From the NCBI GenBank assembly GCA_903851195.1, contig CAINNJ010000032.1, positions 1 through 64,000 on the forward strand: a stretch of DNA of 64,000 nt, read 5' to 3'. The stretch comes from an uncultured Acidobacteriia bacterium (GTDB lineage Bacteria; Acidobacteriota; Terriglobia; Bryobacterales; Bryobacteraceae). Shown here piece after piece: positions 1-64,000 of the stretch; positions within the stretch are counted from its first letter, which is position 1; each line of letters opens with the position of its first letter. The notes below the pieces were generated by a model. It ran no database searches. It was not told the DNA's origin and saw only the letters and a program-made list of their open reading frames with translations. The position numbers and the translations under genes were made by a program.

Positions 1-75
1 CTTCGCGCGTACCCGGCGCTCCAGTTCGGCGCGCTCTTCCGGCTTCAATTCGAGCCTTGAAATCGGTCTGGCCAT
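1..75 (-). CDS. IS630-family transposase, N-terminal fragment (runs off the window)
   Basis: Reading leftward from an ATG at 75, 25 codons stay open to the window edge and begin MARPISRLELKPEERAELER. This is the typical start of IS630-family (Tc1/mariner-like) transposases, whose first part is a helix-turn-helix that binds the element ends. Only the N-terminus is visible, so whether the element is intact cannot be judged. The left end of the IS probably lies near the TA at 138-139, since this family inserts at TA, but I could not confirm a terminal repeat. It sits about 110 bp downstream of the S41 protease gene, which supports a mobile or rearranged left edge. Confidence 0.65.
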   Translation of the reverse strand, partial: MARPISRLELKPEERAELERRVRAK

Positions 76-183
76 ATATCCAGACCCAGGTTCTCACGTC
101 ACGTCCGTTATTGCAACCCATTTCTCGTACATGACACTAGCAAAGGCGGCTTTCGACGAGAGAGTATTGTGGCGATCACAAGG

Positions 184-1446
184 TCAGAGACCTGTCGCGG
201 TAGCGACGGCGCTGTCCATTTGATGGTCAACACCCTCTGACAGCAATTCCGGATCAACCTCAACTTCCACGTCCGGCACCACCCCCGTCCCCTCCAGGGA
301 GTCGCCATTCCACGTGATCCATCCGAAAATCGGTAACCGCAACCAGTAGCCGGCGCCGACTTTGAAGTTCGTCGCGCCAAGGACATTGCCAGCCGTTTTC
401 GTGCCTACGACCGTGGCCAACCGGTTCTCCTTCGCAAAGCTCGCCACCATCTCTCCCGCGCTGTTGGTCCATTCATTAACCAGGAATACGACGCGTCCGT
501 GGAACGGTTGGGGGCCTAAACCCTGGGTCAGCAGCACCACTGACTTATCCCGAACGGCGAACGCAGCGAGCGTCGCGAGCAGGGCCGCCTTTGTTCGGGG
601 CATCGGCACGCGTGGCAGCTTGTTCTTGTCGTACCCATGGCGAACAGTCTTCGGTGTAATGCTGTAGCCAATGGGCCTCTTGTCCGGGCACAGATAGCTG
701 GCAAGCATAGAGAACCCTAAGCTTCCCCCGATATTGCCCCGGAGATCGACAATGAGGCGGTCCACCCCTTGCCCGTTCAATTCTGCGACCGCAGTCGAAA
801 GCGCGGCACCGAACCGCATGCCTGCCGAGCCGGAGAAGTACGGAATGCGCAGCAGTCCGATATTCCCGGGCAGCACCCGGTGCGTGACTGCCTTGGGCTC
901 GACGATCGGCGGCCGCTCTTTCGTGCCCTTCCTGAAGGGCACCTCGACCGTGACGTCACGCCGGGCACTGGGAGACGAGAGCGCCAGCGTGTACTTCTCG
1001 CCGGTCTTCAACACAGGCAGTGTCGGCGGTTGTGTCGGAACACCATCGATTTCCCGAAGAATCTCGCCCGGCCGGATGCCGGCCTTATCGGCAGGGCCCT
1101 CGGGGAAAACGTCGAGGAAGAACCACAGTGCGTCTCCGTTTGCACCAATACTCTTCAGCGTCGCGTTGATCGAATGTTGGGGCAAGAAGCGACCGAAAGA
1201 TCCGTGGTAGAAGACTGTGTGACTGGTCTTCAGGAGCTTGAGCTGTTCGCGAATGCCGTTTTCAAAGCTTTCAACGCTTGCATCGGTCAGGCCGGCACTC
1301 GCGCGATTTAGATTCTTCGCCCACGCTTCCAGATCCACGCCCGCCACGTTGACGTAGCTCTTGTGAACGCGTTCTTCAATCGCTTTTACGATTCCCGCTC
1401 GCGCCTCGCGACTGAGCGGTGTAGTTTGTGATTCGTTTCTGTTCAT
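184..1446 (-). CDS. S41 (tail-specific / tricorn-like) serine protease with PDZ domain
   Basis: About 420 residues. A helical N-terminal segment (IVKAIEERVHKSYV) is followed by a PDZ-like region around residues 110-150 (PADKAGIRPGEILREIDG) and the S41 core. The core has LIVDLRGNIGG, the nucleophile in TNSAGE and the base lysine in GTKTAG, so the Ser/Lys pair looks intact. No signal peptide is visible, so it is probably cytoplasmic or leaderless. The ATG at 1446 is chosen because the family-like sequence begins there; the frame stays open to 1623, but that extension is non-family sequence antisense-free within the upstream gene. The start lies 71 bp inside the CHAT gene, so the two are co-transcribed. 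The substrate is unknown; pairing with a CHAT protease suggests a proteolytic module. Confidence 0.85.
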   Translation of the reverse strand: MNRNESQTTPLSREARAGIVKAIEERVHKSYVNVAGVDLEAWAKNLNRASAGLTDASVESFENGIREQLKLLKTSHTVFYHGSFGRFLPQHSINATLKSIGANGDALWFFLDVFPEGPADKAGIRPGEILREIDGVPTQPPTLPVLKTGEKYTLALSSPSARRDVTVEVPFRKGTKERPPIVEPKAVTHRVLPGNIGLLRIPYFSGSAGMRFGAALSTAVAELNGQGVDRLIVDLRGNIGGSLGFSMLASYLCPDKRPIGYSITPKTVRHGYDKNKLPRVPMPRTKAALLATLAAFAVRDKSVVLLTQGLGPQPFHGRVVFLVNEWTNSAGEMVASFAKENRLATVVGTKTAGNVLGATNFKVGAGYWLRLPIFGWITWNGDSLEGTGVVPDVEVEVDPELLSEGVDHQMDSAVATATGL

Positions 1447-4048
1447 GGAAAATGGTCGCTGTCCTGGGGACGCCCTCAAACGTGAACGCCGCCCAGTAGT
1501 AAGGGACTGATTTGGCTCCGAATTTTGCGAGAAAATCGCGCTTTGCCGCGGCGAGAGAACTCGCAGCCGACTCCCCGGCGGCAAGATGGGCGTAGAACTG
1601 CCGTACGACCGCGAGCGAGGCATTGTCGTCGGTTGACCAGAGCGTCGATATCACGTTCTGAGCGCCCGCCAGCAGAAACGAGCGTGCCAGAGTCGCAACA
1701 CCTTCTTGCCCCTGCACGGGGCCTACGGCTGTATCGCACGCCGAAAGGACCACCAGATTAGCCTTCAATCGCAGTTGGGCGATTTCCGACGCCTGGAGCA
1801 GGCCGTCCTCACCGGCGGCGGCGTCGCCGAGGACGACCAATGCAGCCCGATCGGGACGGCCTGGATCGACGGCGCTATGGACGGCGAGGTGAACGATCCG
1901 ATATTTCTCGGTAGCCGCTTTCTTGAAAGCCGTTTCAGTTGCCGCGGAACCGAGGATGAGTTGCTTGTCGCCTTCGCTGGCTCCGGCCATCGCGGTCATC
2001 GCCTCTTCGCGCGAATTCTGCAAATTGCCTGCCACTGCGGGACCGAAACCGCGCGTCTCGATCAGGTTCCGGAAGTAGTTCCGTTCATGCTCGTAAGGAA
2101 CCGCGCCCATCGCAAAGACTTTGGTGGCCATGTCGGGCCTCTGACTTTGCCGCGCCAACAGGTAGAAGCCGCCCGCGGACGGCAGATAGGAGATCACGGA
2201 ACGTTCTCCGACATACTTGCCTGAGGGCTCCCGGAGAGAATCGAACGGCAGCATGTTCAGCAGACCGTCGCGAACGATCATCAGATCCCCTTTCGGATAC
2301 CAGTCGTTGACCGGGCCCAGCAGCGCACTGTAAAGCTCCCCTGCTGCCGCGTCTGCCGGCTGCTTCTGCTTTACGGCTTGCAGGTACGCAGACACCAGGG
2401 TATCGACGTGGCCCTTTCCCGTCAATCGAACTATGTTCACGGAGTTACGACGAATTATGAGAACCCACGACGCGGGCTCTGCCAGCACGTACTCCAGAAT
2501 CGTGGCATCGGTACTCATCGTCCGCTGGATGTCGCGGAGGGGCACGTGTGAGTAGCTCTTTGCCTTCAGGATGTTCACTTCCGGCGTGACCCATCGGGCC
2601 TGTTCCAGCAGAAACATCTGATCACGGAGCTTTTGAATCTCGCCCGTCGAGCGCGCCGCCATCATGCCGATCCGCAGCCGCGAAATCTGGCTTTCGTTCT
2701 GCTGCGCTCTTGCCGGCGCCTCAGAGCCTCCCAACAGGAGGTCGGTCAGAATCCGACCTCGCACCTGCTCGACGACCTCATATGCCTTCGCCGGGTTATT
2801 CAGATGCTCCGCGATCAGCGCGAAGTGAGCCACGTACATGTCGCTGACCGATTTGATCCACGCGGTCTTGTCGAGAACGGCGGAGTCTCTACCGATGCTG
2901 GCGTCAACGAACGCGGCGGCCCGATCATACGTGGCGTCCGCCTCGGCAAATTTTCCCTCGCGGGCCTGTATTTCGGCAAGGATTTCGAGCCGCTTCGGGA
3001 GGATGTAGAGTTCTCCGTTCCTTTGGGTTGTCGCTGTTGCGCTGACGAGAAGCGCCTCGGCTTGCCGCAGATCGCCTTTGGCGCTGTAAACGTTCGCCAG
3101 CGCGAGCCGCGATTCGGTCAGCGCGCGAGTGTATCCGCCGGCTTCGCACAGCCGGATCGCTCGCTGCAAATCCTGAACCGCGCCGTCCGCGTTTCCCTGC
3201 GCGGCCTCGATCTGGGCAACTGTCGCCAGAATCAGAGCCTCGTAAAACGCGGTCTTTCGCTGCCTGGCGCTTTCCAGCAACCCGGTGATGACTTTCCTCG
3301 ATTCCTGATTCTGCCCGAGCGCGGCAAGAGACTCGGCCTTCGCGAGGTAGATCAAAAAGGGGTAGGGCGCGCCGGGGGTGGCTTGGGAGAGCGCGATGGC
3401 TTTGTCGAGATACGGAACCGCCTCGGCGTTCATTCGGGACATGTTGAGTCCGGTTCCGATCGCGTAGAGATATTTAATCTGCCCGCCCACATCCTGCGCC
3501 TGCGTGGCGGCCACGAGAGCGCCGCCGATGTTCTTGCGGGCGGTTTCAAGATCCCCTTGGTAGAAAGCAGCCAGTCCCAGTTCGGCGGACGCGCGATACT
3601 TCCACCGCGGGTCGCTGGATTCCATTGCCAGCCGGGCCACTTCCTCCCAATCCTTGCGCATGGCGGCCGCCTCCATCTCCCCGTCAATCTCTCCCTTGAT
3701 CGACAGGCAGAACAGTCGGAGTTCGCGATCCGCCTTCATGAGGGGATCGGACTCAAGCCGGTGTTGGAGTCCGTTGGAGGTAAGCGAAAGGTTGCGGCGC
3801 TGGATGGTGGCGCGAATGATACCGAGTTCGGCGTACGCGAGGCCGCGGCGGTCTCCGTTCCTGCGGAATGTCGCCGCCGCGGCCACGAAGTCAGGTTCTG
3901 CATCGGTCCAGTTGTTCAGGTCCGCGAGCTGGAAGGCGTGCCGGAGAAGTTGCGGCGGGCCGCCGGTTTCATCGGCGTTGACGGCGGGCGCCGCGAGTGT
4001 AACCACGCAGAGCGCCAGGATGAATCGCAATGAAGTTATGTTTCGCAC
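1376..4048 (-). CDS. Secreted TPR-CHAT domain protease
   Basis: 890 residues from a GTG start with an N-terminal signal peptide (FILALCVVTLAAPAVNA). Residues of about 35-400 form tetratricopeptide-like helical repeats. A CHAT (caspase HetF associated with TPRs) domain occupies roughly 570-870. The expected caspase-like dyad is visible: a His in HLAVHS near residue 723 and a Cys in LSACDT near residue 770. TPR-CHAT proteins are clan CD peptidases found in signalling and defence-related systems, with the TPRs taken to sense the partner. Here the leader predicts export, unlike cytoplasmic CRISPR-associated TPR-CHAT proteins. The S41 protease gene overlaps its 3' end. No strong Shine-Dalgarno sequence precedes the GTG. 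The partner and trigger are unknown. Confidence 0.85.
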   Translation of the reverse strand: MRNITSLRFILALCVVTLAAPAVNADETGGPPQLLRHAFQLADLNNWTDAEPDFVAAAATFRRNGDRRGLAYAELGIIRATIQRRNLSLTSNGLQHRLESDPLMKADRELRLFCLSIKGEIDGEMEAAAMRKDWEEVARLAMESSDPRWKYRASAELGLAAFYQGDLETARKNIGGALVAATQAQDVGGQIKYLYAIGTGLNMSRMNAEAVPYLDKAIALSQATPGAPYPFLIYLAKAESLAALGQNQESRKVITGLLESARQRKTAFYEALILATVAQIEAAQGNADGAVQDLQRAIRLCEAGGYTRALTESRLALANVYSAKGDLRQAEALLVSATATTQRNGELYILPKRLEILAEIQAREGKFAEADATYDRAAAFVDASIGRDSAVLDKTAWIKSVSDMYVAHFALIAEHLNNPAKAYEVVEQVRGRILTDLLLGGSEAPARAQQNESQISRLRIGMMAARSTGEIQKLRDQMFLLEQARWVTPEVNILKAKSYSHVPLRDIQRTMSTDATILEYVLAEPASWVLIIRRNSVNIVRLTGKGHVDTLVSAYLQAVKQKQPADAAAGELYSALLGPVNDWYPKGDLMIVRDGLLNMLPFDSLREPSGKYVGERSVISYLPSAGGFYLLARQSQRPDMATKVFAMGAVPYEHERNYFRNLIETRGFGPAVAGNLQNSREEAMTAMAGASEGDKQLILGSAATETAFKKAATEKYRIVHLAVHSAVDPGRPDRAALVVLGDAAAGEDGLLQASEIAQLRLKANLVVLSACDTAVGPVQGQEGVATLARSFLLAGAQNVISTLWSTDDNASLAVVRQFYAHLAAGESAASSLAAAKRDFLAKFGAKSVPYYWAAFTFEGVPRTATIFHEQKRITNYTAQSRGASGNRKSD

Positions 4049-4114
4049 GGCTGAATAATCCGGGTTAAAGCTTCAAAACCTTTATGGGCGGGGCAAACAA
4101 CGCTGAACGCCGCG

Positions 4115-4563
4115 AACCCTCCCTAATTACTAAGAAGGGCTTTTTCGGAAAAAACCGACAAACTTTTTTTCGGTCTGCGTTCTGTTTCTGACAAGTCCCC
4201 GAAGTTTGTATGTTTACTGACCCGCAGTCTCAGCGCCGCCAAGGCGCGCTGCTGTGACCTTTGCGTTTTCCACACCAGGGTACCCGCGACTACAGGTATT
4301 CCCCAGGAAAGAGACTACAGGGAGTCAATAAGGCAGCCCGCCCCGAAAGGGTCGTGCCCGCGCCCCGGAAGGGTCGTTTGAATTGAGAAGGGCAACATTA
4401 TTGGGCGAATCCGGGGTTTTCGGCAAGCGCCTGCGCCCCGAAAGGGTCGAGGAAGTCTTTCGCCGACTAACAGGCTTTTCAACAGGTGAGGAAAATCGCG
4501 ATGCCCTGAAGATTTCTTGTCGGTTTTTTCCGAAAAAGGCCTTCTTAGAGATTAGGGAGAGTT
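4115..4563. repeat. 449-bp segment bounded by 47-bp imperfect inverted repeats (MITE-like or duplicated promoter arms)
   Basis: The left arm (4115-4161) and right arm (4517-4563) are reverse complements at 43 of 47 positions, with mismatches near 4118, 4128, 4129 and 4139. Each arm contains the A/T-rich motif TTTTTCGGAAAAAACCGACA and CTAAGAAGG. The right arm ends 3 bp before the excisionase ATG and supplies its likely ribosome-binding site (AGGGAG). The left arm points toward the CHAT gene in the opposite direction. The interior (4162-4516) has no convincing gene. It holds three 16-bp repeats and an imperfect hairpin at 4231-4251. No target-site duplication is obvious. It could be a miniature inverted-repeat element, or arm sites and divergent promoters of the adjoining integrative element. 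Confidence 0.75.
4339..4449 (+). repeat. Three direct copies of a 16-bp motif CGCCCCGAAAGGGTCG
   Basis: Copies lie at 4339-4354, 4361-4376 (one mismatch, CGCCCCGGAAGGGTCG) and 4434-4449. The first two are 22 bp apart, close to two helical turns, and the third is 73 bp further on. The core CCC-GAAA-GGG is itself a short dyad. Their position just upstream of the excisionase-integrase pair suggests protein-binding sites, such as recombinase arm sites or an operator. This is inferred from position only. Confidence 0.6.
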
Positions 4564-4566
4564 TTC

Positions 4567-4797
4567 ATGCAACTTGATCGGGAACATCGGATTTCGGCGG
4601 AGAAGGCCAGTATTCAGCGTCTGCTGGGGCCGGCGGACGTGGCGAAGTGGCTGGGCGTGTCCTCGGGCTGGGTACGGGACCATGCCACGAGGAAAGAACC
4701 GCGGCTCAAGGCCGTAAAAGTGGGGAAGCTGCTTCGGTTTCGGCCGGAGGACGTAGAGGCTTTCCTCCGAACCTGCACGGAAGGAATACCAAACTGA
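4567..4797 (+). CDS. Excisionase-like MerR-type helix-turn-helix protein
   Basis: 76 residues. The central part (LLGPADVAKWLGVSSGWVRD) is a winged helix-turn-helix of the HTH_17/excisionase class, followed by a wing with KVGKLLRFRPEDVEAFL, the usual end of this fold. Such small proteins bend DNA at attachment sites and direct integrase toward excision, and may also regulate the pair. A good ribosome-binding site (AGGGAG) lies within the preceding inverted-repeat arm. The gene is separated from the integrase by one base, so the two are translated as a unit. Confidence 0.8.
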   Translation: MQLDREHRISAEKASIQRLLGPADVAKWLGVSSGWVRDHATRKEPRLKAVKVGKLLRFRPEDVEAFLRTCTEGIPN

Positions 4798-4798
4798 A

Positions 4799-5959
4799 AT
4801 GGCACGAGAGCGTCATCAGCAAGGCTGGGTTGAAGAAACGGGAAAGAAGGCGAAGAAGTGGCGAGGCCATTACTTCGTCTACGTCCGCGAGGGCGAGGGC
4901 ACCAGCGTTCGAAAACATCGAGTCGCGACGCTGGGCCTGAAGTCGGAGCTTCGAAAGTGGGAGGCGGAGAAAAAGCTCAGGGAGATCATCGAGCGCGAGA
5001 CGGGCAAGGCCAGCGACAAACCGGATTCAAATGTCACGCTGCGCTGGTTCTGGGAGAACCGGTTCCTGCCTCTGCAAGTGGGGTGGCGGGATTCCACGCG
5101 GGCTGCCGTCTTGTTCACAATGGACCAGCATGTATTGCCCGTGTTCGGCGACGTAGTCCTGGCGAACCTGCGCCGCTTCGATCTGCAAACACATCTGAAC
5201 CGGCTGGCTGCAAAGTATTCGAAATCACTGGTGGACAAGGCGAGAACATGGACACGAGCAATTCTGGAAGAAGCTGTCGAACAGGAATACCTGACGAAGA
5301 GCCCGGCCCGAAAGCTGGCAATGCCGCCAACGCGGCCGACGTGCAAACGTTTCCTGTCGAAATCCGAGTATCACCGGGTTTTGGGTGCGCTCGAAGGGCG
5401 GGACCGGCTGATATTTCGTATGTTCGTCCTTTGTGCGCTCCGGCCGGGAGAACTGTTCGCTCTTCGTTGGCGGTCCTTCGAGCACGGAACGCTGATGATC
5501 GAGGAAGCGGTCTACCGGGGGAAGCTTGGAGACCCGAAGACTAGGGGCAGCGTGGCGATTGTCGCCATGCCAAAGTCGCTGGCGGTCGATCTGGAGCGTT
5601 GGTTCGAGGAATGCGGCAAGCCCAGTCCAGATGATCTGATCTTCCCGTCGAGGGTCAACAAGCCGATTGACGGGCACAACTACCTGCGGAGAGACGTGCT
5701 CCGCCCAGCGGCGTTAAGCGTCGGAGTTAAAGGCGTGACGTTCCAGTGCCTGCGGCGGACGTTCGCCACGCACTTTCATCTGGTCGGTACCGTGAAGGAC
5801 GCGCAGGCGCAGATGCGCCACACGAATGCGCAGACGACCATGAATGTCTACACCCAAACGATGTCTGATAGCCTGCAGGAATCGATGGAAGAGTTTGACG
5901 AGGAAATGTCAGAGGAAGAAAACTGTACCAAAACCCCAAAGGATTCTGAACATAAATGA
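4799..5959 (+). CDS. int: Tyrosine recombinase / phage-type integrase
   Basis: 386 residues. The N-terminal arm-binding and SAM-like core-binding regions span about 1-180 and the catalytic domain about 185-360. Visible catalytic residues are Arg215 (ALRPGEL), Lys247 (DPKTRG), Arg319 (FQCLRRTFATH), His341 (MRHTNAQTT) and Tyr351 (MNVYTQ). The usual first His of box II (HxLR) is Gln316 here. The tail is acidic. The gene is 1 bp after the excisionase and ends about 43 bp from the 3' end of tRNA-Val, the classic arrangement for an element using a tRNA 3' end as its attachment site. It therefore likely mediates integration and excision at this tRNA. Confidence 0.9.
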   Translation: MARERHQQGWVEETGKKAKKWRGHYFVYVREGEGTSVRKHRVATLGLKSELRKWEAEKKLREIIERETGKASDKPDSNVTLRWFWENRFLPLQVGWRDSTRAAVLFTMDQHVLPVFGDVVLANLRRFDLQTHLNRLAAKYSKSLVDKARTWTRAILEEAVEQEYLTKSPARKLAMPPTRPTCKRFLSKSEYHRVLGALEGRDRLIFRMFVLCALRPGELFALRWRSFEHGTLMIEEAVYRGKLGDPKTRGSVAIVAMPKSLAVDLERWFEECGKPSPDDLIFPSRVNKPIDGHNYLRRDVLRPAALSVGVKGVTFQCLRRTFATHFHLVGTVKDAQAQMRHTNAQTTMNVYTQTMSDSLQESMEEFDEEMSEEENCTKTPKDSEHK

Positions 5960-6002
5960 ACAACTTTTTGTCTGCTTCAAAACTGCAAACTATTGAAAAC
6001 AA

Positions 6003-6079
6003 TGGTGGGCGCGCAGGGACTCGAACCCCGGACCTCCTGCGTGTGAAGCAGGCGCTCTAACCAGCTGAGCTACGCGCCC
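6003..6079 (-). tRNA. tRNA-Val (anticodon CAC)
   Basis: A 77-nt cloverleaf on the minus strand with acceptor stem GGGCGCG/CGCGCCC, D arm AGCTCAGCTGGTTAGAGC, anticodon stem CCTGC/GCAGG with loop TTCACAC (anticodon CAC, reading GTG valine codons), T loop GGTTCGAGTCC and an encoded CCA end. The 3' end faces the integrase gene, making it the probable integration site. A possible -10 (TAGAAT) lies about 20 bp upstream on the minus strand, but I see no good -35. Confidence 0.97.
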
Positions 6080-6200
6080 TTTCGGACCAAAACTCTATTC
6101 TAGTACACTCCCTTTCGTCGTCCCGCTGGTACGTTGCTTCGCAAAACCGAAAGCGGCCTGTAACCCTTGTTTCACGTTCCTGTCGTACCCTTTGGACATC

Positions 6201-9153
6201 ATGCTCACTGGTCTCCGGCCTTCATACCTCGCCGCGCTCCTCCTGCTCGCCTTTTCCTCTCTCCTCCCCGCCCAATCCGACGCCGGAGCCACGCTGAACG
6301 GCGCCATCCTCGACCCGAGCGGCAGTTCGGTTCCCGCCGCCAAAATTACCGTTCGCGGCACTGCTACAGGTTTCACCCGTGTCGCGCAATCCACCGCAGC
6401 CGGCCTGTACAGCTTCAATCGCCTTCCGGTCGGAGAGTACGAACTGAAGGTCGAGGCTGCCGGGTTCAAAACCTTCACGCAAAAGGGAATTACGCTCACG
6501 ATCGGCTCCACCGCAACCATCGACCTGAAACTGGAAGTCGGCGTGGCGTCCGAAACCCTGTCGGTCACCAGCGACGCGCCGGTGGTCGAGACCAGCACCT
6601 CCACCGCCGCGAGCACGGTGGACGAACAATCGATCGTCGGTCTCCCGGTAAATGGCCGGAACTTCATCGATTTTACGGTGCTGACGCCAGGCGTCGTTCG
6701 CGATCCCACCCGCGGCGGCGACCTGTCCTTCGGCGGGCAGCGCGGCACCAACAACTCCCTCCTGGTCGACGGCGGCGACGCCAACAATCTGTTTTATGGC
6801 CAGGCCACCGGCCGCACCGGCTTCCGCCCCTACGCCTTCAGCGAAGACGCCGTGCTGGAATTTCAGGTCAACACCAGTTCCTTTCCGGCGGAAGTCGGAC
6901 GCGCCAGCGGCGGCGTCATCAACGTGGTTACCCGCAGCGGCAGCAACGCGGTGCACGGCACCGCTTTCGAGTTCTTTCGCGATAAAGGCCTGAACGCGAA
7001 CACATTCATCAATAATCGGACCGGCGCCAGAAGGAATCCCTATCACTTTAATCAGTTCGGCGGCACCGTTGGCGGGCCGGTCGTCAAAGACAAACTCTTC
7101 TTCTTCCTGAGCTATGACGGACAGAGAAACGCGCAGTCTCAGATCGTCGCCCCGAATACTCCGGTGCCCGCCAGCCTGCTGAATACCTTCGGAAAATATC
7201 TGACGCCTTATCTGATCGGACTCAATAACAATGTCGGACTGGTGAAAGCGGACTGGAACGCGTCCGCAAAAGACCGGATCTCCGTGCGCTACAATCTCAG
7301 CCGCTACACGGGCGTCAATCAGGAATCTTTCGGCACCAATGTGGCGGAGGAGCACTCCGGCAACAACGAAGTGAACACGGACAATCTCGCGGCGTCGTGG
7401 ACCCACACTGTCGGCGCGAACAGTCTGATCGAGGCGCGTTTCAATTATCTGCAGGACAAGGAACCGGGCTACGCGAACACGACGGGACCGGAGGTTAACA
7501 TCATTAACGGAGTTACCTTCGGCGCCAACAACTTCAGTCCGCGATTTACCAACGGCTCCTCTTACCAGCCGGTCGCGACGTGGACTTACGTGCACGACCG
7601 CCACACCCTGAAAGCCGGCATCGACTTCAATTTCGTGCGCGAGGGAAACTATTTTCCGGGCTTTTTCGCCGGCGGTTACACCTATAACAGCTATGCCGAT
7701 TTTGTGAACAATAATCCGGCCAGTTTCCGTCAGGCTTTCCCCGGCGCGGGAACTTCATTTCCCATCAGCCATCCCGACGTGAACGAATACGCCGTGTTCG
7801 CGCAGGACGCCTGGCGAATCACCGACCGCCTCACCCTGAACTACGGTCTGCGCTTCGATAAGTTCGGCTACCGTCAGCCCACCTACCGCAATCCCAATCC
7901 GCAACTGCTGGCCGCCGGTCTGTTCACGGACCGTATCCAGACCGAGGACCGCAATTTCGGCCCGCGTTTCGGCTTTGCATGGCGCGCCGGCAAAGGAGAC
8001 GCCGTCGTGATTCGCGGCGGTTACGGCGTGTATTATTCCCGCACTCCTGGTCTGCTGCTGAGCACCGCAATCCTGAACAACGGCTTCGCCTCGCAGACAT
8101 ACCTCATCACAAGCAACCTGCCTGTCTATCCCAACGTTCTGAAGTCAGCGCCTGGTCCGGGCAGCCCGCCGGACATCTACGTCGCCGACCCGAATTTCAG
8201 CACGGGCCGCACACAGCAGTTCAGCGCCCAGGTCGAAGTGGCGGTGGGGAAACAATCGAGCGTCACAATCGGCTATCTGGGCGTCAACGGCACTCATCTG
8301 ACCAGGACGCGCGATATCAATCTGTTTCCGTCGGTCGCCACGCCGGGCTATATATGCCCCACGTCCGCGGCCTGCACCGCCGCGGACGGCACGCCGACCA
8401 CATACTACCGGCACCCGGGAGCGGGCGGCCCCTTGCGCCCGAATCCCGCCTTTGGAAGGATCTCGCTTTTCGACAGCGGCGGCAACTCTCTCTATGACGG
8501 TCTGTTCCTTCACTACCAGCGCCGTTTCGCCAACCATTTCAACGCGCAGGCTTCTTACACGTGGTCGCACGTGATCGATACGACGCCGGACGGCACATCC
8601 GTGGTGCCGGGAAATGCGGGCGACGACGCGAAAGTCGCGCAGGATACCCTTCTGCCGAACCTCGACCGCGGCCCGGGCAATTCGGACATCCGCCACCGTC
8701 TGGTGATTTCGGGAACCTGGGACATCAGCTATGCCAAAGGCAGCCCGTTGGCGCGGTCTGCTGAACAACTGGCAACTCGGGATGATCACCCAGGCGCAGT
8801 CCGGCCGGGCATTCAGCGACATCGCCACCGGGGACCCCGGGAACGACAGCAATACGGCGAACGACCGCAGCCCGGGCGTGGGCCGCAACACGCTGCGCGG
8901 GCCGGAATTTATTACGGTGGATGCGCGCATCAGCAAAGACATTCCGTTGCTGCGGGAGCGCGTCAAACTCCGCTTGATGGGCGAGTTCTTCAACCTCACC
9001 AACCGCGCCAACTTCAACGGCATACAGACCACGCGGTACACGTTCAGCACCGTCGGAGGCGTTGGCTTCTACAGGCCCACCACGAACTTCCTGGCGACGC
9101 AGACCACCTTCGACCCGCGCATCATTCAGCTGGCGGCCAAAATCGTATTCTGA
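6201..9153 (+). CDS. TonB-receptor-like outer membrane protein with carboxypeptidase-regulatory domain, frameshifted near 8754
   Basis: A signal peptide (LAALLLLAFSSLLPA) is followed by an Ig-like carboxypeptidase-regulatory domain (about residues 28-105), a plug-like region (GLPVNGRNFIDFTVLTPGVV) and a long beta-barrel. This is the large receptor class expanded in Acidobacteria, thought to import oligosaccharides or bind surface polymers. The ATG at 6201 is preferred over the in-frame TTG at 6192 because GGA lies just upstream and the leader starts cleanly. The frame that begins here leaves family-like sequence near 8754. The rest (GLLNNWQLGMI to the terminal AAKIVF) is in another frame ending at 9153. 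One inserted base or two deleted bases would explain this, either as a true pseudogene or as a sequence error. Confidence 0.85.
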
Positions 9154-9187
9154 GAGGGGACCGCGGACTTCGGTAAGCTGGCATTTG

Positions 9188-10978
9188 ATGGCTCAGGGCG
9201 CGGATCCGCGCGAAGTCTACACAGAGCGCCTGGCGAAGCGGCAGGCAACCCTCGAAAGTCTGGAACTGCGGCGGCTGCGCCTGGGTAATTTGCGGCTGCT
9301 GGTGTCCCTGGGAATCGGAGCGGCCGCCTGGTTGGCCTGGCAGGGGCGCGCCTCCGTCTGGTGGATCCTGTTTCCTCTGCTGGGTTTTGCGGCGCTGGTG
9401 GCGCAGCAGTCCCGCCTCGAGCGGCAGGCAAAATTCGCGCGGCGCGGCATCCGGTTTTACGAACAAGGGCTGGCCCGCATCGGGAATCGCTGGCAGGGCC
9501 TCGGTGAAACCGGCGAACGGTTTCTCGACGCACATCATCCGTACGCGGCCGATCTGGATATCTTCGGTCGCGGCAGCCTCTTCGAACTGCTCTCCACGGC
9601 GCGCACGCGAGGCGGCGAGGCGAAACTCGCGGCCTGGCTCAGCGCTCCGGCTTCGCTGGCGGACCTTCGGCTGCGGCAGGAGGCGGTGGACGAACTGCGG
9701 CCTCTGCTCGATCTGCGCGAACAGATCGCCGTGCTCGGCGACGACTACCGAACCGGCGTGCATCCGGATCACCTGATTGCGTGGGCGGAAACCAGCGCAC
9801 AGCCGTTCACGCGGGGCGAGCGACGGATGGCTTTCGCGCTCTCGGTCATTCAGGCGGTGTTCCTCGTCTGGTGGTTCGCAACGCAGTTTGTTGGCCTTCA
9901 GGCGGAAATCGGCGTACTTGTGGTGGGCCTGCTCGAGGGCGCCTTCACGCTGCGCTTTCGCGACCGAATCCTCGCGGTTCTGCATTCGGTCCACGACGCC
10001 TCGCACGATCTCGATTTGCTGTCGCAGATTCTGGCGGTTCTTGAGAAGCAGAACTTTCGCTCCGGGCGTCTGGCAAAACTTCGCGAAGCGATTGGCGTCC
10101 AGGGCAAGCCCGCATCGGCCAACATCGCCAGGCTGCGTCGCTGGATGGAACTGCTCGATTCCCGTGACAATGTATTCGTCCGCATCTTCGGCCCTCCGCT
10201 GCTCTGGGGCACGCAGATTGCGATGGCGGTGGAAAACTGGCGGGCCGCGCAAGGGCCTTTGGTGCGGGGCTGGCTGGATGCGGTAAGCGAAATCGAAGCG
10301 CTCTCCTCGCTTGCCAATTACGCATGGGAACACCCGGCCGATCCCTGGCCGATACTTGCGGAAGCCCGCTCACTCGAAGGCGAAGAACTCGGACATCCCC
10401 TGCTCGCCGATGAGCGCTGTGTGCGCAACAGCGTGACGCTTGGCGACCCGCTGCGGCTCATGGTGGTCAGCGGATCCAACATGTCGGGCAAAAGCACGTT
10501 GCTCCGCGCCGTGGGCATTAACGCGGTGCTGGCGCTGGCCGGCGCTCCGGTGCGCGCGAAGCGGCTGCGAATCTCACTGCTCTCCGTTGGCGCTTCCATC
10601 CGCACCATGGATTCGCTCGAAGAGGGTCACTCCCGCTTCATGGCCGAGATCCTCCGGCTGAAACAGATTCTGGAACTGCCCGCGCCCGCGCTGTTCCTTC
10701 TCGACGAACTGTTGGGCGGGACGAATTCTCACGACCGGGCCATCGGGGCCGAAGGCCTGATTCACGGACTGCTGGAACGCGGCGCGATCGGAATCACCAC
10801 CACGCATGACCTTTCCCTGGCAAGAGTGGCGGATCAACTCGGCGCGGCGGCAATCAACGTGCATTTTGAAGACCGGCTGGAAGGCGGACGGCTCGTCTTC
10901 GATTACCGGATGCGCCCCGGCGTGGTTTCGCGAAGCAATGCCCTCGATCTGATGCGGGCCGTCGGACTGAACGTCTGA
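9188..10978 (+). CDS. Membrane-anchored MutS-like ATPase
   Basis: 596 residues from the ATG at 9188; the frame is open upstream only as a shadow of the receptor gene. The C-terminal part is a MutS domain V ATPase with Walker A GSNMSGKSTLL, Walker B ALFLLDELLGGTNS and the downstream TTHDLSLA element. The N-terminal mismatch-recognition and connector domains of MutS are absent. Instead there are hydrophobic segments at about residues 35-75 (two helices) and 215-260 (two more), so the protein is probably in the inner membrane. Such short MutS relatives occur in Bacteroidetes and Acidobacteria, and their function is not established. A role in canonical mismatch repair is unlikely. MoxR follows 38 bp downstream on the same strand. 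Confidence 0.85.
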   Translation: MAQGADPREVYTERLAKRQATLESLELRRLRLGNLRLLVSLGIGAAAWLAWQGRASVWWILFPLLGFAALVAQQSRLERQAKFARRGIRFYEQGLARIGNRWQGLGETGERFLDAHHPYAADLDIFGRGSLFELLSTARTRGGEAKLAAWLSAPASLADLRLRQEAVDELRPLLDLREQIAVLGDDYRTGVHPDHLIAWAETSAQPFTRGERRMAFALSVIQAVFLVWWFATQFVGLQAEIGVLVVGLLEGAFTLRFRDRILAVLHSVHDASHDLDLLSQILAVLEKQNFRSGRLAKLREAIGVQGKPASANIARLRRWMELLDSRDNVFVRIFGPPLLWGTQIAMAVENWRAAQGPLVRGWLDAVSEIEALSSLANYAWEHPADPWPILAEARSLEGEELGHPLLADERCVRNSVTLGDPLRLMVVSGSNMSGKSTLLRAVGINAVLALAGAPVRAKRLRISLLSVGASIRTMDSLEEGHSRFMAEILRLKQILELPAPALFLLDELLGGTNSHDRAIGAEGLIHGLLERGAIGITTTHDLSLARVADQLGAAAINVHFEDRLEGGRLVFDYRMRPGVVSRSNALDLMRAVGLNV

Positions 10979-11016
10979 AACGTTGCCGGGTAAATGCGTT
11001 GTATTCTTGAAGTTGA

Positions 11017-11997
11017 ATGCCGACACACCCGGCCGCGTTCGCCACGCCGATCTCGCGGGGAAAGCTCCGGCAAATCGAACACGCCATTGAAACCAGCATC
11101 CGCGGCAAAAACGAAGCCGTGCGCATGGCTCTGGTTTGCCTGCTCGCCCGCGGCCATTTGCTGATCGAGGACGTGCCCGGCGTCGGCAAGACGACGCTGG
11201 CGCAGGCGCTCGCGCGCAGCGTGGACGGGAACTTCCACCGCCTGCAGTTCACCAGCGACATGCTCCCTTCCGACGTGCTGGGCGTCACCATCTACAACGC
11301 GCATTCCGAGCAGTTCGACTTCAAGCCCGGCCCCATCTTCACCAACTTCCTGTTGGCGGACGAAATTAACCGCACCACGCCCAAGACACAATCCGCCCTG
11401 CTCGAGGCCATGAACGAACAGCAGATTTCGGTGGAAGGAAGAACGCTGCCGCTTCCCGATCCGTTCATGGTCATCGCCACGCAGAATCCGGCGGAACACC
11501 ACGGAACGTATCCCCTGCCGGAATCCCAACTCGACCGTTTTCTGATGCGTTTGCGGATCGGCTACCCGGATCTGGCAAGCGAGCGCGAGATCATCCGGCA
11601 GCCCGAAACGCGCCACGGCGAGAGCACGCCGCAGGTCCTTTCCCGGGAAGAACTGCTGGCGATGCAGGACGCGGTGAAGCAAGTGGTCGTGGATGAAGCC
11701 ATCGTGACTTACATGCTGGCCATCGTGGAGCGCACGCGTACGCATGAGGGACTTGCGCTGGGAGTGAGCCCGCGGGGTTCCCAGGCTTTCTATCGCGCCG
11801 TGCAGGCCTACGCGGTGGTGGAAGGCAGAGGGTTTGCCGTACCCGACGATGCCAAGACTCTGGCGCCGAAGGTGTTCGGGCACCGGGTAGTTCCCGGCGC
11901 GCGGCAGGCGCTTTCCTCGCGGCGCAATGGCGCTTCAGCGGCCGCCGGCGAACGGATCATCGAAGAGATTCTGGCGGGGATCGAAGTTCCCTTTTAG
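11017..11997 (+). CDS. MoxR-family AAA+ ATPase
   Basis: 326 residues. The AAA+ module has Walker A GVGKTTLAQALA, Walker B LLADEINRT, sensor-1 region IATQNPAE and the MoxR-specific ESQLDRFLMR, followed by the lid domain. MoxR proteins act as chaperones for maturation of metal-dependent or VWA-domain partners. The usual DUF58/VWA partner genes are not directly downstream here. The nearest VWA genes in the window are at about 49.5 and 59 kb. The last 41 bp overlap the convergent lnt gene. Confidence 0.93.
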   Translation: MPTHPAAFATPISRGKLRQIEHAIETSIRGKNEAVRMALVCLLARGHLLIEDVPGVGKTTLAQALARSVDGNFHRLQFTSDMLPSDVLGVTIYNAHSEQFDFKPGPIFTNFLLADEINRTTPKTQSALLEAMNEQQISVEGRTLPLPDPFMVIATQNPAEHHGTYPLPESQLDRFLMRLRIGYPDLASEREIIRQPETRHGESTPQVLSREELLAMQDAVKQVVVDEAIVTYMLAIVERTRTHEGLALGVSPRGSQAFYRAVQAYAVVEGRGFAVPDDAKTLAPKVFGHRVVPGARQALSSRRNGASAAAGERIIEEILAGIEVPF

Positions 11998-13486
11998 AAC
12001 CGGCCGAGTAGACCGGAATCATCGAAAGCGCCAGACCGCCGGCGGTGAGCAGTACGCACAAGGCCACGAACCAGTCCCCATAACGCGTATAGAAGGTCAG
12101 ATCCTTGCGATACGAGTAGGGCATCCGGGCGGCCGTTTCAATGAACTCGGGCGCGGTCCGGACCACTCTGCCGGCCGGATCGATCACGGCGGAAACGCCG
12201 TCGTTGGTGGCGCGAACAATCCACCGGCGATTCTCCGCGGCCCGCATGCGCACAATCCGCAAATGCTGGTACCGCGCCTGGCTCTTGCCGAACCAGCTGT
12301 CGTTCGAGATATTGAAAAGCGCCTCCGCGCCGCCCGCCACGAACTTCCGGATAAAGCCGGGGAAGACCGATTCATAGCAGATGAAGCTGCCGACACGGTG
12401 CTGGTCCACCGTGGAAACAACCACCGTTCCGCCGGCTTCGAAATCGCCCGCTTCAGTGGAGATTTTTTGGGTAAGCGCACCCAGTGGCCAGGGCACGAAC
12501 TCGCCAAACGGCACCAGTTTGACCTTGTCATAGCGACTGATCACGGCGCCCTCCGGCCCGACCAAAAGAGCGGAATTCAGGGGTACGCGCTCGGCCGTTC
12601 GTCCGACGGCGCCGGTGAGAACTCCGGCATGGGCGGCTTTGGCAAGTTCCGAAACGAGTGACACGAAGCGAGGGTCATCCGAGTAAAAGGGCCCGGGCAT
12701 CTCCGGCCAGACAATCATGTCGGTGTTGCGGCTGCGGTCAGACACAGGCGAGAACGAGAGCAGCGCGAGCTCTTTCTCGGTTCGCAACTGGAGTTCCGGG
12801 CTCCAGACCGTTTCATCATCGATGTTGGGCTGCACCACCATTGCGGTCTTATCGCCGCGTTGGGGCGCCGGGAGGTCCGGCAGCACATACAGGCAAAGCA
12901 AAAGCAACAGCCAGGCGCTCGCCAGGCGCTGGCGGCGCAGAATGATTACCGCGATTACCGCCGACATCAGCGCGAAAACAAAGGAAAGTCCCCAGACGCC
13001 CGTGAACGGCGCGAGGCGGAGCAGCAGCGACATATCGCCGCCTGCATTGCCCAGGTTCAGCCATTCGAAACCGCTCCACGTATTCGTCCACTCCAGCGCA
13101 ACCCAGAGCGCCGCGATGGCCGCGGGCGCCAGCCAGCGTGTCCGCAGGAGCGTTCCTGCCAGCAGGGCGAACAGACCCATGTGAATCGCTTTGGCGAGGC
13201 AAAACAGGATGAGCAGCAGCCATGCGGCGACCTCTCCGACGCCCGCGTGGTGCGCGAGCGTCCACTGAATCCAGTTGCACAAGCCGAACCACCAGACGAC
13301 TCCGCAAGCGTAGCCGAGCAGGAACCGGCGCCACACGCCTGGTTCGCGCGCACAGGCGATCAGCAGCGGCGTCAACGCCAGCGGAGACAGCCAGACCAGA
13401 TTGAATCCGGGAAACAGGACGATCAGCAGCGCCGCACTGCTCAGCGCCAGCAGCCAGTTCGTCAGGGCGCGGATATTGAGAATCAA
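11957..13486 (-). CDS. lnt: Apolipoprotein N-acyltransferase
   Basis: 509 residues. The N-terminal half has six or so membrane helices (WLLALSSAALLIVLFPGFNLVWL and following). The C-terminal half is a nitrilase-fold domain with the Glu-Lys-Cys type residues in PFGEFVPW, RYDKVKLVPFGE and ICYESVFP. Lnt adds the third acyl chain to periplasmic-face lipoproteins, completing their maturation for Lol export. The start is a TTG overlapping the TGA of lipA (TTGA), so translation is probably coupled to lipA. The 3' end overlaps moxR by 41 bp in the convergent direction. Confidence 0.93.
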   Translation of the reverse strand: MILNIRALTNWLLALSSAALLIVLFPGFNLVWLSPLALTPLLIACAREPGVWRRFLLGYACGVVWWFGLCNWIQWTLAHHAGVGEVAAWLLLILFCLAKAIHMGLFALLAGTLLRTRWLAPAAIAALWVALEWTNTWSGFEWLNLGNAGGDMSLLLRLAPFTGVWGLSFVFALMSAVIAVIILRRQRLASAWLLLLLCLYVLPDLPAPQRGDKTAMVVQPNIDDETVWSPELQLRTEKELALLSFSPVSDRSRNTDMIVWPEMPGPFYSDDPRFVSLVSELAKAAHAGVLTGAVGRTAERVPLNSALLVGPEGAVISRYDKVKLVPFGEFVPWPLGALTQKISTEAGDFEAGGTVVVSTVDQHRVGSFICYESVFPGFIRKFVAGGAEALFNISNDSWFGKSQARYQHLRIVRMRAAENRRWIVRATNDGVSAVIDPAGRVVRTAPEFIETAARMPYSYRKDLTFYTRYGDWFVALCVLLTAGGLALSMIPVYSAGSKRELRSPPESLR

Positions 13487-14478
13487 GCCTGAGAAGCTCG
13501 GGAGCCGCCGGACACGGCGCCATGAGTCGGTGGAGCCACCCGTCCAGCCGTGTCCGGCGGCTGAAACCCGAGCGGTTCCCCAAGAGCCTGCTCGCTCACC
13601 AGGTCCGCCATATAAGAACTGCGCACCAGTGGCCCGCTGAAAACCATCTTGAAGCCGATGGAAAGCCCGAACGCCTGATAATGCGCGAACTGCTCCGGCG
13701 TGGCATAAGCGGCCACCTGCAGGTTTCTGCGCGTGGGCTGCAGATATTGGCCGATCGTGGCAACGTCGACATCCTGCGCCCGCAAATCGCGCAGCAGTTG
13801 CTCCACTTCTTCCGTGGTTTCTCCCAGACCCACCATGAAGCCCGACTTCGTCAGCACGTCCGGGCGATGCGCGCGCGCGAACCGGAGCACATCGAGAGAC
13901 TGCTGGTATTTCGCCTGCGGTCGAACGCGCCGATACAGGCGCGGCACGGTCTCCATATTGTGGTTAAACACGTGAGGCATGGCGTCGAGAACTCGCGCGA
14001 CGGCATCCATGTTGCCTTCGAAATCCGGCGTCAGCACTTCCACGCGGGCTTCCGGCAAAGCGCGGGTCACCTCGCGAACCGTTTCCGCGAAATGGAACGA
14101 ACCGCCGTCCTCCAGATCGTCCCGGTTCACGCTGGTGATCACCACATAGCGAAGTTTCATCTCCGCAGCCATGCGGGCGACATTGGCCGGTTCCGCCGGA
14201 TCGAGCCGCATGTCGTGCAGCCGCGGGCTGCCCTTGGGCACGGAGCAGAAGCCGCAGCCGCGCGTGCAGAGATTGCCCAGAATCATGAAGGTCGCCGCCC
14301 CGCGGTGGAAGCACTCATGAATATTTGGACAGCGCGCCGACTCGCAGACCGTGTGCAGGTTCAATGTGCGCAGGCCGGACTTCAGCTTGTTCAGCGATTC
14401 GAAATGCGTGGCGGGACGGCGGGCCCACTCGGGAAGCCGAGGGCGCGGCGGCTGGATCTGAACCAGGGGTGTACTCAT
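13483..14478 (-). CDS. lipA: Lipoyl synthase (radical SAM)
   Basis: 331 residues. The auxiliary cluster motif CESARCPNIHEC and the radical-SAM motif CTRGCGFC are both present, and the conserved RSSY near the C-terminus supplies the serine ligand of the auxiliary cluster. LipA inserts two sulfurs into protein-bound octanoyl groups to form the lipoyl cofactor of 2-oxoacid dehydrogenases and the glycine cleavage system. Its ATG overlaps the TGA of the upstream SPOR gene (ATGA), and its stop overlaps the lnt start, so the three genes form a translationally coupled operon. lipB is not in the window. Confidence 0.96.
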   Translation of the reverse strand: MSTPLVQIQPPRPRLPEWARRPATHFESLNKLKSGLRTLNLHTVCESARCPNIHECFHRGAATFMILGNLCTRGCGFCSVPKGSPRLHDMRLDPAEPANVARMAAEMKLRYVVITSVNRDDLEDGGSFHFAETVREVTRALPEARVEVLTPDFEGNMDAVARVLDAMPHVFNHNMETVPRLYRRVRPQAKYQQSLDVLRFARAHRPDVLTKSGFMVGLGETTEEVEQLLRDLRAQDVDVATIGQYLQPTRRNLQVAAYATPEQFAHYQAFGLSIGFKMVFSGPLVRSSYMADLVSEQALGEPLGFQPPDTAGRVAPPTHGAVSGGSRASQA

Positions 14479-15152
14479 TGTTTTTGCACGAACGCGCTGC
14501 CAAAGCCAATGCTCTTCAGTCTCGCCTTGGCATCGGCGAGCTGTGAGGTCTGTCGATAAGGTCCCACGAGGACACGGTAGAGGCCGTCCTTTGAACTGGT
14601 CGCCAGAATCGTCGGGAAGCTTTGCTCCCGCAGCGTTTTCACAACGCCATCAGCATCAAGGCGGGGCAGCGCGGTGACCTGCAGATAAGAGGCGCCGGGC
14701 TCCGGTGTGGAAACAGTTGTGATTCCGGTGGAAACAGGCCGAACCGGTTTCGCGGCTTCGGCAGGCGCGACCGGAGCCGGCGGCGGATCGGAACGGGCGG
14801 CCGCTGGCGCCGTATCGAGCGCGGGCCTGGTATCCACACCCGAACCGGCTCCGGGAAGGCCCGCGGGAGTTCCGGTGCCGGACTCCGCAGGCGATGGCCG
14901 GTCCGGCGCGGGCGTCTCTGTTTCGGGCTGTGCCGCCGCCGTTTCGCGCGGCGGTTCCGGCTGTTGCCGCTGCCCGCTCTGCAGCGCAACCGTTCCCCCG
15001 CCATCGGCCGCCAAAGATGTTCTGGTGGAATTCCTGCCGATCATGTAACCCATGGCGAAGAACACTCCGCAGAGTGCCACCACCACAAAAAAAAGACTGA
15101 TGAGCTGCTTGTTTCCGATCACCAGTTCTCTGTCGCCGCCAGTAGCCGCCAT
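14475..15152 (-). CDS. Single-pass membrane protein with C-terminal SPOR domain
   Basis: 225 residues from the ATG at 15152. The longer open frame upstream is not conserved-looking. It has a short cytoplasmic start, one membrane helix at about 18-38 (SLFFVVVALCGVFFAMGYMI), a Pro/Ala/Glu-rich periplasmic linker to about residue 145, and a SPOR domain (SYLQVTALPRLDADGVVKTL onward, with YRVLVGPY). SPOR domains bind denuded glycan strands at the septum, so a division or cell-wall role is likely. It is the first gene of the coupled SPOR-lipA-lnt unit. Confidence 0.85.
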   Translation of the reverse strand: MAATGGDRELVIGNKQLISLFFVVVALCGVFFAMGYMIGRNSTRTSLAADGGGTVALQSGQRQQPEPPRETAAAQPETETPAPDRPSPAESGTGTPAGLPGAGSGVDTRPALDTAPAAARSDPPPAPVAPAEAAKPVRPVSTGITTVSTPEPGASYLQVTALPRLDADGVVKTLREQSFPTILATSSKDGLYRVLVGPYRQTSQLADAKARLKSIGFGSAFVQKQ

Positions 15153-15210
15153 GTTGAAGATCTGCCCGCCTCGCGCTGCGTGGATTGGTGCGGAATCGAT
15201 CCGTCCCTTC

Positions 15211-15738
15211 TCAGGATAACGTTGCTTTTGCGATCCGGACCAGTTTGTTGCGGCGTGCCCGGATCGCCGCGCAGTAAAGCAGGCTGGTGACAAGGCCGAA
15301 TGGAATCCCCGTCGCACTCGCCATGGCGGGGTGGACCCGCGCGGAAGCAGAGGGTGAAAGCAGCGTCAACTCGCCGGCGACCACACAAGCGGCAGCGGCG
15401 CAGGCGAGGATGGCGCAGATTCGGTATCTCCTGGCAGCCACAAATCTCGCCTGCCAGACAATGAGCACCGCGGCCGTGAACAACCATACCGCCGCGTCCC
15501 GCCGCCACGTAAACCTGCTCAGCGCCGAGACGCTGAGCAGCGCGACCACCGAGCCCGTGACTCCCGGCACAACCGCGCCAGGCAACAGAAATTCGGCGTA
15601 GATACCGAAGGCGCCAAGAACGAAAAGGAGAACGGCCAGATCGGGCTGTAAGCCGTTGGGGAACGACTGGAAAAAGAGAATGGCAAGCGCGGAGAGAATC
15701 GTTGCGGAACCAACCCGGAGCCACATGTCTGACACCAC
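15211..15738 (-). CDS. NfeD-like integral membrane protein
   Basis: 175 residues with four to five hydrophobic helices. The segment GAFGIYAEFLLPGAVVPGVTG resembles the membrane core of NfeD proteins, which often partner with membrane serine proteases and stomatins. The soluble OB-fold of NfeD is missing and the protein is short, so this could be a remnant or a divergent membrane-only version. Start candidates are tandem GTG codons at 15738/15735 or an ATG at 15726; the last would give 171 residues. It precedes the SPOR gene on the same strand by about 58 bp. Confidence 0.65.
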   Translation of the reverse strand: MVSDMWLRVGSATILSALAILFFQSFPNGLQPDLAVLLFVLGAFGIYAEFLLPGAVVPGVTGSVVALLSVSALSRFTWRRDAAVWLFTAAVLIVWQARFVAARRYRICAILACAAAACVVAGELTLLSPSASARVHPAMASATGIPFGLVTSLLYCAAIRARRNKLVRIAKATLS

Positions 15739-15854
15739 TATAGCTTCGCTGAAACAGGGTCAAAGAGTACGATTTGACCACCGGGCTTATCAGCCCAATA
15801 AAACGTTTTTTCGTGAAAATGTAATATGCCGAGGTTATACTAAGTGGGTAAGTT

Positions 15855-16205
15855 ATGGCTACAAAGCGATCCGCAACAAAGAAAACAAGCAACACCGTAG
15901 TTGAGAAAGCTGCTGCAGGCGCGAGTTCCGCGCGTGCCGCAAAACCGGCAACTTCGCGTGTGAAAACCGTGAAACACAGTAAGGCAGCAGCGTCCGCGGC
16001 AGAACCGATTGCCGTGATGGATTCCGTTCCCGCGGCACCCGTTGCCACGGTACGGGCGACATCCAAAGTGACGGAAGATCCACAGGCCGTGATTGCGCAA
16101 ATCGCCTATGGATATTGGGTGGAACGCGGTTATCAGGGCGTTAATCAGGCCGACGACTGGTTCCGCGCCGAAGCGGAATACCGGCAGCGCGCCGCGGCGC
16201 GTTAG
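15855..16205 (+). CDS. DUF2934 protein with Lys/Ala-rich N-terminal tail
   Basis: 116 residues. The C-terminal 40 residues (IAYGYWVERGYQGVNQADDW) form the short helical DUF2934 motif, frequent in Acidobacteria and some Proteobacteria and without established function. The first 50 residues are rich in Lys, Ala, Ser and Thr (ATKRSATKKTSNTVV), like the tails of bacterial H1-type DNA-binding proteins, and probably disordered. Possible -10 elements are TAATAT at 15822-15827 and TATACT at 15836-15841. It stands alone, divergent from the NfeD-like gene. Confidence 0.8.
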   Translation: MATKRSATKKTSNTVVEKAAAGASSARAAKPATSRVKTVKHSKAAASAAEPIAVMDSVPAAPVATVRATSKVTEDPQAVIAQIAYGYWVERGYQGVNQADDWFRAEAEYRQRAAAR

Positions 16206-16237
16206 TCGCCCGCGCCTCTACTTTTTTTGAAGAGCAC

Positions 16238-16316
16238 GCGCAGGCCCTGGCCACCGGTAGCGGCTTAGCGATTGTTTGTGGCTCGTCTGGCTGCGTCCGG
16301 CTACCCCTGCGCTTTT
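16238..16316 (+). terminator. Large imperfect stem followed by TTTT between the DUF2934 gene and lexA
   Basis: GCGCAGG at 16238-16244 pairs with CCTGCGC at 16306-16312, and inside it GGTAGC at 16256-16261 pairs with GCTACC at 16300-16305. A short TTTT follows at 16313-16316. The position, just past the DUF2934 gene and against the lexA stop, fits a termination structure, but the loop is large and there is an 11-nt one-sided bulge. Confidence 0.35.
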
Positions 16317-16939
16317 CAGTACTTCCGCAATACAGCGAGCAGCCGGCCCTGGATTTGCAGTTCATGGGCCGGAATTCGCATCGGACTCATCGCCGCGTTA
16401 GCGGGTTGCAGCCGCACCATGTTGCCCGGCTCCCGATAGAAGCGCTTCAGCGTCGTCTCGTTTCCGCCCACAAGGGCGACAACGATATCGCCGTCGTGCG
16501 CTTCTTTGGAGTTTTCGACAAGGATCATATCGCCTTCGCAGATATGATCTTCGATCATGGAATTGCCGCGCACGCGAAGCGCGTAGGTATCTTTCTGGCC
16601 GACAAAGTCGGAAAAACTGACGCTGGTCTTCTCTTCGTAAGTCTCGACGGGACGGCCAGCGGCGATGGTCCCCAAAACGGGAACTTCCAGTGACGCTTCC
16701 ATCCGGTTGCGGCGCTGCTCCTGTAAGTACCGGGGGGCTACTTCGACGGAGCGGCTCTGGTTATGGCTGCGATGCAGATAGTTCTTGGTCTGGAGTGCGG
16801 AGATGTGCTTGTGAACGGTCGCGATCGACGCCAGCTCAAGCCCGCGCGCAATCTCTTCGTAACTGGGACTGTACCCGTTCTCAACCTGATAGGAGGCAAT
16901 GAAATCGAGTACTTCCTTTTGCCTGCGAGTTAGGGCCAT
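16316..16939 (-). CDS. lexA: LexA repressor
   Basis: 207 residues. The N-terminal winged helix (about 1-65, with YSPSYEEIARGLELASIATV) binds operators. The C-terminal S24 peptidase domain has the self-cleavage site Ala94-Gly95 (IAAGRP), the nucleophile Ser127 (GNSMIED) and the base Lys165 (TTLKRF). All autoproteolysis residues are present, so it should respond to RecA filaments. The promoter region is shared with the divergent ATP-grasp gene. On the minus strand a TACTAT -10 lies close to the start with TTGCTT 17 bp upstream. I could not identify a convincing palindromic LexA box; GTTCG occurs once in the spacer. Confidence 0.96.
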   Translation of the reverse strand: MALTRRQKEVLDFIASYQVENGYSPSYEEIARGLELASIATVHKHISALQTKNYLHRSHNQSRSVEVAPRYLQEQRRNRMEASLEVPVLGTIAAGRPVETYEEKTSVSFSDFVGQKDTYALRVRGNSMIEDHICEGDMILVENSKEAHDGDIVVALVGGNETTLKRFYREPGNMVRLQPANAAMSPMRIPAHELQIQGRLLAVLRKY

Positions 16940-17032
16940 TTGACGTTATAGTAGGCGAACAAAAGGGGAAAAGCAAGTGCCCGTGCGCTTTTCCGCCGGA
17001 GAACCCGCCGGCTTCCCGCGGGAGCCCTCGAA

Positions 17033-17074
17033 ATAAGGGCCGGATGATAAGGGCCGGATGATAAGGGCCGGATA
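17033..17074 (+). repeat. Three tandem 14-bp repeats (ATAAGGGCCGGATG)
   Basis: Copies begin at 17033, 17047 and 17061, the third ending ATA instead of ATG. They lie in the lexA/ATP-grasp divergent intergenic region and end 9 bp before the ATP-grasp start. The 14-bp period is not helical. They could be a regulatory array affecting either gene or a slippage-prone tract that alters the leader of the ATP-grasp gene. Confidence 0.9.
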
Positions 17075-17082
17075 ATAGGAAG

Positions 17083-18348
17083 TTGCCCCGCATTCTGCTC
17101 TTCGCCGCGACCACCGGCTACCAGACGAAATCGTTCGTGGAAGCGGCGCGCCGCCGCGGCGTGGATGTCCTGCTGGCCACCGACCGCTGTCACATCATGG
17201 AAGACCCCTGGGGCGACAGCGCGATCCCGGTGCGATTTGAGGATCCGGAAGAATCGGCCGCCTTTGTCGTCTCCGAAATCCTCTCCCGGCGGGTCTCCAT
17301 CGACGGCATCGTCGCCGTGGCCGACCGTCCGACACAACTGGCGTCGCTGACAGCTTCCAGGCTTGCGCTTCCCTGGCACCCTCCGCATGCGGCAGCGGCA
17401 TGCCGGGACAAGTACCAAATGCATGTCCTGTTCGCGGAGGCCGGGTTGCCCGTTCCCCGTTTCCGTCTGTTGCCCGAAGGCACGGACCCGCACGTGGCCG
17501 CGCGCTCACAGGAGTTTCCCTGCGTTCTGAAACCGCTTGGTCTCTCCGGAAGCCGCGGTGTCATCCGGGCGAATCATCAGGCGGAATTCATTCAGGCCTT
17601 CAGGCGTATCTGCCGCATTCTGGAGCAGGCCGGCTTGCCCCAAAGCCTTCAGCTGGAGCAATACATTCCAGGCCGCGAGTTCGCGCTGGAAGGCCTGATG
17701 AACCACGGCGCCCTGCACACTCTGGCGATCTTCGACAAACCGGATCCACTGGAAGGTCCGTTCTTCGAGGAGACGATCTACGTAACACCATCCAGAGAAC
17801 CCGCGGAGACGCAGTTTGCCATCGAAGACACGGTCCGGCAGGCGGCGCGCGCGCTGGGCCTTTGGCACGGGCCGATTCACGCAGAGATGAGGGTGAATAC
17901 CGACGGCGTTTTCATGCTGGAAATCGCCGCGCGTCCAATTGGGGGCCTGTGCGCGCGCGTGCTCCGGCTCCGGTCACCGCAGTATCCCGATCCGCTCTCG
18001 CTCGAAGAAGTGCTGATCCTGCAAGCCATCGGTGCACTCCCACCGGATCTTTCTCCGGACGCCGCGGGAGACACTTCCGCCGCGGGAGTCATGATGATTC
18101 CGGTCCCTCGGGCAGGCGTTCTTCACGCCGTGCATGGCAGTGAGGATGCGGAGGCGGTGCCCTGGATCGAAGACGTTGTCCTCACCGCGAAACCCGGCGA
18201 AATGCTGGTGCCCCTTCCGGAAGGCGCAAGTTACACGGGATTCCTGTTCGCCCGCGCTCCCGACCCCGCCTCGGCCGAACAATCGCTGCGCCAGGCCCAC
18301 CGCGCACTTCGGTTTGATATTCTTTCGGCACTGGACGTACTGGGGTAG
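17083..18348 (+). CDS. ATP-grasp ligase-like enzyme
   Basis: 421 residues from a TTG start; an in-frame ATG upstream at 17044 hits a stop within six codons. The N-terminal preATP-grasp fold is followed by the ATP-grasp domain (about 110-310), with the lysine and glycine-rich loop in VLKPLGLSGSRGV, EQYIPGREFALEG and the metal-binding HAEMRV...LEIAARPIGG. The C-terminal region resembles that of carboxylate-amine/thiol ligases such as L-amino acid ligases. It likely joins a carboxylate to an amine through an acyl phosphate. The substrate is unknown. It is the first gene of the plus-strand run that continues with aroDE 73 bp downstream. Confidence 0.85.
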   Translation: MPRILLFAATTGYQTKSFVEAARRRGVDVLLATDRCHIMEDPWGDSAIPVRFEDPEESAAFVVSEILSRRVSIDGIVAVADRPTQLASLTASRLALPWHPPHAAAACRDKYQMHVLFAEAGLPVPRFRLLPEGTDPHVAARSQEFPCVLKPLGLSGSRGVIRANHQAEFIQAFRRICRILEQAGLPQSLQLEQYIPGREFALEGLMNHGALHTLAIFDKPDPLEGPFFEETIYVTPSREPAETQFAIEDTVRQAARALGLWHGPIHAEMRVNTDGVFMLEIAARPIGGLCARVLRLRSPQYPDPLSLEEVLILQAIGALPPDLSPDAAGDTSAAGVMMIPVPRAGVLHAVHGSEDAEAVPWIEDVVLTAKPGEMLVPLPEGASYTGFLFARAPDPASAEQSLRQAHRALRFDILSALDVLG

Positions 18349-18421
18349 TGACGGGGCAGCGCTGTGTCGTAACAGCCATCCACTACCACAAAAAAATCTA
18401 CCTGTTATTCTGGTGAACCAA

Positions 18422-19945
18422 ATGACGCAGCGGCGCGCGCTCCCACGTATCTGTATCGCGCTCGGACTACCCGATGTACCGCGTCTTCTCGAGCAGGCGC
18501 GGCGAGAAGCCGAGGCCGGCGAGAACTTCCTGGAGTTCCGTCTGGACTACCTGCCGGACCCCGTGACCGGCGCCCGCGCCATCGCGCAGTTTCTCGAAAG
18601 TTACCCCACCTGCACGGTTCTGGCCACCTGCCGCCGCCATCAGAACCACGGCAAATTCAACGGCAGCATTGAAGAACAGCTCAAAGTTCTCGATCTTTGT
18701 ATTCAGTACGGCGCGCGTGCGGTGGACGTGGAAATTGAAACGGCGGAACTGGTGCCGGACCGCTGCGCCGAGTTGCGCAGTCGAGCCTACCTGATCATTT
18801 CCTGGCATCACTTCGAAACGACGCCGCCGCTCGATCCCGTGTTGAAGCGCATGCGCAAAGTCCCGGCGGATGTCTATAAGCTGGTGGGAACCTCCCGCAA
18901 GCCCAGCGACACGGGCCGCATCCTCGCCGCCAGCAAGCTCAGTCCGAAGATTCCGCTGGTGACTCTGGCGATGGGGGAGATCGGCTTCCCTTCCCGCGTG
19001 CTTTCCACCGCAATGGGAGCTATTTTTACGTATGCCGCCCCCGCGCATGTACAGGGGACGGCTTCGGGTCAGATCAACGCGCGCCAGCTACGCTCCCTGT
19101 ATCGCATCGACAAATTCACGAAGGCGGCCAAAATATTCGCCGTCATTGCGGATCCGGTGCGCCATTCGGTTTCCCCCACGGTCCACAACCGGGCTTTTCA
19201 GTCGCGGCGTATCGACGCGGTCTATGTGCCTCTGCTGGTTAACCAGAACCAGTTGCGCGATTTCTTCCAGTTCGCGACGGATCTTCCGCTTTCCGGCTTC
19301 AGTGTCACGATTCCCCATAAACGCCGGATCATGCGGTACCTCGATCAGGTGGAACCGCTCGCGAAACGCATCGGGGCTGTGAATACGGTCGTCCGCAAGG
19401 CGGGTAAGTGGCGGGGCTACAACACGGACGCCGAAGCCGTGTCCGGGCCGCTCGCGAAGCTCACGAATCTGCAGAAGTCCACGGTTCTGATTGTCGGGAA
19501 CGGCGGCGCGGCACGCAGCGCGGCCTGCGCGCTGTCGGACGCCGGAGCGAAAGTCGCCATCACGGGACGAAACCCGGATCGCGTTCGCGCGCTCTCCAGG
19601 CTCGTAAGCGGTGAGCCGATGTCGCATGAGCAGGTGATGATCCGGCACTTCGACATCGTGATCAACGCAACACCGATCGGCATGTGGCCCAACAGCAAAG
19701 AGTGTCCTTTCGAAGACAGGATCCCTGGTGAGATTGTGTTCGACATGGTTTACAATCCCCTTGAAACCGTTCTCATTAAGCGGGCTCGTGAGCAGGGCAA
19801 ACAAGTGGTGCCGGGGCTGAAGATGTTCATCGAACAGGCGGTTCGTCAGTTTGAACTCTGGACCGGCGAGACGGCGCCCCGGTCGGCCATGGAAGCGGCG
19901 GCGGTGGACGCACTCGAAACCCGCTATCTGGAGCAAAAGGCATGA
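18422..19945 (+). CDS. aroDE: Bifunctional type I 3-dehydroquinate dehydratase / shikimate dehydrogenase
   Basis: 507 residues from the ATG at 18422. Residues 8-225 are a class I dehydroquinase with the Schiff-base Lys153 (ADVYKLVGTS) and the general-base His in ISWHHFE (129/130). Residues of about 235-500 are shikimate dehydrogenase, with the substrate-binding DPVRHSVSPTVHN, the catalytic-type Lys in SVTIPHK and the NADP loop GNGGAARSAA. The fusion covers the third and fourth shikimate-pathway steps (dehydroquinate to shikimate) in one chain, as in plants and some bacteria. The stop overlaps the next gene's ATG (ATGA). Confidence 0.96.
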   Translation: MTQRRALPRICIALGLPDVPRLLEQARREAEAGENFLEFRLDYLPDPVTGARAIAQFLESYPTCTVLATCRRHQNHGKFNGSIEEQLKVLDLCIQYGARAVDVEIETAELVPDRCAELRSRAYLIISWHHFETTPPLDPVLKRMRKVPADVYKLVGTSRKPSDTGRILAASKLSPKIPLVTLAMGEIGFPSRVLSTAMGAIFTYAAPAHVQGTASGQINARQLRSLYRIDKFTKAAKIFAVIADPVRHSVSPTVHNRAFQSRRIDAVYVPLLVNQNQLRDFFQFATDLPLSGFSVTIPHKRRIMRYLDQVEPLAKRIGAVNTVVRKAGKWRGYNTDAEAVSGPLAKLTNLQKSTVLIVGNGGAARSAACALSDAGAKVAITGRNPDRVRALSRLVSGEPMSHEQVMIRHFDIVINATPIGMWPNSKECPFEDRIPGEIVFDMVYNPLETVLIKRAREQGKQVVPGLKMFIEQAVRQFELWTGETAPRSAMEAAAVDALETRYLEQKA

Positions 19946-20130
19946 AACTCTCGCGCCGGGAAATTGTCGCGGTAGTGGCCGGTTCAGCTGCCGCGGCGAA
20001 AGTTGCCGCGCAAACACCCGCGGTTGATTTGGCGAAAGCCGCGCAGGAAAGCAATCGCCGCAATGCGGATCTCCTGGCCAAGGTTGAATTGCCCGCCGCA
20101 ACCGAACCAGCCTTCCGGTTTCGGGCATGA
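19942..20130 (+). CDS. Small protein with Tat-like leader
   Basis: 62 residues. The start MKLSRREIVAVVAGSAAAAK has a twin arginine and a weakly hydrophobic stretch, like a Tat signal, followed by a short Ala/Lys-rich tail. Both ends are ATGA overlaps, with aroDE upstream and the amidase downstream, so it is translated as part of the unit. It may be a leader peptide split off from an exported amidase or a small exported partner. No homologue is recognised. Confidence 0.65.
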   Translation: MKLSRREIVAVVAGSAAAAKVAAQTPAVDLAKAAQESNRRNADLLAKVELPAATEPAFRFRA

Positions 20131-21539
20131 CTGAAGACCTCTTTTTCGCGCCGGTCACAGAGCTGAATCAGCGTCTGAAGAAGAAGGAATTCTCCGCCGT
20201 CGAGTTGACGCGCGCCTTCGCGGAACGGCTGGAAAAGACCGGGCCCCGCTTCAACGCGCTGGCGCTGCCCCTGACTGAAATCGCTCTGCGCCGCGCCAAA
20301 GAAGTCGACAAAGACCTGAAGCAGGAGCGTTATCACGGCCCGCTGCAGGGCGTTCCTTACGGGGCCAAAGATCTGCTCGCCTTCGCGGGACAGCCCACCA
20401 CATGGGGCGCGCGCCCGTACGCCGCGCAGATCTTCGACGAATCCGCGACGGTGCTGCAAAAGCTGGACAAAGCCGGTTCGCCGCTGATCGGAAAACTCGC
20501 GCTGGTGGAACTGGCGGGCGGTCCCTCGTACAGCCGGGCAAGCGCGTCGATGTTCGGACCGGGCCTGAACCCCTGGGATCGCACACGCTGGTCCGGCGGC
20601 TCATCGAGCGGGTCGGGAAGCGCCGTGGCGGCAGGACTGGTTCCGTTCGCCTTGGGCTCGGAAACGTCCGGCTCGATTCTGACTCCTTCCGCCTACTGCG
20701 GTGTCACCGGCCTGCGCCCCACCTACGGACTTGTCAGCCGCCACGGCGCCATGTCGCTTTCCTGGACCATGGACAAGATTGGCCCGATGTGCCGGAGCGT
20801 GGAGGATTGCGCGCTGGTACTGCAGGCCATCGCGGGCGTCGATTCGAACGACCCCGGCTCCGCGGGCAAGAGTTTTTATTACGCCCCGCAGTACGCACGC
20901 AAGCTCAGCGAACTGCGCGTCGGTTTCGCGCCCGGAGACGCGGAACTGGCGGACGCCAACGCGCGGCCGGCCTTCACGGCTGCCATGAAGGTGATTCAGG
21001 AAACCGGCGTCCAAATGGTGGAGGTGAAACTTCCCGAATTTCCCTATGGCGCGGTGACATCCATCATCATCGGTTGCGAAGGTTCCTCGGCGTTTGAAGA
21101 ACTGATCACCAGCGGCAAGGTGAATCAACTGGCCGACGCCAAACAGATTGAAGGCCTGAAGGCCGGACTGGAAATTCCGGCCAAAGATTACCTGCGGGCC
21201 ATGCGCATCCGATCACTGATCCAACAGGAATTCCGGAAGCTGTTCGCCGACATCGACCTGCTGGTAGCGCCGGCCCGCTACGGCATCGCTTCAAAAGTCG
21301 CGGATCCCCTGGATGCCCCGGCGCCCGCGCCATCCACGAACGCACGCGGTCTGAACGGGCTGATCCCGGCGGGAAATCTGGTGGGTCTGCCGGCTCTGTC
21401 CGTGCCGTGTGGCTTTTCCGAAGGCATGCCGTTGGGCCTGCAGATTGTGGGGCCCGCGTTCAGCGAGAACTCCCTGTTCGCGCTGGGCCGGGAGTTTCAG
21501 AACCGGACGGACTGGCACAAGCGGCGTCCTCCCGCCTGA
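20127..21539 (+). CDS. Amidase-signature family enzyme
   Basis: 470 residues. The Ser-cisSer-Lys triad region is visible: Lys in YGAKDLLA, cis-Ser/Ser in the glycine-serine-rich GGSSSGSGSAVAAG and GSETSGSILTPSAYCG. The family hydrolyses amides and includes GatA, but the glutamine-transferase-specific features and GatB/GatC neighbours are absent, so it is a stand-alone amidase of unknown substrate. The start overlaps the stop of the preceding Tat-like mini gene (ATGA). That suggests the enzyme may once have been exported or works with that peptide. Confidence 0.88.
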   Translation: MTEDLFFAPVTELNQRLKKKEFSAVELTRAFAERLEKTGPRFNALALPLTEIALRRAKEVDKDLKQERYHGPLQGVPYGAKDLLAFAGQPTTWGARPYAAQIFDESATVLQKLDKAGSPLIGKLALVELAGGPSYSRASASMFGPGLNPWDRTRWSGGSSSGSGSAVAAGLVPFALGSETSGSILTPSAYCGVTGLRPTYGLVSRHGAMSLSWTMDKIGPMCRSVEDCALVLQAIAGVDSNDPGSAGKSFYYAPQYARKLSELRVGFAPGDAELADANARPAFTAAMKVIQETGVQMVEVKLPEFPYGAVTSIIIGCEGSSAFEELITSGKVNQLADAKQIEGLKAGLEIPAKDYLRAMRIRSLIQQEFRKLFADIDLLVAPARYGIASKVADPLDAPAPAPSTNARGLNGLIPAGNLVGLPALSVPCGFSEGMPLGLQIVGPAFSENSLFALGREFQNRTDWHKRRPPA

Positions 21540-21548
21540 CCGACGAAC

Positions 21549-22619
21549 ATGACCACGTTTACCGACCCGCAAACCGGCACCCGGGTGATGCAGATCACCG
21601 ACCATCCGTCGATCAACCATCCGGTGTACTTCCTCGAAAGCTCATTCACGCCGGACGGCTCGAAAATCCTGTTCACCTCATACAGGACAGGCGCAGCGCA
21701 ACTTTTCATCGCGGGGTTTCCGGACGGCGAAACCGAACAACTCACGTTCGGCGACCCCGTGCATGCCTACTCCGCGGCGATTCGTGGCGAGCGCGTGTTC
21801 TTCGTCCGAGGCAATGAGATCTGGTTGATTCGGCTGGACACCCGGGCGGAACAAAGAATCGCGGTCTTCGACGGGCAACTGGGTGAAGTGGCGCCGGACG
21901 CCCAGGGGGACTGGCTGGTGGCGGCCATCAAAACGTCCTCGGGCAGCGGACTGGTCTGCGGCCGCAGCGATGGCACCCAGTGGAAGCTGATTCCCTTCCC
22001 CCGCACCGTGATCCATCCGCAGTTCCATCCGCTCGAACCCGGGTGGATCGAATTCGCCGGTGATCCGGCTCCCCGCATGCACCGGGTCCGGCGCGACGGA
22101 TCCGGTCTCGAGTGCCTCTACCAGCACGGCAACGACGAGTTCGTGGTGCACGAAACTTTCCTCGGCAACACCGGCGATCTGGTTTTCACCGTATGGCCGT
22201 ACAGACTCTGCCGGATGAGCTGGGAGACCCGGGATATCCGGTTAATCAGCGAGGGAAACGCGTGGCATATTACGCCCAACAGCGCCGGAACCCAGGTGCT
22301 TTGCGACACCAACCACCCCGACCGCGGGATCTGGCTCATCGATGTACACACCGGAAAGTGGCGCCAGGTGTGCGAATCGAAGTCCGGTAATCGCGGCACG
22401 CAGTGGAGCAAGTCCTGCTATGCTCTGGCGGAAGATTTCGCCGCCGCACGGGCGGCTAACCCGAATCATCTCAGCTGGATGGAGACTCCTGCCGATACCG
22501 TGTACGGCCCGCAGTGGACGCATCCGCATCCGGCTTTTTCCAATGATGAACGGCGGATTACCTTCACGAGCGACCGCAGCGGAGACCCCCAGGTATACGT
22601 AGCAGACTTGCTATGCTGA
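21549..22619 (+). CDS. Oligogalacturonate-lyase-like (PL22) beta-propeller protein
   Basis: 356 residues with TolB/WD-like propeller repeats (SSFTPDGSKILFTSYRTG, PAFSNDERRITFTSDRSGDP). The arrangement of His-containing strands (NDEFVVHETFLGNTGD, DTNHPDRGIWLID) resembles family PL22 oligogalacturonate lyases, which cleave pectin oligomers by beta-elimination with a metal held by histidines. No signal peptide is seen, which fits the cytoplasmic location of that family. It follows the amidase by 9 bp. Confidence 0.7.
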   Translation: MTTFTDPQTGTRVMQITDHPSINHPVYFLESSFTPDGSKILFTSYRTGAAQLFIAGFPDGETEQLTFGDPVHAYSAAIRGERVFFVRGNEIWLIRLDTRAEQRIAVFDGQLGEVAPDAQGDWLVAAIKTSSGSGLVCGRSDGTQWKLIPFPRTVIHPQFHPLEPGWIEFAGDPAPRMHRVRRDGSGLECLYQHGNDEFVVHETFLGNTGDLVFTVWPYRLCRMSWETRDIRLISEGNAWHITPNSAGTQVLCDTNHPDRGIWLIDVHTGKWRQVCESKSGNRGTQWSKSCYALAEDFAAARAANPNHLSWMETPADTVYGPQWTHPHPAFSNDERRITFTSDRSGDPQVYVADLLC

Positions 22620-22623
22620 GGCC

Positions 22624-22953
22624 ATGGGCTGTGGATCCGGCATTAACCTCAATCTGACCGCTTCGATTCCCGAAGGCGCGCATCGGGTTTTCTGCGTCAA
22701 ATTCCAGAAGGAAATGGAAGGATTGGAGGAGGTTCCCTTCGAAGGCCACCCGCTTGGACAACGGATCTATGACAACGTTTCCAAGGAGGCGTGGAAGATG
22801 TGGGTGGAACATATGAAGATGCTGATGAACGAGTACCGGCTCAACCTCGGGACCCAGGAAGCCCAGGAGTTCATCATCCAGCAGATGGAACAATATTTCT
22901 TCGGCGAAGGCGCGGCGCTGCCTCCTGATTTTCGGCCGCCGCAGCAGAAATAG
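22624..22953 (+). CDS. yggX: YggX-like Fe(II)-trafficking / oxidative damage protection protein
   Basis: 109 residues. After an unusual N-terminal extension of about 20 residues the YggX core follows: VFCVKFQKEMEGLEEVPF, GQRIYDNVSKEAWKMW and MLMNEYRLNL, with the conserved Cys. YggX limits oxidative damage to Fe-S clusters and iron in enteric bacteria, and the fold is a small helical bundle. The family is commonest in Proteobacteria. It lies 4 bp after the PL22-like gene and 6 bp before the oxidoreductase. Confidence 0.85.
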   Translation: MGCGSGINLNLTASIPEGAHRVFCVKFQKEMEGLEEVPFEGHPLGQRIYDNVSKEAWKMWVEHMKMLMNEYRLNLGTQEAQEFIIQQMEQYFFGEGAALPPDFRPPQQK

Positions 22954-22959
22954 ACAGGA

Positions 22960-24549
22960 ATGAGCGAGCGAAAAGCTCTGATCATAGGAGCCGGTCCCGC
23001 GGGTCTTACCGCGGCCTTCGAGCTCCTGAAACGCACGGATATCCGTCCGATTGTACTCGAGAAAAGCGAGGAAATCGGCGGCATCTCGCGCACGGTTCGA
23101 TACAAAGAGAATCGTATGGATATCGGTGGCCACCGGTTCTTTTCCAAGTCGGATCGGGTGATGAACTGGTGGATGGAAGTGATGCCGGTGGAAGCACAGG
23201 CGGACGGCAACTTTCAGATTACTTACCAGCGTCAGAGCCGTGATGTGGCGGCGGCGAAAACCGAAGGTCCGGATCCGCGCGTGGAAGACCGCGTCATGCT
23301 GGTGCGGAATCGCAAGTCGCGCATTTATTTCCTGCGGCAGTTTTTCGATTACCCGATTCAGCTCAGCGCCGATACTCTGAAACGGCTCGGCGTGGCACGG
23401 ACGATTCGCATCGGCCTGAGCTACATGCAGAGCGCGGCGCACCAGATCAAGCCCGAAAAATCCCTCGAGACCTTCTTCATCAATCGCTTCGGGAAGGAAC
23501 TTTACCGCACCTTCTTCAAATCCTATACGGAGAAGGTCTGGGGTGTTCCGTGCGATCAGATCAGCGCGGAGTGGGGCGCGCAGCGCGTCAAAGGGCTCTC
23601 CATCACCAGGGCGCTCGGGCACTTCCTGAAAAAGAAACTCGGAAGGACCGCCGGGGATATTTCGCAGAAGAGCACGGAAACGTCTCTGATCGAGAGATTT
23701 CTCTATCCGAAATACGGTCCCGGTCAGTTATGGGAGTACGTGGCGGAAGACGTAAAAGCCAAAGGCGGCACCGTGACGAAGGGCTGGAAGGTGCATAAGC
23801 TCTTTACCGACGGCTTCCGGATTACGGCCGCCGAGGCGGTGAATCCGGAGACCGGCGATGTGCAGCGCCTCGAAGCCGACTACTTCTTTTCCACCATGCC
23901 GATCAAAGAACTGATGCGGTGTCTCGACGCGCCGGTTCCCGCCAGCGTGCTGGAGGTCAGCGATGGCCTGCAGTACAGGGACTTCATCACCGTTGGCGTC
24001 TTACTCAGCAAACTGGCGATCAAAGAAGATTCCGAGACCGGCGGTAAGTTACTCCGGGACAACTGGATCTACGTGCAGGAACCGGACGTGGAAGTGGGCC
24101 GCATGCAGGTCTTCAACAACTGGAGCCCCTACCTGGTGGGAAATCCGGACCATGTGTGGATCGGCCTCGAATACTTCTGTTACGAGACGGATGAGATCTG
24201 GCGCAAACCCGACGCCGAGATGATCGACTTCGCCACGCGCGAGATGGAGAAGATCGGGATCATTCACCGGGCCGATGTACTGGACGCCTGTGTGATCCGG
24301 GTTCCCAAGACTTACCCGGCTTACTTCGGCATGTATGAGCGGTTCGAAGAAGTGAAATCTTACATCAGCCGCTTCGAGAATCTGTTTCTGGTGGGCCGCA
24401 ACGGCATGCATAAGTACAACAACCAGGATCACTCCATGCTCACGGCAATGACGGCCGTGGATAACATTATCGAAGGCCGTGTGGACAAAGCGAACCTCTG
24501 GTCTCTGAATACCGAGATGGAGTATCACGAAAGCAAAGACGGTAAGTAG
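22960..24549 (+). CDS. FAD-dependent oxidoreductase (amine-oxidase / UDP-galactopyranose-mutase-like)
   Basis: 529 residues. The N-terminal FAD-binding Rossmann motif is [13 protein letters not shown], followed by [13 protein letters not shown] and the family hallmark [10 protein letters not shown]. The C-terminal FAD motif is in [20 protein letters not shown]. Relatives are annotated as protoporphyrinogen-oxidase-like or UDP-galactopyranose-mutase-like and often sit in polysaccharide gene sets. The substrate here is unknown. It is the last gene of the plus-strand run and is followed by a terminator. Confidence 0.85.
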
Positions 24550-24550
24550 C

Positions 24551-24579
24551 GCTGCTGAGCGCGAGATTCAGCAGCATTT
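24551..24579 (+). terminator. Intrinsic terminator after the FAD oxidoreductase gene
   Basis: GCTGCTGA (24551-24558) pairs perfectly with TCAGCAGC (24568-24575) around a 9-nt loop and is followed by ATTTT. It closes the aroDE-to-oxidoreductase run and separates it from the convergent GlcG-like gene. Confidence 0.75.
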
Positions 24580-24586
24580 TCCGGTA

Positions 24587-25390
24587 CTAAGGCAGAACGG
24601 CGGGCAGCAGCGCGGGGTTGCCGGTGGATGCGCATTTGGGATGGCCATAGCCACTCGGACTGACTCCCGTCCCGCCCGCAGGATTCGGAGTGATGTCGTA
24701 GATGATGTTATCCGGACGCGACGCATCGCCCGAAACACCACTGACTCCGAACAGGTGATCCAGCGTGAGCGAGTGACGAACACGCCACGCAATAGCATGA
24801 TCGGCACAGGAAGTATCGCCGCTCACACCCACGGCGCCGAGAATCTGCCTTCCCGTGCCATAAAGCGCGAGCCCGCCACCGAATACATTCACGCCACCGA
24901 TCTTGCTGCCGACCATGGGATCCTGTGCCGTGCCATACTGCGCGCCGGAACCCCGGTACGCAACGCCGACATCGACCGGATTGCTTTCCTGCAGCCCGAA
25001 GAGCGATCCGCCCGGCTGAACGGCGGAATACAAATTAGCCGTGGAGAGTGCCAGCCCTAACTGCTGGCCCGACCCGCCGCTGTAAGATGTGCCATCGAGA
25101 CTGAACGCGTTCGCCGTATTCGCTTTCTGCGCCGAGATAACCCGGCTGCCGGGCCATTGCGCACCCCGGTTATTACCGGAGAACGCCACCGCGCAGACGA
25201 TTCCGTCGCGATCAACCACGGTCGCCCACATCTGGTTATTCAGACCACTTACTTCAGCCGCGGTGGCGGCTGTCAAAGCACGCTTCAGCGCCGTGTAATC
25301 GGGCAGTTCATAGCAGCCGTTCTGCGCGGATGCGGCAACGGCGAAAAGTATGCAGGACGTAACGCTGTTTGCGAGTATCTCTAGGGACAT
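24587..25390 (-). CDS. Secreted GlcG/HbpS-type heme-binding-like protein
   Basis: 267 residues with a signal peptide (SCILFAVAASAQ). The body matches the GlcG/HbpS fold: an N-terminal helix (ALKRALTAATAAEV), VVDRDGIVCAVAFSG, ISAQKANTANAF, and the family motif GAVGVSGDTSCADHAIAW. Members bind heme (HbpS) or are carried with glycolate oxidase genes. Here the protein is exported and has a C-terminal extension ending in a Pro/Gly-rich tail. No heme or glycolate genes are nearby, so the role is open. Confidence 0.8.
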   Translation of the reverse strand: MSLEILANSVTSCILFAVAASAQNGCYELPDYTALKRALTAATAAEVSGLNNQMWATVVDRDGIVCAVAFSGNNRGAQWPGSRVISAQKANTANAFSLDGTSYSGGSGQQLGLALSTANLYSAVQPGGSLFGLQESNPVDVGVAYRGSGAQYGTAQDPMVGSKIGGVNVFGGGLALYGTGRQILGAVGVSGDTSCADHAIAWRVRHSLTLDHLFGVSGVSGDASRPDNIIYDITPNPAGGTGVSPSGYGHPKCASTGNPALLPAVLP

Positions 25391-25515
25391 TTCTGCTTAC
25401 TCCAGGACAGAACATTTTGTCGTAACGTGCCGATTGTACGTCTAATCCCGGGCGATCTGTTTGTAGGCTTTCGGACCGATGTTGGCTTCTTCACATCGGC
25501 GGCACCCGGAAGTGA

Positions 25516-26136
25516 TCACTTGCTCGCGGACTCGTGAACGGAAGGCGTAAAGCCATGCCGGAGACACCGGACCAGAGGTTCCGGTGTCAGCACCGTAACA
25601 GTTTCAGCGCCGTCACGGCGGAGCCTCTCCCGATAGCCATCCGGCGACCAGACCAGAAGCGCGTCCGCCCGGACCAGACAGGCGATCCCGTTCTTCTGCA
25701 CGAAACAGCCGTCCGGCAAATCGCTGAGCGCAGCTTCAAACGTAACCTTGCCGCCCCGTTCATCCATTCGCGCCGAATGCAGGACCGCGTCCATCTCCGG
25801 AGCCAGGCCCGGCTGCAGACCGGCGCGCTTCCATGCCTCACGAAACTCATTGAACCGCTGCCGCCGACACTCGGCGCAGGGTCGGTGACCGGCGGAGAGA
25901 GCAGTCGCTTCATCGAGAAAAAACAACTCCGTATAGAGGCCGGGTGACATCACCACGCGCGATCGCCCCCTGAACTCCAGCAGGCACGTGATCCAGCGCT
26001 GCCCCTTGCAGGGACGGACAATCTCCTGCTTCTCGTTATGCAGCGCGCCGCCCCGGTTACCGAGCAGTGTGCCGCGGGCGCTCGTTCGAATGAGTTCTCC
26101 GGACGGGCTGACGCGGTTTTGGAGTGGCATGTCCAT
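25516..26136 (-). CDS. Conserved uncharacterised protein with HRPCAEC motif
   Basis: 206 residues. The N-terminal block (MPLQNRVSPSGELIRTSARG, then LLGNRGGALHNE) and the motif SAGHRPCAECRRQRF appear conserved among bacterial hypothetical proteins as far as I recall. The CxxC could bind a metal, but no second pair is visible. No signal peptide or membrane helix is seen. Possible starts are ATG at 26136 or two codons later. It is divergent from the D-aminoacylase-type gene, sharing a 74-bp promoter region. No function can be assigned. Confidence 0.75.
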   Translation of the reverse strand: MDMPLQNRVSPSGELIRTSARGTLLGNRGGALHNEKQEIVRPCKGQRWITCLLEFRGRSRVVMSPGLYTELFFLDEATALSAGHRPCAECRRQRFNEFREAWKRAGLQPGLAPEMDAVLHSARMDERGGKVTFEAALSDLPDGCFVQKNGIACLVRADALLVWSPDGYRERLRRDGAETVTVLTPEPLVRCLRHGFTPSVHESASK

Positions 26137-26210
26137 TTCAATCTTAGTCTTTCGAGCGGCTGGCTGGCTCTTCGCGCGCTTCGCCGGCGGGTCTGGTACA
26201 CTCAGGCCCC

Positions 26211-27626
26211 GTGAGGACTTTTCTCTTTCTCTGCCTGTCTTCCGCGCTCACCGCTCAAACCTATGATGTGGTGATCGCCAATGGCCGCGTAATCGATCCG
26301 GAAACCAAACTGGACGCGGTGCGTTCGGTGGGGATCGACGGTGGCACCATCCAGGCCGTCTCCGCGAAGCCCCTGCAAGGGCGCAAAATCATTGACGCCA
26401 AAGGCCTGGTGGTCGCGCCGGGCTTCATCGATCTGCACGAGCACGGGCAGGATGCCGAAGCCTACACGTTCCAGGCCCGGGACGGCGTCACCAGTTCCTT
26501 CGAACTTGAAGTGGGCACCGCCGATGTCGCCGGCTGGTACGCCGCGAGAGAAGGGAAATCCGCAATCAACCATGGCGTCTCCATCGGGCACATTCAGGTC
26601 CGCATGAAAGTCATGAAGGACCCCGCCGATTTCGTCCCGTCCGGCCCGGGCGCCCATCAGGTGGCAACTCCCGAACAGATCACCGAAATGAAGCGGCTGA
26701 TGGAAAAGGGCTTTCAGGAAGGCGCCGTCTCGGCCGGTCTGGGTCCGACGTACACACCCGCGGCCACCCGGTGGGAGATTCTGGAAATGTTCCGCGTGGC
26801 GGCACGCTTCAAGGCGTCCTGTCACGTCCATCTGCGTGGCAACGCGGAAAGCGGTGAGCCCGAGGAAGGCCTGGAAGAGGTGCTCGCCGCCAGCGCCGTG
26901 ACCGGAGCGCCGCTTCATGTGGTGCACATCGACTCGTCGTCATTGAGCCACGCGCCGCACCTGCTGCAGATGATCCGCGAGGCCCGCGCAAACGGCCTGG
27001 ACATCACGACAGAAATGTATCCGTACACCGCGGGCCAGACCCGGCTCGACTCCGCGCGCTTCGACACCTGGGTAAACCGGCCGGAACAGGATTACCGCAA
27101 TCTGCTCTGGGTGGCCACGGGCGAGCGGCTGACGAAAGCGAGCTTTAATCGCTATCGCAAGGAAGGCGGCCTAGTTATCCTGTTCAACAACACCGAGGAG
27201 ATGATCGACACCGTGCTTCGTGACCCTCTGCCCATGATCGCCACCGATGGATTCGGGTATGAGACCGGCAACAGCCACCCGCGCTCGGCCGGGACGTACT
27301 CGCGGATTCTCGGCGTCTATGTGCGCGAGCGTCATATCCTGCCGCTCGATGAGGCCATCCGCAAGATGACCCTGATGCCCGCGCGGCGGCTCGAAGCGCG
27401 CGTTCCGTCAATGAAGAAGAAAGGACGAATTCAGGTGGGCGCCGATGCCGACATCAACGTGTTCGATCCTGCGACGATTCGCGATCATTCCACGTATGAA
27501 AACGGAAAGGCGGCTTCGGAGGGAGTGCGTTATCTGCTGGTAAACGGGACTTTCGTGGTTTCCGAAGGCAAACTGGTGGACGGCGCGGCGCCCGGCAAAG
27601 CAGTCCGGGCGCCGCTTTCCAACTAA
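26211..27626 (+). CDS. Exported N-acyl-D-amino-acid deacylase-type amidohydrolase
   Basis: 471 residues from a GTG start with a short signal peptide (FLFLCLSSALTAQ). The amidohydrolase fold has the N-terminal beta-sandwich strand DVVIANGRVIDPETKLDAV, the metal motif GFIDLHEHGQD (HxH), later His ligands in SIGHIQVR and HVVHIDSS, and the Asp in ATDGFGYE. These features match D-aminoacylases/dihydroorotase-like enzymes that hydrolyse N-acyl-D-amino acids. The secreted location suggests use of cell-wall or peptide fragments. Confidence 0.85.
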   Translation: MRTFLFLCLSSALTAQTYDVVIANGRVIDPETKLDAVRSVGIDGGTIQAVSAKPLQGRKIIDAKGLVVAPGFIDLHEHGQDAEAYTFQARDGVTSSFELEVGTADVAGWYAAREGKSAINHGVSIGHIQVRMKVMKDPADFVPSGPGAHQVATPEQITEMKRLMEKGFQEGAVSAGLGPTYTPAATRWEILEMFRVAARFKASCHVHLRGNAESGEPEEGLEEVLAASAVTGAPLHVVHIDSSSLSHAPHLLQMIREARANGLDITTEMYPYTAGQTRLDSARFDTWVNRPEQDYRNLLWVATGERLTKASFNRYRKEGGLVILFNNTEEMIDTVLRDPLPMIATDGFGYETGNSHPRSAGTYSRILGVYVRERHILPLDEAIRKMTLMPARRLEARVPSMKKKGRIQVGADADINVFDPATIRDHSTYENGKAASEGVRYLLVNGTFVVSEGKLVDGAAPGKAVRAPLSN

Positions 27627-27632
27627 CTTCGC

Positions 27633-28667
27633 TTACTTGCCGACTTCAAGAATCGAGAACGAGCCAGGCACCATCGGACCTCGTCCAGCGCGTCCGCCGG
27701 CCGGAGGAGGCGTCGGCGCAGGCCCATATTCGGCGGCGATCAGCAGGACTCGGCCCGTCTTCGTATCGAGCGTCATCGTCTTCGCGCCAGGCATTGTCTT
27801 CAGCGTCTGTTCGACCTCGAAACTGGTCGGGCTGTTCTCCTTGATCACGGTCAGCGTGCCGTCCCCCTGCGAGCTGAACGCTTCCATCGTTTTGGGGTTG
27901 AAGCCCGCGCCATCCACGCCGGTGCCGATCGGCAGGGTCGTGATGATCTTCCCGTCGTTCGCATCCATGATGACCATGCTCGCGGGAGTGCGGCAGGCAA
28001 CAAAGAGAATGTGGTTCTTCACATCGAATGCGAGACCGGCCGCCGTCTTGTTGGCATCGCCGCCCAACGAATAATTCGCGGTCACTTTGAGCGTCTTCGC
28101 ATCCACCACGGCGACGCTGTTCTTATCTTCGATATCGATGTAAATATGGCCCTTGCCGTCGGTGACGGCCTGTTCGGGAGCGCCGCCCAGATCGATGGTT
28201 CCCACGACGGAGCCGTCCTTCGCGTCGATCACGGTTGCATTCGGCGCCCGGTGGCTGAGGATATAAACCCTCGCATTGAAGGGATCGAACAGCAGGCCGT
28301 CGGGTCCGCCATCCACGTCGATGCTCTTCATTACGGAGAGATTTTTGGTGTCCCACATGACCACTGGCTTGCTGGTTGCAAAGCCGTGTCCCGACTTCGG
28401 ATCGACGGCCGCGCCGTGCGCATTGACGCCGGCAATTTCGCCGGCGGGTTCGAGTGTATCCAGATTGAAAACGGAAATGCGGCCCATCGGCGGCGTTCCC
28501 GGAAGCGTGCGGGCCACGTAGAGACGCCGACCGGCTTCATCCGCATAGACGTAGTCAAACCCGCCATCGCCGCCGACTTTCGCGGTTTTCAGAATCTTAT
28601 AAGGTCCCTGCGCGTGGACCAGAAAAGCGGGCAAAACAAGCGCGAGCAACAAACGAACAGAAAGCAT
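27633..28667 (-). CDS. Secreted YncE/YVTN-like beta-propeller protein
   Basis: 344 residues with a signal peptide (LLALVLPAFLVHA). The body is a set of short propeller repeats (MSFNLDTLEP-like, NATVIDAKDGSVVGTIDLGG, DANDGKIITTLPIGTG), as in YncE and 40-residue YVTN proteins. These act as scaffolds and binding proteins in the periplasm. The gene ends 6 bp from the convergent amidohydrolase gene and lies 241 bp downstream of the GNAT gene; that 241-bp stretch should hold its promoter. Confidence 0.8.
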   Translation of the reverse strand: MLSVRLLLALVLPAFLVHAQGPYKILKTAKVGGDGGFDYVYADEAGRRLYVARTLPGTPPMGRISVFNLDTLEPAGEIAGVNAHGAAVDPKSGHGFATSKPVVMWDTKNLSVMKSIDVDGGPDGLLFDPFNARVYILSHRAPNATVIDAKDGSVVGTIDLGGAPEQAVTDGKGHIYIDIEDKNSVAVVDAKTLKVTANYSLGGDANKTAAGLAFDVKNHILFVACRTPASMVIMDANDGKIITTLPIGTGVDGAGFNPKTMEAFSSQGDGTLTVIKENSPTSFEVEQTLKTMPGAKTMTLDTKTGRVLLIAAEYGPAPTPPPAGGRAGRGPMVPGSFSILEVGK

Positions 28668-28908
28668 CGACAGTTCTCCTCGATTGAGTATACGGGTCCA
28701 CGCCGATTCGCGGCCAGGCAGGCGAGGGGAAGCGCATCACACACCTGGCAGTACTCTTTCCCCGTACCGGCGGACTCCCCAATCCGCCCGAAAAGAGCAA
28801 CAATCGGAGAGCAGAATACTTCTCACTTCCATCCTTGTTTCCCTTTCGGGCTCGCCGCGCGCGAGGTCGTCGAATCTCTGATCCGGCGGCGTCGCGTGCG
28901 GCATTTTT

Positions 28909-29883
28909 CTAATACCCTTCCCAAACGTACGCGAAAAACCGGCGCAGTTCCCGAAATCCGCACTCTTCATAAAGGCGTGCCGCCGCGGAATTCGCAGTCG
29001 TCACGGTAAGGCTGATACGTCTCGCGCCACCGGCCTGCAATGACGCGATGGCCTGCCGCAGCAGTTCGTACCCCAGTCCCGCGCCCTGTGCGCGCGGCGC
29101 CACGCAGAGTTGGGTGATGTGCGCCACATGGGGGGCGACAAAACTGGTCAGAACAATGCCGGATACGACGCCGGTGCCGGATTCAAGAGCCACGAAAGAT
29201 GCCTTCTGGAAGAATGCCCCGCACCCGGGATATTGCACGATGTTGTAGAGAAATTTTCGGGCGCCTTCAAAAGAGCGGTACTGGTCATTGATCTGGCTGT
29301 CGATATGCCCCTCGTAGGAAAGAGCGATCACGCTCGAAGCGGCGTCATGGTGGTGATCGCTCCAGGGTTCGATGCGAAAGCGCCGGTGCTGCAGTTTGCG
29401 GGCAGGCGGCAGTGGCGAACCGGCATCGTAACGCATCAGAATCCGCTCGAACAGCCGAACAAATCGCTCCCGTTGCAGCGCTTTCGCTACGGGCTGCTCC
29501 AGAAGCATCAACTGACTCTCGATTCGGCTGACGGAAGGCGTCGCGATCAGACCGTCGAGCATCACGCGAAACAGGCGAACCTCGGCTTCGCCCCTTCGCC
29601 ATCCGGGTCGAACGTAGAGGTCGCCAATCAGGCCTTTGCGATCTTCCACCACCGAATATCCATACCCTGCGACCTCGCCGCGGTCGATCAGAGCCACGCC
29701 GCCCAGCGCCCGCATATCCGCATATTTCCGAACCAGATTGGCGGATTTTGAGAAATCCCAGTCGAGTTCCTGCTCCCATTCGACGGTCTCTTCGAGCAGC
29801 AGGGGATCGAGTTCCCGCGCGCCCAGCCGCCGGAGTTCGACGATTTCCGGACTCCCCGGCGCGAATTCGGCGTAAGCAGCCAT
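28909..29883 (-). CDS. GNAT acetyltransferase with two GNAT domains
   Basis: 324 residues. The C-terminal half carries a clear acetyl-CoA site (ITQLCVAPRAQGAGLGYELL) and the terminal GNAT signature NSAAARLYEECGFRELRRF. The N-terminal half repeats the fold with IGDLYVRPGWRRGEAE, where the loop is degenerate, so only the second domain is likely catalytic. This tandem layout resembles MshD-type enzymes but mycothiol genes are absent. It follows tdk by 27 bp on the same strand. Confidence 0.8.
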   Translation of the reverse strand: MAAYAEFAPGSPEIVELRRLGARELDPLLLEETVEWEQELDWDFSKSANLVRKYADMRALGGVALIDRGEVAGYGYSVVEDRKGLIGDLYVRPGWRRGEAEVRLFRVMLDGLIATPSVSRIESQLMLLEQPVAKALQRERFVRLFERILMRYDAGSPLPPARKLQHRRFRIEPWSDHHHDAASSVIALSYEGHIDSQINDQYRSFEGARKFLYNIVQYPGCGAFFQKASFVALESGTGVVSGIVLTSFVAPHVAHITQLCVAPRAQGAGLGYELLRQAIASLQAGGARRISLTVTTANSAAARLYEECGFRELRRFFAYVWEGY

Positions 29884-29910
29884 ATAGATAAAGGTCCCGT
29901 GAGCCGGAGA

Positions 29911-30579
29911 CTAAACCGCCGTCTCCGGCCAGATGCTGATCTGCGGCGAAGAGCCGTTTCTGCCCGGAAAGTTCTTTCCCGGCAGGACGAAATGGTCGTC
30001 GCAGCGCGGCTCATACGTCTCGTCGCCCCCCACCAGAATCTGCGGACTGTTGTAGTGCGCGGGCACGCCGTCGATAATGCGCTGCGGATACAAAGCGCGG
30101 CTGCCGCACTTGGTGCAATAAGACGTCATCCACATACAGCGGTCCTCGGCCAGCAGCGCGAGATCGGGCGTGGAGCCGAACGGCTCGCCGCGGAAATCGA
30201 ACGCAAGGCCGGAGGCGAGAATATCGTACCCGTCGTCCATCAGTTCTTTAATGAGCTGAAAAAAGCCGGAATTTCGGGGAAAGAACTGCACTTCATCGAA
30301 CGCAATGATCTGAAAGCGGCAGCCCGCCGCCGATTCCTTGGCGCGCAGAATGGGCCACAACTCGCCCGGTTGCGTGGCGAGAATCTCCTCGGCGGCGTCT
30401 TCGTCCCCCCTTCTGCTCTTGATGCACGACATGCCGCTGCGCGTGTCCGTTCTCGGCTTGAACACCGCGATCTTGCGATTGCCGTACCGGCGCAGCGTCT
30501 CAATTTCCGTGAGCAGATGCCGCGTCTTGCCCGAAGCCATGTTGCCGATAAAAAGTCTCAAAACGCGTCCGCGAGCCAC
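29911..30579 (-). CDS. tdk: Thymidine kinase (type II)
   Basis: 222 residues from a GTG start. The P-loop GNMASGKTRHLL, the DEVQFF acceptor region, the lasso-like segment and the zinc-site residues CTKCG and RCDDH are visible. The enzyme phosphorylates thymidine for salvage into dTMP. A C-terminal tail of about 30 residues extends beyond the usual end. It is divergent from proC, with a promoter region of 84 bp between them. Confidence 0.92.
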   Translation of the reverse strand: MARGRVLRLFIGNMASGKTRHLLTEIETLRRYGNRKIAVFKPRTDTRSGMSCIKSRRGDEDAAEEILATQPGELWPILRAKESAAGCRFQIIAFDEVQFFPRNSGFFQLIKELMDDGYDILASGLAFDFRGEPFGSTPDLALLAEDRCMWMTSYCTKCGSRALYPQRIIDGVPAHYNSPQILVGGDETYEPRCDDHFVLPGKNFPGRNGSSPQISIWPETAV

Positions 30580-30663
30580 TTCGGTATCCCCAGTTAGAGT
30601 TTAGTCGATACGGCGCGAGTTGCCGCGCGCGCCGCTGTTGTCCTGCCTGTCACAATAACAACC

Positions 30664-31533
30664 ATGACTACACCTGCGGCCCTGCTGGAATCCGGACGCA
30701 CTCTGGGAGTGATCGGCTCCGGCGTCATGGGCCAGACGCTGATCAAAGGATTACTGGAAGCCGGACTGGTAACACGGCGGCAGATCTGGGCCACCGCGAA
30801 GACACAGGAAAGTTGTGACGAAGTGGCCGAGACGCTGGGGATCACGGCGGTTCGCGACTACCGGGAAGCCGCGGCCACTGCCGGCATTATTCTCGTATGC
30901 GTGAAGCCGGCGCAGATCGGCGCCGTTTCCGCCGTGCTGCGGGAATCGTCGCTTCGCGCGGACGTGCTGATGATTTCCATCCTCGCCGGTGTCTCCACGG
31001 AACGGCTGGAATCACTGCTGCGTCCGGCGGAGAACGACGGGCCGCGCCCGGTCTGGGTACGGGCCATTCCGAATACCCCGTGTGTGGTGCGTCAGGGAAT
31101 GACCGCCATCTGTGGCGGCAGTGACGCCACCGCGCGGCATCTCGCGCTAGCGGAACGAATCTTCAGTTCCGTGGGCCGCTGCACCGTGGTGGAAGAGCAT
31201 TACTGCAACGCGATCACGGCGCTTTCGGGCAGCGGACCCGCCTACATGTATCTGATGATGGAAGCCCTCGCCGACGCGGGAGTCCGCGTCGGACTGCGCC
31301 GCCATGTGGCGCTCGAACTGGTGGCGCAGACGATGCTCGGTTCCGCGCGCATGGTGCTCGACACGGGCCGACATCCCGCTTCTCTGCGGGACGACGTAAC
31401 CACGCCGGCGGGTTGCACCATCGGCGGTCTGCTGATGCTGGAGGACGGCAAGATACGGTCGGTGCTGGCGCGAGCCGTGGAAGAAGCGACCCGCATCGTG
31501 GAACAACTGGGGAAAGCAGCCAAAGCCGGTTGA
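30664..31533 (+). CDS. proC: Pyrroline-5-carboxylate reductase
   Basis: 289 residues. The NAD(P) motif GVIGSGVMGQTL, the conserved VRAIPNTPCVVRQGM, ALSGSGPAY and the dimer-domain motif DDVTTPAGCTIGG are present. ProC catalyses the last step of proline synthesis, reducing P5C to proline. The family motif is usually SPGGTT; here it reads TPAGCT, a mild variation. proA and proB are not in the window. Confidence 0.95.
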   Translation: MTTPAALLESGRTLGVIGSGVMGQTLIKGLLEAGLVTRRQIWATAKTQESCDEVAETLGITAVRDYREAAATAGIILVCVKPAQIGAVSAVLRESSLRADVLMISILAGVSTERLESLLRPAENDGPRPVWVRAIPNTPCVVRQGMTAICGGSDATARHLALAERIFSSVGRCTVVEEHYCNAITALSGSGPAYMYLMMEALADAGVRVGLRRHVALELVAQTMLGSARMVLDTGRHPASLRDDVTTPAGCTIGGLLMLEDGKIRSVLARAVEEATRIVEQLGKAAKAG

Positions 31534-31553
31534 TGATTGGAACCAGAAGCCGT

Positions 31554-31575
31554 CTCGGGTCCCGAAGGACCCGAG
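31554..31575. terminator. Perfect 9-bp hairpin between convergent proC and rng
   Basis: CTCGGGTCC (31554-31562) and GGACCCGAG (31567-31575) form a perfect stem closed by a CGAA tetraloop, 21 bp after the proC stop and 17 bp before the rng stop. There is no T-run on either side. It could act in both directions as a 3' end stabiliser or a factor-assisted terminator. Confidence 0.6.
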
Positions 31576-31591
31576 TGGATTCAACGCCTTA

Positions 31592-34500
31592 TTAAGCCAG
31601 ATCGAACTTCGTCTGGTGGAGTAACGGATCGCTCTTGACCAGCACGGATTTGCCAAGAATCTCTTCCAGTTCCTGCAGGAACTGGTTGTGGTTGCTCTTG
31701 AGAACCTTGGCGACTTCCGGATTCACTCGCAGCATGATGTTGTTGTGCTCGTCTTCGAGAGCCTTCTTCATCCGCTGCGCTTCCTGCAGGATTTCCGTGA
31801 TCACCGTCTGCACGCTCTTGATGTAACCCGCGCCTTCGCAGTACGGGCAAGGCGAGCAGAGCGTCCGTTCGAGCGATTGCTTGACCCGTTTCCGCGTGAT
31901 CGCCACCAGCCCGAAATCGTTGAACTGCAGGATCTTATACGGAGCCCGGTCGGCCCGCATGGTCTCTTCGAGAACCTGCATCACTTTCTGCCGGTTCTTG
32001 CGCTCGTCCATGTCGATGAAATCGACCACGATAATACCGCCCAGATCGCGCAGGCGGATCTGCCGGACGATCTCTTTGATCGCGTCGGTGTTGATCTTGA
32101 CGATGGTATCTTCGAGGCGATTCGACTTGCCGACGTACTTGCCCGTATTGATATCGATCGCGACCAGAGCCTCGGTCTGATTGATAACGATGTAGCCGCC
32201 CGACTTCAGCCAGACCTTCGGCCGCAGCGCCTTCTCCAGTTCGTTGGTGATGCCGAACTCGTCGAAGATCGGGTTGACGCGCGTGTACAGCTTCACGCGC
32301 TGCACCAGCGCCGGCTGGAACCGCTGGGCGAAACGCAGAATGCTCTCGTACAGCTCTTCGTTATCCACCCAGATGGTTTTGAAAGATGCCGTGAGCTGAT
32401 CGCGAAGAATGCGCTGGACAAGATCCAGATCGTGGTGCAGCAGGACGGGCGCCGGTCGCTTTTCCGCTTTCTGCCGCATATCGAGCCAGAGGTTGTAGAG
32501 GAAGTGCATGTCGCTCTTCAGCTCTTCTTCGCTCTTGCCCTCCGCCGCGGTCCGGCAGATGAAACCGCCGGGAATCCCCTGGCGATGGGTCTGCACCACG
32601 CGCTTGAGACGATGCCGCTCCTCTTCCGAAGGGATCTTGCGGGAGACGCCGGCATGGTCCACCGTCGGCATGTAAACGACGAAGCGGCCGGGCAGAGCGA
32701 TATGCGAAGTGATCCGCGCGCCCTTCTGGCCCAGCGGCTCCTTCGCGATCTGGACAATAATCTCCTGGCCTTCCTTAAGAAGGTCAGAGATGGACGGCAG
32801 CTGCGGACGTTCCCGTTCCGGTCGTTCCGCACGTTCGGAGCGTTCCGTGCGCTCGCCGCCGCGCTCTGACCGTTCTCCGCCCCGCTCTCCGCCGCGTTCT
32901 CCGCCCCGTTCGGGCCGCTCGCCGCGGTCGGAACGTTCCGGACGGTCGCCACGCGACCGGTCGCGATTTCCGCCACGATCTCTCGAATCGTTGCGGCGGT
33001 CGTCCCGCGGCGGCCTCGAATCATTGCGGCTCTCGGTCCGAACTTCCGCGCGAGCCTCGTTGCGTGGCTCGGGCCGGGCTTCTGCACGCGGCTCCACCGT
33101 CTTTGTCTCGGCTTCGGTCGGTTCCGCCGCCGGCGGGGTCTGCTTTTCACCCCGCTCTTCGGAACCGGGGCCGCCACGCATCTTGCGGCGCATACGGCGC
33201 GAGACGCGATGCGGATAGCGATGACCCTGCTCGCGCAGGGCTGCCGTCAGACTGGTCGGGATACGGGCCGGTTCGGGACCCTCATGGTCGATCGGAGCCG
33301 GTTCGCCTTCCGCGTCCGACTCTGCTTCCGCGGCGGCAGTATCGATCCCCTCGATCTCTTCGTTCTCCTGTACCTCGTCGAACTCTTCCGCCGCGAAATT
33401 TTCGCCCGCCGGCTCTTCGGTGTCCGGGACGGACGAGAGCATACCCAGCCCTGCAAACGGATGGTCCGCGGGAACAGCCGCTTCCGGCTCGGCGACGGTC
33501 ACTGTCTCGGCAACCGAAACCGCTTCAACGACCGGTTCCTGTTGGGAGACTTCGCTGGCGGGCGCCATTTGCACCGGCACAGCGACCTCTGCCACAACTT
33601 CAACCTCCGCCACGACTTCAACATCCGCCACGACAACGGCTTCCACTTCGGGTTCCGCAGCGGAAACTTCAGGACTTAATTCGGGAGCAGTAACAGGCGG
33701 GGCAACCGCTTCCGGCGCGATGGCTTCCGGTTCCGGTACGTGCTCGGCAGCCACTTCGGCCTGCGCGTCGGCTACGGCTTCCTCGACGAGTTCGTCGATC
33801 TCCGCGGCAAGCGCTTCATCCGGCTCCACCGCGTCGTCTTCACGCACATCGGCAACCGCATACTTCGCCAGCGATTCACCGGGGAGCACATATTTGGCCA
33901 GCGATTCGCCTGGAAGCACCGGAAAGTCGTCCGAACTGTGCCGGATCGGCGCAGGAGCAAATGCGGGAACTGTCAGGAGTTCCGCTTCCGCAACTTCGGC
34001 GATATCGCCTTCCGCATCGCCTTGCGGCTCGGCATCGTCCGCGCCCGGCGTAAAGAACTTGGAATCGGGCAGACCGCCCGGTCCGCGCCCACCCCGGCGG
34101 CGGCGGCCGCGACGTCCGCGACCCCGGTCTCCGCCCTTGTCTCCACTCTTATCTCCGCCGCGGTCGCCCGCGGCGCCGTCCCGTGAAGGCCCGTTCGAGC
34201 GTTCCGAACGTGGCTGTTCCTCGCGACGCTCCACAACCGGAGGCGCGATCACGGGGGAGGCGGCGATGACCTCCGGCTCCGCGTCTTCCGGCGGAACCGG
34301 GGATTCGCTTCTCCGGTCCCCCGAAGCGGTCCCGCCGCCCTTTTCCATCTTCAGGACTTTATCTTCAACGGTGCTGACGACCGCGTCGTACTCATCGTTG
34401 TCTTCGAAAAAGTCGGAGACGTAAAGAAAGGCGTCTCGTTCCAGTCCGATATCCACGAACGCGGACTGCATGCCAGGGAGCACACGCGTGACGCGCCCTT

Positions 34501-34627
34501 TGTGGATGCTGCCGGCCAGCGAGTATTCTTTTTCCCTCTCGTGGAAAATCTCCACGAGCTGGTCGTCTTCAAGGATCGCGACTCTCGTCTCGTGCTTTCC
34601 GGTAGAGACGATAAGTTCTTTCGACAT
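31592..34627 (-). CDS. rng: Ribonuclease E/G with very long insert in the S1 domain
   Basis: 1011 residues. The S1 domain starts at the N-terminus (SIHKGRVTRVLPGMQSAFVD, RDAFLYVSD) but is interrupted at about residue 95 and resumes near 608 (LKEGQEIIVQIAKEPLG). The insert is acidic, Glu/Val/Ala-rich, then Arg/Glu/Gly-rich (RGERPERGGERG), with a tandem repeat of VLPGESLAKY. The catalytic core has the magnesium aspartates in VAIDINTG and VVDFIDMD and the zinc-link CPYCEGAG. The enzyme cleaves single-stranded A/U-rich RNA in decay and rRNA processing. A ribosome-binding site GGGAG precedes the ATG. Its leader is at least 195 nt if the upstream small ORF is not part of it. Confidence 0.93.
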   Translation of the reverse strand: MSKELIVSTGKHETRVAILEDDQLVEIFHEREKEYSLAGSIHKGRVTRVLPGMQSAFVDIGLERDAFLYVSDFFEDNDEYDAVVSTVEDKVLKMEKGGGTASGDRRSESPVPPEDAEPEVIAASPVIAPPVVERREEQPRSERSNGPSRDGAAGDRGGDKSGDKGGDRGRGRRGRRRRGGRGPGGLPDSKFFTPGADDAEPQGDAEGDIAEVAEAELLTVPAFAPAPIRHSSDDFPVLPGESLAKYVLPGESLAKYAVADVREDDAVEPDEALAAEIDELVEEAVADAQAEVAAEHVPEPEAIAPEAVAPPVTAPELSPEVSAAEPEVEAVVVADVEVVAEVEVVAEVAVPVQMAPASEVSQQEPVVEAVSVAETVTVAEPEAAVPADHPFAGLGMLSSVPDTEEPAGENFAAEEFDEVQENEEIEGIDTAAAEAESDAEGEPAPIDHEGPEPARIPTSLTAALREQGHRYPHRVSRRMRRKMRGGPGSEERGEKQTPPAAEPTEAETKTVEPRAEARPEPRNEARAEVRTESRNDSRPPRDDRRNDSRDRGGNRDRSRGDRPERSDRGERPERGGERGGERGGERSERGGERTERSERAERPERERPQLPSISDLLKEGQEIIVQIAKEPLGQKGARITSHIALPGRFVVYMPTVDHAGVSRKIPSEEERHRLKRVVQTHRQGIPGGFICRTAAEGKSEEELKSDMHFLYNLWLDMRQKAEKRPAPVLLHHDLDLVQRILRDQLTASFKTIWVDNEELYESILRFAQRFQPALVQRVKLYTRVNPIFDEFGITNELEKALRPKVWLKSGGYIVINQTEALVAIDINTGKYVGKSNRLEDTIVKINTDAIKEIVRQIRLRDLGGIIVVDFIDMDERKNRQKVMQVLEETMRADRAPYKILQFNDFGLVAITRKRVKQSLERTLCSPCPYCEGAGYIKSVQTVITEILQEAQRMKKALEDEHNNIMLRVNPEVAKVLKSNHNQFLQELEEILGKSVLVKSDPLLHQTKFDLA

Positions 34628-34822
34628 GTCTGTTTCTCCCGTTGGGCTCCGTCAAAGAGCTCGGACGCGAGAGAATCTGGACCCGAATCGAAGTGCTGCG
34701 CCCTGCGTAAGGATCGCCTGGGGCTTCCGTTCACACGGAGCCTTGCTCAACCGACCTCAACAAAACTCACGCCAGCCGGAGGGTGGAGGATAACTACCGC
34801 AAAACCTCGCACTCAACACCCA

Positions 34823-35062
34823 TCATCGGCCTCTTGAGGGAACCTCCCATCGTTCGGCAGACGGGCCCAACAGGCGCTGCTTCCTGAAAATACGGTACCA
34901 GGCGTGGGTACTCAGAAAGTCGGCCCCCGCTGCGCTGACGCGCTGCAGAGTCTCCAATGGCTCCCAACTTAAGTCAAATAATTCGTTAGTGCCCTGGACC
35001 GGATTCCGGAAGCCGCTTTCGCGCGCCTCCTCCCATCCGGACCAATCCAAATTTCCGTTCAA
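34823..35062 (-). CDS. Possible small protein between rodA and rng
   Basis: 79 residues from a TTG, 18 bp after the rodA stop. The composition is balanced and Trp-rich (NLDWSGWEEARESGF, THAWYRIFRKQRLLG) rather than the Arg/Pro/Gly mix of chance frames, and codon use is compatible with coding. The start codon and ribosome-binding site are weak, and I know no family. The rest of the rodA-rng gap (34628-34822) has no gene and would be the rng leader. Confidence 0.4.
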   Translation of the reverse strand: MNGNLDWSGWEEARESGFRNPVQGTNELFDLSWEPLETLQRVSAAGADFLSTHAWYRIFRKQRLLGPSAERWEVPSRGR

Positions 35063-35080
35063 ATCTCAATTCACAGATGC

Positions 35081-36172
35081 TCAATTGACAAACCGTCTTA
35101 CCCGAACACTGTTCACGAGTCCCAGCATCAGGAAAGTCGACCAGATGCTGGACCCGCCGTAACTCATCAGCGGAAGCGGGATCCCGGTTACAGGCATCCG
35201 CCCCACTACCATTCCAACGTTTACCAGTATATGAAATAACAGGAGCGCTCCGACACCCATGCACAGATACATTCCTGCCCTGTCCGGCGCCGTCTGCCCG
35301 TCCTGCACAACCTGCATCAGCAACACAAAATACAACACAAGCACAAACATCACCCCCACGAAACCATGTTCTTCGGCAAATGCCGAGAAGATGAAATCCG
35401 TGTGGGGCACGGGCAGGAACCGCAATTGTGTCTGCGTTCCTTTCGTTACGCCCTTTCCCCACGTCCCTCCGGATCCGACCGCAATCTTCGACTGGATTAA
35501 CTGATAGCCGTTACCCTGCGGATCCCGTTCGGGGTCCAGAAAACTTACGATGCGGCCCTTCTGATAAGGTTCCAGATGGGAAAATCCGATGGGCACGACC
35601 ACCAGAGCAACCAGCGCGATCGTCGCCCAGTACTTCCAGTGCATGCCGGCGAGAAACACCCCGATCAGCAGAATCGGCAGATAAGTCAGCGCCGTGCCGA
35701 GATCGGGCTCCTTGGCAATCAGGGCCATGGGAACCAGCACCATGCCGGCCAGTTTCAGCAGATCCCGCGTCTCCAGAATCTCCGTGCGGATCTCCGTCAA
35801 AAAGCGCGCCACCAGCAACACGACGGCGATCTTGGCAAACTCGGAAACCTGCAGATGGATACCCGCGGGCAGGGCGATCCACCGGGTGGAACCGAACGCC
35901 CGCTTGCCGATCACCAGCACCGCGATCAGCAGCACCACCGAAACGATGTACATGGGATAGACCCGCTGCATCAGGGCGTGGTAATCGATGTTGGTCATCA
36001 GCCACATGAGCCCGATTCCCGCGCCGATGTAAACCACCTGCTTCCACCAGGCGCCCTGCCAGACGGTGTCGTGCGTGGCGCTGAAAATCTGCAGCACCCC
36101 GATGCTGCAGATAATCAGGATGATGAAGAGCATCGCCCAGTCGAAATCTTTCAGCCCGCCCCGCTGCAACAT
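35081..36172 (-). CDS. rodA: Rod-shape-determining protein RodA (peptidoglycan glycosyltransferase)
   Basis: 363 residues, about ten membrane helices. SEDS-family features include the catalytic-type Asp region in ASEFAKIAVVLLVARFL (preceding W helix), AKEPDLGTALTYLPIL and the terminal VTGIPLPLMSYGGSSI. RodA polymerises lipid II along the cylinder with PBP2. It starts 2 bp after the mrdA stop (TAA-TC-ATG), so the pair is co-translated. The mreBCD genes usually found next to this pair are not visible here. Confidence 0.95.
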   Translation of the reverse strand: MLQRGGLKDFDWAMLFIILIICSIGVLQIFSATHDTVWQGAWWKQVVYIGAGIGLMWLMTNIDYHALMQRVYPMYIVSVVLLIAVLVIGKRAFGSTRWIALPAGIHLQVSEFAKIAVVLLVARFLTEIRTEILETRDLLKLAGMVLVPMALIAKEPDLGTALTYLPILLIGVFLAGMHWKYWATIALVALVVVPIGFSHLEPYQKGRIVSFLDPERDPQGNGYQLIQSKIAVGSGGTWGKGVTKGTQTQLRFLPVPHTDFIFSAFAEEHGFVGVMFVLVLYFVLLMQVVQDGQTAPDRAGMYLCMGVGALLLFHILVNVGMVVGRMPVTGIPLPLMSYGGSSIWSTFLMLGLVNSVRVRRFVN

Positions 36173-36174
36173 GA

Positions 36175-38127
36175 TTACCGGGCCTCCCCCGCCGGCCGAA
36201 CAGAAGTTCCCGGACCCGCCACCGGCGCCGGCAGCGGACTCATGGCGGAGTTTAAAGCGGAGGACAAAACCGAAGCGGGATTCTGCTTCAGCCGTTCCAC
36301 TTCCAGAAGGCGCGCCTTCTTATCGAAGTACGACTTGATCACGTCGCGCGCGATCGGCGCGGCGAACTGTCCGTGGAGTCCGGAGTTTTCCCAGAGCACG
36401 GAAATCACGATTTCCGGTTTGTAGCATGGCGCGAACGCCACAAACCACGCGTTGTCCTTCACATCCTTGTGCAGTTTTTCGTAGGCTTCCGAGGCGATCT
36501 GGGCAGACCCGGTCTTTCCGCAAACATCCACATTGGGGATTTTGGCTCGTCCGCCGGTGCCGCCCTCGTTCACCACCGCGTACATCCCGTAAACGACTTT
36601 TTTCACGTTATCGGGGCTCAGATTCCATTCCTTCGGCTTCTCTTTGGCGGTATCCGTCATCAGCAGATGGGGCGCGTGCCAGCTTCCCCCCAGCGCAAGA
36701 CCGCCGATGGCGCGCGCCAACTGCAGCGGCGTCACCGTCAGTGCGCCCTGTCCAATGGAAACCGAGATGGTTTCGCCGGCGTACCATTTCTGACGCTGCG
36801 TGCGGAGCTTCCATTCCGGGGAGGGCACGGTTCCCGACGCCTCGTTGGGCAGATCGATTCCGGTCTTCTCTCCCAGCCCGGCCTGATGCGCGTAAAACGC
36901 AAGCTGGTAGATCCCGGTCTGATTGCCAACATTATAGAAGTAGGTATCGCAGGATTGGGCAATGCCCTTATGCAGCGAAACCGAGCCGTGCGTCCCCCAG
37001 CAGCCGTGATAATGGCCGTAGAACGTTGCACCGCCCGCGCAGTGAAACGTGGTGTCCTCATTGATGGCGCCGGTTTCGAGCCCGGCGATTGCCACCAGTG
37101 GCTTGAAGGTGGAACCCGGCGCGAATTGCGCCTGGATCGGCCGGTTCAGCAACGGGTTACCCGGGTCGCTGGTGAGTTCGCGCCAATCGGCCGATTTGAT
37201 GCGAACGGCGAACTTGTTCGGATCGAAACTCGGCCGGGAAGCCATCGCCAGCACTTCGCCGTTATTCGGATTGAGCGCCACCACAGCGCCGCGTTTATCG
37301 CCCAATGCCAGTTCCGCCACCACCTGCAGGTCGAGATCGATCGTGAGTTGCAGGTTTCGTCCGGGTTTCGCCTCTTTGATACCCAGCATCTGCCGCTCGC
37401 GGCCCAGGTTGTCGACGATCGACTGGCGCTCGCCGTCGACCCCCATCAGGGTGTCGTTGTATTCCTTTTCGATTCCGGTTTTACCGATGATCTGGCCTTG
37501 GTTATATTTCGCGTAATCCGGATTGTCCAGTTCGGACTCGCTGATCTCACCGGTGTAGCCGATCATGTGGGCCAGCAGACCGTTTTCCGGATACAGCCGG
37601 CTTTGCGACTGGATCAACTCCATCTCCGGGAAGGTGTTGGGATCGCGGTGGGAATCGACGAAAGCCAGATCGGCGGCCGTGAGCTGTTCCTTGATAATGA
37701 TCGGCTCGTATTTGGGACGGCGCCGGTAACGCGCTACCTTTTTGGCAAGGTCGTCGTAATCCAGATGGAGTCCGCTGGCGATTTCGTGAAGATGCTCCTC
37801 TTTCAGGTTCTCGCGCGACAGCAGCAGCTTCCAGGACGAGTGGTTGTCGACGATCACGCGACCATCCCGGTCGAGAATCCGACCCCGCGGCGCTACGATC
37901 GGCAAAGCCTTAATCCGGTTACGCTCCGCCCGTTCGTTGTAGATTTCCGGGCTTTTGATCTGCAGTTCCCAGAAACCGGTGACCAGAAACAGAAAGATCG
38001 CAACGGCGAGATACTGGAACGCGGCCATCTTGGCCGACGCGAACTTCGGATCGTCCCGCTGCTGCACTTTTTGGGGGGACGACGGATTTTCGTGCTCGGG
38101 TTGCGGACCGACTAAAGAGAAACGCAC
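36175..38127 (-). CDS. mrdA: Penicillin-binding protein 2 (transpeptidase)
   Basis: 650 residues from a GTG start. One membrane helix at about 35-55 (FQYLAVAIFLFLVTGFW) is followed by the dimerisation/pedestal domain and the transpeptidase domain from about 280. The active-site motifs are APGSTFKPL (SxxK, near residue 341), QSCDTYFYN (SxD in place of SxN) and VCGKTGSAQ (KTG). PBP2 cross-links the peptidoglycan made by RodA. The C-terminus has an unusual extension rich in Pro/Ala after the domain end. Confidence 0.95.
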   Translation of the reverse strand: MRFSLVGPQPEHENPSSPQKVQQRDDPKFASAKMAAFQYLAVAIFLFLVTGFWELQIKSPEIYNERAERNRIKALPIVAPRGRILDRDGRVIVDNHSSWKLLLSRENLKEEHLHEIASGLHLDYDDLAKKVARYRRRPKYEPIIIKEQLTAADLAFVDSHRDPNTFPEMELIQSQSRLYPENGLLAHMIGYTGEISESELDNPDYAKYNQGQIIGKTGIEKEYNDTLMGVDGERQSIVDNLGRERQMLGIKEAKPGRNLQLTIDLDLQVVAELALGDKRGAVVALNPNNGEVLAMASRPSFDPNKFAVRIKSADWRELTSDPGNPLLNRPIQAQFAPGSTFKPLVAIAGLETGAINEDTTFHCAGGATFYGHYHGCWGTHGSVSLHKGIAQSCDTYFYNVGNQTGIYQLAFYAHQAGLGEKTGIDLPNEASGTVPSPEWKLRTQRQKWYAGETISVSIGQGALTVTPLQLARAIGGLALGGSWHAPHLLMTDTAKEKPKEWNLSPDNVKKVVYGMYAVVNEGGTGGRAKIPNVDVCGKTGSAQIASEAYEKLHKDVKDNAWFVAFAPCYKPEIVISVLWENSGLHGQFAAPIARDVIKSYFDKKARLLEVERLKQNPASVLSSALNSAMSPLPAPVAGPGTSVRPAGEAR

Positions 38128-38179
38128 AGGGGGTTACTGCTGCTGTTAGAGTACCAGAACCGGCCGGAACTAACGATCG

Positions 38180-39487
38180 TTAGCAGTTCAGTTCATCCCG
38201 CGTGATTTTGAGGCCGTCCAGATTCCCCAGAACCGTCAGCGCGATGGATTCCGGCCGGAAGAAATCCCGCGCTACCCGCTGAACTTCATCGGCAGTCACC
38301 TTTTCGATGCTCTCCACCAGTTCGTCCAGCGTAAAGAACCGGTTGAAATGCATCTGCTGGCGAGCCAGATTCGACATCCGGCTGGAGGTCGATTCCAGAC
38401 TTAGCATCAGCGAACCCTTCATGTGATCTTTGGCACGACGAAGCTCTTCAGCCGGAACCGGCTCCTGCTTCAACTCCGTGAACTCCTTCAAAACACAATC
38501 GATCACCTTGCGAGCCGATTCCAAAGAGGTGCCCGCGTAGACCGCCAGACAGCCCGTGTCGGTGTGCGGATTCAGTTCCGAAAATACCGAATAGGCCAGC
38601 CCCTGCCGTTCGCGGATGTTCTGGAACAGGCGGGAACTCATGCCTCCGCCCAGCACCGTGTTCAGCACGTAGCAGATAAAGCGATCTTCGTGGGAAATCG
38701 GATAGCTGGGCACACCGATACAAACGTGTACCTGCTCCAGTTCTTTTTTGGTCTTGAGAGCAATGCGGGCGTGCGTGGCGGGTTTTACCTGTTCGGGAAT
38801 CGGGCCGCCGGATTTCACGTTCGCGAAACGCTCGGCCACCAGACCGACCAGTCGCTGGTGATTCAGATTGCCCGCCGCCGTGACCAGCAGGTTCTCCGGA
38901 GTGTAAATCTCCCGGTAGTAAGCGTCGATGACTTCCCGGTTCAGCTTTTTGACAGTCTGTGGCGTACCGAGGATCGGCCGCCCGAGGGAGTGATCTTTCC
39001 AGAAGTTCGAAGTAAACGTCTCGTGGACCAGATAGTCGGGATTGTCCGCATCCATCTTGATCTCTTCGAGGATGACGCCCTTTTCCTTCTCGATATCGTC
39101 GTCCCGGAACGCCGGATTCAGGACCAGGTCGCTCAGGATGTCCATGGCGACAGGAAGATGCTCATCCAGCACTTTCGTGTTGTAGCAGACCATTTCCTTG
39201 CCCGTGAACGCGTCCAGATTGCCGCCGAGAGAATCCACCGACCGCGCAATATCCTCAGCGGACCGGGTGGTGGTCCCTTTAAAAAGCATGTGCTCAATGA
39301 AGTGAGAAACCCCGTTTTGTTCGGGTGTTTCGCGCCGGGAACCCGTCCCGACCCAGACGCCGACGGACACGGAACGAACGTGCGACATCGCTTCCGTAAT
39401 GACTTTTACACCGTTCGGAAGCGTTGTCGTCAGAATATCGCGCTCCGTCGAAACCGACAGAGGGGGAACTGCGAGAGTAGATGACAA
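38180..39487 (-). CDS. M16-family zinc metallopeptidase
   Basis: 435 residues from a TTG start. The inverted zinc motif HFIEH ([15 protein letters not shown]) is near residue 60, and the third ligand Glu is in EEIKMDADN. The C-terminal half repeats the fold without catalytic residues. Family members include the mitochondrial-processing-peptidase-like YmxG, which degrade unstructured peptides. No signal peptide is evident. It lies 52 bp upstream of mrdA on the same strand and may share its promoter. Confidence 0.92.
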
Positions 39488-39566
39488 CGTGATTAGACCT
39501 TACTCGGTTGTACCACTTTGCAAACCGGCAAGGCTACCGGCGGGAAACCGTGTTACACTGGTGGAA

Positions 39567-40607
39567 ATGCCGCAAGCTCTTGTAGGAATGGAACTTAGCG
39601 AGCTTCGGCAGGTGCTTCCCCCGGATGAGCCGGCCTATCGGGCCAAACAGATCTACCGGGCGATTTATAACCAGAAAGTCGCCGATCTCGTCCAGATCTC
39701 GACTCTTCCCGCCCACATTCGCGCCGAACTTTCCGAACACGCCGAACTGGGACTGCCGCTGGCGGACTCCCGCTTTGAATCCGTCGACGGCACCCGGCGT
39801 TACCTGCTTCGCCTGAGTGACGGCAGAACCGTGGAAACCGTCCTCATGCCCGAAGAGGACCGCGATACCGTCTGTATCTCCAGTCAGGTCGGCTGCCCGG
39901 TCGACTGTAAGTTCTGCATGACCGCGCTGATGGGCCTCGAACGGTCCCTCACCGCCGGCGAAATCGTGGGGCAGGTCTTGTTTGTGGCGCGCGATAACGG
40001 CCTGACCATCTCCCCCAACAAGCCCGATTCCCGGCGCTTCAACATCGTGATGATGGGGATGGGCGAACCGCTCCTCAACCTGGCGAACGTCCTCAAAGCC
40101 ACGCGGATTCTGGTGGATCCCAACGCGGTCGGCATGAGCGAACGGCGGATCACCGTCTCCACCTCGGGCATCATCCCCCGCATCGAGGAACTGAGCGAAT
40201 CGGAAGTTCGCCCGAAGCTGGCGATCTCGCTGAACGCCTCCACCGAGGAAATGCGCCAGCAACTGATGCCGATTACGAAGAAGTGGCATCTCAAAGATCT
40301 GCTGGAAGTCTGCCGGACTTACCCGCTGCGCCCGTGGGAAAAGCTCACCTTCGAATACGTTTTGCTGAAAGATGTCAACGACACGGATGCGGACGCCCGG
40401 CGCGTGGCCCGCATGCTGGCGAATCTGAACTGCAAAGTGAATCTGATTGCCCTGAATCCCGGCCCGGGCATTCCTTATGAGACGCCGCTCCCGGAGCGCG
40501 TCGCTTCCTTTCAGGAAATCGTTCGCCGGTCCGTTCCGTGCTTCGTCCGGCGCCCGCGGGGACTCGACATCTACGCGGCCTGTGGACAATTGAAAAGAAA
40601 CGCATGA
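39567..40607 (+). CDS. rlmN: 23S rRNA/tRNA adenine-C2 methyltransferase (radical SAM)
   Basis: 346 residues from ATG 39567; the frame is open upstream only as antisense to the peptidase gene. The radical-SAM motif is CPVDCKFC, and the mechanistic pair is Cys in AACGQL near the C-terminus. The methyl-transfer region [12 protein letters not shown] and STSGIIPRI are typical. RlmN methylates A2503 of 23S rRNA and A37 of some tRNAs. The gene's ATGA overlap with the next gene shows translational coupling. Confidence 0.95.
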
Positions 40608-40927
40608 CCGTCATCATTCCCCATCACAAGACCAAACAAGAAGTCGTCGCCTCCATCGACGACGCCGCGACCAAACTCTTCGCCTCGGGTCTGGGTGGTT
40701 CCGTGGCGATCGTCGATCCGAAAAAAGACTGGTCCGACTCGACCATGAGTTTCTCCCTTACGGGCAAAATGGGGTTTATCTCGGTTCCCCTGGCGGGCAC
40801 AGTCGCGGTGGACGACGCCAACGTGACCGTGGAGTGCGACCTGCCTCCGATGCTGAAAAACTTCCTCGGCGAAGCAAAAATCAGCGCCGGCATCCAGTCC
40901 AAAATGAAAGAGATCGTCGGCGCCTAG
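40604..40927 (+). CDS. Polyhydroxyalkanoic-acid-system-type small protein
   Basis: 107 residues from the ATG overlapping the rlmN stop. The pattern [20 protein letters not shown], an internal beta-strand set ([20 protein letters not shown]) and the closing [13 protein letters not shown] helix resemble the PHA granule-region family (PF09650). Its members occur in many bacteria, often beside unrelated genes, and their function outside granules is unclear. No PHA synthase is in the window. Coupling to rlmN suggests co-expression only. Confidence 0.6.
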
Positions 40928-40950
40928 CCCGGCCCGCCCGTTCTATCCCT

Positions 40951-42165
40951 ATGGAAGCCCCTACGCCTCCCCTGCACGGGATCCGGGTTCTCGACTTTTC
41001 GCACGCCCTCGCCGGGCCCTACTGCACGCTGCTTTTCGCGGATTACGGAGCGGAAGTCTACAAGCTGGAATCCGCCGACGGTGGCGACATGGGCCGAGGC
41101 TGGGGCCCGCCCTTTGCCGGAGATCAAGCCTCGTTCTTCCTGGGCCTGAATCGCGGGAAGCGCGGCATCTCCATTAACCTCAAGCGGCCCGAAGGCATCG
41201 ATCTCTGCCTCCGCCTGATCGACCGCATGGACGTTCTGATCGAGAACTTCCGCCCCGGAACAATGGATCGCCTCGGTTTGGGCTATGAAGCTGTCCGGCG
41301 GAGGAATCCGCGCCTGGTCTACTGCTCCATCTCCGGTTACGGGCAGGCCGGTCCGTCGCGCGACGAAGCCGCCATGGACCTGATTGTCCAGGCGTCCAGC
41401 GGCCTTCTGAGCATCACCGGCACGGAAGCGGGCGAAGTGGTTCGCTGCGGCTACTCGGTCGCCGATGTCACCGCGGGCCTGTTCGCCCTGATCGGCGTCC
41501 TGATGGCGCTGCGGTCGCGCGACCAGTCCGGCCGGGGACAGTATGTGGATGTTTCCATGCTCGACTCCATGATCTCCACCATGACGTCGAACTACATGGG
41601 CTTCCTCGGCTCCGGAATCACCCCGCGCCCGCTCGGCACCTCGTTTGCAACCGTGGTCCCGTACCGGGTTTTCGCCGGCAGCGACCGGACCTTCGCGATT
41701 GCGGTTGGAAGCGAGAAGCTATGGTCGGCTTTTTGCGGTGTCCTCGGACGTCCGGACCTCGAAACCCATCCGGATTACGCGACGAATCCACTTCGCGTGC
41801 AACACCGGCCCCAACTGGAGCAGATCCTGGCGAATATTTTCCTGGAGCGCCCGGCCGGCGAATGGCTGGAAACGCTGCGGTCCGTCGGAATCCCGTGCTC
41901 GCTGGTCCGGAACTTCGCGGAAGTCCATGAACACCCGCAGACCGCCTTCCGCGCCATGTTCCCGCTGCTCGATCATCCGACCGCCGGACCGCACCGGACA
42001 ACCGGCACACCGGTCAAACTCTCCGAAACTCCCGGCCACCCCGGTGCTGGCGCACCGCTCCTCGGAGAGCACACCGGAGACGTGCTGATGCAGTTACTCG
42101 ACCTCGATACCAACGCCGTGCAGGAACTTCTCGCGGACGGCGTGATTTTCAGCGCGCCGGTTTAA
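40951..42165 (+). CDS. Family III CoA-transferase (CaiB/BaiF type)
   Basis: 404 residues from the ATG at 40951. The family features are the N-terminal GIRVLDFSHALAGPYCTLLF, ADYGAEVYKLE and the catalytic Asp in EAAMDLIVQASSG. These enzymes move CoA between carboxylates through an aspartyl-CoA thioester. The donor and acceptor are unknown. The last 17 bp overlap the convergent redoxin gene. Confidence 0.9.
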   Translation: MEAPTPPLHGIRVLDFSHALAGPYCTLLFADYGAEVYKLESADGGDMGRGWGPPFAGDQASFFLGLNRGKRGISINLKRPEGIDLCLRLIDRMDVLIENFRPGTMDRLGLGYEAVRRRNPRLVYCSISGYGQAGPSRDEAAMDLIVQASSGLLSITGTEAGEVVRCGYSVADVTAGLFALIGVLMALRSRDQSGRGQYVDVSMLDSMISTMTSNYMGFLGSGITPRPLGTSFATVVPYRVFAGSDRTFAIAVGSEKLWSAFCGVLGRPDLETHPDYATNPLRVQHRPQLEQILANIFLERPAGEWLETLRSVGIPCSLVRNFAEVHEHPQTAFRAMFPLLDHPTAGPHRTTGTPVKLSETPGHPGAGAPLLGEHTGDVLMQLLDLDTNAVQELLADGVIFSAPV

Positions 42166-42661
42166 GCAGCTTGTCGATCTCCGCCGCCAGGCCGTCAAAC
42201 GACATCGCCTTCTCGTCCGTGCCCTCGAAATCGTTGCGAATCATCCCGTCGCCGTCGATCAGAAAAAGGTGCGGGAAATGGATCTGCGGGTTGGTTGGCG
42301 TGACGCGCAGATACGACGCGATCATCTGGCCGCTGTCGAAAACGATCGGCCAGGTCACCTTGTGTTCCTTCGCGAAGAGGTCCGCGGTGCTCTGGTTGTC
42401 CGGCATGGTCAGGACGGAGATAATCGCCAGATTTTCGCCGTACTTCGTCTTTGCCTGCACCAGCAGATCCGTGAGACGCAGGCAGGCGAGACAGTGCGTC
42501 GAGACGATATCGACGATCAGCACCTTGCCCCGATAGTCCTGCGGATCGTGTTGCTGGTAATGCGAATCCGCCAGTGAGAAGCCGGGCGCGCGGCGATTGG
42601 AATAATCGCCCGCCCCGCAAAGCGCCAATGCGGTCACCAGCGCTGTTGAGACCAGTCTCAT
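42149..42661 (-). CDS. Exported thioredoxin-like (TlpA/AhpC-type) redoxin
   Basis: 170 residues with a signal-like start ([14 protein letters not shown]). The thioredoxin fold shows CLAC as the active-site CxxC ([10 protein letters not shown]) and the cis-Pro region [17 protein letters not shown]. It probably acts as a periplasmic thiol-disulfide reductase or resolves disulfides in cytochrome maturation, like TlpA/ResA, although the target is unknown. The Cys at the signal end could be a lipobox (LALCGAG). It is the last gene of the uvrA chain; its ATG overlaps the mtnA stop. Confidence 0.8.
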
Positions 42662-43692
42662 CGCGTACCTCCGGCGAGTTCCCGCAGCGAGCTTTCAAAA
42701 GGTGCCCGGGCAACTCCTTTTTCCGTAATGATAGCGGTTACGTAGCGGTTCGGCGTGACATCGAACGCCGGGTTGCGAACCAAGGTGCCCGCGGGAGCCA
42801 CCGGCACGCCGAACACATGCGTCACCTCGGCCGCCCCACGTTCTTCGATGGGGATCTGTTCACCCGACGCGAGCGTCAGGTCGAGCGTGGAAATCGGCGC
42901 GGCCACATAGAACGGAATATTGTTCTCCTTCGCCAGCACCGCCACCGAGTACGTGCCGATCTTGTTCGCGACATCGCCATTGGCGGCGATGCGGTCCGCT
43001 CCGACAACCACGCAGCCGATCTGGCCGGCGCGCAGGAAATGGCCCGCCATATTGTCCGTGATCAGCGTCGCCTGGATGCCGTCATGCTGCAATTCCCAGA
43101 CAGTCAGGCGCGCGCCCTGCAGGAAGGGGCGGGTTTCGTCGGCATACACGTCGATGTTCTTGCCCGACTCGATGGCGGCGCGGATCACGCCCAGCGCGGT
43201 GCCGTAGCCCGCGGTCGCCAGAGCGCCCGCGTTGCAGTGCGTCAGCACCGTTTTGCCATCCGGAACCAGCGGCGCGCCATGCTTTCCCATCGCGACGTTG
43301 ATTTCGATATCCTCCGCCCGCACCAGCTTCGCTTCGGCGATCAGGCGATCGCGAACTTCTTCGAAGGGCAGATGGCGGACTTCACGGTACAGGCGGTTCA
43401 TGCGGTCGATCGCCCAGAACAGATTCACCGCGGTCGGCCGGGTGGAAGCCAGTTCTTTCGAGATGACTTCGAGTTGCGCGTCGAGTTCCGCCGGATTGGC
43501 TTTTGCTACACCGATCGCAACTCCCATCGCCGCCGCGACACCGATCGCGGGCGCGCCGCGGATGATCATGGTGCGGATCGCGTCCGCGACCTCCTGATAG
43601 GTCCGGCAGGTTACGTAGGTCTCTTCGGCGGGCAAGCGGGTCTGGTTGATCATGACCACGCCTTCGTCGGTCCATTGAATGGTTTCTATCAT
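42658..43692 (-). CDS. mtnA: S-methyl-5-thioribose-1-phosphate isomerase
   Basis: 344 residues from the ATG at 43692; upstream codons belong to a shadow. Features include [13 protein letters not shown], the catalytic Cys in [10 protein letters not shown] and the Asp in [18 protein letters not shown]. MtnA isomerises MTR-1-P to MTRu-1-P in the methionine salvage pathway, and some relatives act on ribose-1-phosphates. No other salvage gene is in the window. Both ends are ATGA overlaps in the uvrA chain. Confidence 0.95.
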
Positions 43693-44435
43693 TTGTGAAC
43701 TGGATTGGCGCCCTGCGACAAGGTCAGCAGGAACGGCAGGGTGTTGTAGCCGATGTGCGTTATCGCGGAAGCGCGCGTGGAACCGGTGATGTGCCGGATC
43801 AAGCCGAACGCGAAACCCGCCAGCGTGATCACGACGCCACTTTGCCACAAACCCGCGTTCTGGCTGAGATGGAGAGCGCCGAAGAAAAGAGAGGTAATCA
43901 GAATGCCCGGGAACACGCCGGCTGCACTCACCAGCACGGGCTGGACGAAACCGCGGAACAGCCACTCTTCAATCACAGGCCCCAGCGTAATGCCGAACGC
44001 GACAATCACCAGCCGGCTGAACGGGTCTCCGTTGAGCAATTTGTCGAACGGGGTTTGAATCTGGGGAGTCCGCAGCAGAACCAGCAGCACGGCACTCACC
44101 GCTGAAAGAGCGAAGCCAATGCTCAGCAGGGACATCGCCGGAACCGGATAAACCGTCCAGCCCAGCGAACGGAACAGCGGTTTGCCCGCCCAAAAGAAAA
44201 GAACTTTCAGGGCCGCGAACAAGGCGAGATACGCCAGCGATTCCTCCACCACCTGCCAATAACCGAGCTTTGCATTCTCATGCAGCACGCCGATCGCTCC
44301 CCCGCCCACCAACCCGAGCGCCACGAGGAAAATCGCCGCCATCATAAACAGTTCGCCGAAGCCCCAGAAGGGAGCATCCGGCGCGGCCAGCACCAAAGGG
44401 GTCGATTCGATTTCGTGCTGCAAACCGGTCTTCAT
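43689..44435 (-). CDS. CPBP-family intramembrane protease
   Basis: 248 residues with seven or so hydrophobic segments. The conserved motif EEWLFRGF (EExxxR) and the later His in [12 protein letters not shown] mark an ABI/CPBP (Rce1-like) membrane protease. Bacterial members process or bind membrane proteins and can confer bacteriocin immunity. The function here is unknown. It is joined by ATGA overlaps to the upstream and downstream genes. Confidence 0.85.
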
Positions 44436-45409
44436 GCGCCGTGCCCGGCGGAGGCCTCCGTCGCCGAAGCCTCAATCAAAGCAGCCGCCAGCAGGGGAAT
44501 CATGATTTCGTGGTGCCCGGTCAGGGCAAATCCGTGGCCGCCCGCCTGTGCATGAGGCCGCTCGACGACGTTCACCCGGGGCCGATAGTGCTGCAGAAAG
44601 TCCATATTCACCGTCGTGAAATCCCGCACCTCGTGTCCCAGGTTGCGAACGCACGAAAGGGCTTTCAGAAACACCTCGGGCAGCACGACGGCGGAACCGG
44701 CATTGATATAAACTCCGCCTCCATCGAGCGCCGCCACCATCGAGCAGAAAAGACGAAAATCGCGGTGCGTGGCCGTGCCGAGCGCGGCGGCATCCACCGC
44801 CGGGTGCGTGTGCGGAGTGTCGGTGCCGATAGCGACATGAACGGTAACCGGCACGCGTTCGCGCCATGCCTGCACCAGCAGGCTCGCCGGGGCATGCTCG
44901 GCCGGCGACAGGCGGCCGAGAGCCCGGCCGAGCGCTTCGCCCAACCCGCAATCGCCCGTCAGCGCTGCGTTCCACTCCCGCCCGGTTTCTTCCGCCGCGC
45001 CGAAGCGCCCGTCCGGCAGCACCGCTTCCACGTCCTCACTGGTGTGGCCCGCCAGCGCAATTTCGAAATCGTGGATGGAGGCGGACCCGTTCATGGCAAA
45101 ACCGGTCGCGAACCCGCGCCGCATCAGATCGATCAGCACCGGCGCCAGACCACATTTAATGACGTGGCCGCCCATCCCCCAGATCACCGGCTTGCCCTTC
45201 CGGCGAGCCTCCGCGACCGCCGCGACCACGGACCGGAACGTATCGCCCGCCAAAATCCGCGGCAAGCTGTCGAGCCAACCGGATAAACCGGAACCTGCCT
45301 GATACGGCGTGGCGAAATCGCGCTGCTTTACCTTGCCGCCGCGGGCAGTCAGAGAGATCGTGTTAAGACCGGTGAGATCCACCGGCTGGATGCTGTAATC
45401 GCTGCTCAT
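44432..45409 (-). CDS. Conserved protein resembling deoxyhypusine-synthase-like Rossmann proteins
   Basis: 325 residues, cytoplasmic. The core includes [32 protein letters not shown] and a conserved ETGREW. The succession of strand-Gly turns and IHDFE suggests a Rossmann-like NAD-binding fold akin to deoxyhypusine synthase, but bacteria lack the classical hypusine pathway, and I do not recognise the lysine nucleophile region with confidence. Relatives appear to be widespread unknowns. It is joined by ATGA overlaps to uvrA and to the CPBP gene. Confidence 0.6.
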
Positions 45410-48168
45410 GCGGCGCGTTCCCTCTGCACTTGCTTCCGGAGCGCTTCCGCCGTAAAACTCTTGCGCGATTTCATGACCTTCTCGGGCGTGCCGGTCGCCA
45501 CGATACGACCGCCATCCTCGCCGCCATCGGGACCCAGATCCACGATATAGTCGGCGCTTTTAATAACATCCAGATTGTGTTCGATCACTAATACAGTATT
45601 GCCGAGGTCCACCAGCCGCTGCAGAACTTCCAGTAATTTGCGGACATCCTCGAAATGCAGTCCGGTGGTCGGTTCATCCAGCACGTAAAAGGTGCGTCCG
45701 GTTTGCCGCCGCGAGAGTTCTTTCGCGAGCTTAATCCGCTGGGCTTCCCCGCCCGAAAGGGTCGTCGAAGACTGCCCCAGATGCACATAGCCCAGCCCGA
45801 CATCGAGCAGAGTCTGCAGTTTCGGGCGGATCTGCGGATTCGTTTCCATCAGAGGCAAAGCTTCTTCGATGGTGAGTTCCAGCAGATCGGAGATCGAATG
45901 GCCTTTGAATTTCACCTGCAGCGTTTCGTAGTTGTAACGCTTGCCGCGGCACACGTCGCACGTGACGTAAACGTCGGGCAGGAAGTTCATCTCGATCCGC
46001 TTCAGCCCGTCACCCTGGCAGGCTTCGCAGCGGCCGCCTTTGACATTAAAACTGAAGCGCCCGGGCTTGTAGCCGCGCTCGCGGGATTCCGGCAGCAGCG
46101 CGTAGAAATCCCGGATAGGCGAGAAAAGACCGGTATATGTGGCCGGATTTGAACGCGGCGTGCGCCCGATGGCCGACTGGTCGATCCGGATGATCTTATC
46201 GATATTCGAAATTCCCGTAATTTCGCCATGCGCGCCGGGCGCATCGTGGGAGCCGTAAATCTCTTTCGCCAGCGAACGGTAAAGAATGTCGTTGACCAGC
46301 GTCGACTTGCCGCTGCCCGAGACGCCGGTGACGACGATAAAGCAGCCGAGCGGAAACTCCACATCAACGCCCTTCAGATTATGCTCCGCGGCGCCCCGGA
46401 TATGAATCGATTCGCCCGTGCCCTTCCGCCTCTGCGCGGGAATCGGAATCTTCATCGTGCCAGCGAGATATTGCCCGGTAAGCGAATGCGGATTGGCGCG
46501 AATTTCCGCGGGAGTTCCCTCCCCCACCAGTTCTCCGCCGAGCCGTCCCGCGCCCGGACCCAGATCGATCACGTAATCGGCGCGCTCGATGGTTTCGGCA
46601 TCGTGTTCCACCACCAGCACCGTGTTTCCCATGTCGCGCAGTGAGGTGAGCGTATCCAGCAGGCGGTCGTTATCCCGCGGATGCAGCCCGATGGAAGGCT
46701 CGTCCAGAACGTACAGCACGCCGCGGAGCTTCGAGCCAATCTGCGTGGCCAGCCGGATTCGCTGCGCTTCGCCGCCCGAAAGAGTCGACGCCGAACGGTC
46801 CAGACTCAGGTAGTGCAAGCCGACCGACTCGAGGAACTCCAGCCGGCGCCGAATCTCATCCACCACCCGCTCGGCAATCGCCAGATCGCGCGCCGAAAAC
46901 TGCCAGGAACGCGCCGTCAGCAGGGCCCGCGAAATCGGCATTCCCGTGAAATCCGCGATGGACAGGCTTTTCACGCGCACCGAGAGACTGGACTGCCGGA
47001 GCCGTTTGCCGCCGCAGGTGGCGCATACCACGGGGGACATGAAATCCGTGAGCCACTCCCGGTAATCGGCGGAGGAATCGCGATAAATATCCTGCAGAAT
47101 TCCCAGCAGGCCCGGAAAATCCCCGCTGCCGCTCAACAGCTTTTCCTGCGACGCCCGGGGCAGCTTTTCCCATGGCGTTTTCAGTTTGATGCGTAGCGTT
47201 TTCGCCGCTTCCTCCACCCGGTGGATCACCCGGCTGGAGCCCGCCGCGGGACCCAGCGCGCCTTCGAGCAGCGGCTTCGACGAATCGGCGATCACCTTGT
47301 CCGGGTCGAACGCCCATGTGCTCCCCAGACCGGAGCAGTCTTCGCAGGCGCCGAAGGGGCTGTTGAACGAAAAGGACCGCGGCTCCAGCTCCGGAACGCT
47401 CGTGCCACAATCCACGCAGGCCAGTTTGCGGGAGTAGAGCCGCTCTTCGCCGCCTACGGTCGCGATCAGAACCAGACCGTTGGCGAGCTTGACCGAAGTC
47501 TCGATGGAGGTCTCCAGTCGCTTGTCGATCCCCGGCTTTACCCGCAGCTGATCCACAATCACTTCGATCGTGTGGTTCCGCCGCTTATCGAGATTGAGTT
47601 CGTCTTCGAGCGACCGGATGATGCCGTCGATTCGCGCTTTCACGAAACCCTGCCGCGCCAGTTTCTCCAGATCCTTTTTGAATTCGCCTTTTCTGCCGCG
47701 AACAATCGGAGCCATGACCAGAATTCGGTCTTCCGGGCGGAGCGAGAGAACGTGCTGCAGAATCTGTTCCGTCGTCTGCCGGGAAATCTCGCTGCCGCAG
47801 GTCGGGCAGTGCGGGATGCCGATGGAAGAGTACAGAAGCCGCAGATAGTCGTAAATTTCCGTGATCGTGCCGACCGTGCTGCGCGGGCTGCGTCCGGTGG
47901 TTTTCTGGTCGATGGAAATGGACGGGCTCAGACCGTCGATGGAATCGACATCGGGCCGCTCCATCTGATCGAGAAACTGCCGGGCATAGGTCGACAGCGT
48001 TTCCACGTACCGCCGCTGGCCTTCCGCGTAAATGGTGTCGAACGCCAGCGACGACTTTCCCGATCCGCTCAGGCCAGTGATCACCGTCAGACTATTCCGC
48101 GGAATGCGCACACTGATGTTCTTCAGGTTGTGCTGCCGCGCGCCGGAAATTGCTATATCCCTCAACAT
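45406..48168 (-). CDS. uvrA: Excinuclease ABC subunit A
   Basis: 920 residues. Two ABC ATPase modules are present, with P-loops [13 protein letters not shown] near residue 35 and [13 protein letters not shown] in the second half. ABC signatures [12 protein letters not shown] and [12 protein letters not shown] are also visible, as are zinc-type cysteine pairs CPTC, CVDC/CEDC and CEAC/CDVC. UvrA recognises bulky DNA lesions and loads UvrB. It heads a five-gene chain whose later members have no known link to excision repair. The spacing to the divergent zinc-ribbon gene is 59 bp. Confidence 0.97.
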
Positions 48169-48227
48169 TCTGTTAAGTTTGTAACGGTTTGAGTACCCTG
48201 TTGCTTCAGAACCGCTGAAAGGTTCAA

Positions 48228-48554
48228 ATGCCCGATTGCCCCACCTGCGGGAGAGAAACTGTACGGGTTCGACGCGGTTTCTTCCAGAAGATTTTCCTCA
48301 ACGCCGCTTTTCGATGCCGGAGTTGCCACGACCAAATCCATGTTCGCCGTCGTCTGCTGCGCGGAATCAGCTTTTATAGTGAATGTCCTCAATGCGGCAC
48401 CCGGACGCTTCCGGAACTGAAGGCGATCGACCGCGTTGACCGGATGAACAAAAATCCCCTGCGCTGGATGCTGGCGTTCGTACGGGCTCCCCTGTACCAC
48501 TGTACATTCTGCCGGCTCCAGTTTTGGGATTTCCGGAAACGCCAGCCGGGTTGA
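48228..48554 (+). CDS. Small protein with four CxxC zinc knuckles
   Basis: 108 residues. Pairs CPTC (near 4), CRSC (near 31), CPQC (near 54) and CTFC (near 92) could build two zinc ribbons. The rest is basic and aromatic. No family is recognised. It is divergent from uvrA, and rluD follows 45 bp downstream on the same strand. Confidence 0.7.
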
Positions 48555-48599
48555 TCCGGCCTTCCGAAACAAATTGAAGGCGGGGCGTATCGTTGTTAT

Positions 48600-49517
48600 A
48601 TGCTCCTTCAGGCCCTTGACGCCGATCAGGGCAAACGAATCGACTCTCTTCTTCACGAAAGACTGCCCGAATACAGCCGTTCCCGGATCCAGACCTGGAT
48701 TCGGGGCGGCGAGGTTCGTATCGCCGGTAAAGCCGCGAAATCTTCCTATCTGATTCGCGGCAACGAACAAATCGAGGTGGAACCGGTTCCGCTGCCGCCC
48801 CTGCGCGCCACGCCGGAAGACATTCCGCTCTCCGTCCTTTATGAGGATGAGAGCACCGTGGTGATCGACAAGCCCGCCGGCATGGTGGTCCACGCGGGCG
48901 CCGGGAATCACGACGGCACTCTCGTGAACGCCCTGCTCCACCGTTTCGCCTCGCCCACAGGTTCCGCCCCGACGCTTTCCGCGGTGGGTGGCGACATCCG
49001 CCCGGGTATTGTGCACAGACTCGACAGGTTCACCAGCGGCGCTCTGCTGGTGGCAAAGACGGACTCCGCTCACCAGAATCTGGCGCTGCAGTTTTCGTCC
49101 CGCAAGGTGGAGAAAATCTACCTGACTCTTGTGGAAGGCCGCATGGAAGGCAGCGGAAGGATTCTCAAACCGATCGCGCGGGATCCCAAAAACCGGGCCC
49201 GGATGACCGCGAAGCTGTTGACCGGGCGCTCCGCGCTGACCGACTGGGAAGTGGTGCGGAAATACGCGGATTTCACCTTTCTGCGCATTCGCCTGGGCAC
49301 CGGGCGCACCCACCAGATCCGGGCGCATCTCTCCTCGCTGGGACGCCCGGTTGCGGGCGATCCGCTCTACGGCGCGAAGAAGACGGAATGGAACCGTTAC
49401 TTCCTCCACGCGCACCGGCTGGGTTTCACCAGCCCCGCAACCGGCGAGTGGATTTTAGTGGAATCGCCGCTGGCGCCGGAACTGGAACAATGGCGCAACA
49501 GTTTGTCGATAGAATGA
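48600..49517 (+). CDS. rluD: RluD-type 23S rRNA pseudouridine synthase
   Basis: 305 residues. An S4 domain (KRIDSLLHERLPEYSRSRIQ) precedes the pseudouridine synthase fold with the catalytic Asp in VHRLDRFTSG and the later motif RTHQIRAHLSSLG. Family members isomerise uridines in helix 69 or in tRNA. The specific assignment to RluD, rather than RluC or another paralogue, is not certain. The VWFA gene starts 6 bp after its stop. Confidence 0.88.
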   Translation: MLLQALDADQGKRIDSLLHERLPEYSRSRIQTWIRGGEVRIAGKAAKSSYLIRGNEQIEVEPVPLPPLRATPEDIPLSVLYEDESTVVIDKPAGMVVHAGAGNHDGTLVNALLHRFASPTGSAPTLSAVGGDIRPGIVHRLDRFTSGALLVAKTDSAHQNLALQFSSRKVEKIYLTLVEGRMEGSGRILKPIARDPKNRARMTAKLLTGRSALTDWEVVRKYADFTFLRIRLGTGRTHQIRAHLSSLGRPVAGDPLYGAKKTEWNRYFLHAHRLGFTSPATGEWILVESPLAPELEQWRNSLSIE

Positions 49518-49523
49518 TCACAT

Positions 49524-50525
49524 ATGAAATTGTCTTCGCCCGTGTGTGCACGGCTGCGCCTCGGTGCGCTCTGGGTGGTCATCGGGGGTATGGCCCTCGG
49601 AATCTCGCTTTACGGCCAGAAGAAACCGGTCAGCGGCCAGAGTTCTCTTTCCACCGAGCAGGTTCCGGCGCAGGGCAAGGAAGACGAGACCACGAAAATC
49701 ACGCTGGACGTCACCCGCGTGAACGTCCTGTTTACGGTCACGGATAAAAAAGGCCGCTTCGTCACGGACCTGGGCAAAGACGACTTCTCCGTCGCGGAGG
49801 GCAAGAAGCCGCAGACGATTCAGGAGTTCACCGCGGAATCCGACCTGCCCCTGCGCCTGGCCGTCCTGGTGGACACCAGCAACAGTATCCGGACCGAGTT
49901 CAAGTTCGAACAGGAAGCCGCCATTCGCTTCATGCAGAGCGTCCTGCGTCCCCGCACCGACCGCATGATGCTGGTGAGTTTCGACAGCGCAGCCGAACTG
50001 GTCAGCGATCTGACCGACGACATGAAAGCTCTGGAAAAAGGCATCAAAGGCATGCGGCCGGGCGGCGGCACCTCGCTCTACGACGCCATCTATTTCGCGG
50101 CGAAGGAAAAGCTCATGCTCGACCAGCCGCGCGATAAGTTCCGCCGCGCCATGATCATCATCAGCGACGGTGACGACACCGAAAGCCGGTTCTCCCGTGA
50201 TCAGGCTCTGGAGATGGCGCAGAAGGCGGACGTCGTCATCTACGCGATTTCGACGAACACCAAACGCGACGACCAGGACGGCGACAAGGTTCTCCGCTAT
50301 CTCACGGAAGAGACCGGCGGCCAGGCGTTCTTCCCGTTCAAAGTGGAAGATCTGGACCAGAATTTCGAAAATATCGCCAACGAACTTCGCCACCAGTACA
50401 ACATCTTTTACCGCCCGGAACCGCTGAAGGCGGACGGCCTGTACCATCCGGTCACCGTGAAAGTGAAGACCCGGCGGGACCTGGTCGTGAAAGCCCGCAA
50501 AGGCTACTACGCGCCGAAACTCTGA
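49524..50525 (+). CDS. Secreted VWFA-domain protein (Acidobacteria-type)
   Basis: 333 residues with a membrane signal (LRLGALWVVIGGMALGISLYG). A short beta-rich N-terminal part (VTRVNVLFTVTDKKGRF) precedes the VWA domain, whose metal site reads LVDTSNSIR (DxSxS) with a Thr and an Asp further on (GGGTSLYD, SDGDDTE). The tail contains a beta-rich extension typical of the VWFA-related proteins abundant in Acidobacteria. The function is unknown; binding of a partner protein or polymer is likely. Confidence 0.88.
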   Translation: MKLSSPVCARLRLGALWVVIGGMALGISLYGQKKPVSGQSSLSTEQVPAQGKEDETTKITLDVTRVNVLFTVTDKKGRFVTDLGKDDFSVAEGKKPQTIQEFTAESDLPLRLAVLVDTSNSIRTEFKFEQEAAIRFMQSVLRPRTDRMMLVSFDSAAELVSDLTDDMKALEKGIKGMRPGGGTSLYDAIYFAAKEKLMLDQPRDKFRRAMIIISDGDDTESRFSRDQALEMAQKADVVIYAISTNTKRDDQDGDKVLRYLTEETGGQAFFPFKVEDLDQNFENIANELRHQYNIFYRPEPLKADGLYHPVTVKVKTRRDLVVKARKGYYAPKL

Positions 50526-50588
50526 TTCCGAACGGAGTGTCTGATTTTCGCTTTCCGGCGGAATTTCCGCTAAACTCTTACGAAAGTC

Positions 50589-52487
50589 ATGCACAGGAAA
50601 CCTTCCGCCGGCGTGGGATTCGCTCTCGTCGCGCTGTTTTCATTCCAGACCATCCCGTCCGCGCGCGCCGCGGGCGATTTCTCCGATCTCGATACGTCGA
50701 AGAGCGAAATTCGCCCCCTGATCGAGCGGTTTGTCGCCGATCGGGGCAACCTGCAGCGGTATTACAACGTTGGGTCGTCCCGTGAGCGGCGCGAACGGCT
50801 CCGCCGCTTTTACCTGGACGCGAAGGCAGCCCTGACGGAAAAGAACTTCGACGCCATGGGCGAGGACGGCAAAGTCGATTACATCCTGTTCCGCAACAGC
50901 CTGGATCACGACCTGCAGCGGCTCGATCTGGATGCCAAAGAGGAAACGGAAAACGCGGTCTACCTGCCGTTCGCGGATTCCATCGTCAATCTGGAAGAAG
51001 CGCGCCGCAAGATGGGGCCGATGGACGCGCGAAAGGTCGCCGACGCGCTGGCCGATCTGAACCGGCAAATCGAGGCCGCCCGCAAGTCGGTGGAAGCCAG
51101 ACTCCGGAGCGATAACGGTGCGGAAGCCGTCCGCATGCGGCGAATCGTCGGGAATCGTGTAGCTCTGGAAGCCGTGGCGCTGCGCAACACGCTGCGTACC
51201 TGGTTCACGTTTTACGACGCCTACGACCCCATCTTCACCTGGTGGGCGGAAGAGGGCTACCGGACGGCGGACACTTCCCTGCAGACTTATACGACTTTCC
51301 TGCGGGATCGCGTGGCGGGGTTGCGCGCTGCCGATCCAGGCCCGGTCGCAGCTCCGGCGCCGGGCGGACGCGGAGGCGGTGGTCGCGGCGGCAATGCCGG
51401 TGGCGGCGGAGCCTATGCGGCTTCCATAGCCGCCGCGCGGCCCGGCGCCACGGACGACATCGTCGGCAATCCCATCGGCCGCGAAGGCCTCATGGTGGAA
51501 CTCGCCAATGAGATGATTCCCTACACGCCGGAACAACTCATCGCCATCGCGAACAAAGAGTACTCGTGGTGCGAAGCCGAGATGAAAAAGGCGTCCCGCG
51601 AGATGGGCTTCGGTGACGACTGGAAGAAGGCCGTTGAAAAGATCAAGACCATGTACGTGGAACCCGGCAAGCAGCCGGAACTGATCCGCGATCTGGCGCA
51701 CGAGGCCGAAAAATTCCTCGACGACCATAACCTGGTTACGGTGCCTTCGGTGGCTCACGAAACCTGGCGCATGGAGATGATGACACCGGACCGGCAACTC
51801 GTGAATCCGTTCTTCACCGGCGGTGAGGTGATCAGCGTCTCCTACCCGGTCAATTCCATGACCTACGAGCAGAAGCTGATGACGATGAAGGGAAACAACA
51901 TTCCCATGTCACGGGCCACCGTGTTCCACGAATTGATCCCCGGCCACCACCTGCAGGGCTATTACGGCGCGCGCTTTAAGCCGTACCGCTCGCAGATCTC
52001 CGGCACGCCGTTCCTCACCGAAGGCTGGTCGCTCTACTGGGAACTGCTGATGTGGGACCTGAAATTCCAGAAGACTCCGGAAGATCGCGTCGGAGCTTTG
52101 GTCTGGCATATGCACCGCTGCGCGCGCATCATCTTCTCGCTCAGCTTCCACCTGGGCAAGATGACGCCGGACGAAGCCGTGAACTTCCTGGTGGACAAGG
52201 TCGGCTTCGAGCGGGATAACGCCGCCGGCGAAGTGAGGCGGTCGTTCGGAGGCGGCTACTCGCCTCTGTACCAGGCGGCGTATCTGCTGGGCGGGATGCA
52301 GCTGAAATCGCTGCACGATTCGCTGGTCGGCGCCGGGCCGGGCAAGATGACCAACCGGGAGTTCAACGATGCGGTGCTGAAAGAAAACCGGATCCCGGTC
52401 GAATTGATCCGGGCCAGCCTCACGAAACAGAAGCTCACCCGGGACTACGTTTCTACATGGAAATTCCAGGGAGACGTGCAGCCGTAA
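50589..52487 (+). CDS. DUF885 protein, putative metallopeptidase
   Basis: 632 residues with a signal peptide (ALVALFSFQTIPSARAA). The C-terminal half has the zinc-binding FHELIPGHHLQGYYG, a variant HExxxGHH motif, and the second Glu in TEGWSLYWELLM. Such proteins are annotated as DUF885 and are thought to be M32-like dipeptidases, but few are characterised. A Gly-rich linker (PGGRGGGGRGGNAGGGG) sits around residues 258-275, dividing helical domains. It stands alone on the plus strand. Confidence 0.85.
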   Translation: MHRKPSAGVGFALVALFSFQTIPSARAAGDFSDLDTSKSEIRPLIERFVADRGNLQRYYNVGSSRERRERLRRFYLDAKAALTEKNFDAMGEDGKVDYILFRNSLDHDLQRLDLDAKEETENAVYLPFADSIVNLEEARRKMGPMDARKVADALADLNRQIEAARKSVEARLRSDNGAEAVRMRRIVGNRVALEAVALRNTLRTWFTFYDAYDPIFTWWAEEGYRTADTSLQTYTTFLRDRVAGLRAADPGPVAAPAPGGRGGGGRGGNAGGGGAYAASIAAARPGATDDIVGNPIGREGLMVELANEMIPYTPEQLIAIANKEYSWCEAEMKKASREMGFGDDWKKAVEKIKTMYVEPGKQPELIRDLAHEAEKFLDDHNLVTVPSVAHETWRMEMMTPDRQLVNPFFTGGEVISVSYPVNSMTYEQKLMTMKGNNIPMSRATVFHELIPGHHLQGYYGARFKPYRSQISGTPFLTEGWSLYWELLMWDLKFQKTPEDRVGALVWHMHRCARIIFSLSFHLGKMTPDEAVNFLVDKVGFERDNAAGEVRRSFGGGYSPLYQAAYLLGGMQLKSLHDSLVGAGPGKMTNREFNDAVLKENRIPVELIRASLTKQKLTRDYVSTWKFQGDVQP

Positions 52488-52506
52488 CCACCGGTCGGTC
52501 AGGAAT

Positions 52507-54942
52507 TCAGGACCGCGCGGCGTAAAAATGGCGTGGAGCGGGCGTCGAAGGCGCCTGCTCCAGCAGTTCGCGGTAGCTCTCCAGCGCGACGGACGCGATG
52601 GCGTCCCACCCGAAGCGCTCTTCCGCGATCTGCCGGCCGCGGGCGGCAAGCCGCAGGCGCGTTTCCTCGTCCCGGAACACCCGCACCAGCGCCTCCGCGA
52701 AGGCAGGCCCCAAATCGCGGATTAACAGGTCCTGCTCGTCTCGCAGGTCAAGGCCCACGCAACCGACCGGCGTACTCACCACCGCCCGGCCGCAAGCCAT
52801 CGCTTCCATCAGTTTGATGTTGGTGCCGGCGGAGACGGGCAGCGGAATCGCGGCAACGCTGCATTCCCGATAGGCAGGCCGGACATCCTCGACGAAGCCC
52901 TGGATCCGGATGCGCGGATCCGGCGCGAGAAGTCTCTGCTTCCCCGCATTCCGCGCCGCCACTTCATGATGCGGGCCGGCAATCACGTGGAGCCGGACGT
53001 CCGGAAGGCTCTTCCAGACTTCCGGCATGATCCCGTCGCGCAGCGCCTCATAGGCCAGCAGATTGGGCAAATGACGGAAAGACCCGAGGAACAGCACCGT
53101 CCTCTCCTGCGTCTGGCGCCGGACCGGCTGGAATCGGCGGAGGTCCACCCCGTTCGGGATCACATGAGTCGCTTTACGCGGAGCGCCGTTTTCGAGTGCA
53201 ATAGTCCGGTCATGATCGGACATCGTCCAGACCACGCTGGAACACTGCAGCGCGGCCCGCTCGAACGCGTGCCACAACTCGTACTGCCTTTGCTGCGCGG
53301 GGTCCGGCCTGGATTTCGCCAGTTGCTCATGCAGTGTGAAGGTCAGGTCGTGTTCCACCAGAATCACGGGCACGCCGCCGGTGTGGCTCGCGTATTCCGC
53401 CATCTGCGTGTATTCGAGTTGCACCGCATCCACCGTGCGGGAGAGACAGAGGTCCGACACCAGTTCGGCCATCGCGCTGTGCCGATACTCAGCGACCTGC
53501 CGCGGTACCGTCTCGTCGGGGTTTTTCTGATCGATATCCACCACGCGGACGTCGCGAAAAACCTCGTGCAGTTCGTCATAGTGAACCTTATCACCGGCCT
53601 CGCGGAAACAGAGCAGGATGAAATCGATTCCCGACGCCATCGCGCGGCAAAGATTGTACATGCGGACCGCGCCGCCATGGGACAAAGGAAAGGGCAGATA
53701 GGGCGACACGACGACCACCCGGGGCAGCCCGCGAAACTCTTTCCTGTGCGCCGGCGAATGCGCGACATTGCCGCGTACGCGCCTCGGATGCGCGGCGGCG
53801 AGAGCCCGCAGCGACGGCGTGAGGAACAGCCGCGCCACCAGTTCGGCGTCCTCCAGTTCCATGGCGGGTTCCTGCGTGAGCGTCCGGCCCTGCCCCGCCA
53901 CCAGGCATTGCAGACCGCTGGCCGCGGCTTTCCAGTACAAGGCCAGAAGAGCGCCGCCGAACGTCACGGAGGCGGCCACGCCCAACTGCTGCAGCAGATC
54001 GCGGCGCATCACCAGCAGCGTGGACCACGGAGCCATCACTTGCGCGACTTCCCCCTGCTGCAGTTGCCGGAACGGGTGCTTCGGAACCACCGTCCTGCGC
54101 CAGCCCGACCAGGCAATCTGCGGAGCCGTTACGAAAGCGCCGGTTTCGCGCGCCAGTTCGATCAGAGACGATGGGTCCGCTTTTTCGCCCAATCGCCGGA
54201 AGACGACAAAATCAGTTTCGGAATCGAGGGCCGCCGTGGCGACTTCGGAGCGCATCCAGGTGCGGCCGGAAACCAGAATCTCCCGGTACCTGACGCCACA
54301 GGGTTCCACCGTAAGCGCGGGAGCCGGATTTCCGGCTGGTAACCGCCGAAGAGCGCGGTGAACAAGCCCTGGAGTGGCGCGGGCGACCAGAGCCAGTACC
54401 GCCAGGCAGAGGCTGAGGAGTCTGTCGGCCGCATTCCGGACCCCTTTTGCCGAATTGACCAGCAAGGCCCAAAGGAGTCCGCGCGCGCCCCCCGCCCAAT
54501 CCGCCAGTCTGCGCGCGCCGGACACAAACGAATCCCGCAACCGCCGGCCCGCATGTTCCGCCAGCGCGCGTGGCCGCGCGGCGAAAAAGCCCCCTGCCTC
54601 GTTCGCCACCACAAACCGGAAAGGCGGAACCAGAAACGGAATCAGCTTCGTCGCCAGCGCCCGGCGATCTCCCCGCCAGGAAACAATGATCAGGGCCGGC
54701 CAGAAGTGGCCCAGGTCCCGGCGGATCCTCCGTGCCCCGGCGCCGGAAACACACACGTCGCATCCGGGGACGCTGGCTGGCAGCGGATCCACGCTCCACG
54801 CGTGAACCGGCAAACTGGTCTGGCTGGTGAGAGCGTGCGCGACGCTGGCCTCGACATCTTCGCGCGTGATCCCGATGACGGCAATAATCGGAGGCCGGTC
54901 CGCGCCGGTAATCCGCTTCAGCAGTCGCTTCAGACCTGCCAT
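52507..54942 (-). CDS. Two-part glycosyltransferase with C-terminal GT4 domain
   Basis: 811 residues. The last 390 form a GT4 enzyme: RVVVVSPYLPFPLSHGGAVR, HVIPNGVDLRRF, RTVLFLGSFRHLPN and the donor-binding GTNIKLMEAMACGRAVVSTP. The first 420 contain no motif I can name with confidence; weak hints of a GT2-type fold (VEASVAHALTS, FVVFRRLGEKADPSSLIELA) suggest an appended second domain. It ends 20 bp from the DUF885 gene (convergent), and its ATG is immediately after the TAA of the TPR gene. The acceptor is probably a surface glycan. Confidence 0.85.
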   Translation of the reverse strand: MAGLKRLLKRITGADRPPIIAVIGITREDVEASVAHALTSQTSLPVHAWSVDPLPASVPGCDVCVSGAGARRIRRDLGHFWPALIIVSWRGDRRALATKLIPFLVPPFRFVVANEAGGFFAARPRALAEHAGRRLRDSFVSGARRLADWAGGARGLLWALLVNSAKGVRNAADRLLSLCLAVLALVARATPGLVHRALRRLPAGNPAPALTVEPCGVRYREILVSGRTWMRSEVATAALDSETDFVVFRRLGEKADPSSLIELARETGAFVTAPQIAWSGWRRTVVPKHPFRQLQQGEVAQVMAPWSTLLVMRRDLLQQLGVAASVTFGGALLALYWKAAASGLQCLVAGQGRTLTQEPAMELEDAELVARLFLTPSLRALAAAHPRRVRGNVAHSPAHRKEFRGLPRVVVVSPYLPFPLSHGGAVRMYNLCRAMASGIDFILLCFREAGDKVHYDELHEVFRDVRVVDIDQKNPDETVPRQVAEYRHSAMAELVSDLCLSRTVDAVQLEYTQMAEYASHTGGVPVILVEHDLTFTLHEQLAKSRPDPAQQRQYELWHAFERAALQCSSVVWTMSDHDRTIALENGAPRKATHVIPNGVDLRRFQPVRRQTQERTVLFLGSFRHLPNLLAYEALRDGIMPEVWKSLPDVRLHVIAGPHHEVAARNAGKQRLLAPDPRIRIQGFVEDVRPAYRECSVAAIPLPVSAGTNIKLMEAMACGRAVVSTPVGCVGLDLRDEQDLLIRDLGPAFAEALVRVFRDEETRLRLAARGRQIAEERFGWDAIASVALESYRELLEQAPSTPAPRHFYAARS

Positions 54943-56631
54943 TTAACGGAGCTCGATCCCGGTCACTTCACCCGCAAAGCCTTTAGCCTTATCCGTCGCC
55001 GCAACATACCGGATCCGCACAGGGCGCGCCTTCTGCGCGCCGCACGTAAGCGTCCCGTCGCCGCCCGTGATTTCGATCTGAGAAATATCGCTCACCTGCA
55101 TCCGCTGCACCTTCCCGTTTGGTTCCCGCACGCTCAGCGCGAGTTGTTTGCCCGAGCATTCCACCCGCGTCAGAACGCCGGACAGGGTGACGCCGGGCTG
55201 ATTGGCCTCATCCCAGTCCACGATTTTGGCGTCTTTCGCCAGAGGCTTTGTATTGGCCCGCGCTTCGAGATCGGCGATCTCTTTCCGCGCCTGCGCTTTC
55301 AGACGGTCGATCGCCGCCGCTTTCGCGGCCGCCTCCCGCCGCCTGGTCTCATACTCGTCATCGAGCCGCAGCTGCTCGATCTGGCTCCGCGCGGTCAGCG
55401 CCGATTCCCGGCCCGCCGCGTCCGGGGCGGCCTGCGCGGCGGCGAGCCACGCCCGACCCGCCTCCGCGTACTGCTTCTGGCTCTCGCAAAGCTTCGCGTA
55501 CTGCGTCCACCACGGATAATTGCGGGGAGCCAGCGCGACAGCCTGCTTCCACTCCATCATGCGGCGCGGCAGTTCGTCGATTTTTTCGCCCAAAGCCCAG
55601 TGGGCCGGGCCGTAATTCGGATCGAGCGTGAGCGCCTCTTTGAGAACCGTAATCGCCTGTTCGGGATCCGTTTCGAGGCTGCCGAACGCGGTCAGTGCGA
55701 CCACGTTATGGGTTCCTCCCTGGCGGGCCGCTTCCATATGCGTGCGCGCCGACTGCAATTTGCCCTCCCGAATCGCCAGAACGGCCAGTCCCTCATGGGC
55801 TTCCGCGACGTGCTTGCCGGCTTTCAGCAGCGACTGGAAAATTTCCGCCGAGCCGGCATTCAGCATGTCGGCCCGCATGAGTTGGCCTTCGTCGGACGTC
55901 AGAATCGTCGTATGGAAGTCGCGGTCGGGATTCAGCAGACGGTTGGGCGCCTGCGTCGGGGTAAAAACGCCTGCCGCGAAATAACGGTCCACTTCCGCGT
56001 TCATCTTCGCGGGATCTTCGCTCAGACTGCGGAAAGCCCCGTTCGAGTCCATACCCGACGCCAGATTGTGCAGGTAGATGTGAGCGCGCCCGGCGAAATC
56101 CGGTTGGGTGATCAGACGGTGCAACAGAGCCCATTCGCGGGTCCTTTCCGCGGCGGGTGGCGGGGCGCCCCAGGTCACATGGACCGCATTCGACTGCACG
56201 GTGCTGAAAAACGTTTCGATCGCTTTCTCCGTGGCCTCCGGCATATTCGAAAAATTCGCTTCCAGCAGTTTTCTGGTCAGGGCGCGAATCAGTTCCGGAG
56301 GTAGCTGCCCCTCCGCCGTCGTGCACGTCATCTCACGGTCCCGTCCGGTGCGAAAGCCGCCACACCCGTTCGACGCCATCTCGCGGGCATCGCGGAACAC
56401 AAGAATCCGCAAGGGCGGATCCAGGCGCAGGTCGGCCTTGCCCATCACTGTGCCCAGAGCAAACCGAAATTGTTCGAACTGGCTGAGCCCCTGAATCGCC
56501 GACCGCCGGCCATTGTCACTGATCGTTTCGAAAGAACCCAGACGCGCGCTCACCCACTGCGTTTCCGCGCGCAGGGGAAACAGCGGCAAAGAGGCCAGAG
56601 CACACGTGCCAAGGATTCGGGGAAACAGCAT
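54943..56631 (-). CDS. Secreted TPR-containing protein with DUF1570-like N-terminus
   Basis: 562 residues from ATG 56631, behind a good ribosome-binding site (GGGGAGG). A signal peptide (GTCALASLPLFPLRAE) is followed by a domain that may be a gluzincin-like but inactive peptidase fold (RILVFRDAREMA, FFSTVQSNAVHV). Residues of about 260-440 form TPR-like helices (EAHEGLAVLAIREGKLQSAR), followed by a coiled coil rich in Ala/Lys/Glu and a small C-terminal beta domain. It is directly coupled to the glycosyltransferase gene. The function is unknown. Confidence 0.75.
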   Translation of the reverse strand: MLFPRILGTCALASLPLFPLRAETQWVSARLGSFETISDNGRRSAIQGLSQFEQFRFALGTVMGKADLRLDPPLRILVFRDAREMASNGCGGFRTGRDREMTCTTAEGQLPPELIRALTRKLLEANFSNMPEATEKAIETFFSTVQSNAVHVTWGAPPPAAERTREWALLHRLITQPDFAGRAHIYLHNLASGMDSNGAFRSLSEDPAKMNAEVDRYFAAGVFTPTQAPNRLLNPDRDFHTTILTSDEGQLMRADMLNAGSAEIFQSLLKAGKHVAEAHEGLAVLAIREGKLQSARTHMEAARQGGTHNVVALTAFGSLETDPEQAITVLKEALTLDPNYGPAHWALGEKIDELPRRMMEWKQAVALAPRNYPWWTQYAKLCESQKQYAEAGRAWLAAAQAAPDAAGRESALTARSQIEQLRLDDEYETRRREAAAKAAAIDRLKAQARKEIADLEARANTKPLAKDAKIVDWDEANQPGVTLSGVLTRVECSGKQLALSVREPNGKVQRMQVSDISQIEITGGDGTLTCGAQKARPVRIRYVAATDKAKGFAGEVTGIELR

Positions 56632-56736
56632 GGATAAACCTCCCCGTCGCGTCATTCCAGTTGAGTATAGTATGCGAAAACACAGCGGAAGGTCTGCTCT
56701 GATACATAATGGGACTGGTACTCGCTCTGCATCCAA

Positions 56737-58236
56737 ATGGTTGAAGATCTGATACACCGGGCTCGACGGCGTTTCGTACTGAACGAGGCGCTCGGACAGG
56801 TTGCGTTTGCCGCGGCAGTTGCCATAGCGGGACTCGCGTTGATTCTCCTTCTCGGAACTCGCTGGCTGGAATGGTGGACTCTCACCTTGTTCGCCGTCGC
56901 CGGTGTGGCAGCCGGAGCTTACCGCGTCTGGCGCGCCGTGCCCGACCAATATGTTACCGCTGTTCGGCTGGATGCCAATGCCGGGCTCTGCGATGCACTT
57001 TCCACCGCGTTGCACTACGGCCTGCATCCTTCCTCGCCCGAACACGCCGGTTTCGAGCGTTCCCAGCGGCAGCAGGCGGAACTTGCGGCGGCTTCGGTGG
57101 ATCTGGAAACCGCGGTGCCATTCACAATCCCCCGGACCCTGTATCTGATGGCGGGTTCTGCGGTGCTCGCCTCGGCACTGTTCCTCATACGCTTCACCTC
57201 CGGGCATGGGCTGGATCTGCGCGCGCCCATCACCGAAGTGCTCTTCGAGGATCAGGCGGCGCGGCAACTCGCGAAACAGAAGCCTTCTTATAAAGAAGCT
57301 TCCCGGCAAAAGGGTCTGGAAGCCGCGGAATCCTTACTGGCTAAACTGGGTGTGCCGCTGAAGCCGGAAGATAAGCAATCCGAAGCCGCACTGGCCAAGG
57401 CAATCGACGAAGCTCTGGACGGGGCGGGCGCGGCCGCCGACAAGGGAGCGAAAGGCCCGAATTCCGGAAAATCCGACGACGGTAAGGCCGGGAACGGCCT
57501 GGAACAGCATCCCGATGGCGATTCCATGGACGGCAAAGCTTCCGATGCAGGCGAGCAGAATGCCGAGTCGAAGACGCCGGGCGGACAGCAAGGGCAACCG
57601 GGCGATAAAGGCGCGCCGAAAAGTGGGCAAAGCGCCGACAACTCCAGCCTGCTTTCGAAGCTGAAGGACGCCGTTTCGAACATGCTCTCGAAGTCCGGTC
57701 AGGACAAGAGCAGCGCCGGCCAGAAAGGACAGCAGCAGCAACAGCAGGCCAAGTCCGAGAAGGCGGCGGGTGAGAAGGGCAGTAACGGTAAGGGTCAGGA
57801 ACAGCAGGGCCAGCAGCAAGGCGAGGCACAGGCCGGCGATCCCAACGGGGATCCGCAGGAAGGCCAGCAGGCCGAGGGTAAGGCGGGCTCCAAGAGCGCG
57901 CAGAATTCCTCGCAGGCCGGCAGTGGCGTGGGCAGCCAGGATGGCTCCAAGGATCTGAAGGCCGCCGAGCAGATCAAAGCCATGGGCAAGATCAGCGAAA
58001 TTATCGGCAAACGCGCCGCCACGGTGACCGGCGAAACAACTATCGAAGTGCAATCCGGCAATCAGCAGTTGCGCACCGCCTATTCGTCGAAAACCGCGGC
58101 GCATGCCGAGGCCGACAGCGATGTCAGCCGCGACGAGATTCCGGTGGCGCTGCAATCGTACGTGCAGCAGTATTTCGAGCAGGTCCGGAAATCGTCGGCA
58201 CCCGCCAAAGCCAAAACCGCGGATCCTGGTAAATAG
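56737..58236 (+). CDS. Two-helix membrane protein with long Gln/Gly/Lys-rich tail
   Basis: 499 residues. Two adjacent N-terminal hydrophobic segments (about 20-70) and another near 130-155 (LYLMAGSAVLASALFLI) place the first third in the membrane. From about residue 230 the tail is low-complexity, full of Lys/Gly/Gln/Ser, with poly-Gln runs and many Ala-rich helices; it is likely disordered or coiled. The final segment (ISEIIGKRAATVTGETTIEV, IPVALQSYVQQYFEQ) is ordered-looking. No family is identified; such proteins often occur in secretion or cell-envelope modules. It ends 2 bp from the convergent PanC-like gene. Confidence 0.75.
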   Translation: MVEDLIHRARRRFVLNEALGQVAFAAAVAIAGLALILLLGTRWLEWWTLTLFAVAGVAAGAYRVWRAVPDQYVTAVRLDANAGLCDALSTALHYGLHPSSPEHAGFERSQRQQAELAAASVDLETAVPFTIPRTLYLMAGSAVLASALFLIRFTSGHGLDLRAPITEVLFEDQAARQLAKQKPSYKEASRQKGLEAAESLLAKLGVPLKPEDKQSEAALAKAIDEALDGAGAAADKGAKGPNSGKSDDGKAGNGLEQHPDGDSMDGKASDAGEQNAESKTPGGQQGQPGDKGAPKSGQSADNSSLLSKLKDAVSNMLSKSGQDKSSAGQKGQQQQQQAKSEKAAGEKGSNGKGQEQQGQQQGEAQAGDPNGDPQEGQQAEGKAGSKSAQNSSQAGSGVGSQDGSKDLKAAEQIKAMGKISEIIGKRAATVTGETTIEVQSGNQQLRTAYSSKTAAHAEADSDVSRDEIPVALQSYVQQYFEQVRKSSAPAKAKTADPGK

Positions 58237-58238
58237 CT

Positions 58239-58976
58239 TTATCGGAATTCGGGCGCCGGGAAGCAGTCGGTGAGACGCACGCTTCCCAGCCAGGCGGAAA
58301 TCGCAATCAGAACAGGTTGGCGGAGGTGTGTCACCGGCGTCATTTCGTCCGGATTGAGCAGTTCCAGAGATTCCAGCCGGATGCGCGGTTCGGCGGCCAG
58401 AAATTCGCGCGCTTTTGCGCAGGCGGCCTCCGGAGACGGCGCGCCGCGGAAGATCTCCGCCGCTACTAACCGCAGCGCGCGGTATAACATCGGCGCGACC
58501 AGCCGTTCTTCCGGCCGCAAACGCCAGTTGCCTGAGCTCACTGCCAGTCCATCGGCCTCCCGCAGCGTGGGCACTGCAACGATCGTCACCGGGATATCCA
58601 AATAACGGACTCCGCGCCGGATGTCGGCCAGCAATCCGGCGTCGCTTTCGCTCAGGCAGACCAGATCCGGCCGGAGAATCTGAACCAATTCGATCAGCAA
58701 GGCACCGCTTTGCGAGTCCCGGATCGACGGCGAAAAAGCGAAGCCGGCGCCCGCTTCCCGGCAGAGCCGCAGATCGTTCTCCGGGTTACCGCGGGGCGGC
58801 TCCAGAAAGCCGACTGCCACTGCCTCCGCCCGCGATCGGGCCTCTTCGATGATCCGCACGTGCCCGTCGTGCAACTCGCCCGCTACAGGAACGAGCGCGA
58901 GGGTTTGCCGCGGTAAGCGGGGCAAGGCAAATCGCTGCCGGAGAGCGCCGATCGTCGTGATTACTTCCGTCGTCAT
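58239..58976 (-). CDS. Divergent PanC-like (pantoate-beta-alanine ligase) protein
   Basis: 245 residues against about 280 for PanC. The fold is recognised from VPVAGELHDGHVRIIEEA (HxGH at 36-39), GFLEPPRG, VPTLREADGLAVSS and LYRALRL. The MGALHxGH start is changed to AGELHDGH. The FGEKDYQQL motif reads LSESDAGLL, losing the catalytic-type Lys. SSRN reads SSGN, losing the conserved Arg, and FVNP reads FLEP. These changes argue against normal pantothenate synthesis, although a new substrate is possible. It is 6 bp downstream of the VWFA gene, so co-transcribed. Confidence 0.75.
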   Translation of the reverse strand: MTTEVITTIGALRQRFALPRLPRQTLALVPVAGELHDGHVRIIEEARSRAEAVAVGFLEPPRGNPENDLRLCREAGAGFAFSPSIRDSQSGALLIELVQILRPDLVCLSESDAGLLADIRRGVRYLDIPVTIVAVPTLREADGLAVSSGNWRLRPEERLVAPMLYRALRLVAAEIFRGAPSPEAACAKAREFLAAEPRIRLESLELLNPDEMTPVTHLRQPVLIAISAWLGSVRLTDCFPAPEFR

Positions 58977-58982
58977 CGTCGG

Positions 58983-59957
58983 TTATTGAGTCGGCGCGTA
59001 GTATCCGGTTCGCCAGTGCGCCCGGATTTTCGGAAGTCCACGCGGCTGGATGACACGAAGGGTAATCCTGCGGTACTTGCCGTCGCGCTCTGTGTTGGAT
59101 GGAGTATAGCCGATGAGGTACTGGTTCCTCAGTTCGACTCCGATCTTCGACGCGATATCCGGCAAATCCCGCAGGCTTCCCACGAAATGATGCCCGCCGG
59201 TCGGCTCTGTCAATGCGCTCAACAAGCCGGGTCCGGCCATCTCCTCCGGCGAGCCCATGCCGCCAAAGATGCCGATCGCGTAAATCTGCACATCGGCCTC
59301 CCGCACCCGGTTACGGACTTCGCTGAAGGTGTAGCGGCTGTGATTGTCGCCGCCATCGGTAATAACGATCAGTGCCCTGCGGGGATTCGAGGCCTTTTTC
59401 ATCGTCTGCATGGCGAGCGTGACACCGTCGAGCAGCGCGGTGGAACCGCGGGGCCGTGTGGACAGCAGCCGGTGCTGGATTTCACTCAGATCGTGCGTGA
59501 ACGGAACCGCCAGTTCGGGACGGTTGGCGAATTCCACCAGAAATGCCTCGTCTTCCGGATTCGCGGTTTTGAAAAACTCGGCGACGGACAGGCGGGACTG
59601 CGACAGGTTGCCGCCCATGCTTCCGCTGGTATCGAAGACGATGCCGACCGAAAGAGCGGCGTCTTCATTTCCGAACGAAACAATTTTCTGCTCCACACTC
59701 TCTTCGAAGATGCGGAAGTCACCCTGTTCCAGACCGGTTACGAAACGATTCAGCGGATCCGTTACGTTGACCGGAACAAGCACGACGTTCGTGTCGACGC
59801 GAATGTTGGCCCTGGGTGCCGCAACGGGCGCACGTTCTCCTGGCTTCGGGCGCGGAATGGTGATCGCGCCGGAATCCTGTGCCCGGACGGCGGAGGCTGT
59901 CTCGCCGACCAGAGCCGCGAACAGAATCGTCCGGAACAGAAACAGCATGGCGCGCAT
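58983..59957 (-). CDS. Secreted VWFA-domain protein (Acidobacteria-type), second copy
   Basis: 324 residues with a signal peptide (TILFAALVGETASAVRA). The beta-rich N-terminal part (NVVLVPVNVTDPLNRFV) precedes the VWA domain, whose site reads FDTSGSMGG (DxSxS), with ALLDGV and the ITDGGDNHS segment. The second VWFA gene of the window (49.5 kb) shares this layout. This class is greatly expanded in Acidobacteria. It is divergent from the AAA-receiver fusion and followed by the PanC-like gene. Confidence 0.9.
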   Translation of the reverse strand: MRAMLFLFRTILFAALVGETASAVRAQDSGAITIPRPKPGERAPVAAPRANIRVDTNVVLVPVNVTDPLNRFVTGLEQGDFRIFEESVEQKIVSFGNEDAALSVGIVFDTSGSMGGNLSQSRLSVAEFFKTANPEDEAFLVEFANRPELAVPFTHDLSEIQHRLLSTRPRGSTALLDGVTLAMQTMKKASNPRRALIVITDGGDNHSRYTFSEVRNRVREADVQIYAIGIFGGMGSPEEMAGPGLLSALTEPTGGHHFVGSLRDLPDIASKIGVELRNQYLIGYTPSNTERDGKYRRITLRVIQPRGLPKIRAHWRTGYYAPTQ

Positions 59958-60150
59958 GATCCTGAACCGACTTTACACCCTGCGGCGACAGTCCACCCGA
60001 GCCTTCTCCGAATGGCCGCGGAACGGATTCCCCCGGAACCGGCCGGCTCAAAAAACCGGTGACAACGTTTTTCACTTTTTTCGATTCCGGATAACTGCTT
60101 GAGAAATCAGGCCAATACTGTACGATTCGATTCTTTTCCGTAAGGATTGC

Positions 60151-60183
60151 TCACGTTTTTTTTCACGTTTGCACTCGTATAAT
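60151..60183 (+). promoter_or_regulatory. Candidate promoter and direct repeats for the AAA-receiver gene
   Basis: TATAAT at 60178-60183 is a perfect -10 element, and the ATG at 60194 follows by 10 nt, so the transcript would be nearly leaderless. The direct repeat TCACGTTT occurs at 60151-60158 and 60163-60170, 12 bp apart, with a T-tract at 60156-60161. The -35 is weak, as for activator-dependent promoters, so the repeats could be an activator or response-regulator site. Confidence 0.5.
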
Positions 60184-60193
60184 CAGCACAGAT

Positions 60194-61639
60194 ATGACGG
60201 ACCGACCCAAAATGAATTCCGGAGCGAAAGCTCGTGGCCGGCAGAATGCCGAACCGACCGATCTGACCTCAGTACTCTCGTCGAAGGTAGTTGGTCAGCC
60301 CAATGTAATCAGCGTCATTGTGCCTTACATTGAGATGTTTCAGGCCGTCCTTGCGCCGGAGAACCGGCCCGTCGGCGTGTTTCTTCTTTTAGGTCCCACC
60401 GGAACGGGAAAGACCCGCACCGTGGAGGCGCTCGCCGAAGTGCTCCACGGCAGCATCAAAAATTTGCTGAAAATCGATTGTGGCGAATTTCAGATGGAAC
60501 ATGAGGTTGCCAAGCTGATTGGGGCGCCTCCCGGATATCTCGGCCATCGTGAGACGCAGCCCATGCTTTCGCAGCAGAAGCTGACCGCCGTCACGAGCGA
60601 GCGAAGCGGCCTTTCGCTGGTTCTTTTCGACGAGATCGAAAAGGCCGCGCCTTCCATGACACGCCTGCTGCTGGGCGTCCTCGACCGCGGGGTGCTGCGC
60701 CTCGGTGACAACTCGTCGGTGAACTTCGAGAAGAGCATCGTCTTCCTCACCAGCAATCTGGGAGCGAAGGAAATGATGCGGGAGATCAATCCGGATTTCG
60801 GCTTCCAGTCCGCCAGCGGAGGCATTCCCCGGGAAGAAGTTTCGCAGAAGCTGCAGAGCATCGCGCTCATGGCCGTTCGGAAGAAGTTCTCGCCGGAATT
60901 CGTCAACCGCATCGATCATGTGATCACGTACCAGCCGCTCGATGCCGAGTCGTTCGCGGCCATCACCGACCACGAGATCGACAACCTGCAGAACCACGTC
61001 AACTCGCGACTGGGGACGCGTTGTTTCACGATTGAAGTTCCCTTCGAAACCCGGCAGTGGCTGATCCAGAAGGGGACCAGCCCGGAGTATGGAGCCCGCG
61101 AACTGAAGCGGACCATTCACAAGAATCTGACGCAGCCGCTCGCGACCATGGTCGCGAAGAATCAGATCGAACCCACGGCGCGGGTCCGGGTAGACGTTGC
61201 CGAGGACAAGGAATCGCTGGTGATGCGCTCCACGGGGACCGGCGAGGCGCCGGCGCCGTCTCATCCCACCGTGTTGCTGGTCGACGACAACCGGGATCTG
61301 CTGCAGTTTCTGCAAAGGCTGATGGCGGAATCCGGCTGGGAACTGCTGGCCGCCGAAACCGCGGGAGACGCCCGGAAAATGGTCGCGTCGCACAAACCAA
61401 ACGCGGCTTTGCTGGATTACATGCTGCCGGACGGAAACGGCGTGGAGTTGGCGCAGCAACTGCGCGGTGTGATGCCGAACCTGCCGATCATCATGATGAC
61501 CGGAACCGTGCTGGGACCGGAGGAGGAAGCCATTTGCGAGGAGTACGACTTCCCGGTACTTCGGAAGCCGTTTCTGGCGACGGATGTGATGAACCAGATC
61601 CGTGCGCGGCTCACCGGAAAGGCGCGAGGCGGGCGCTGA
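60194..61639 (+). CDS. Single-module HSP100-type AAA+ unfoldase fused to a receiver domain
   Basis: 481 residues. Residues 30-340 are one Clp/HSP100 module: Walker A GPTGTGKT (67-74), pore-loop GYLG (114-117), Walker B LVLFDEIEKA (Asp146/Glu147), sensor-1 Asn188, arginine finger in FVNRID and sensor-2 GARELKR. The N-terminal domain and first AAA ring of ClpB/ClpA are absent, and no ClpP-docking loop is obvious. Residues of about 357-475 form a receiver domain with Asp364/Asp365, phospho-acceptor Asp408 (LLDYMLPDGNG), Thr436 and Lys458, all conserved. The unit could be an unfoldase gated by phosphorylation. The histidine kinase is not in the window. Confidence 0.88.
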   Translation: MTDRPKMNSGAKARGRQNAEPTDLTSVLSSKVVGQPNVISVIVPYIEMFQAVLAPENRPVGVFLLLGPTGTGKTRTVEALAEVLHGSIKNLLKIDCGEFQMEHEVAKLIGAPPGYLGHRETQPMLSQQKLTAVTSERSGLSLVLFDEIEKAAPSMTRLLLGVLDRGVLRLGDNSSVNFEKSIVFLTSNLGAKEMMREINPDFGFQSASGGIPREEVSQKLQSIALMAVRKKFSPEFVNRIDHVITYQPLDAESFAAITDHEIDNLQNHVNSRLGTRCFTIEVPFETRQWLIQKGTSPEYGARELKRTIHKNLTQPLATMVAKNQIEPTARVRVDVAEDKESLVMRSTGTGEAPAPSHPTVLLVDDNRDLLQFLQRLMAESGWELLAAETAGDARKMVASHKPNAALLDYMLPDGNGVELAQQLRGVMPNLPIIMMTGTVLGPEEEAICEEYDFPVLRKPFLATDVMNQIRARLTGKARGGR

Positions 61640-61749
61640 TCCGGAGAGGAAAACCGGGGCCGGAGGGTGTTGGACCCGGCCGGCTCCGGGCGCTCCCGGG
61701 AAAATAACAAAACAGTTTCATTTTGTTGGGAGAAAGAGGCCCGTAAAGT

Positions 61750-61778
61750 TTGACGATCAGGCTACACCACGCTAATAT
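61750..61778 (+). promoter_or_regulatory. Promoter of tRNA-fMet
   Basis: TTGACG at 61750-61755 and TAATAT at 61773-61778 are spaced by 17 bp, a near-consensus sigma70-type pair. The tRNA begins 6 nt after the -10, so transcription should start at or within a base or two of the mature 5' end. Confidence 0.7.
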
Positions 61779-61783
61779 GGTTC

Positions 61784-61860
<77 letters not shown>

Positions 61861-61954
61861 ATTCCATCAAACCTCCCTCATCTCCTACAGCAAACAGCAG
61901 TATTTTTGCCGGTTTCGCTGGCATTCAGGATCCAACTTAATCTACCTGTTGTGA

Positions 61955-61990
61955 GCGGCGGCTCGCCCGGATTGTCCGGTACGAGCCGCC
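61955..61990. terminator. Strong bipartite hairpin downstream of the C-terminal receptor gene
   Basis: CGGCGGCTCG (61955-61964) pairs perfectly with CGAGCCGCCG (61981-61990). Inside, CCGGA (61966-61970) pairs with TCCGG (61974-61978). It begins 13 bp beyond the stop of the minus-strand receptor gene and lies 94 bp after the tRNA. There is no T-run on either strand, so it may be a 3'-end stabiliser or a factor-dependent terminator. Confidence 0.55.
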
Positions 61991-62003
61991 GTGCCACGTG
62001 CAT

Positions 62004-64000
62004 TTACCAGAACAGCTTCACCGAAAGCAGCACCGTACGGGACTGCAGCGCCGCGTTCGGCTGCCATAATTCGCCGTAGGTCGATTGCAGAGTGAAAGGA
62101 GGCACCGCCGGGTTTGTGAGCGAGGCGCTATTGAAGCTGTTAAAAGCTTTCATGCCACTGTTGGGATTATAGAAAAACAGCGTACTGTTCGGTGCGTTCA
62201 GCGCGTCCAGCTGCAACTGGAGATAGCGCTTCTCGTCCGAGCCCAGGCGGATCCTCTTCTGCAGGCTGGCGTTCAGTGTCACCAGCGCCGGAGACCTGCA
62301 GTCGGTGAGCGTCCGGGGTGCGTTACCGAAGGCCGGGTGCAGGAACGAACCCGGCACCGCAACAGCGTTCGGATTTGCATACGGAATCCCGAACTCGTTC
62401 GTGTAACTGAAATTCGGATTCAGACAGGGCTGGCCCGGAACCAGGTCGGGGCGCAGCAGGATGCCCGTGGGCAGTACGGACGTGCCGGTGCTCGAAACCC
62501 ACCAGCCGCTGTTGCCGGCCTGAACCAGAAACGGCATGCCGCCCTGCGCATTGAATGTGCCGGAGGTGACCCAGCCGCCGATGACGGCATTCAGTACGCG
62601 GTTATGAGCGTCCAGCAATTTGCCGCTGCCGGCGGGCAACTGATACGAGTACCCCACCGTCATGCGCACCGGCGTATCGAAGTTGGAAACCGCCCTCTCG
62701 AGTTTCAGGTTAAATGGATTCTGCACGGTTGCGGCGCCGTAGATCGAACCGGCCAGTGCCACAGTCGGGCTGCCCCCGGCGTCGTCGATCGATTTCGACC
62801 AGGTGAACGAAGACTGGAAGGTCAGGCCGCCCGAGAAGCGCCGGGAAACGCCCGCGTACAGCGAGTGATAGTTGGAGTTGCCGTTGCGATAGAACTGCTG
62901 CTGGAGCGCCTGATTAAAAAAGTTCTGGTAAGGATTGAGCGAACTCAGCAGGTTCTCCTGGATCACCGCCCCGTTCTGCGTGATCCCGTAGGGGTTCGGT
63001 ATGTTCGTCGCGGAGAAGTTCGCGCCGCTCTGAATCTGGCTGAAGAGTGTATTCAGGTTCGGGAAGTTCAGGGGCACCGCGGCGGTGCTGACCAGGTGAA
63101 TGCCGACGGTTCCGGCATACCCGACCTGCGCCAGCGTCTTTGAATCGATCATGCCCTGCACCGTCAGGCCCCATTGCTGGATATACGGAACGGTATTGCT
63201 TTGCTCGATGTACGGTACGGTCACGCCCTGCACGGTGAAGAACGGGCCGCGTCCCTGCAATACCGTGTACGCCGAAGTCAGAGGCTGCGCGATCGGGTTG
63301 CTGATGTAGTCAACCGGCTGGTTCGGCGTGGTGCCGCCGGTCGTGCCGCCGACCGAAAACGAGTTCACATTGAAGTTCGGCAGCGGCGTATTGCCAAGCC
63401 CGGTGAGCGGAACCCGCATCAGCCCGTAATTGGCGCGGACGGAGATGCGCGACATTGGCGCCCAGGCGATGCCGATGCGCGGCTCGAAGCCCATATAGTT
63501 CGAAGGCCAGAGTGTATTGCCAAGACCGCAGTTGTTGGCGAAGCAGTAAGCTCCGGTAGCCGGCTTCCCGTTCAGCGTGCCGGTCAGATCCGGAATGAAC
63601 GTTCCCTGATTGCCGAATTTTTCCATGCGCGGCGTCTGGAACTCGTACCGCACGCCGATATTCACGGTCAGCTTCGAGTTGAGGCGGTAATCGTCCTGCG
63701 CATAACCCGCGAAATAGTTCCAGCGGTAGTAACCGGGAACCTGCACCGGCGTGTTGGTATAGCTGTTGATCAGCCCCAGAATAAAGCTGGCGTACGGATT
63801 GCCGCCGCTGCCGTTATTGGTCTGGTTGGCGTTGAAGCCATAACTGCCTCCGTAAGCGCCCAGCGGATTGTACTGGTTCGAAACCAGCCGCCGGACATCG
63901 GCGCCCATGTCGATGGTGTGCTTCCCGACGGTCCAGCTTAAAGAATCGCTGAACTGGTAGTTCGAATCGACCTGCGCATTCAGCGAACTGGTGCCGACCG
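62004..64000 (-). CDS. TonB-receptor-like outer membrane protein, C-terminal part (cut by the window end)
   Basis: The reading frame runs open past 63908 to the window edge, so the gene continues outside and only the barrel-rich C-terminal part is visible (at least 665 residues). Features are alternating aromatic strands (YFAGYAQDDYRLNSKLTVNI, VRYEFQTPRMEKF), SKSIDDAGG and the terminal aromatic residue (SVKLFW) used by BamA for outer-membrane insertion. It belongs to the same expanded Acidobacteria class as the gene at 6201; the N-terminal regulatory and plug domains lie outside. The hairpin at 61955-61990 follows it. Confidence 0.85.
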   Translation of the reverse strand, partial: VGTSSLNAQVDSNYQFSDSLSWTVGKHTIDMGADVRRLVSNQYNPLGAYGGSYGFNANQTNNGSGGNPYASFILGLINSYTNTPVQVPGYYRWNYFAGYAQDDYRLNSKLTVNIGVRYEFQTPRMEKFGNQGTFIPDLTGTLNGKPATGAYCFANNCGLGNTLWPSNYMGFEPRIGIAWAPMSRISVRANYGLMRVPLTGLGNTPLPNFNVNSFSVGGTTGGTTPNQPVDYISNPIAQPLTSAYTVLQGRGPFFTVQGVTVPYIEQSNTVPYIQQWGLTVQGMIDSKTLAQVGYAGTVGIHLVSTAAVPLNFPNLNTLFSQIQSGANFSATNIPNPYGITQNGAVIQENLLSSLNPYQNFFNQALQQQFYRNGNSNYHSLYAGVSRRFSGGLTFQSSFTWSKSIDDAGGSPTVALAGSIYGAATVQNPFNLKLERAVSNFDTPVRMTVGYSYQLPAGSGKLLDAHNRVLNAVIGGWVTSGTFNAQGGMPFLVQAGNSGWWVSSTGTSVLPTGILLRPDLVPGQPCLNPNFSYTNEFGIPYANPNAVAVPGSFLHPAFGNAPRTLTDCRSPALVTLNASLQKRIRLGSDEKRYLQLQLDALNAPNSTLFFYNPNSGMKAFNSFNSASLTNPAVPPFTLQSTYGELWQPNAALQSRTVLLSVKLFW

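Follow-up and report, generated by a model that had tools for sequence, protein, structure and literature searches.

Can the motor of a Clp-type protease also be a response regulator? The question is raised by one gene in a 64,000-nucleotide stretch of DNA from an uncultured Acidobacteriia bacterium (the window), an ATG-initiated open reading frame on the forward strand (60194..61639, 481 aa) that was predicted to join an HSP100-type AAA+ module to a complete receiver (REC) domain. Both parts are present, and Pfam and alignment find their ATPase and phospho-acceptor residues intact. The Pfam matches, all above the curated cut-offs and, like every feature of the gene given here, on the forward strand, are the AAA_2 large ATPase subdomain (residues 58-242, 60365..60919; E 1.1e-34, 120.3 bits), the ClpB_D2-small lid subdomain (residues 249-333, 60938..61192; E 9.6e-15, 54.8 bits) and the Response_reg receiver domain (residues 360-469, 61271..61600; E 1.8e-15). 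A scan of genome contigs gave 137 relatives, and among the 80 loci kept (55 with REC, 25 without) the nearest relative shows 87% full-length identity. Our alignment holds 111 rows: 59 fusions, 2 of them duplicates (hence 57 distinct fusions), as well as REC-less sequences, 27 of them close relatives and 25 more distant paralogues.

A TATAAT hexamer (60178..60183) ends 10 nt before the ATG and could be a -10 box, in which case the transcript would have no leader or almost none. Of 63 fusion loci, 15 have a TATAAT-like hexamer with 0-1 mismatch 7-14 nt before a start codon, as against 19 of 240 shifted control windows, and the exact hexamer recurs 9-12 nt before an ATG, amid differing DNA, in L038, L041-L045, L047, L049 and L068. 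Such recurrence possibly reflects leaderless mRNA and may back the assigned start codon.

The AAA+ module carries Walker A (GPTGTGKT, residues 67-74, 60392..60415), a GYLG pore loop (residues 114-117, 60533..60544) and Walker B (LVLFDE with D146/E147, residues 142-147, 60617..60634). These elements, together with S187/N188, R239 and R302, are invariant or nearly so among the 59 aligned fusion rows; we take S187/N188 to be the sensor-1 region, R239 the Arg finger and R302 sensor 2, our assumed names for these ATPase motifs. Thus AAA_2 and ClpB_D2-small, Walker A/B, sensors, Arg finger and aromatic pore loop, the features that mark a D2-type HSP100/Clp unfoldase, are all found. In NCBIfam and PDB comparisons the first ~345 residues match the second ATPase ring of two-ring HSP100s only. 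AAA+ homology begins at about residue 24, so there is no space for an N-domain, and 481 aa leave none for a first ring or an M-domain. The whole-family scores are highest for ClpB, not ClpA; we nevertheless reject membership in the ClpB disaggregase family, which has two rings, an N-domain and an M-domain, since the NCBIfam ClpB profile is matched at positions 559-849 only and at 220.9 bits, far below its cut-off of 1232.1. In a phmmer search of the PDB, ClpB (178 bits) stood slightly above ClpC (173 bits). An AlphaFold2 model built from 41 sequences (mean pLDDT 80.2, pTM 0.67; low confidence at residues 1-21, 201-210 and 477-481) retrieved with Foldseek a ClpC-ClpP model as the top PDB match (9a66_A, E 7.5e-28), followed by ClpB NBD2 crystals (4lj8, TM 0.75 by target length) and ClpC-ClpP complexes. 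Judged by its sequence, the window protein is a single-ring, D2-type HSP100 with a receiver after the lid subdomain.

A receiver and an AAA+ domain on one chain is also the pairing of NtrC, and REC-AAA-HTH proteins of this type appear for archaea in excerpts of PMC5847659. A sigma-54-type transcription activator could further claim a weak Sigma54_activat match (28.1 bits, cut-off 20.2). However, AAA_2 and ClpB_D2-small score far better (120.3 and 54.8 bits), the ATPase is of HSP100-type AAA_2 and not of sigma-54 type, no HTH is present and the receiver sits at the C-terminus, the wrong end for the order REC, sigma-54 AAA+, HTH. We regard such an activator as extremely improbable.

Which partner the ring would serve is addressed by the FGF tripeptide at residues 202-204 (60797..60805), a candidate ClpP-docking loop of the hydrophobic-G-F/L kind between sensor 1 and the Arg finger. 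According to excerpts of PMC12521514, docking into ClpP occurs through a PhiGF motif, which reads AGF in ClpC of S. aureus, and the ClpC-ClpP interaction is abolished by G672D/F673D. Among the 57 distinct fusions, residue 202 is F in 52, I in 4 and V in 1, and G203 and F204 are found in 57/57. The 27 close REC-less relatives have F26 I1, then G27, then F26 Y1; the 25 paralogues have mostly I first (19/25), then G25 and F25. The first residue of the fusions is thus mostly F, as against I, L and A in the examples compared. The paralogue of the window's own genome, L002 (G000:C39:92937-93920), is a second single-ring Clp protein without REC and with an (I/M/L)GF loop; its type occurs in most sampled Bryobacterales-type genomes and is scattered across the phylum.

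The loop was compared within the same genome with three other HSP100s (L003, L004 and L005; the ClpV-type L006 and the ClpX L170, which gave no motif-search match, lie outside this comparison). At this place L004 has NPIGF and L005 HLGF, and in the ClpB L003 the stretch is shorter and GF is missing; the distance from sensor 1 to PEF is 48 in the window protein, 54 in the paralogue, 37 in L003, 43 in L004 and 42 in L005. The NCBIfam ClpB cut-off is passed by L003 and L004 (L004 with 1269 against 1232), and L005 passes no listed cut-off. L004 (G000:C4:834947-835852 region) is therefore a two-ring HSP100 that is ClpB by NCBIfam, yet has the IGF loop of ClpP partners, and so the loop alone is no proof of a ClpP partnership. 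The genome does encode a strong ClpP (C52:9282-9824, E 1.5e-79), plus one weak ClpP match.

These same data bear on whether the fusion is instead a phosphorylation-gated chaperone or disaggregase that works independently of ClpP, its FGF loop a relic or a site of some other contact. Single-ring ClpB-type disaggregases exist (mitochondrial CLPB/Skd3), and PDB chains of CLPB/Skd3 match the fusion at E about 1e-26 to 1e-27; the best family match is the second ring of ClpB, and the IGF of the ClpB-scoring L004 points the same way. Set against this, the N-domain, M-domain and first ring are absent, and the GF pair and the longer loop are kept throughout the window family, whereas the ClpB L003 is shorter there and lacks GF. 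We consider a ClpP-independent chaperone somewhat unlikely. Of the original prediction of a phosphorylation-gated unfoldase or disaggregase, the conserved AAA_2-REC fusion is upheld; a disaggregase fits less well than an unfoldase that would partner ClpP, given the PhiGF loop and the missing N-domain, first ring and M-domain, and gating by phosphorylation is proposed.

The receiver of the window protein has D364/D365, the phospho-acceptor D408 (codon 61415..61417), T436 and K458, so that the fold, the acidic pair, the phospho-Asp, the Thr/Ser and the Lys of a Response_reg receiver are all seen by Pfam, AlphaFold2 model or alignment. Across the distinct fusions, D364 and D408 are kept in 57/57, D365 in 56/57 (the single exception is S) and K458 in 56/57, the sole gap being L079, whose frame is cut by a contig end; position 436 is T in 48, S in 4, C in 3 and A in 2. 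In the larger set of 63 fusions the second acidic residue is altered in two distinct sequences, L086 and L137. The domain around these residues has drifted: over 30 representatives mean pair identity is 51% for REC against 70% for AAA+, and mean column entropy is 2.39 bits in the variable linker (residues 341-357, 61214..61264), 1.50 in REC and 0.86 in AAA+. That the phospho-site residues are retained despite this divergence argues for a working receiver. As a separate observation, C448 in helix 4, within an acidic EEExxC-type stretch, is kept in 95% of the 63 fusions, possibly for a redox or interface role.

The receiver might alternatively be no phospho-switch at all, serving as a dimerisation or localisation module or responding to an input other than a histidine kinase. 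The substitution of T436 by neither T nor S in 5/57, a V instead of an aromatic three positions before K458 (presumably the REC switch residue) and the lack of a kinase on the window's contig are consistent with this. The constancy of D364 and D408 (57/57) and of K458 (56/57) speaks against it, as do the surroundings of L083, L085 and L087, which are rich in two-component genes; we think it unlikely.

The original prediction also held that no partner kinase or protease lies beside the gene. This stands for the window's own genome: none of its 50 HisKA matches (49 over cut-off) is on the window's contig, C32, the three Hpt matches are all on other contigs, a Pfam scan of eight neighbouring or nearby window ORFs (the fusion aside) found no kinase and no protease, and no clpP was seen beside the gene. 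It does not extend to the family, where histidine kinases stand beside the fusion in three Blastocatellia-type loci. In L083 a 1131-aa PAS/HAMP histidine kinase begins 146 bp after the fusion, with further kinases, response regulators and an Hpt protein within 6 kb; in L085 and L087 two LuxR-type response regulators lie upstream and a histidine kinase downstream. In a fourth locus labelled Blastocatellia, L084, whose contig measures 5.1 kb, the kinase-like gene is of Ser/Thr type, and about 3.8 kb upstream of the L057 fusion there is a hybrid kinase. A home-made kinase motif search found ORFs in 4 of the 80 loci (L057, L083, L085 and L087), with at least one kinase per locus confirmed by Pfam, and it undercounts, having missed the Pfam-found kinases at L083:9640-13035 and L085:1586-5770. 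An association of fusion and kinase in three to four of 80 loci is suggestive only.

Other neighbours were noticed along the way. In 8 of the 55 fusion loci the fusion is followed directly by a gene (e.g., L059:4049-4813) whose product has a pseudo-receiver-like N-terminus, and the L059 copy has no Pfam match. A gene for a JAB/MPN-like membrane protein lies near 7 of 25 REC-less loci and one fusion locus (e.g., L092:9368-10519, whose JAB match of 20.2 bits is just below the cut-off of 22.5). In the window itself, 58239-58976 on the reverse strand encodes a 245-aa pantoate ligase-like protein, its best Pfam stretch covering profile positions 129-266 of 268, which may be a divergent PanC.

How did the two domains come together? 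That related genomes keep them as separate genes, joined here by a frameshift, was the explanation the original prediction exposed itself to, and it fails. A frameshift or gene-prediction artefact is rejected because 55 of the 80 kept loci have an open full-length frame (one of them, L079, cut by a contig end). Searched with the REC alone, nine REC-less genomes gave no stand-alone receiver that stood out (best match 52.4 bits, 39% identity over 88 residues; the best non-self match in the window's own genome has 46.7 bits). Nor did a REC remnant turn up downstream of REC-less genes, of which 43 were searched with some duplicates among them: the window REC gave a best E of 0.49, and four other RECs one of 0.59. 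In an AAA+-only tree of 66 rows, with the distant paralogues as outgroup, the fusions form one clade (90/96 support) with 1 REC change on the tree; of 200 bootstrap trees, 92% recover the grouping, a value short of the 95 that earns the tool's star, and the bootstrap had not settled. As this tree has it, the fusions share a single line of descent, either from a REC-less syntenic relative or from an ancestor common to both.

The REC-less syntenic relatives (L012, L013 and L092-L117) share the AAA+ module at 52-68% identity, the paralogue L002 at about 45%, and both kinds end after the lid subdomain. Of the 80 loci, 57 have infA upstream (36 with a fusion, 21 with a REC-less form), so fused and unfused genes occupy the same chromosomal place. 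Three genomes (G332, G368 and G396) have a fusion together with a close REC-less form: by simple motif searches of short flanks, the REC-less copy adjoins infA in G332 and G396 and the fusion does not, and in G368 infA is in neither fetched stretch. The window fusion is likewise away from infA, which is on contig C23, the window being on C32. This fits a history in which REC was gained once where infA is and the fusion was later relocated or transferred, to Blastocatellia among others; loss of REC is a conceivable alternative history.

The AAA+-REC fusion is a conserved protein of some soil Acidobacteria. Of 19 genomes from the window's genus, 18 give a match reaching into REC (two of these matches are partial, starting at query residue 96 or 134), and G417, 88% complete, has the paralogue only. 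A sample of the order gave a fusion match in 26 of 120 genomes, and any match at E <= 1e-60 in 105 of 120, a count that pools fused, unfused and paralogue forms and is mostly REC-less; a sample of the phylum gave 4 of 297 (own genome included) and 40 of 297, respectively. The relatives from the contig scan, whose patterns were built from the window sequence and sample distant phyla poorly, nearly all carry Acidobacteria labels. Two labelled otherwise, L089 (Acidimicrobiia) and L047 (Nevskia soli), have infA and wecB neighbours as in Acidobacterial loci and are probably mis-binned. Spread by plasmids is rejected: of 56 plasmid records that match, none covers over 80% of the query, and those among the matches listed cover the AAA+ part only.

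This vertical-looking inheritance, syntenic with infA/wecB in the relatives, also weighs on whether the protein serves in phage defence, as do DolB of Dodola and PDC-M37B, both of which have a ClpB-like AAA module. PADLOC does match PDC-M37B (84.4 bits) and DolB (59.7 bits); both matches are partial, stop before REC instead of spanning the full-length profile, and score well below the ClpB profile (220.9 bits). A role of this kind seems to us very improbable.

We find a single-ring Clp/HSP100 unfoldase subunit, kin of the second ring of ClpC/ClpB, with its C-terminal REC as a covalent (cis) phospho-switch, to be the most plausible account, at a little short of an even chance. For it speak the PhiGF loop in fusions, REC-less relatives and wider paralogues, the ClpC-ClpP top structural match, and the genomic ClpP and 49 HisKA matches over cut-off; against it, ClpB outscoring ClpA/ClpC, the IGF in the ClpB-scoring L004, the few kinase-adjacent fusions and the less conserved REC. 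The AAA+ part would form a hexamer, thread substrates through the GYLG pore and dock ClpP via the PhiGF loop, a docking that the C-terminal REC might hinder. D408 would be phosphorylated by histidine kinases encoded elsewhere, or adjacent in Blastocatellia, and the altered REC surface would gate hexamer assembly, substrate capture or access to ClpP.

With the ClpC second ring that works with ClpP, the fusion shares the D2-type AAA+ fold, the GYxG pore loop and the PhiGF loop between sensor 1 and the Arg finger, and it differs in having one ring and not two, no N- or M-domain, a C-terminal REC and a motif that mostly begins with F. ClpB/Hsp104 NBD2 is its top sequence-profile match, from which it differs by its single ring, its longer loop with GF, its REC and the lack of an M-domain. 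Precedents for such regulation include RssB and the control of NtrC rings by their REC. A precedent in trans is CpdR, which excerpts of PMC11519897 describe as a response regulator that receives its phosphate through CckA and, as an adaptor, delivers substrates to ClpXP. By analogy, phosphorylation of the receiver would control an AAA+ protease in the fusion too; CpdR, however, is a separate protein acting on ClpX, whereas here the switch would be built into the motor. No description of an HSP100-REC fusion was found in the open-access text searched, nor in the excerpts of PMC11519897, PMC12521514, PMC5847659 and PMC10333796. We therefore rate the modules, and their logic in trans, as known, and the fused arrangement, with its conserved, lineage-specific history, as new.

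We tentatively hypothesize, as a possibility, that in this AAA+ protease the response regulator is the unfoldase subunit: a histidine-kinase phosphorelay acting directly on the motor, with six REC per hexamer, would switch degradation by ClpP with no transcription step or separate adaptor. The arrangement would have a single origin in Acidobacteria, through a fusion event at a single-ring Clp locus that was already there. Whatever the mechanism, a little-described single-ring Clp family of Acidobacteria is documented, and its REC-less members are natural controls. If the proposed steps are true, the fusion would be a natural single-chain system for the gating of an AAA+ ring by REC and the shortest nameable route from sensor kinase to unfolding or degradation, without adaptor or gene expression, and in these bacteria protein unfolding or breakdown would be switched directly by environmental signals.
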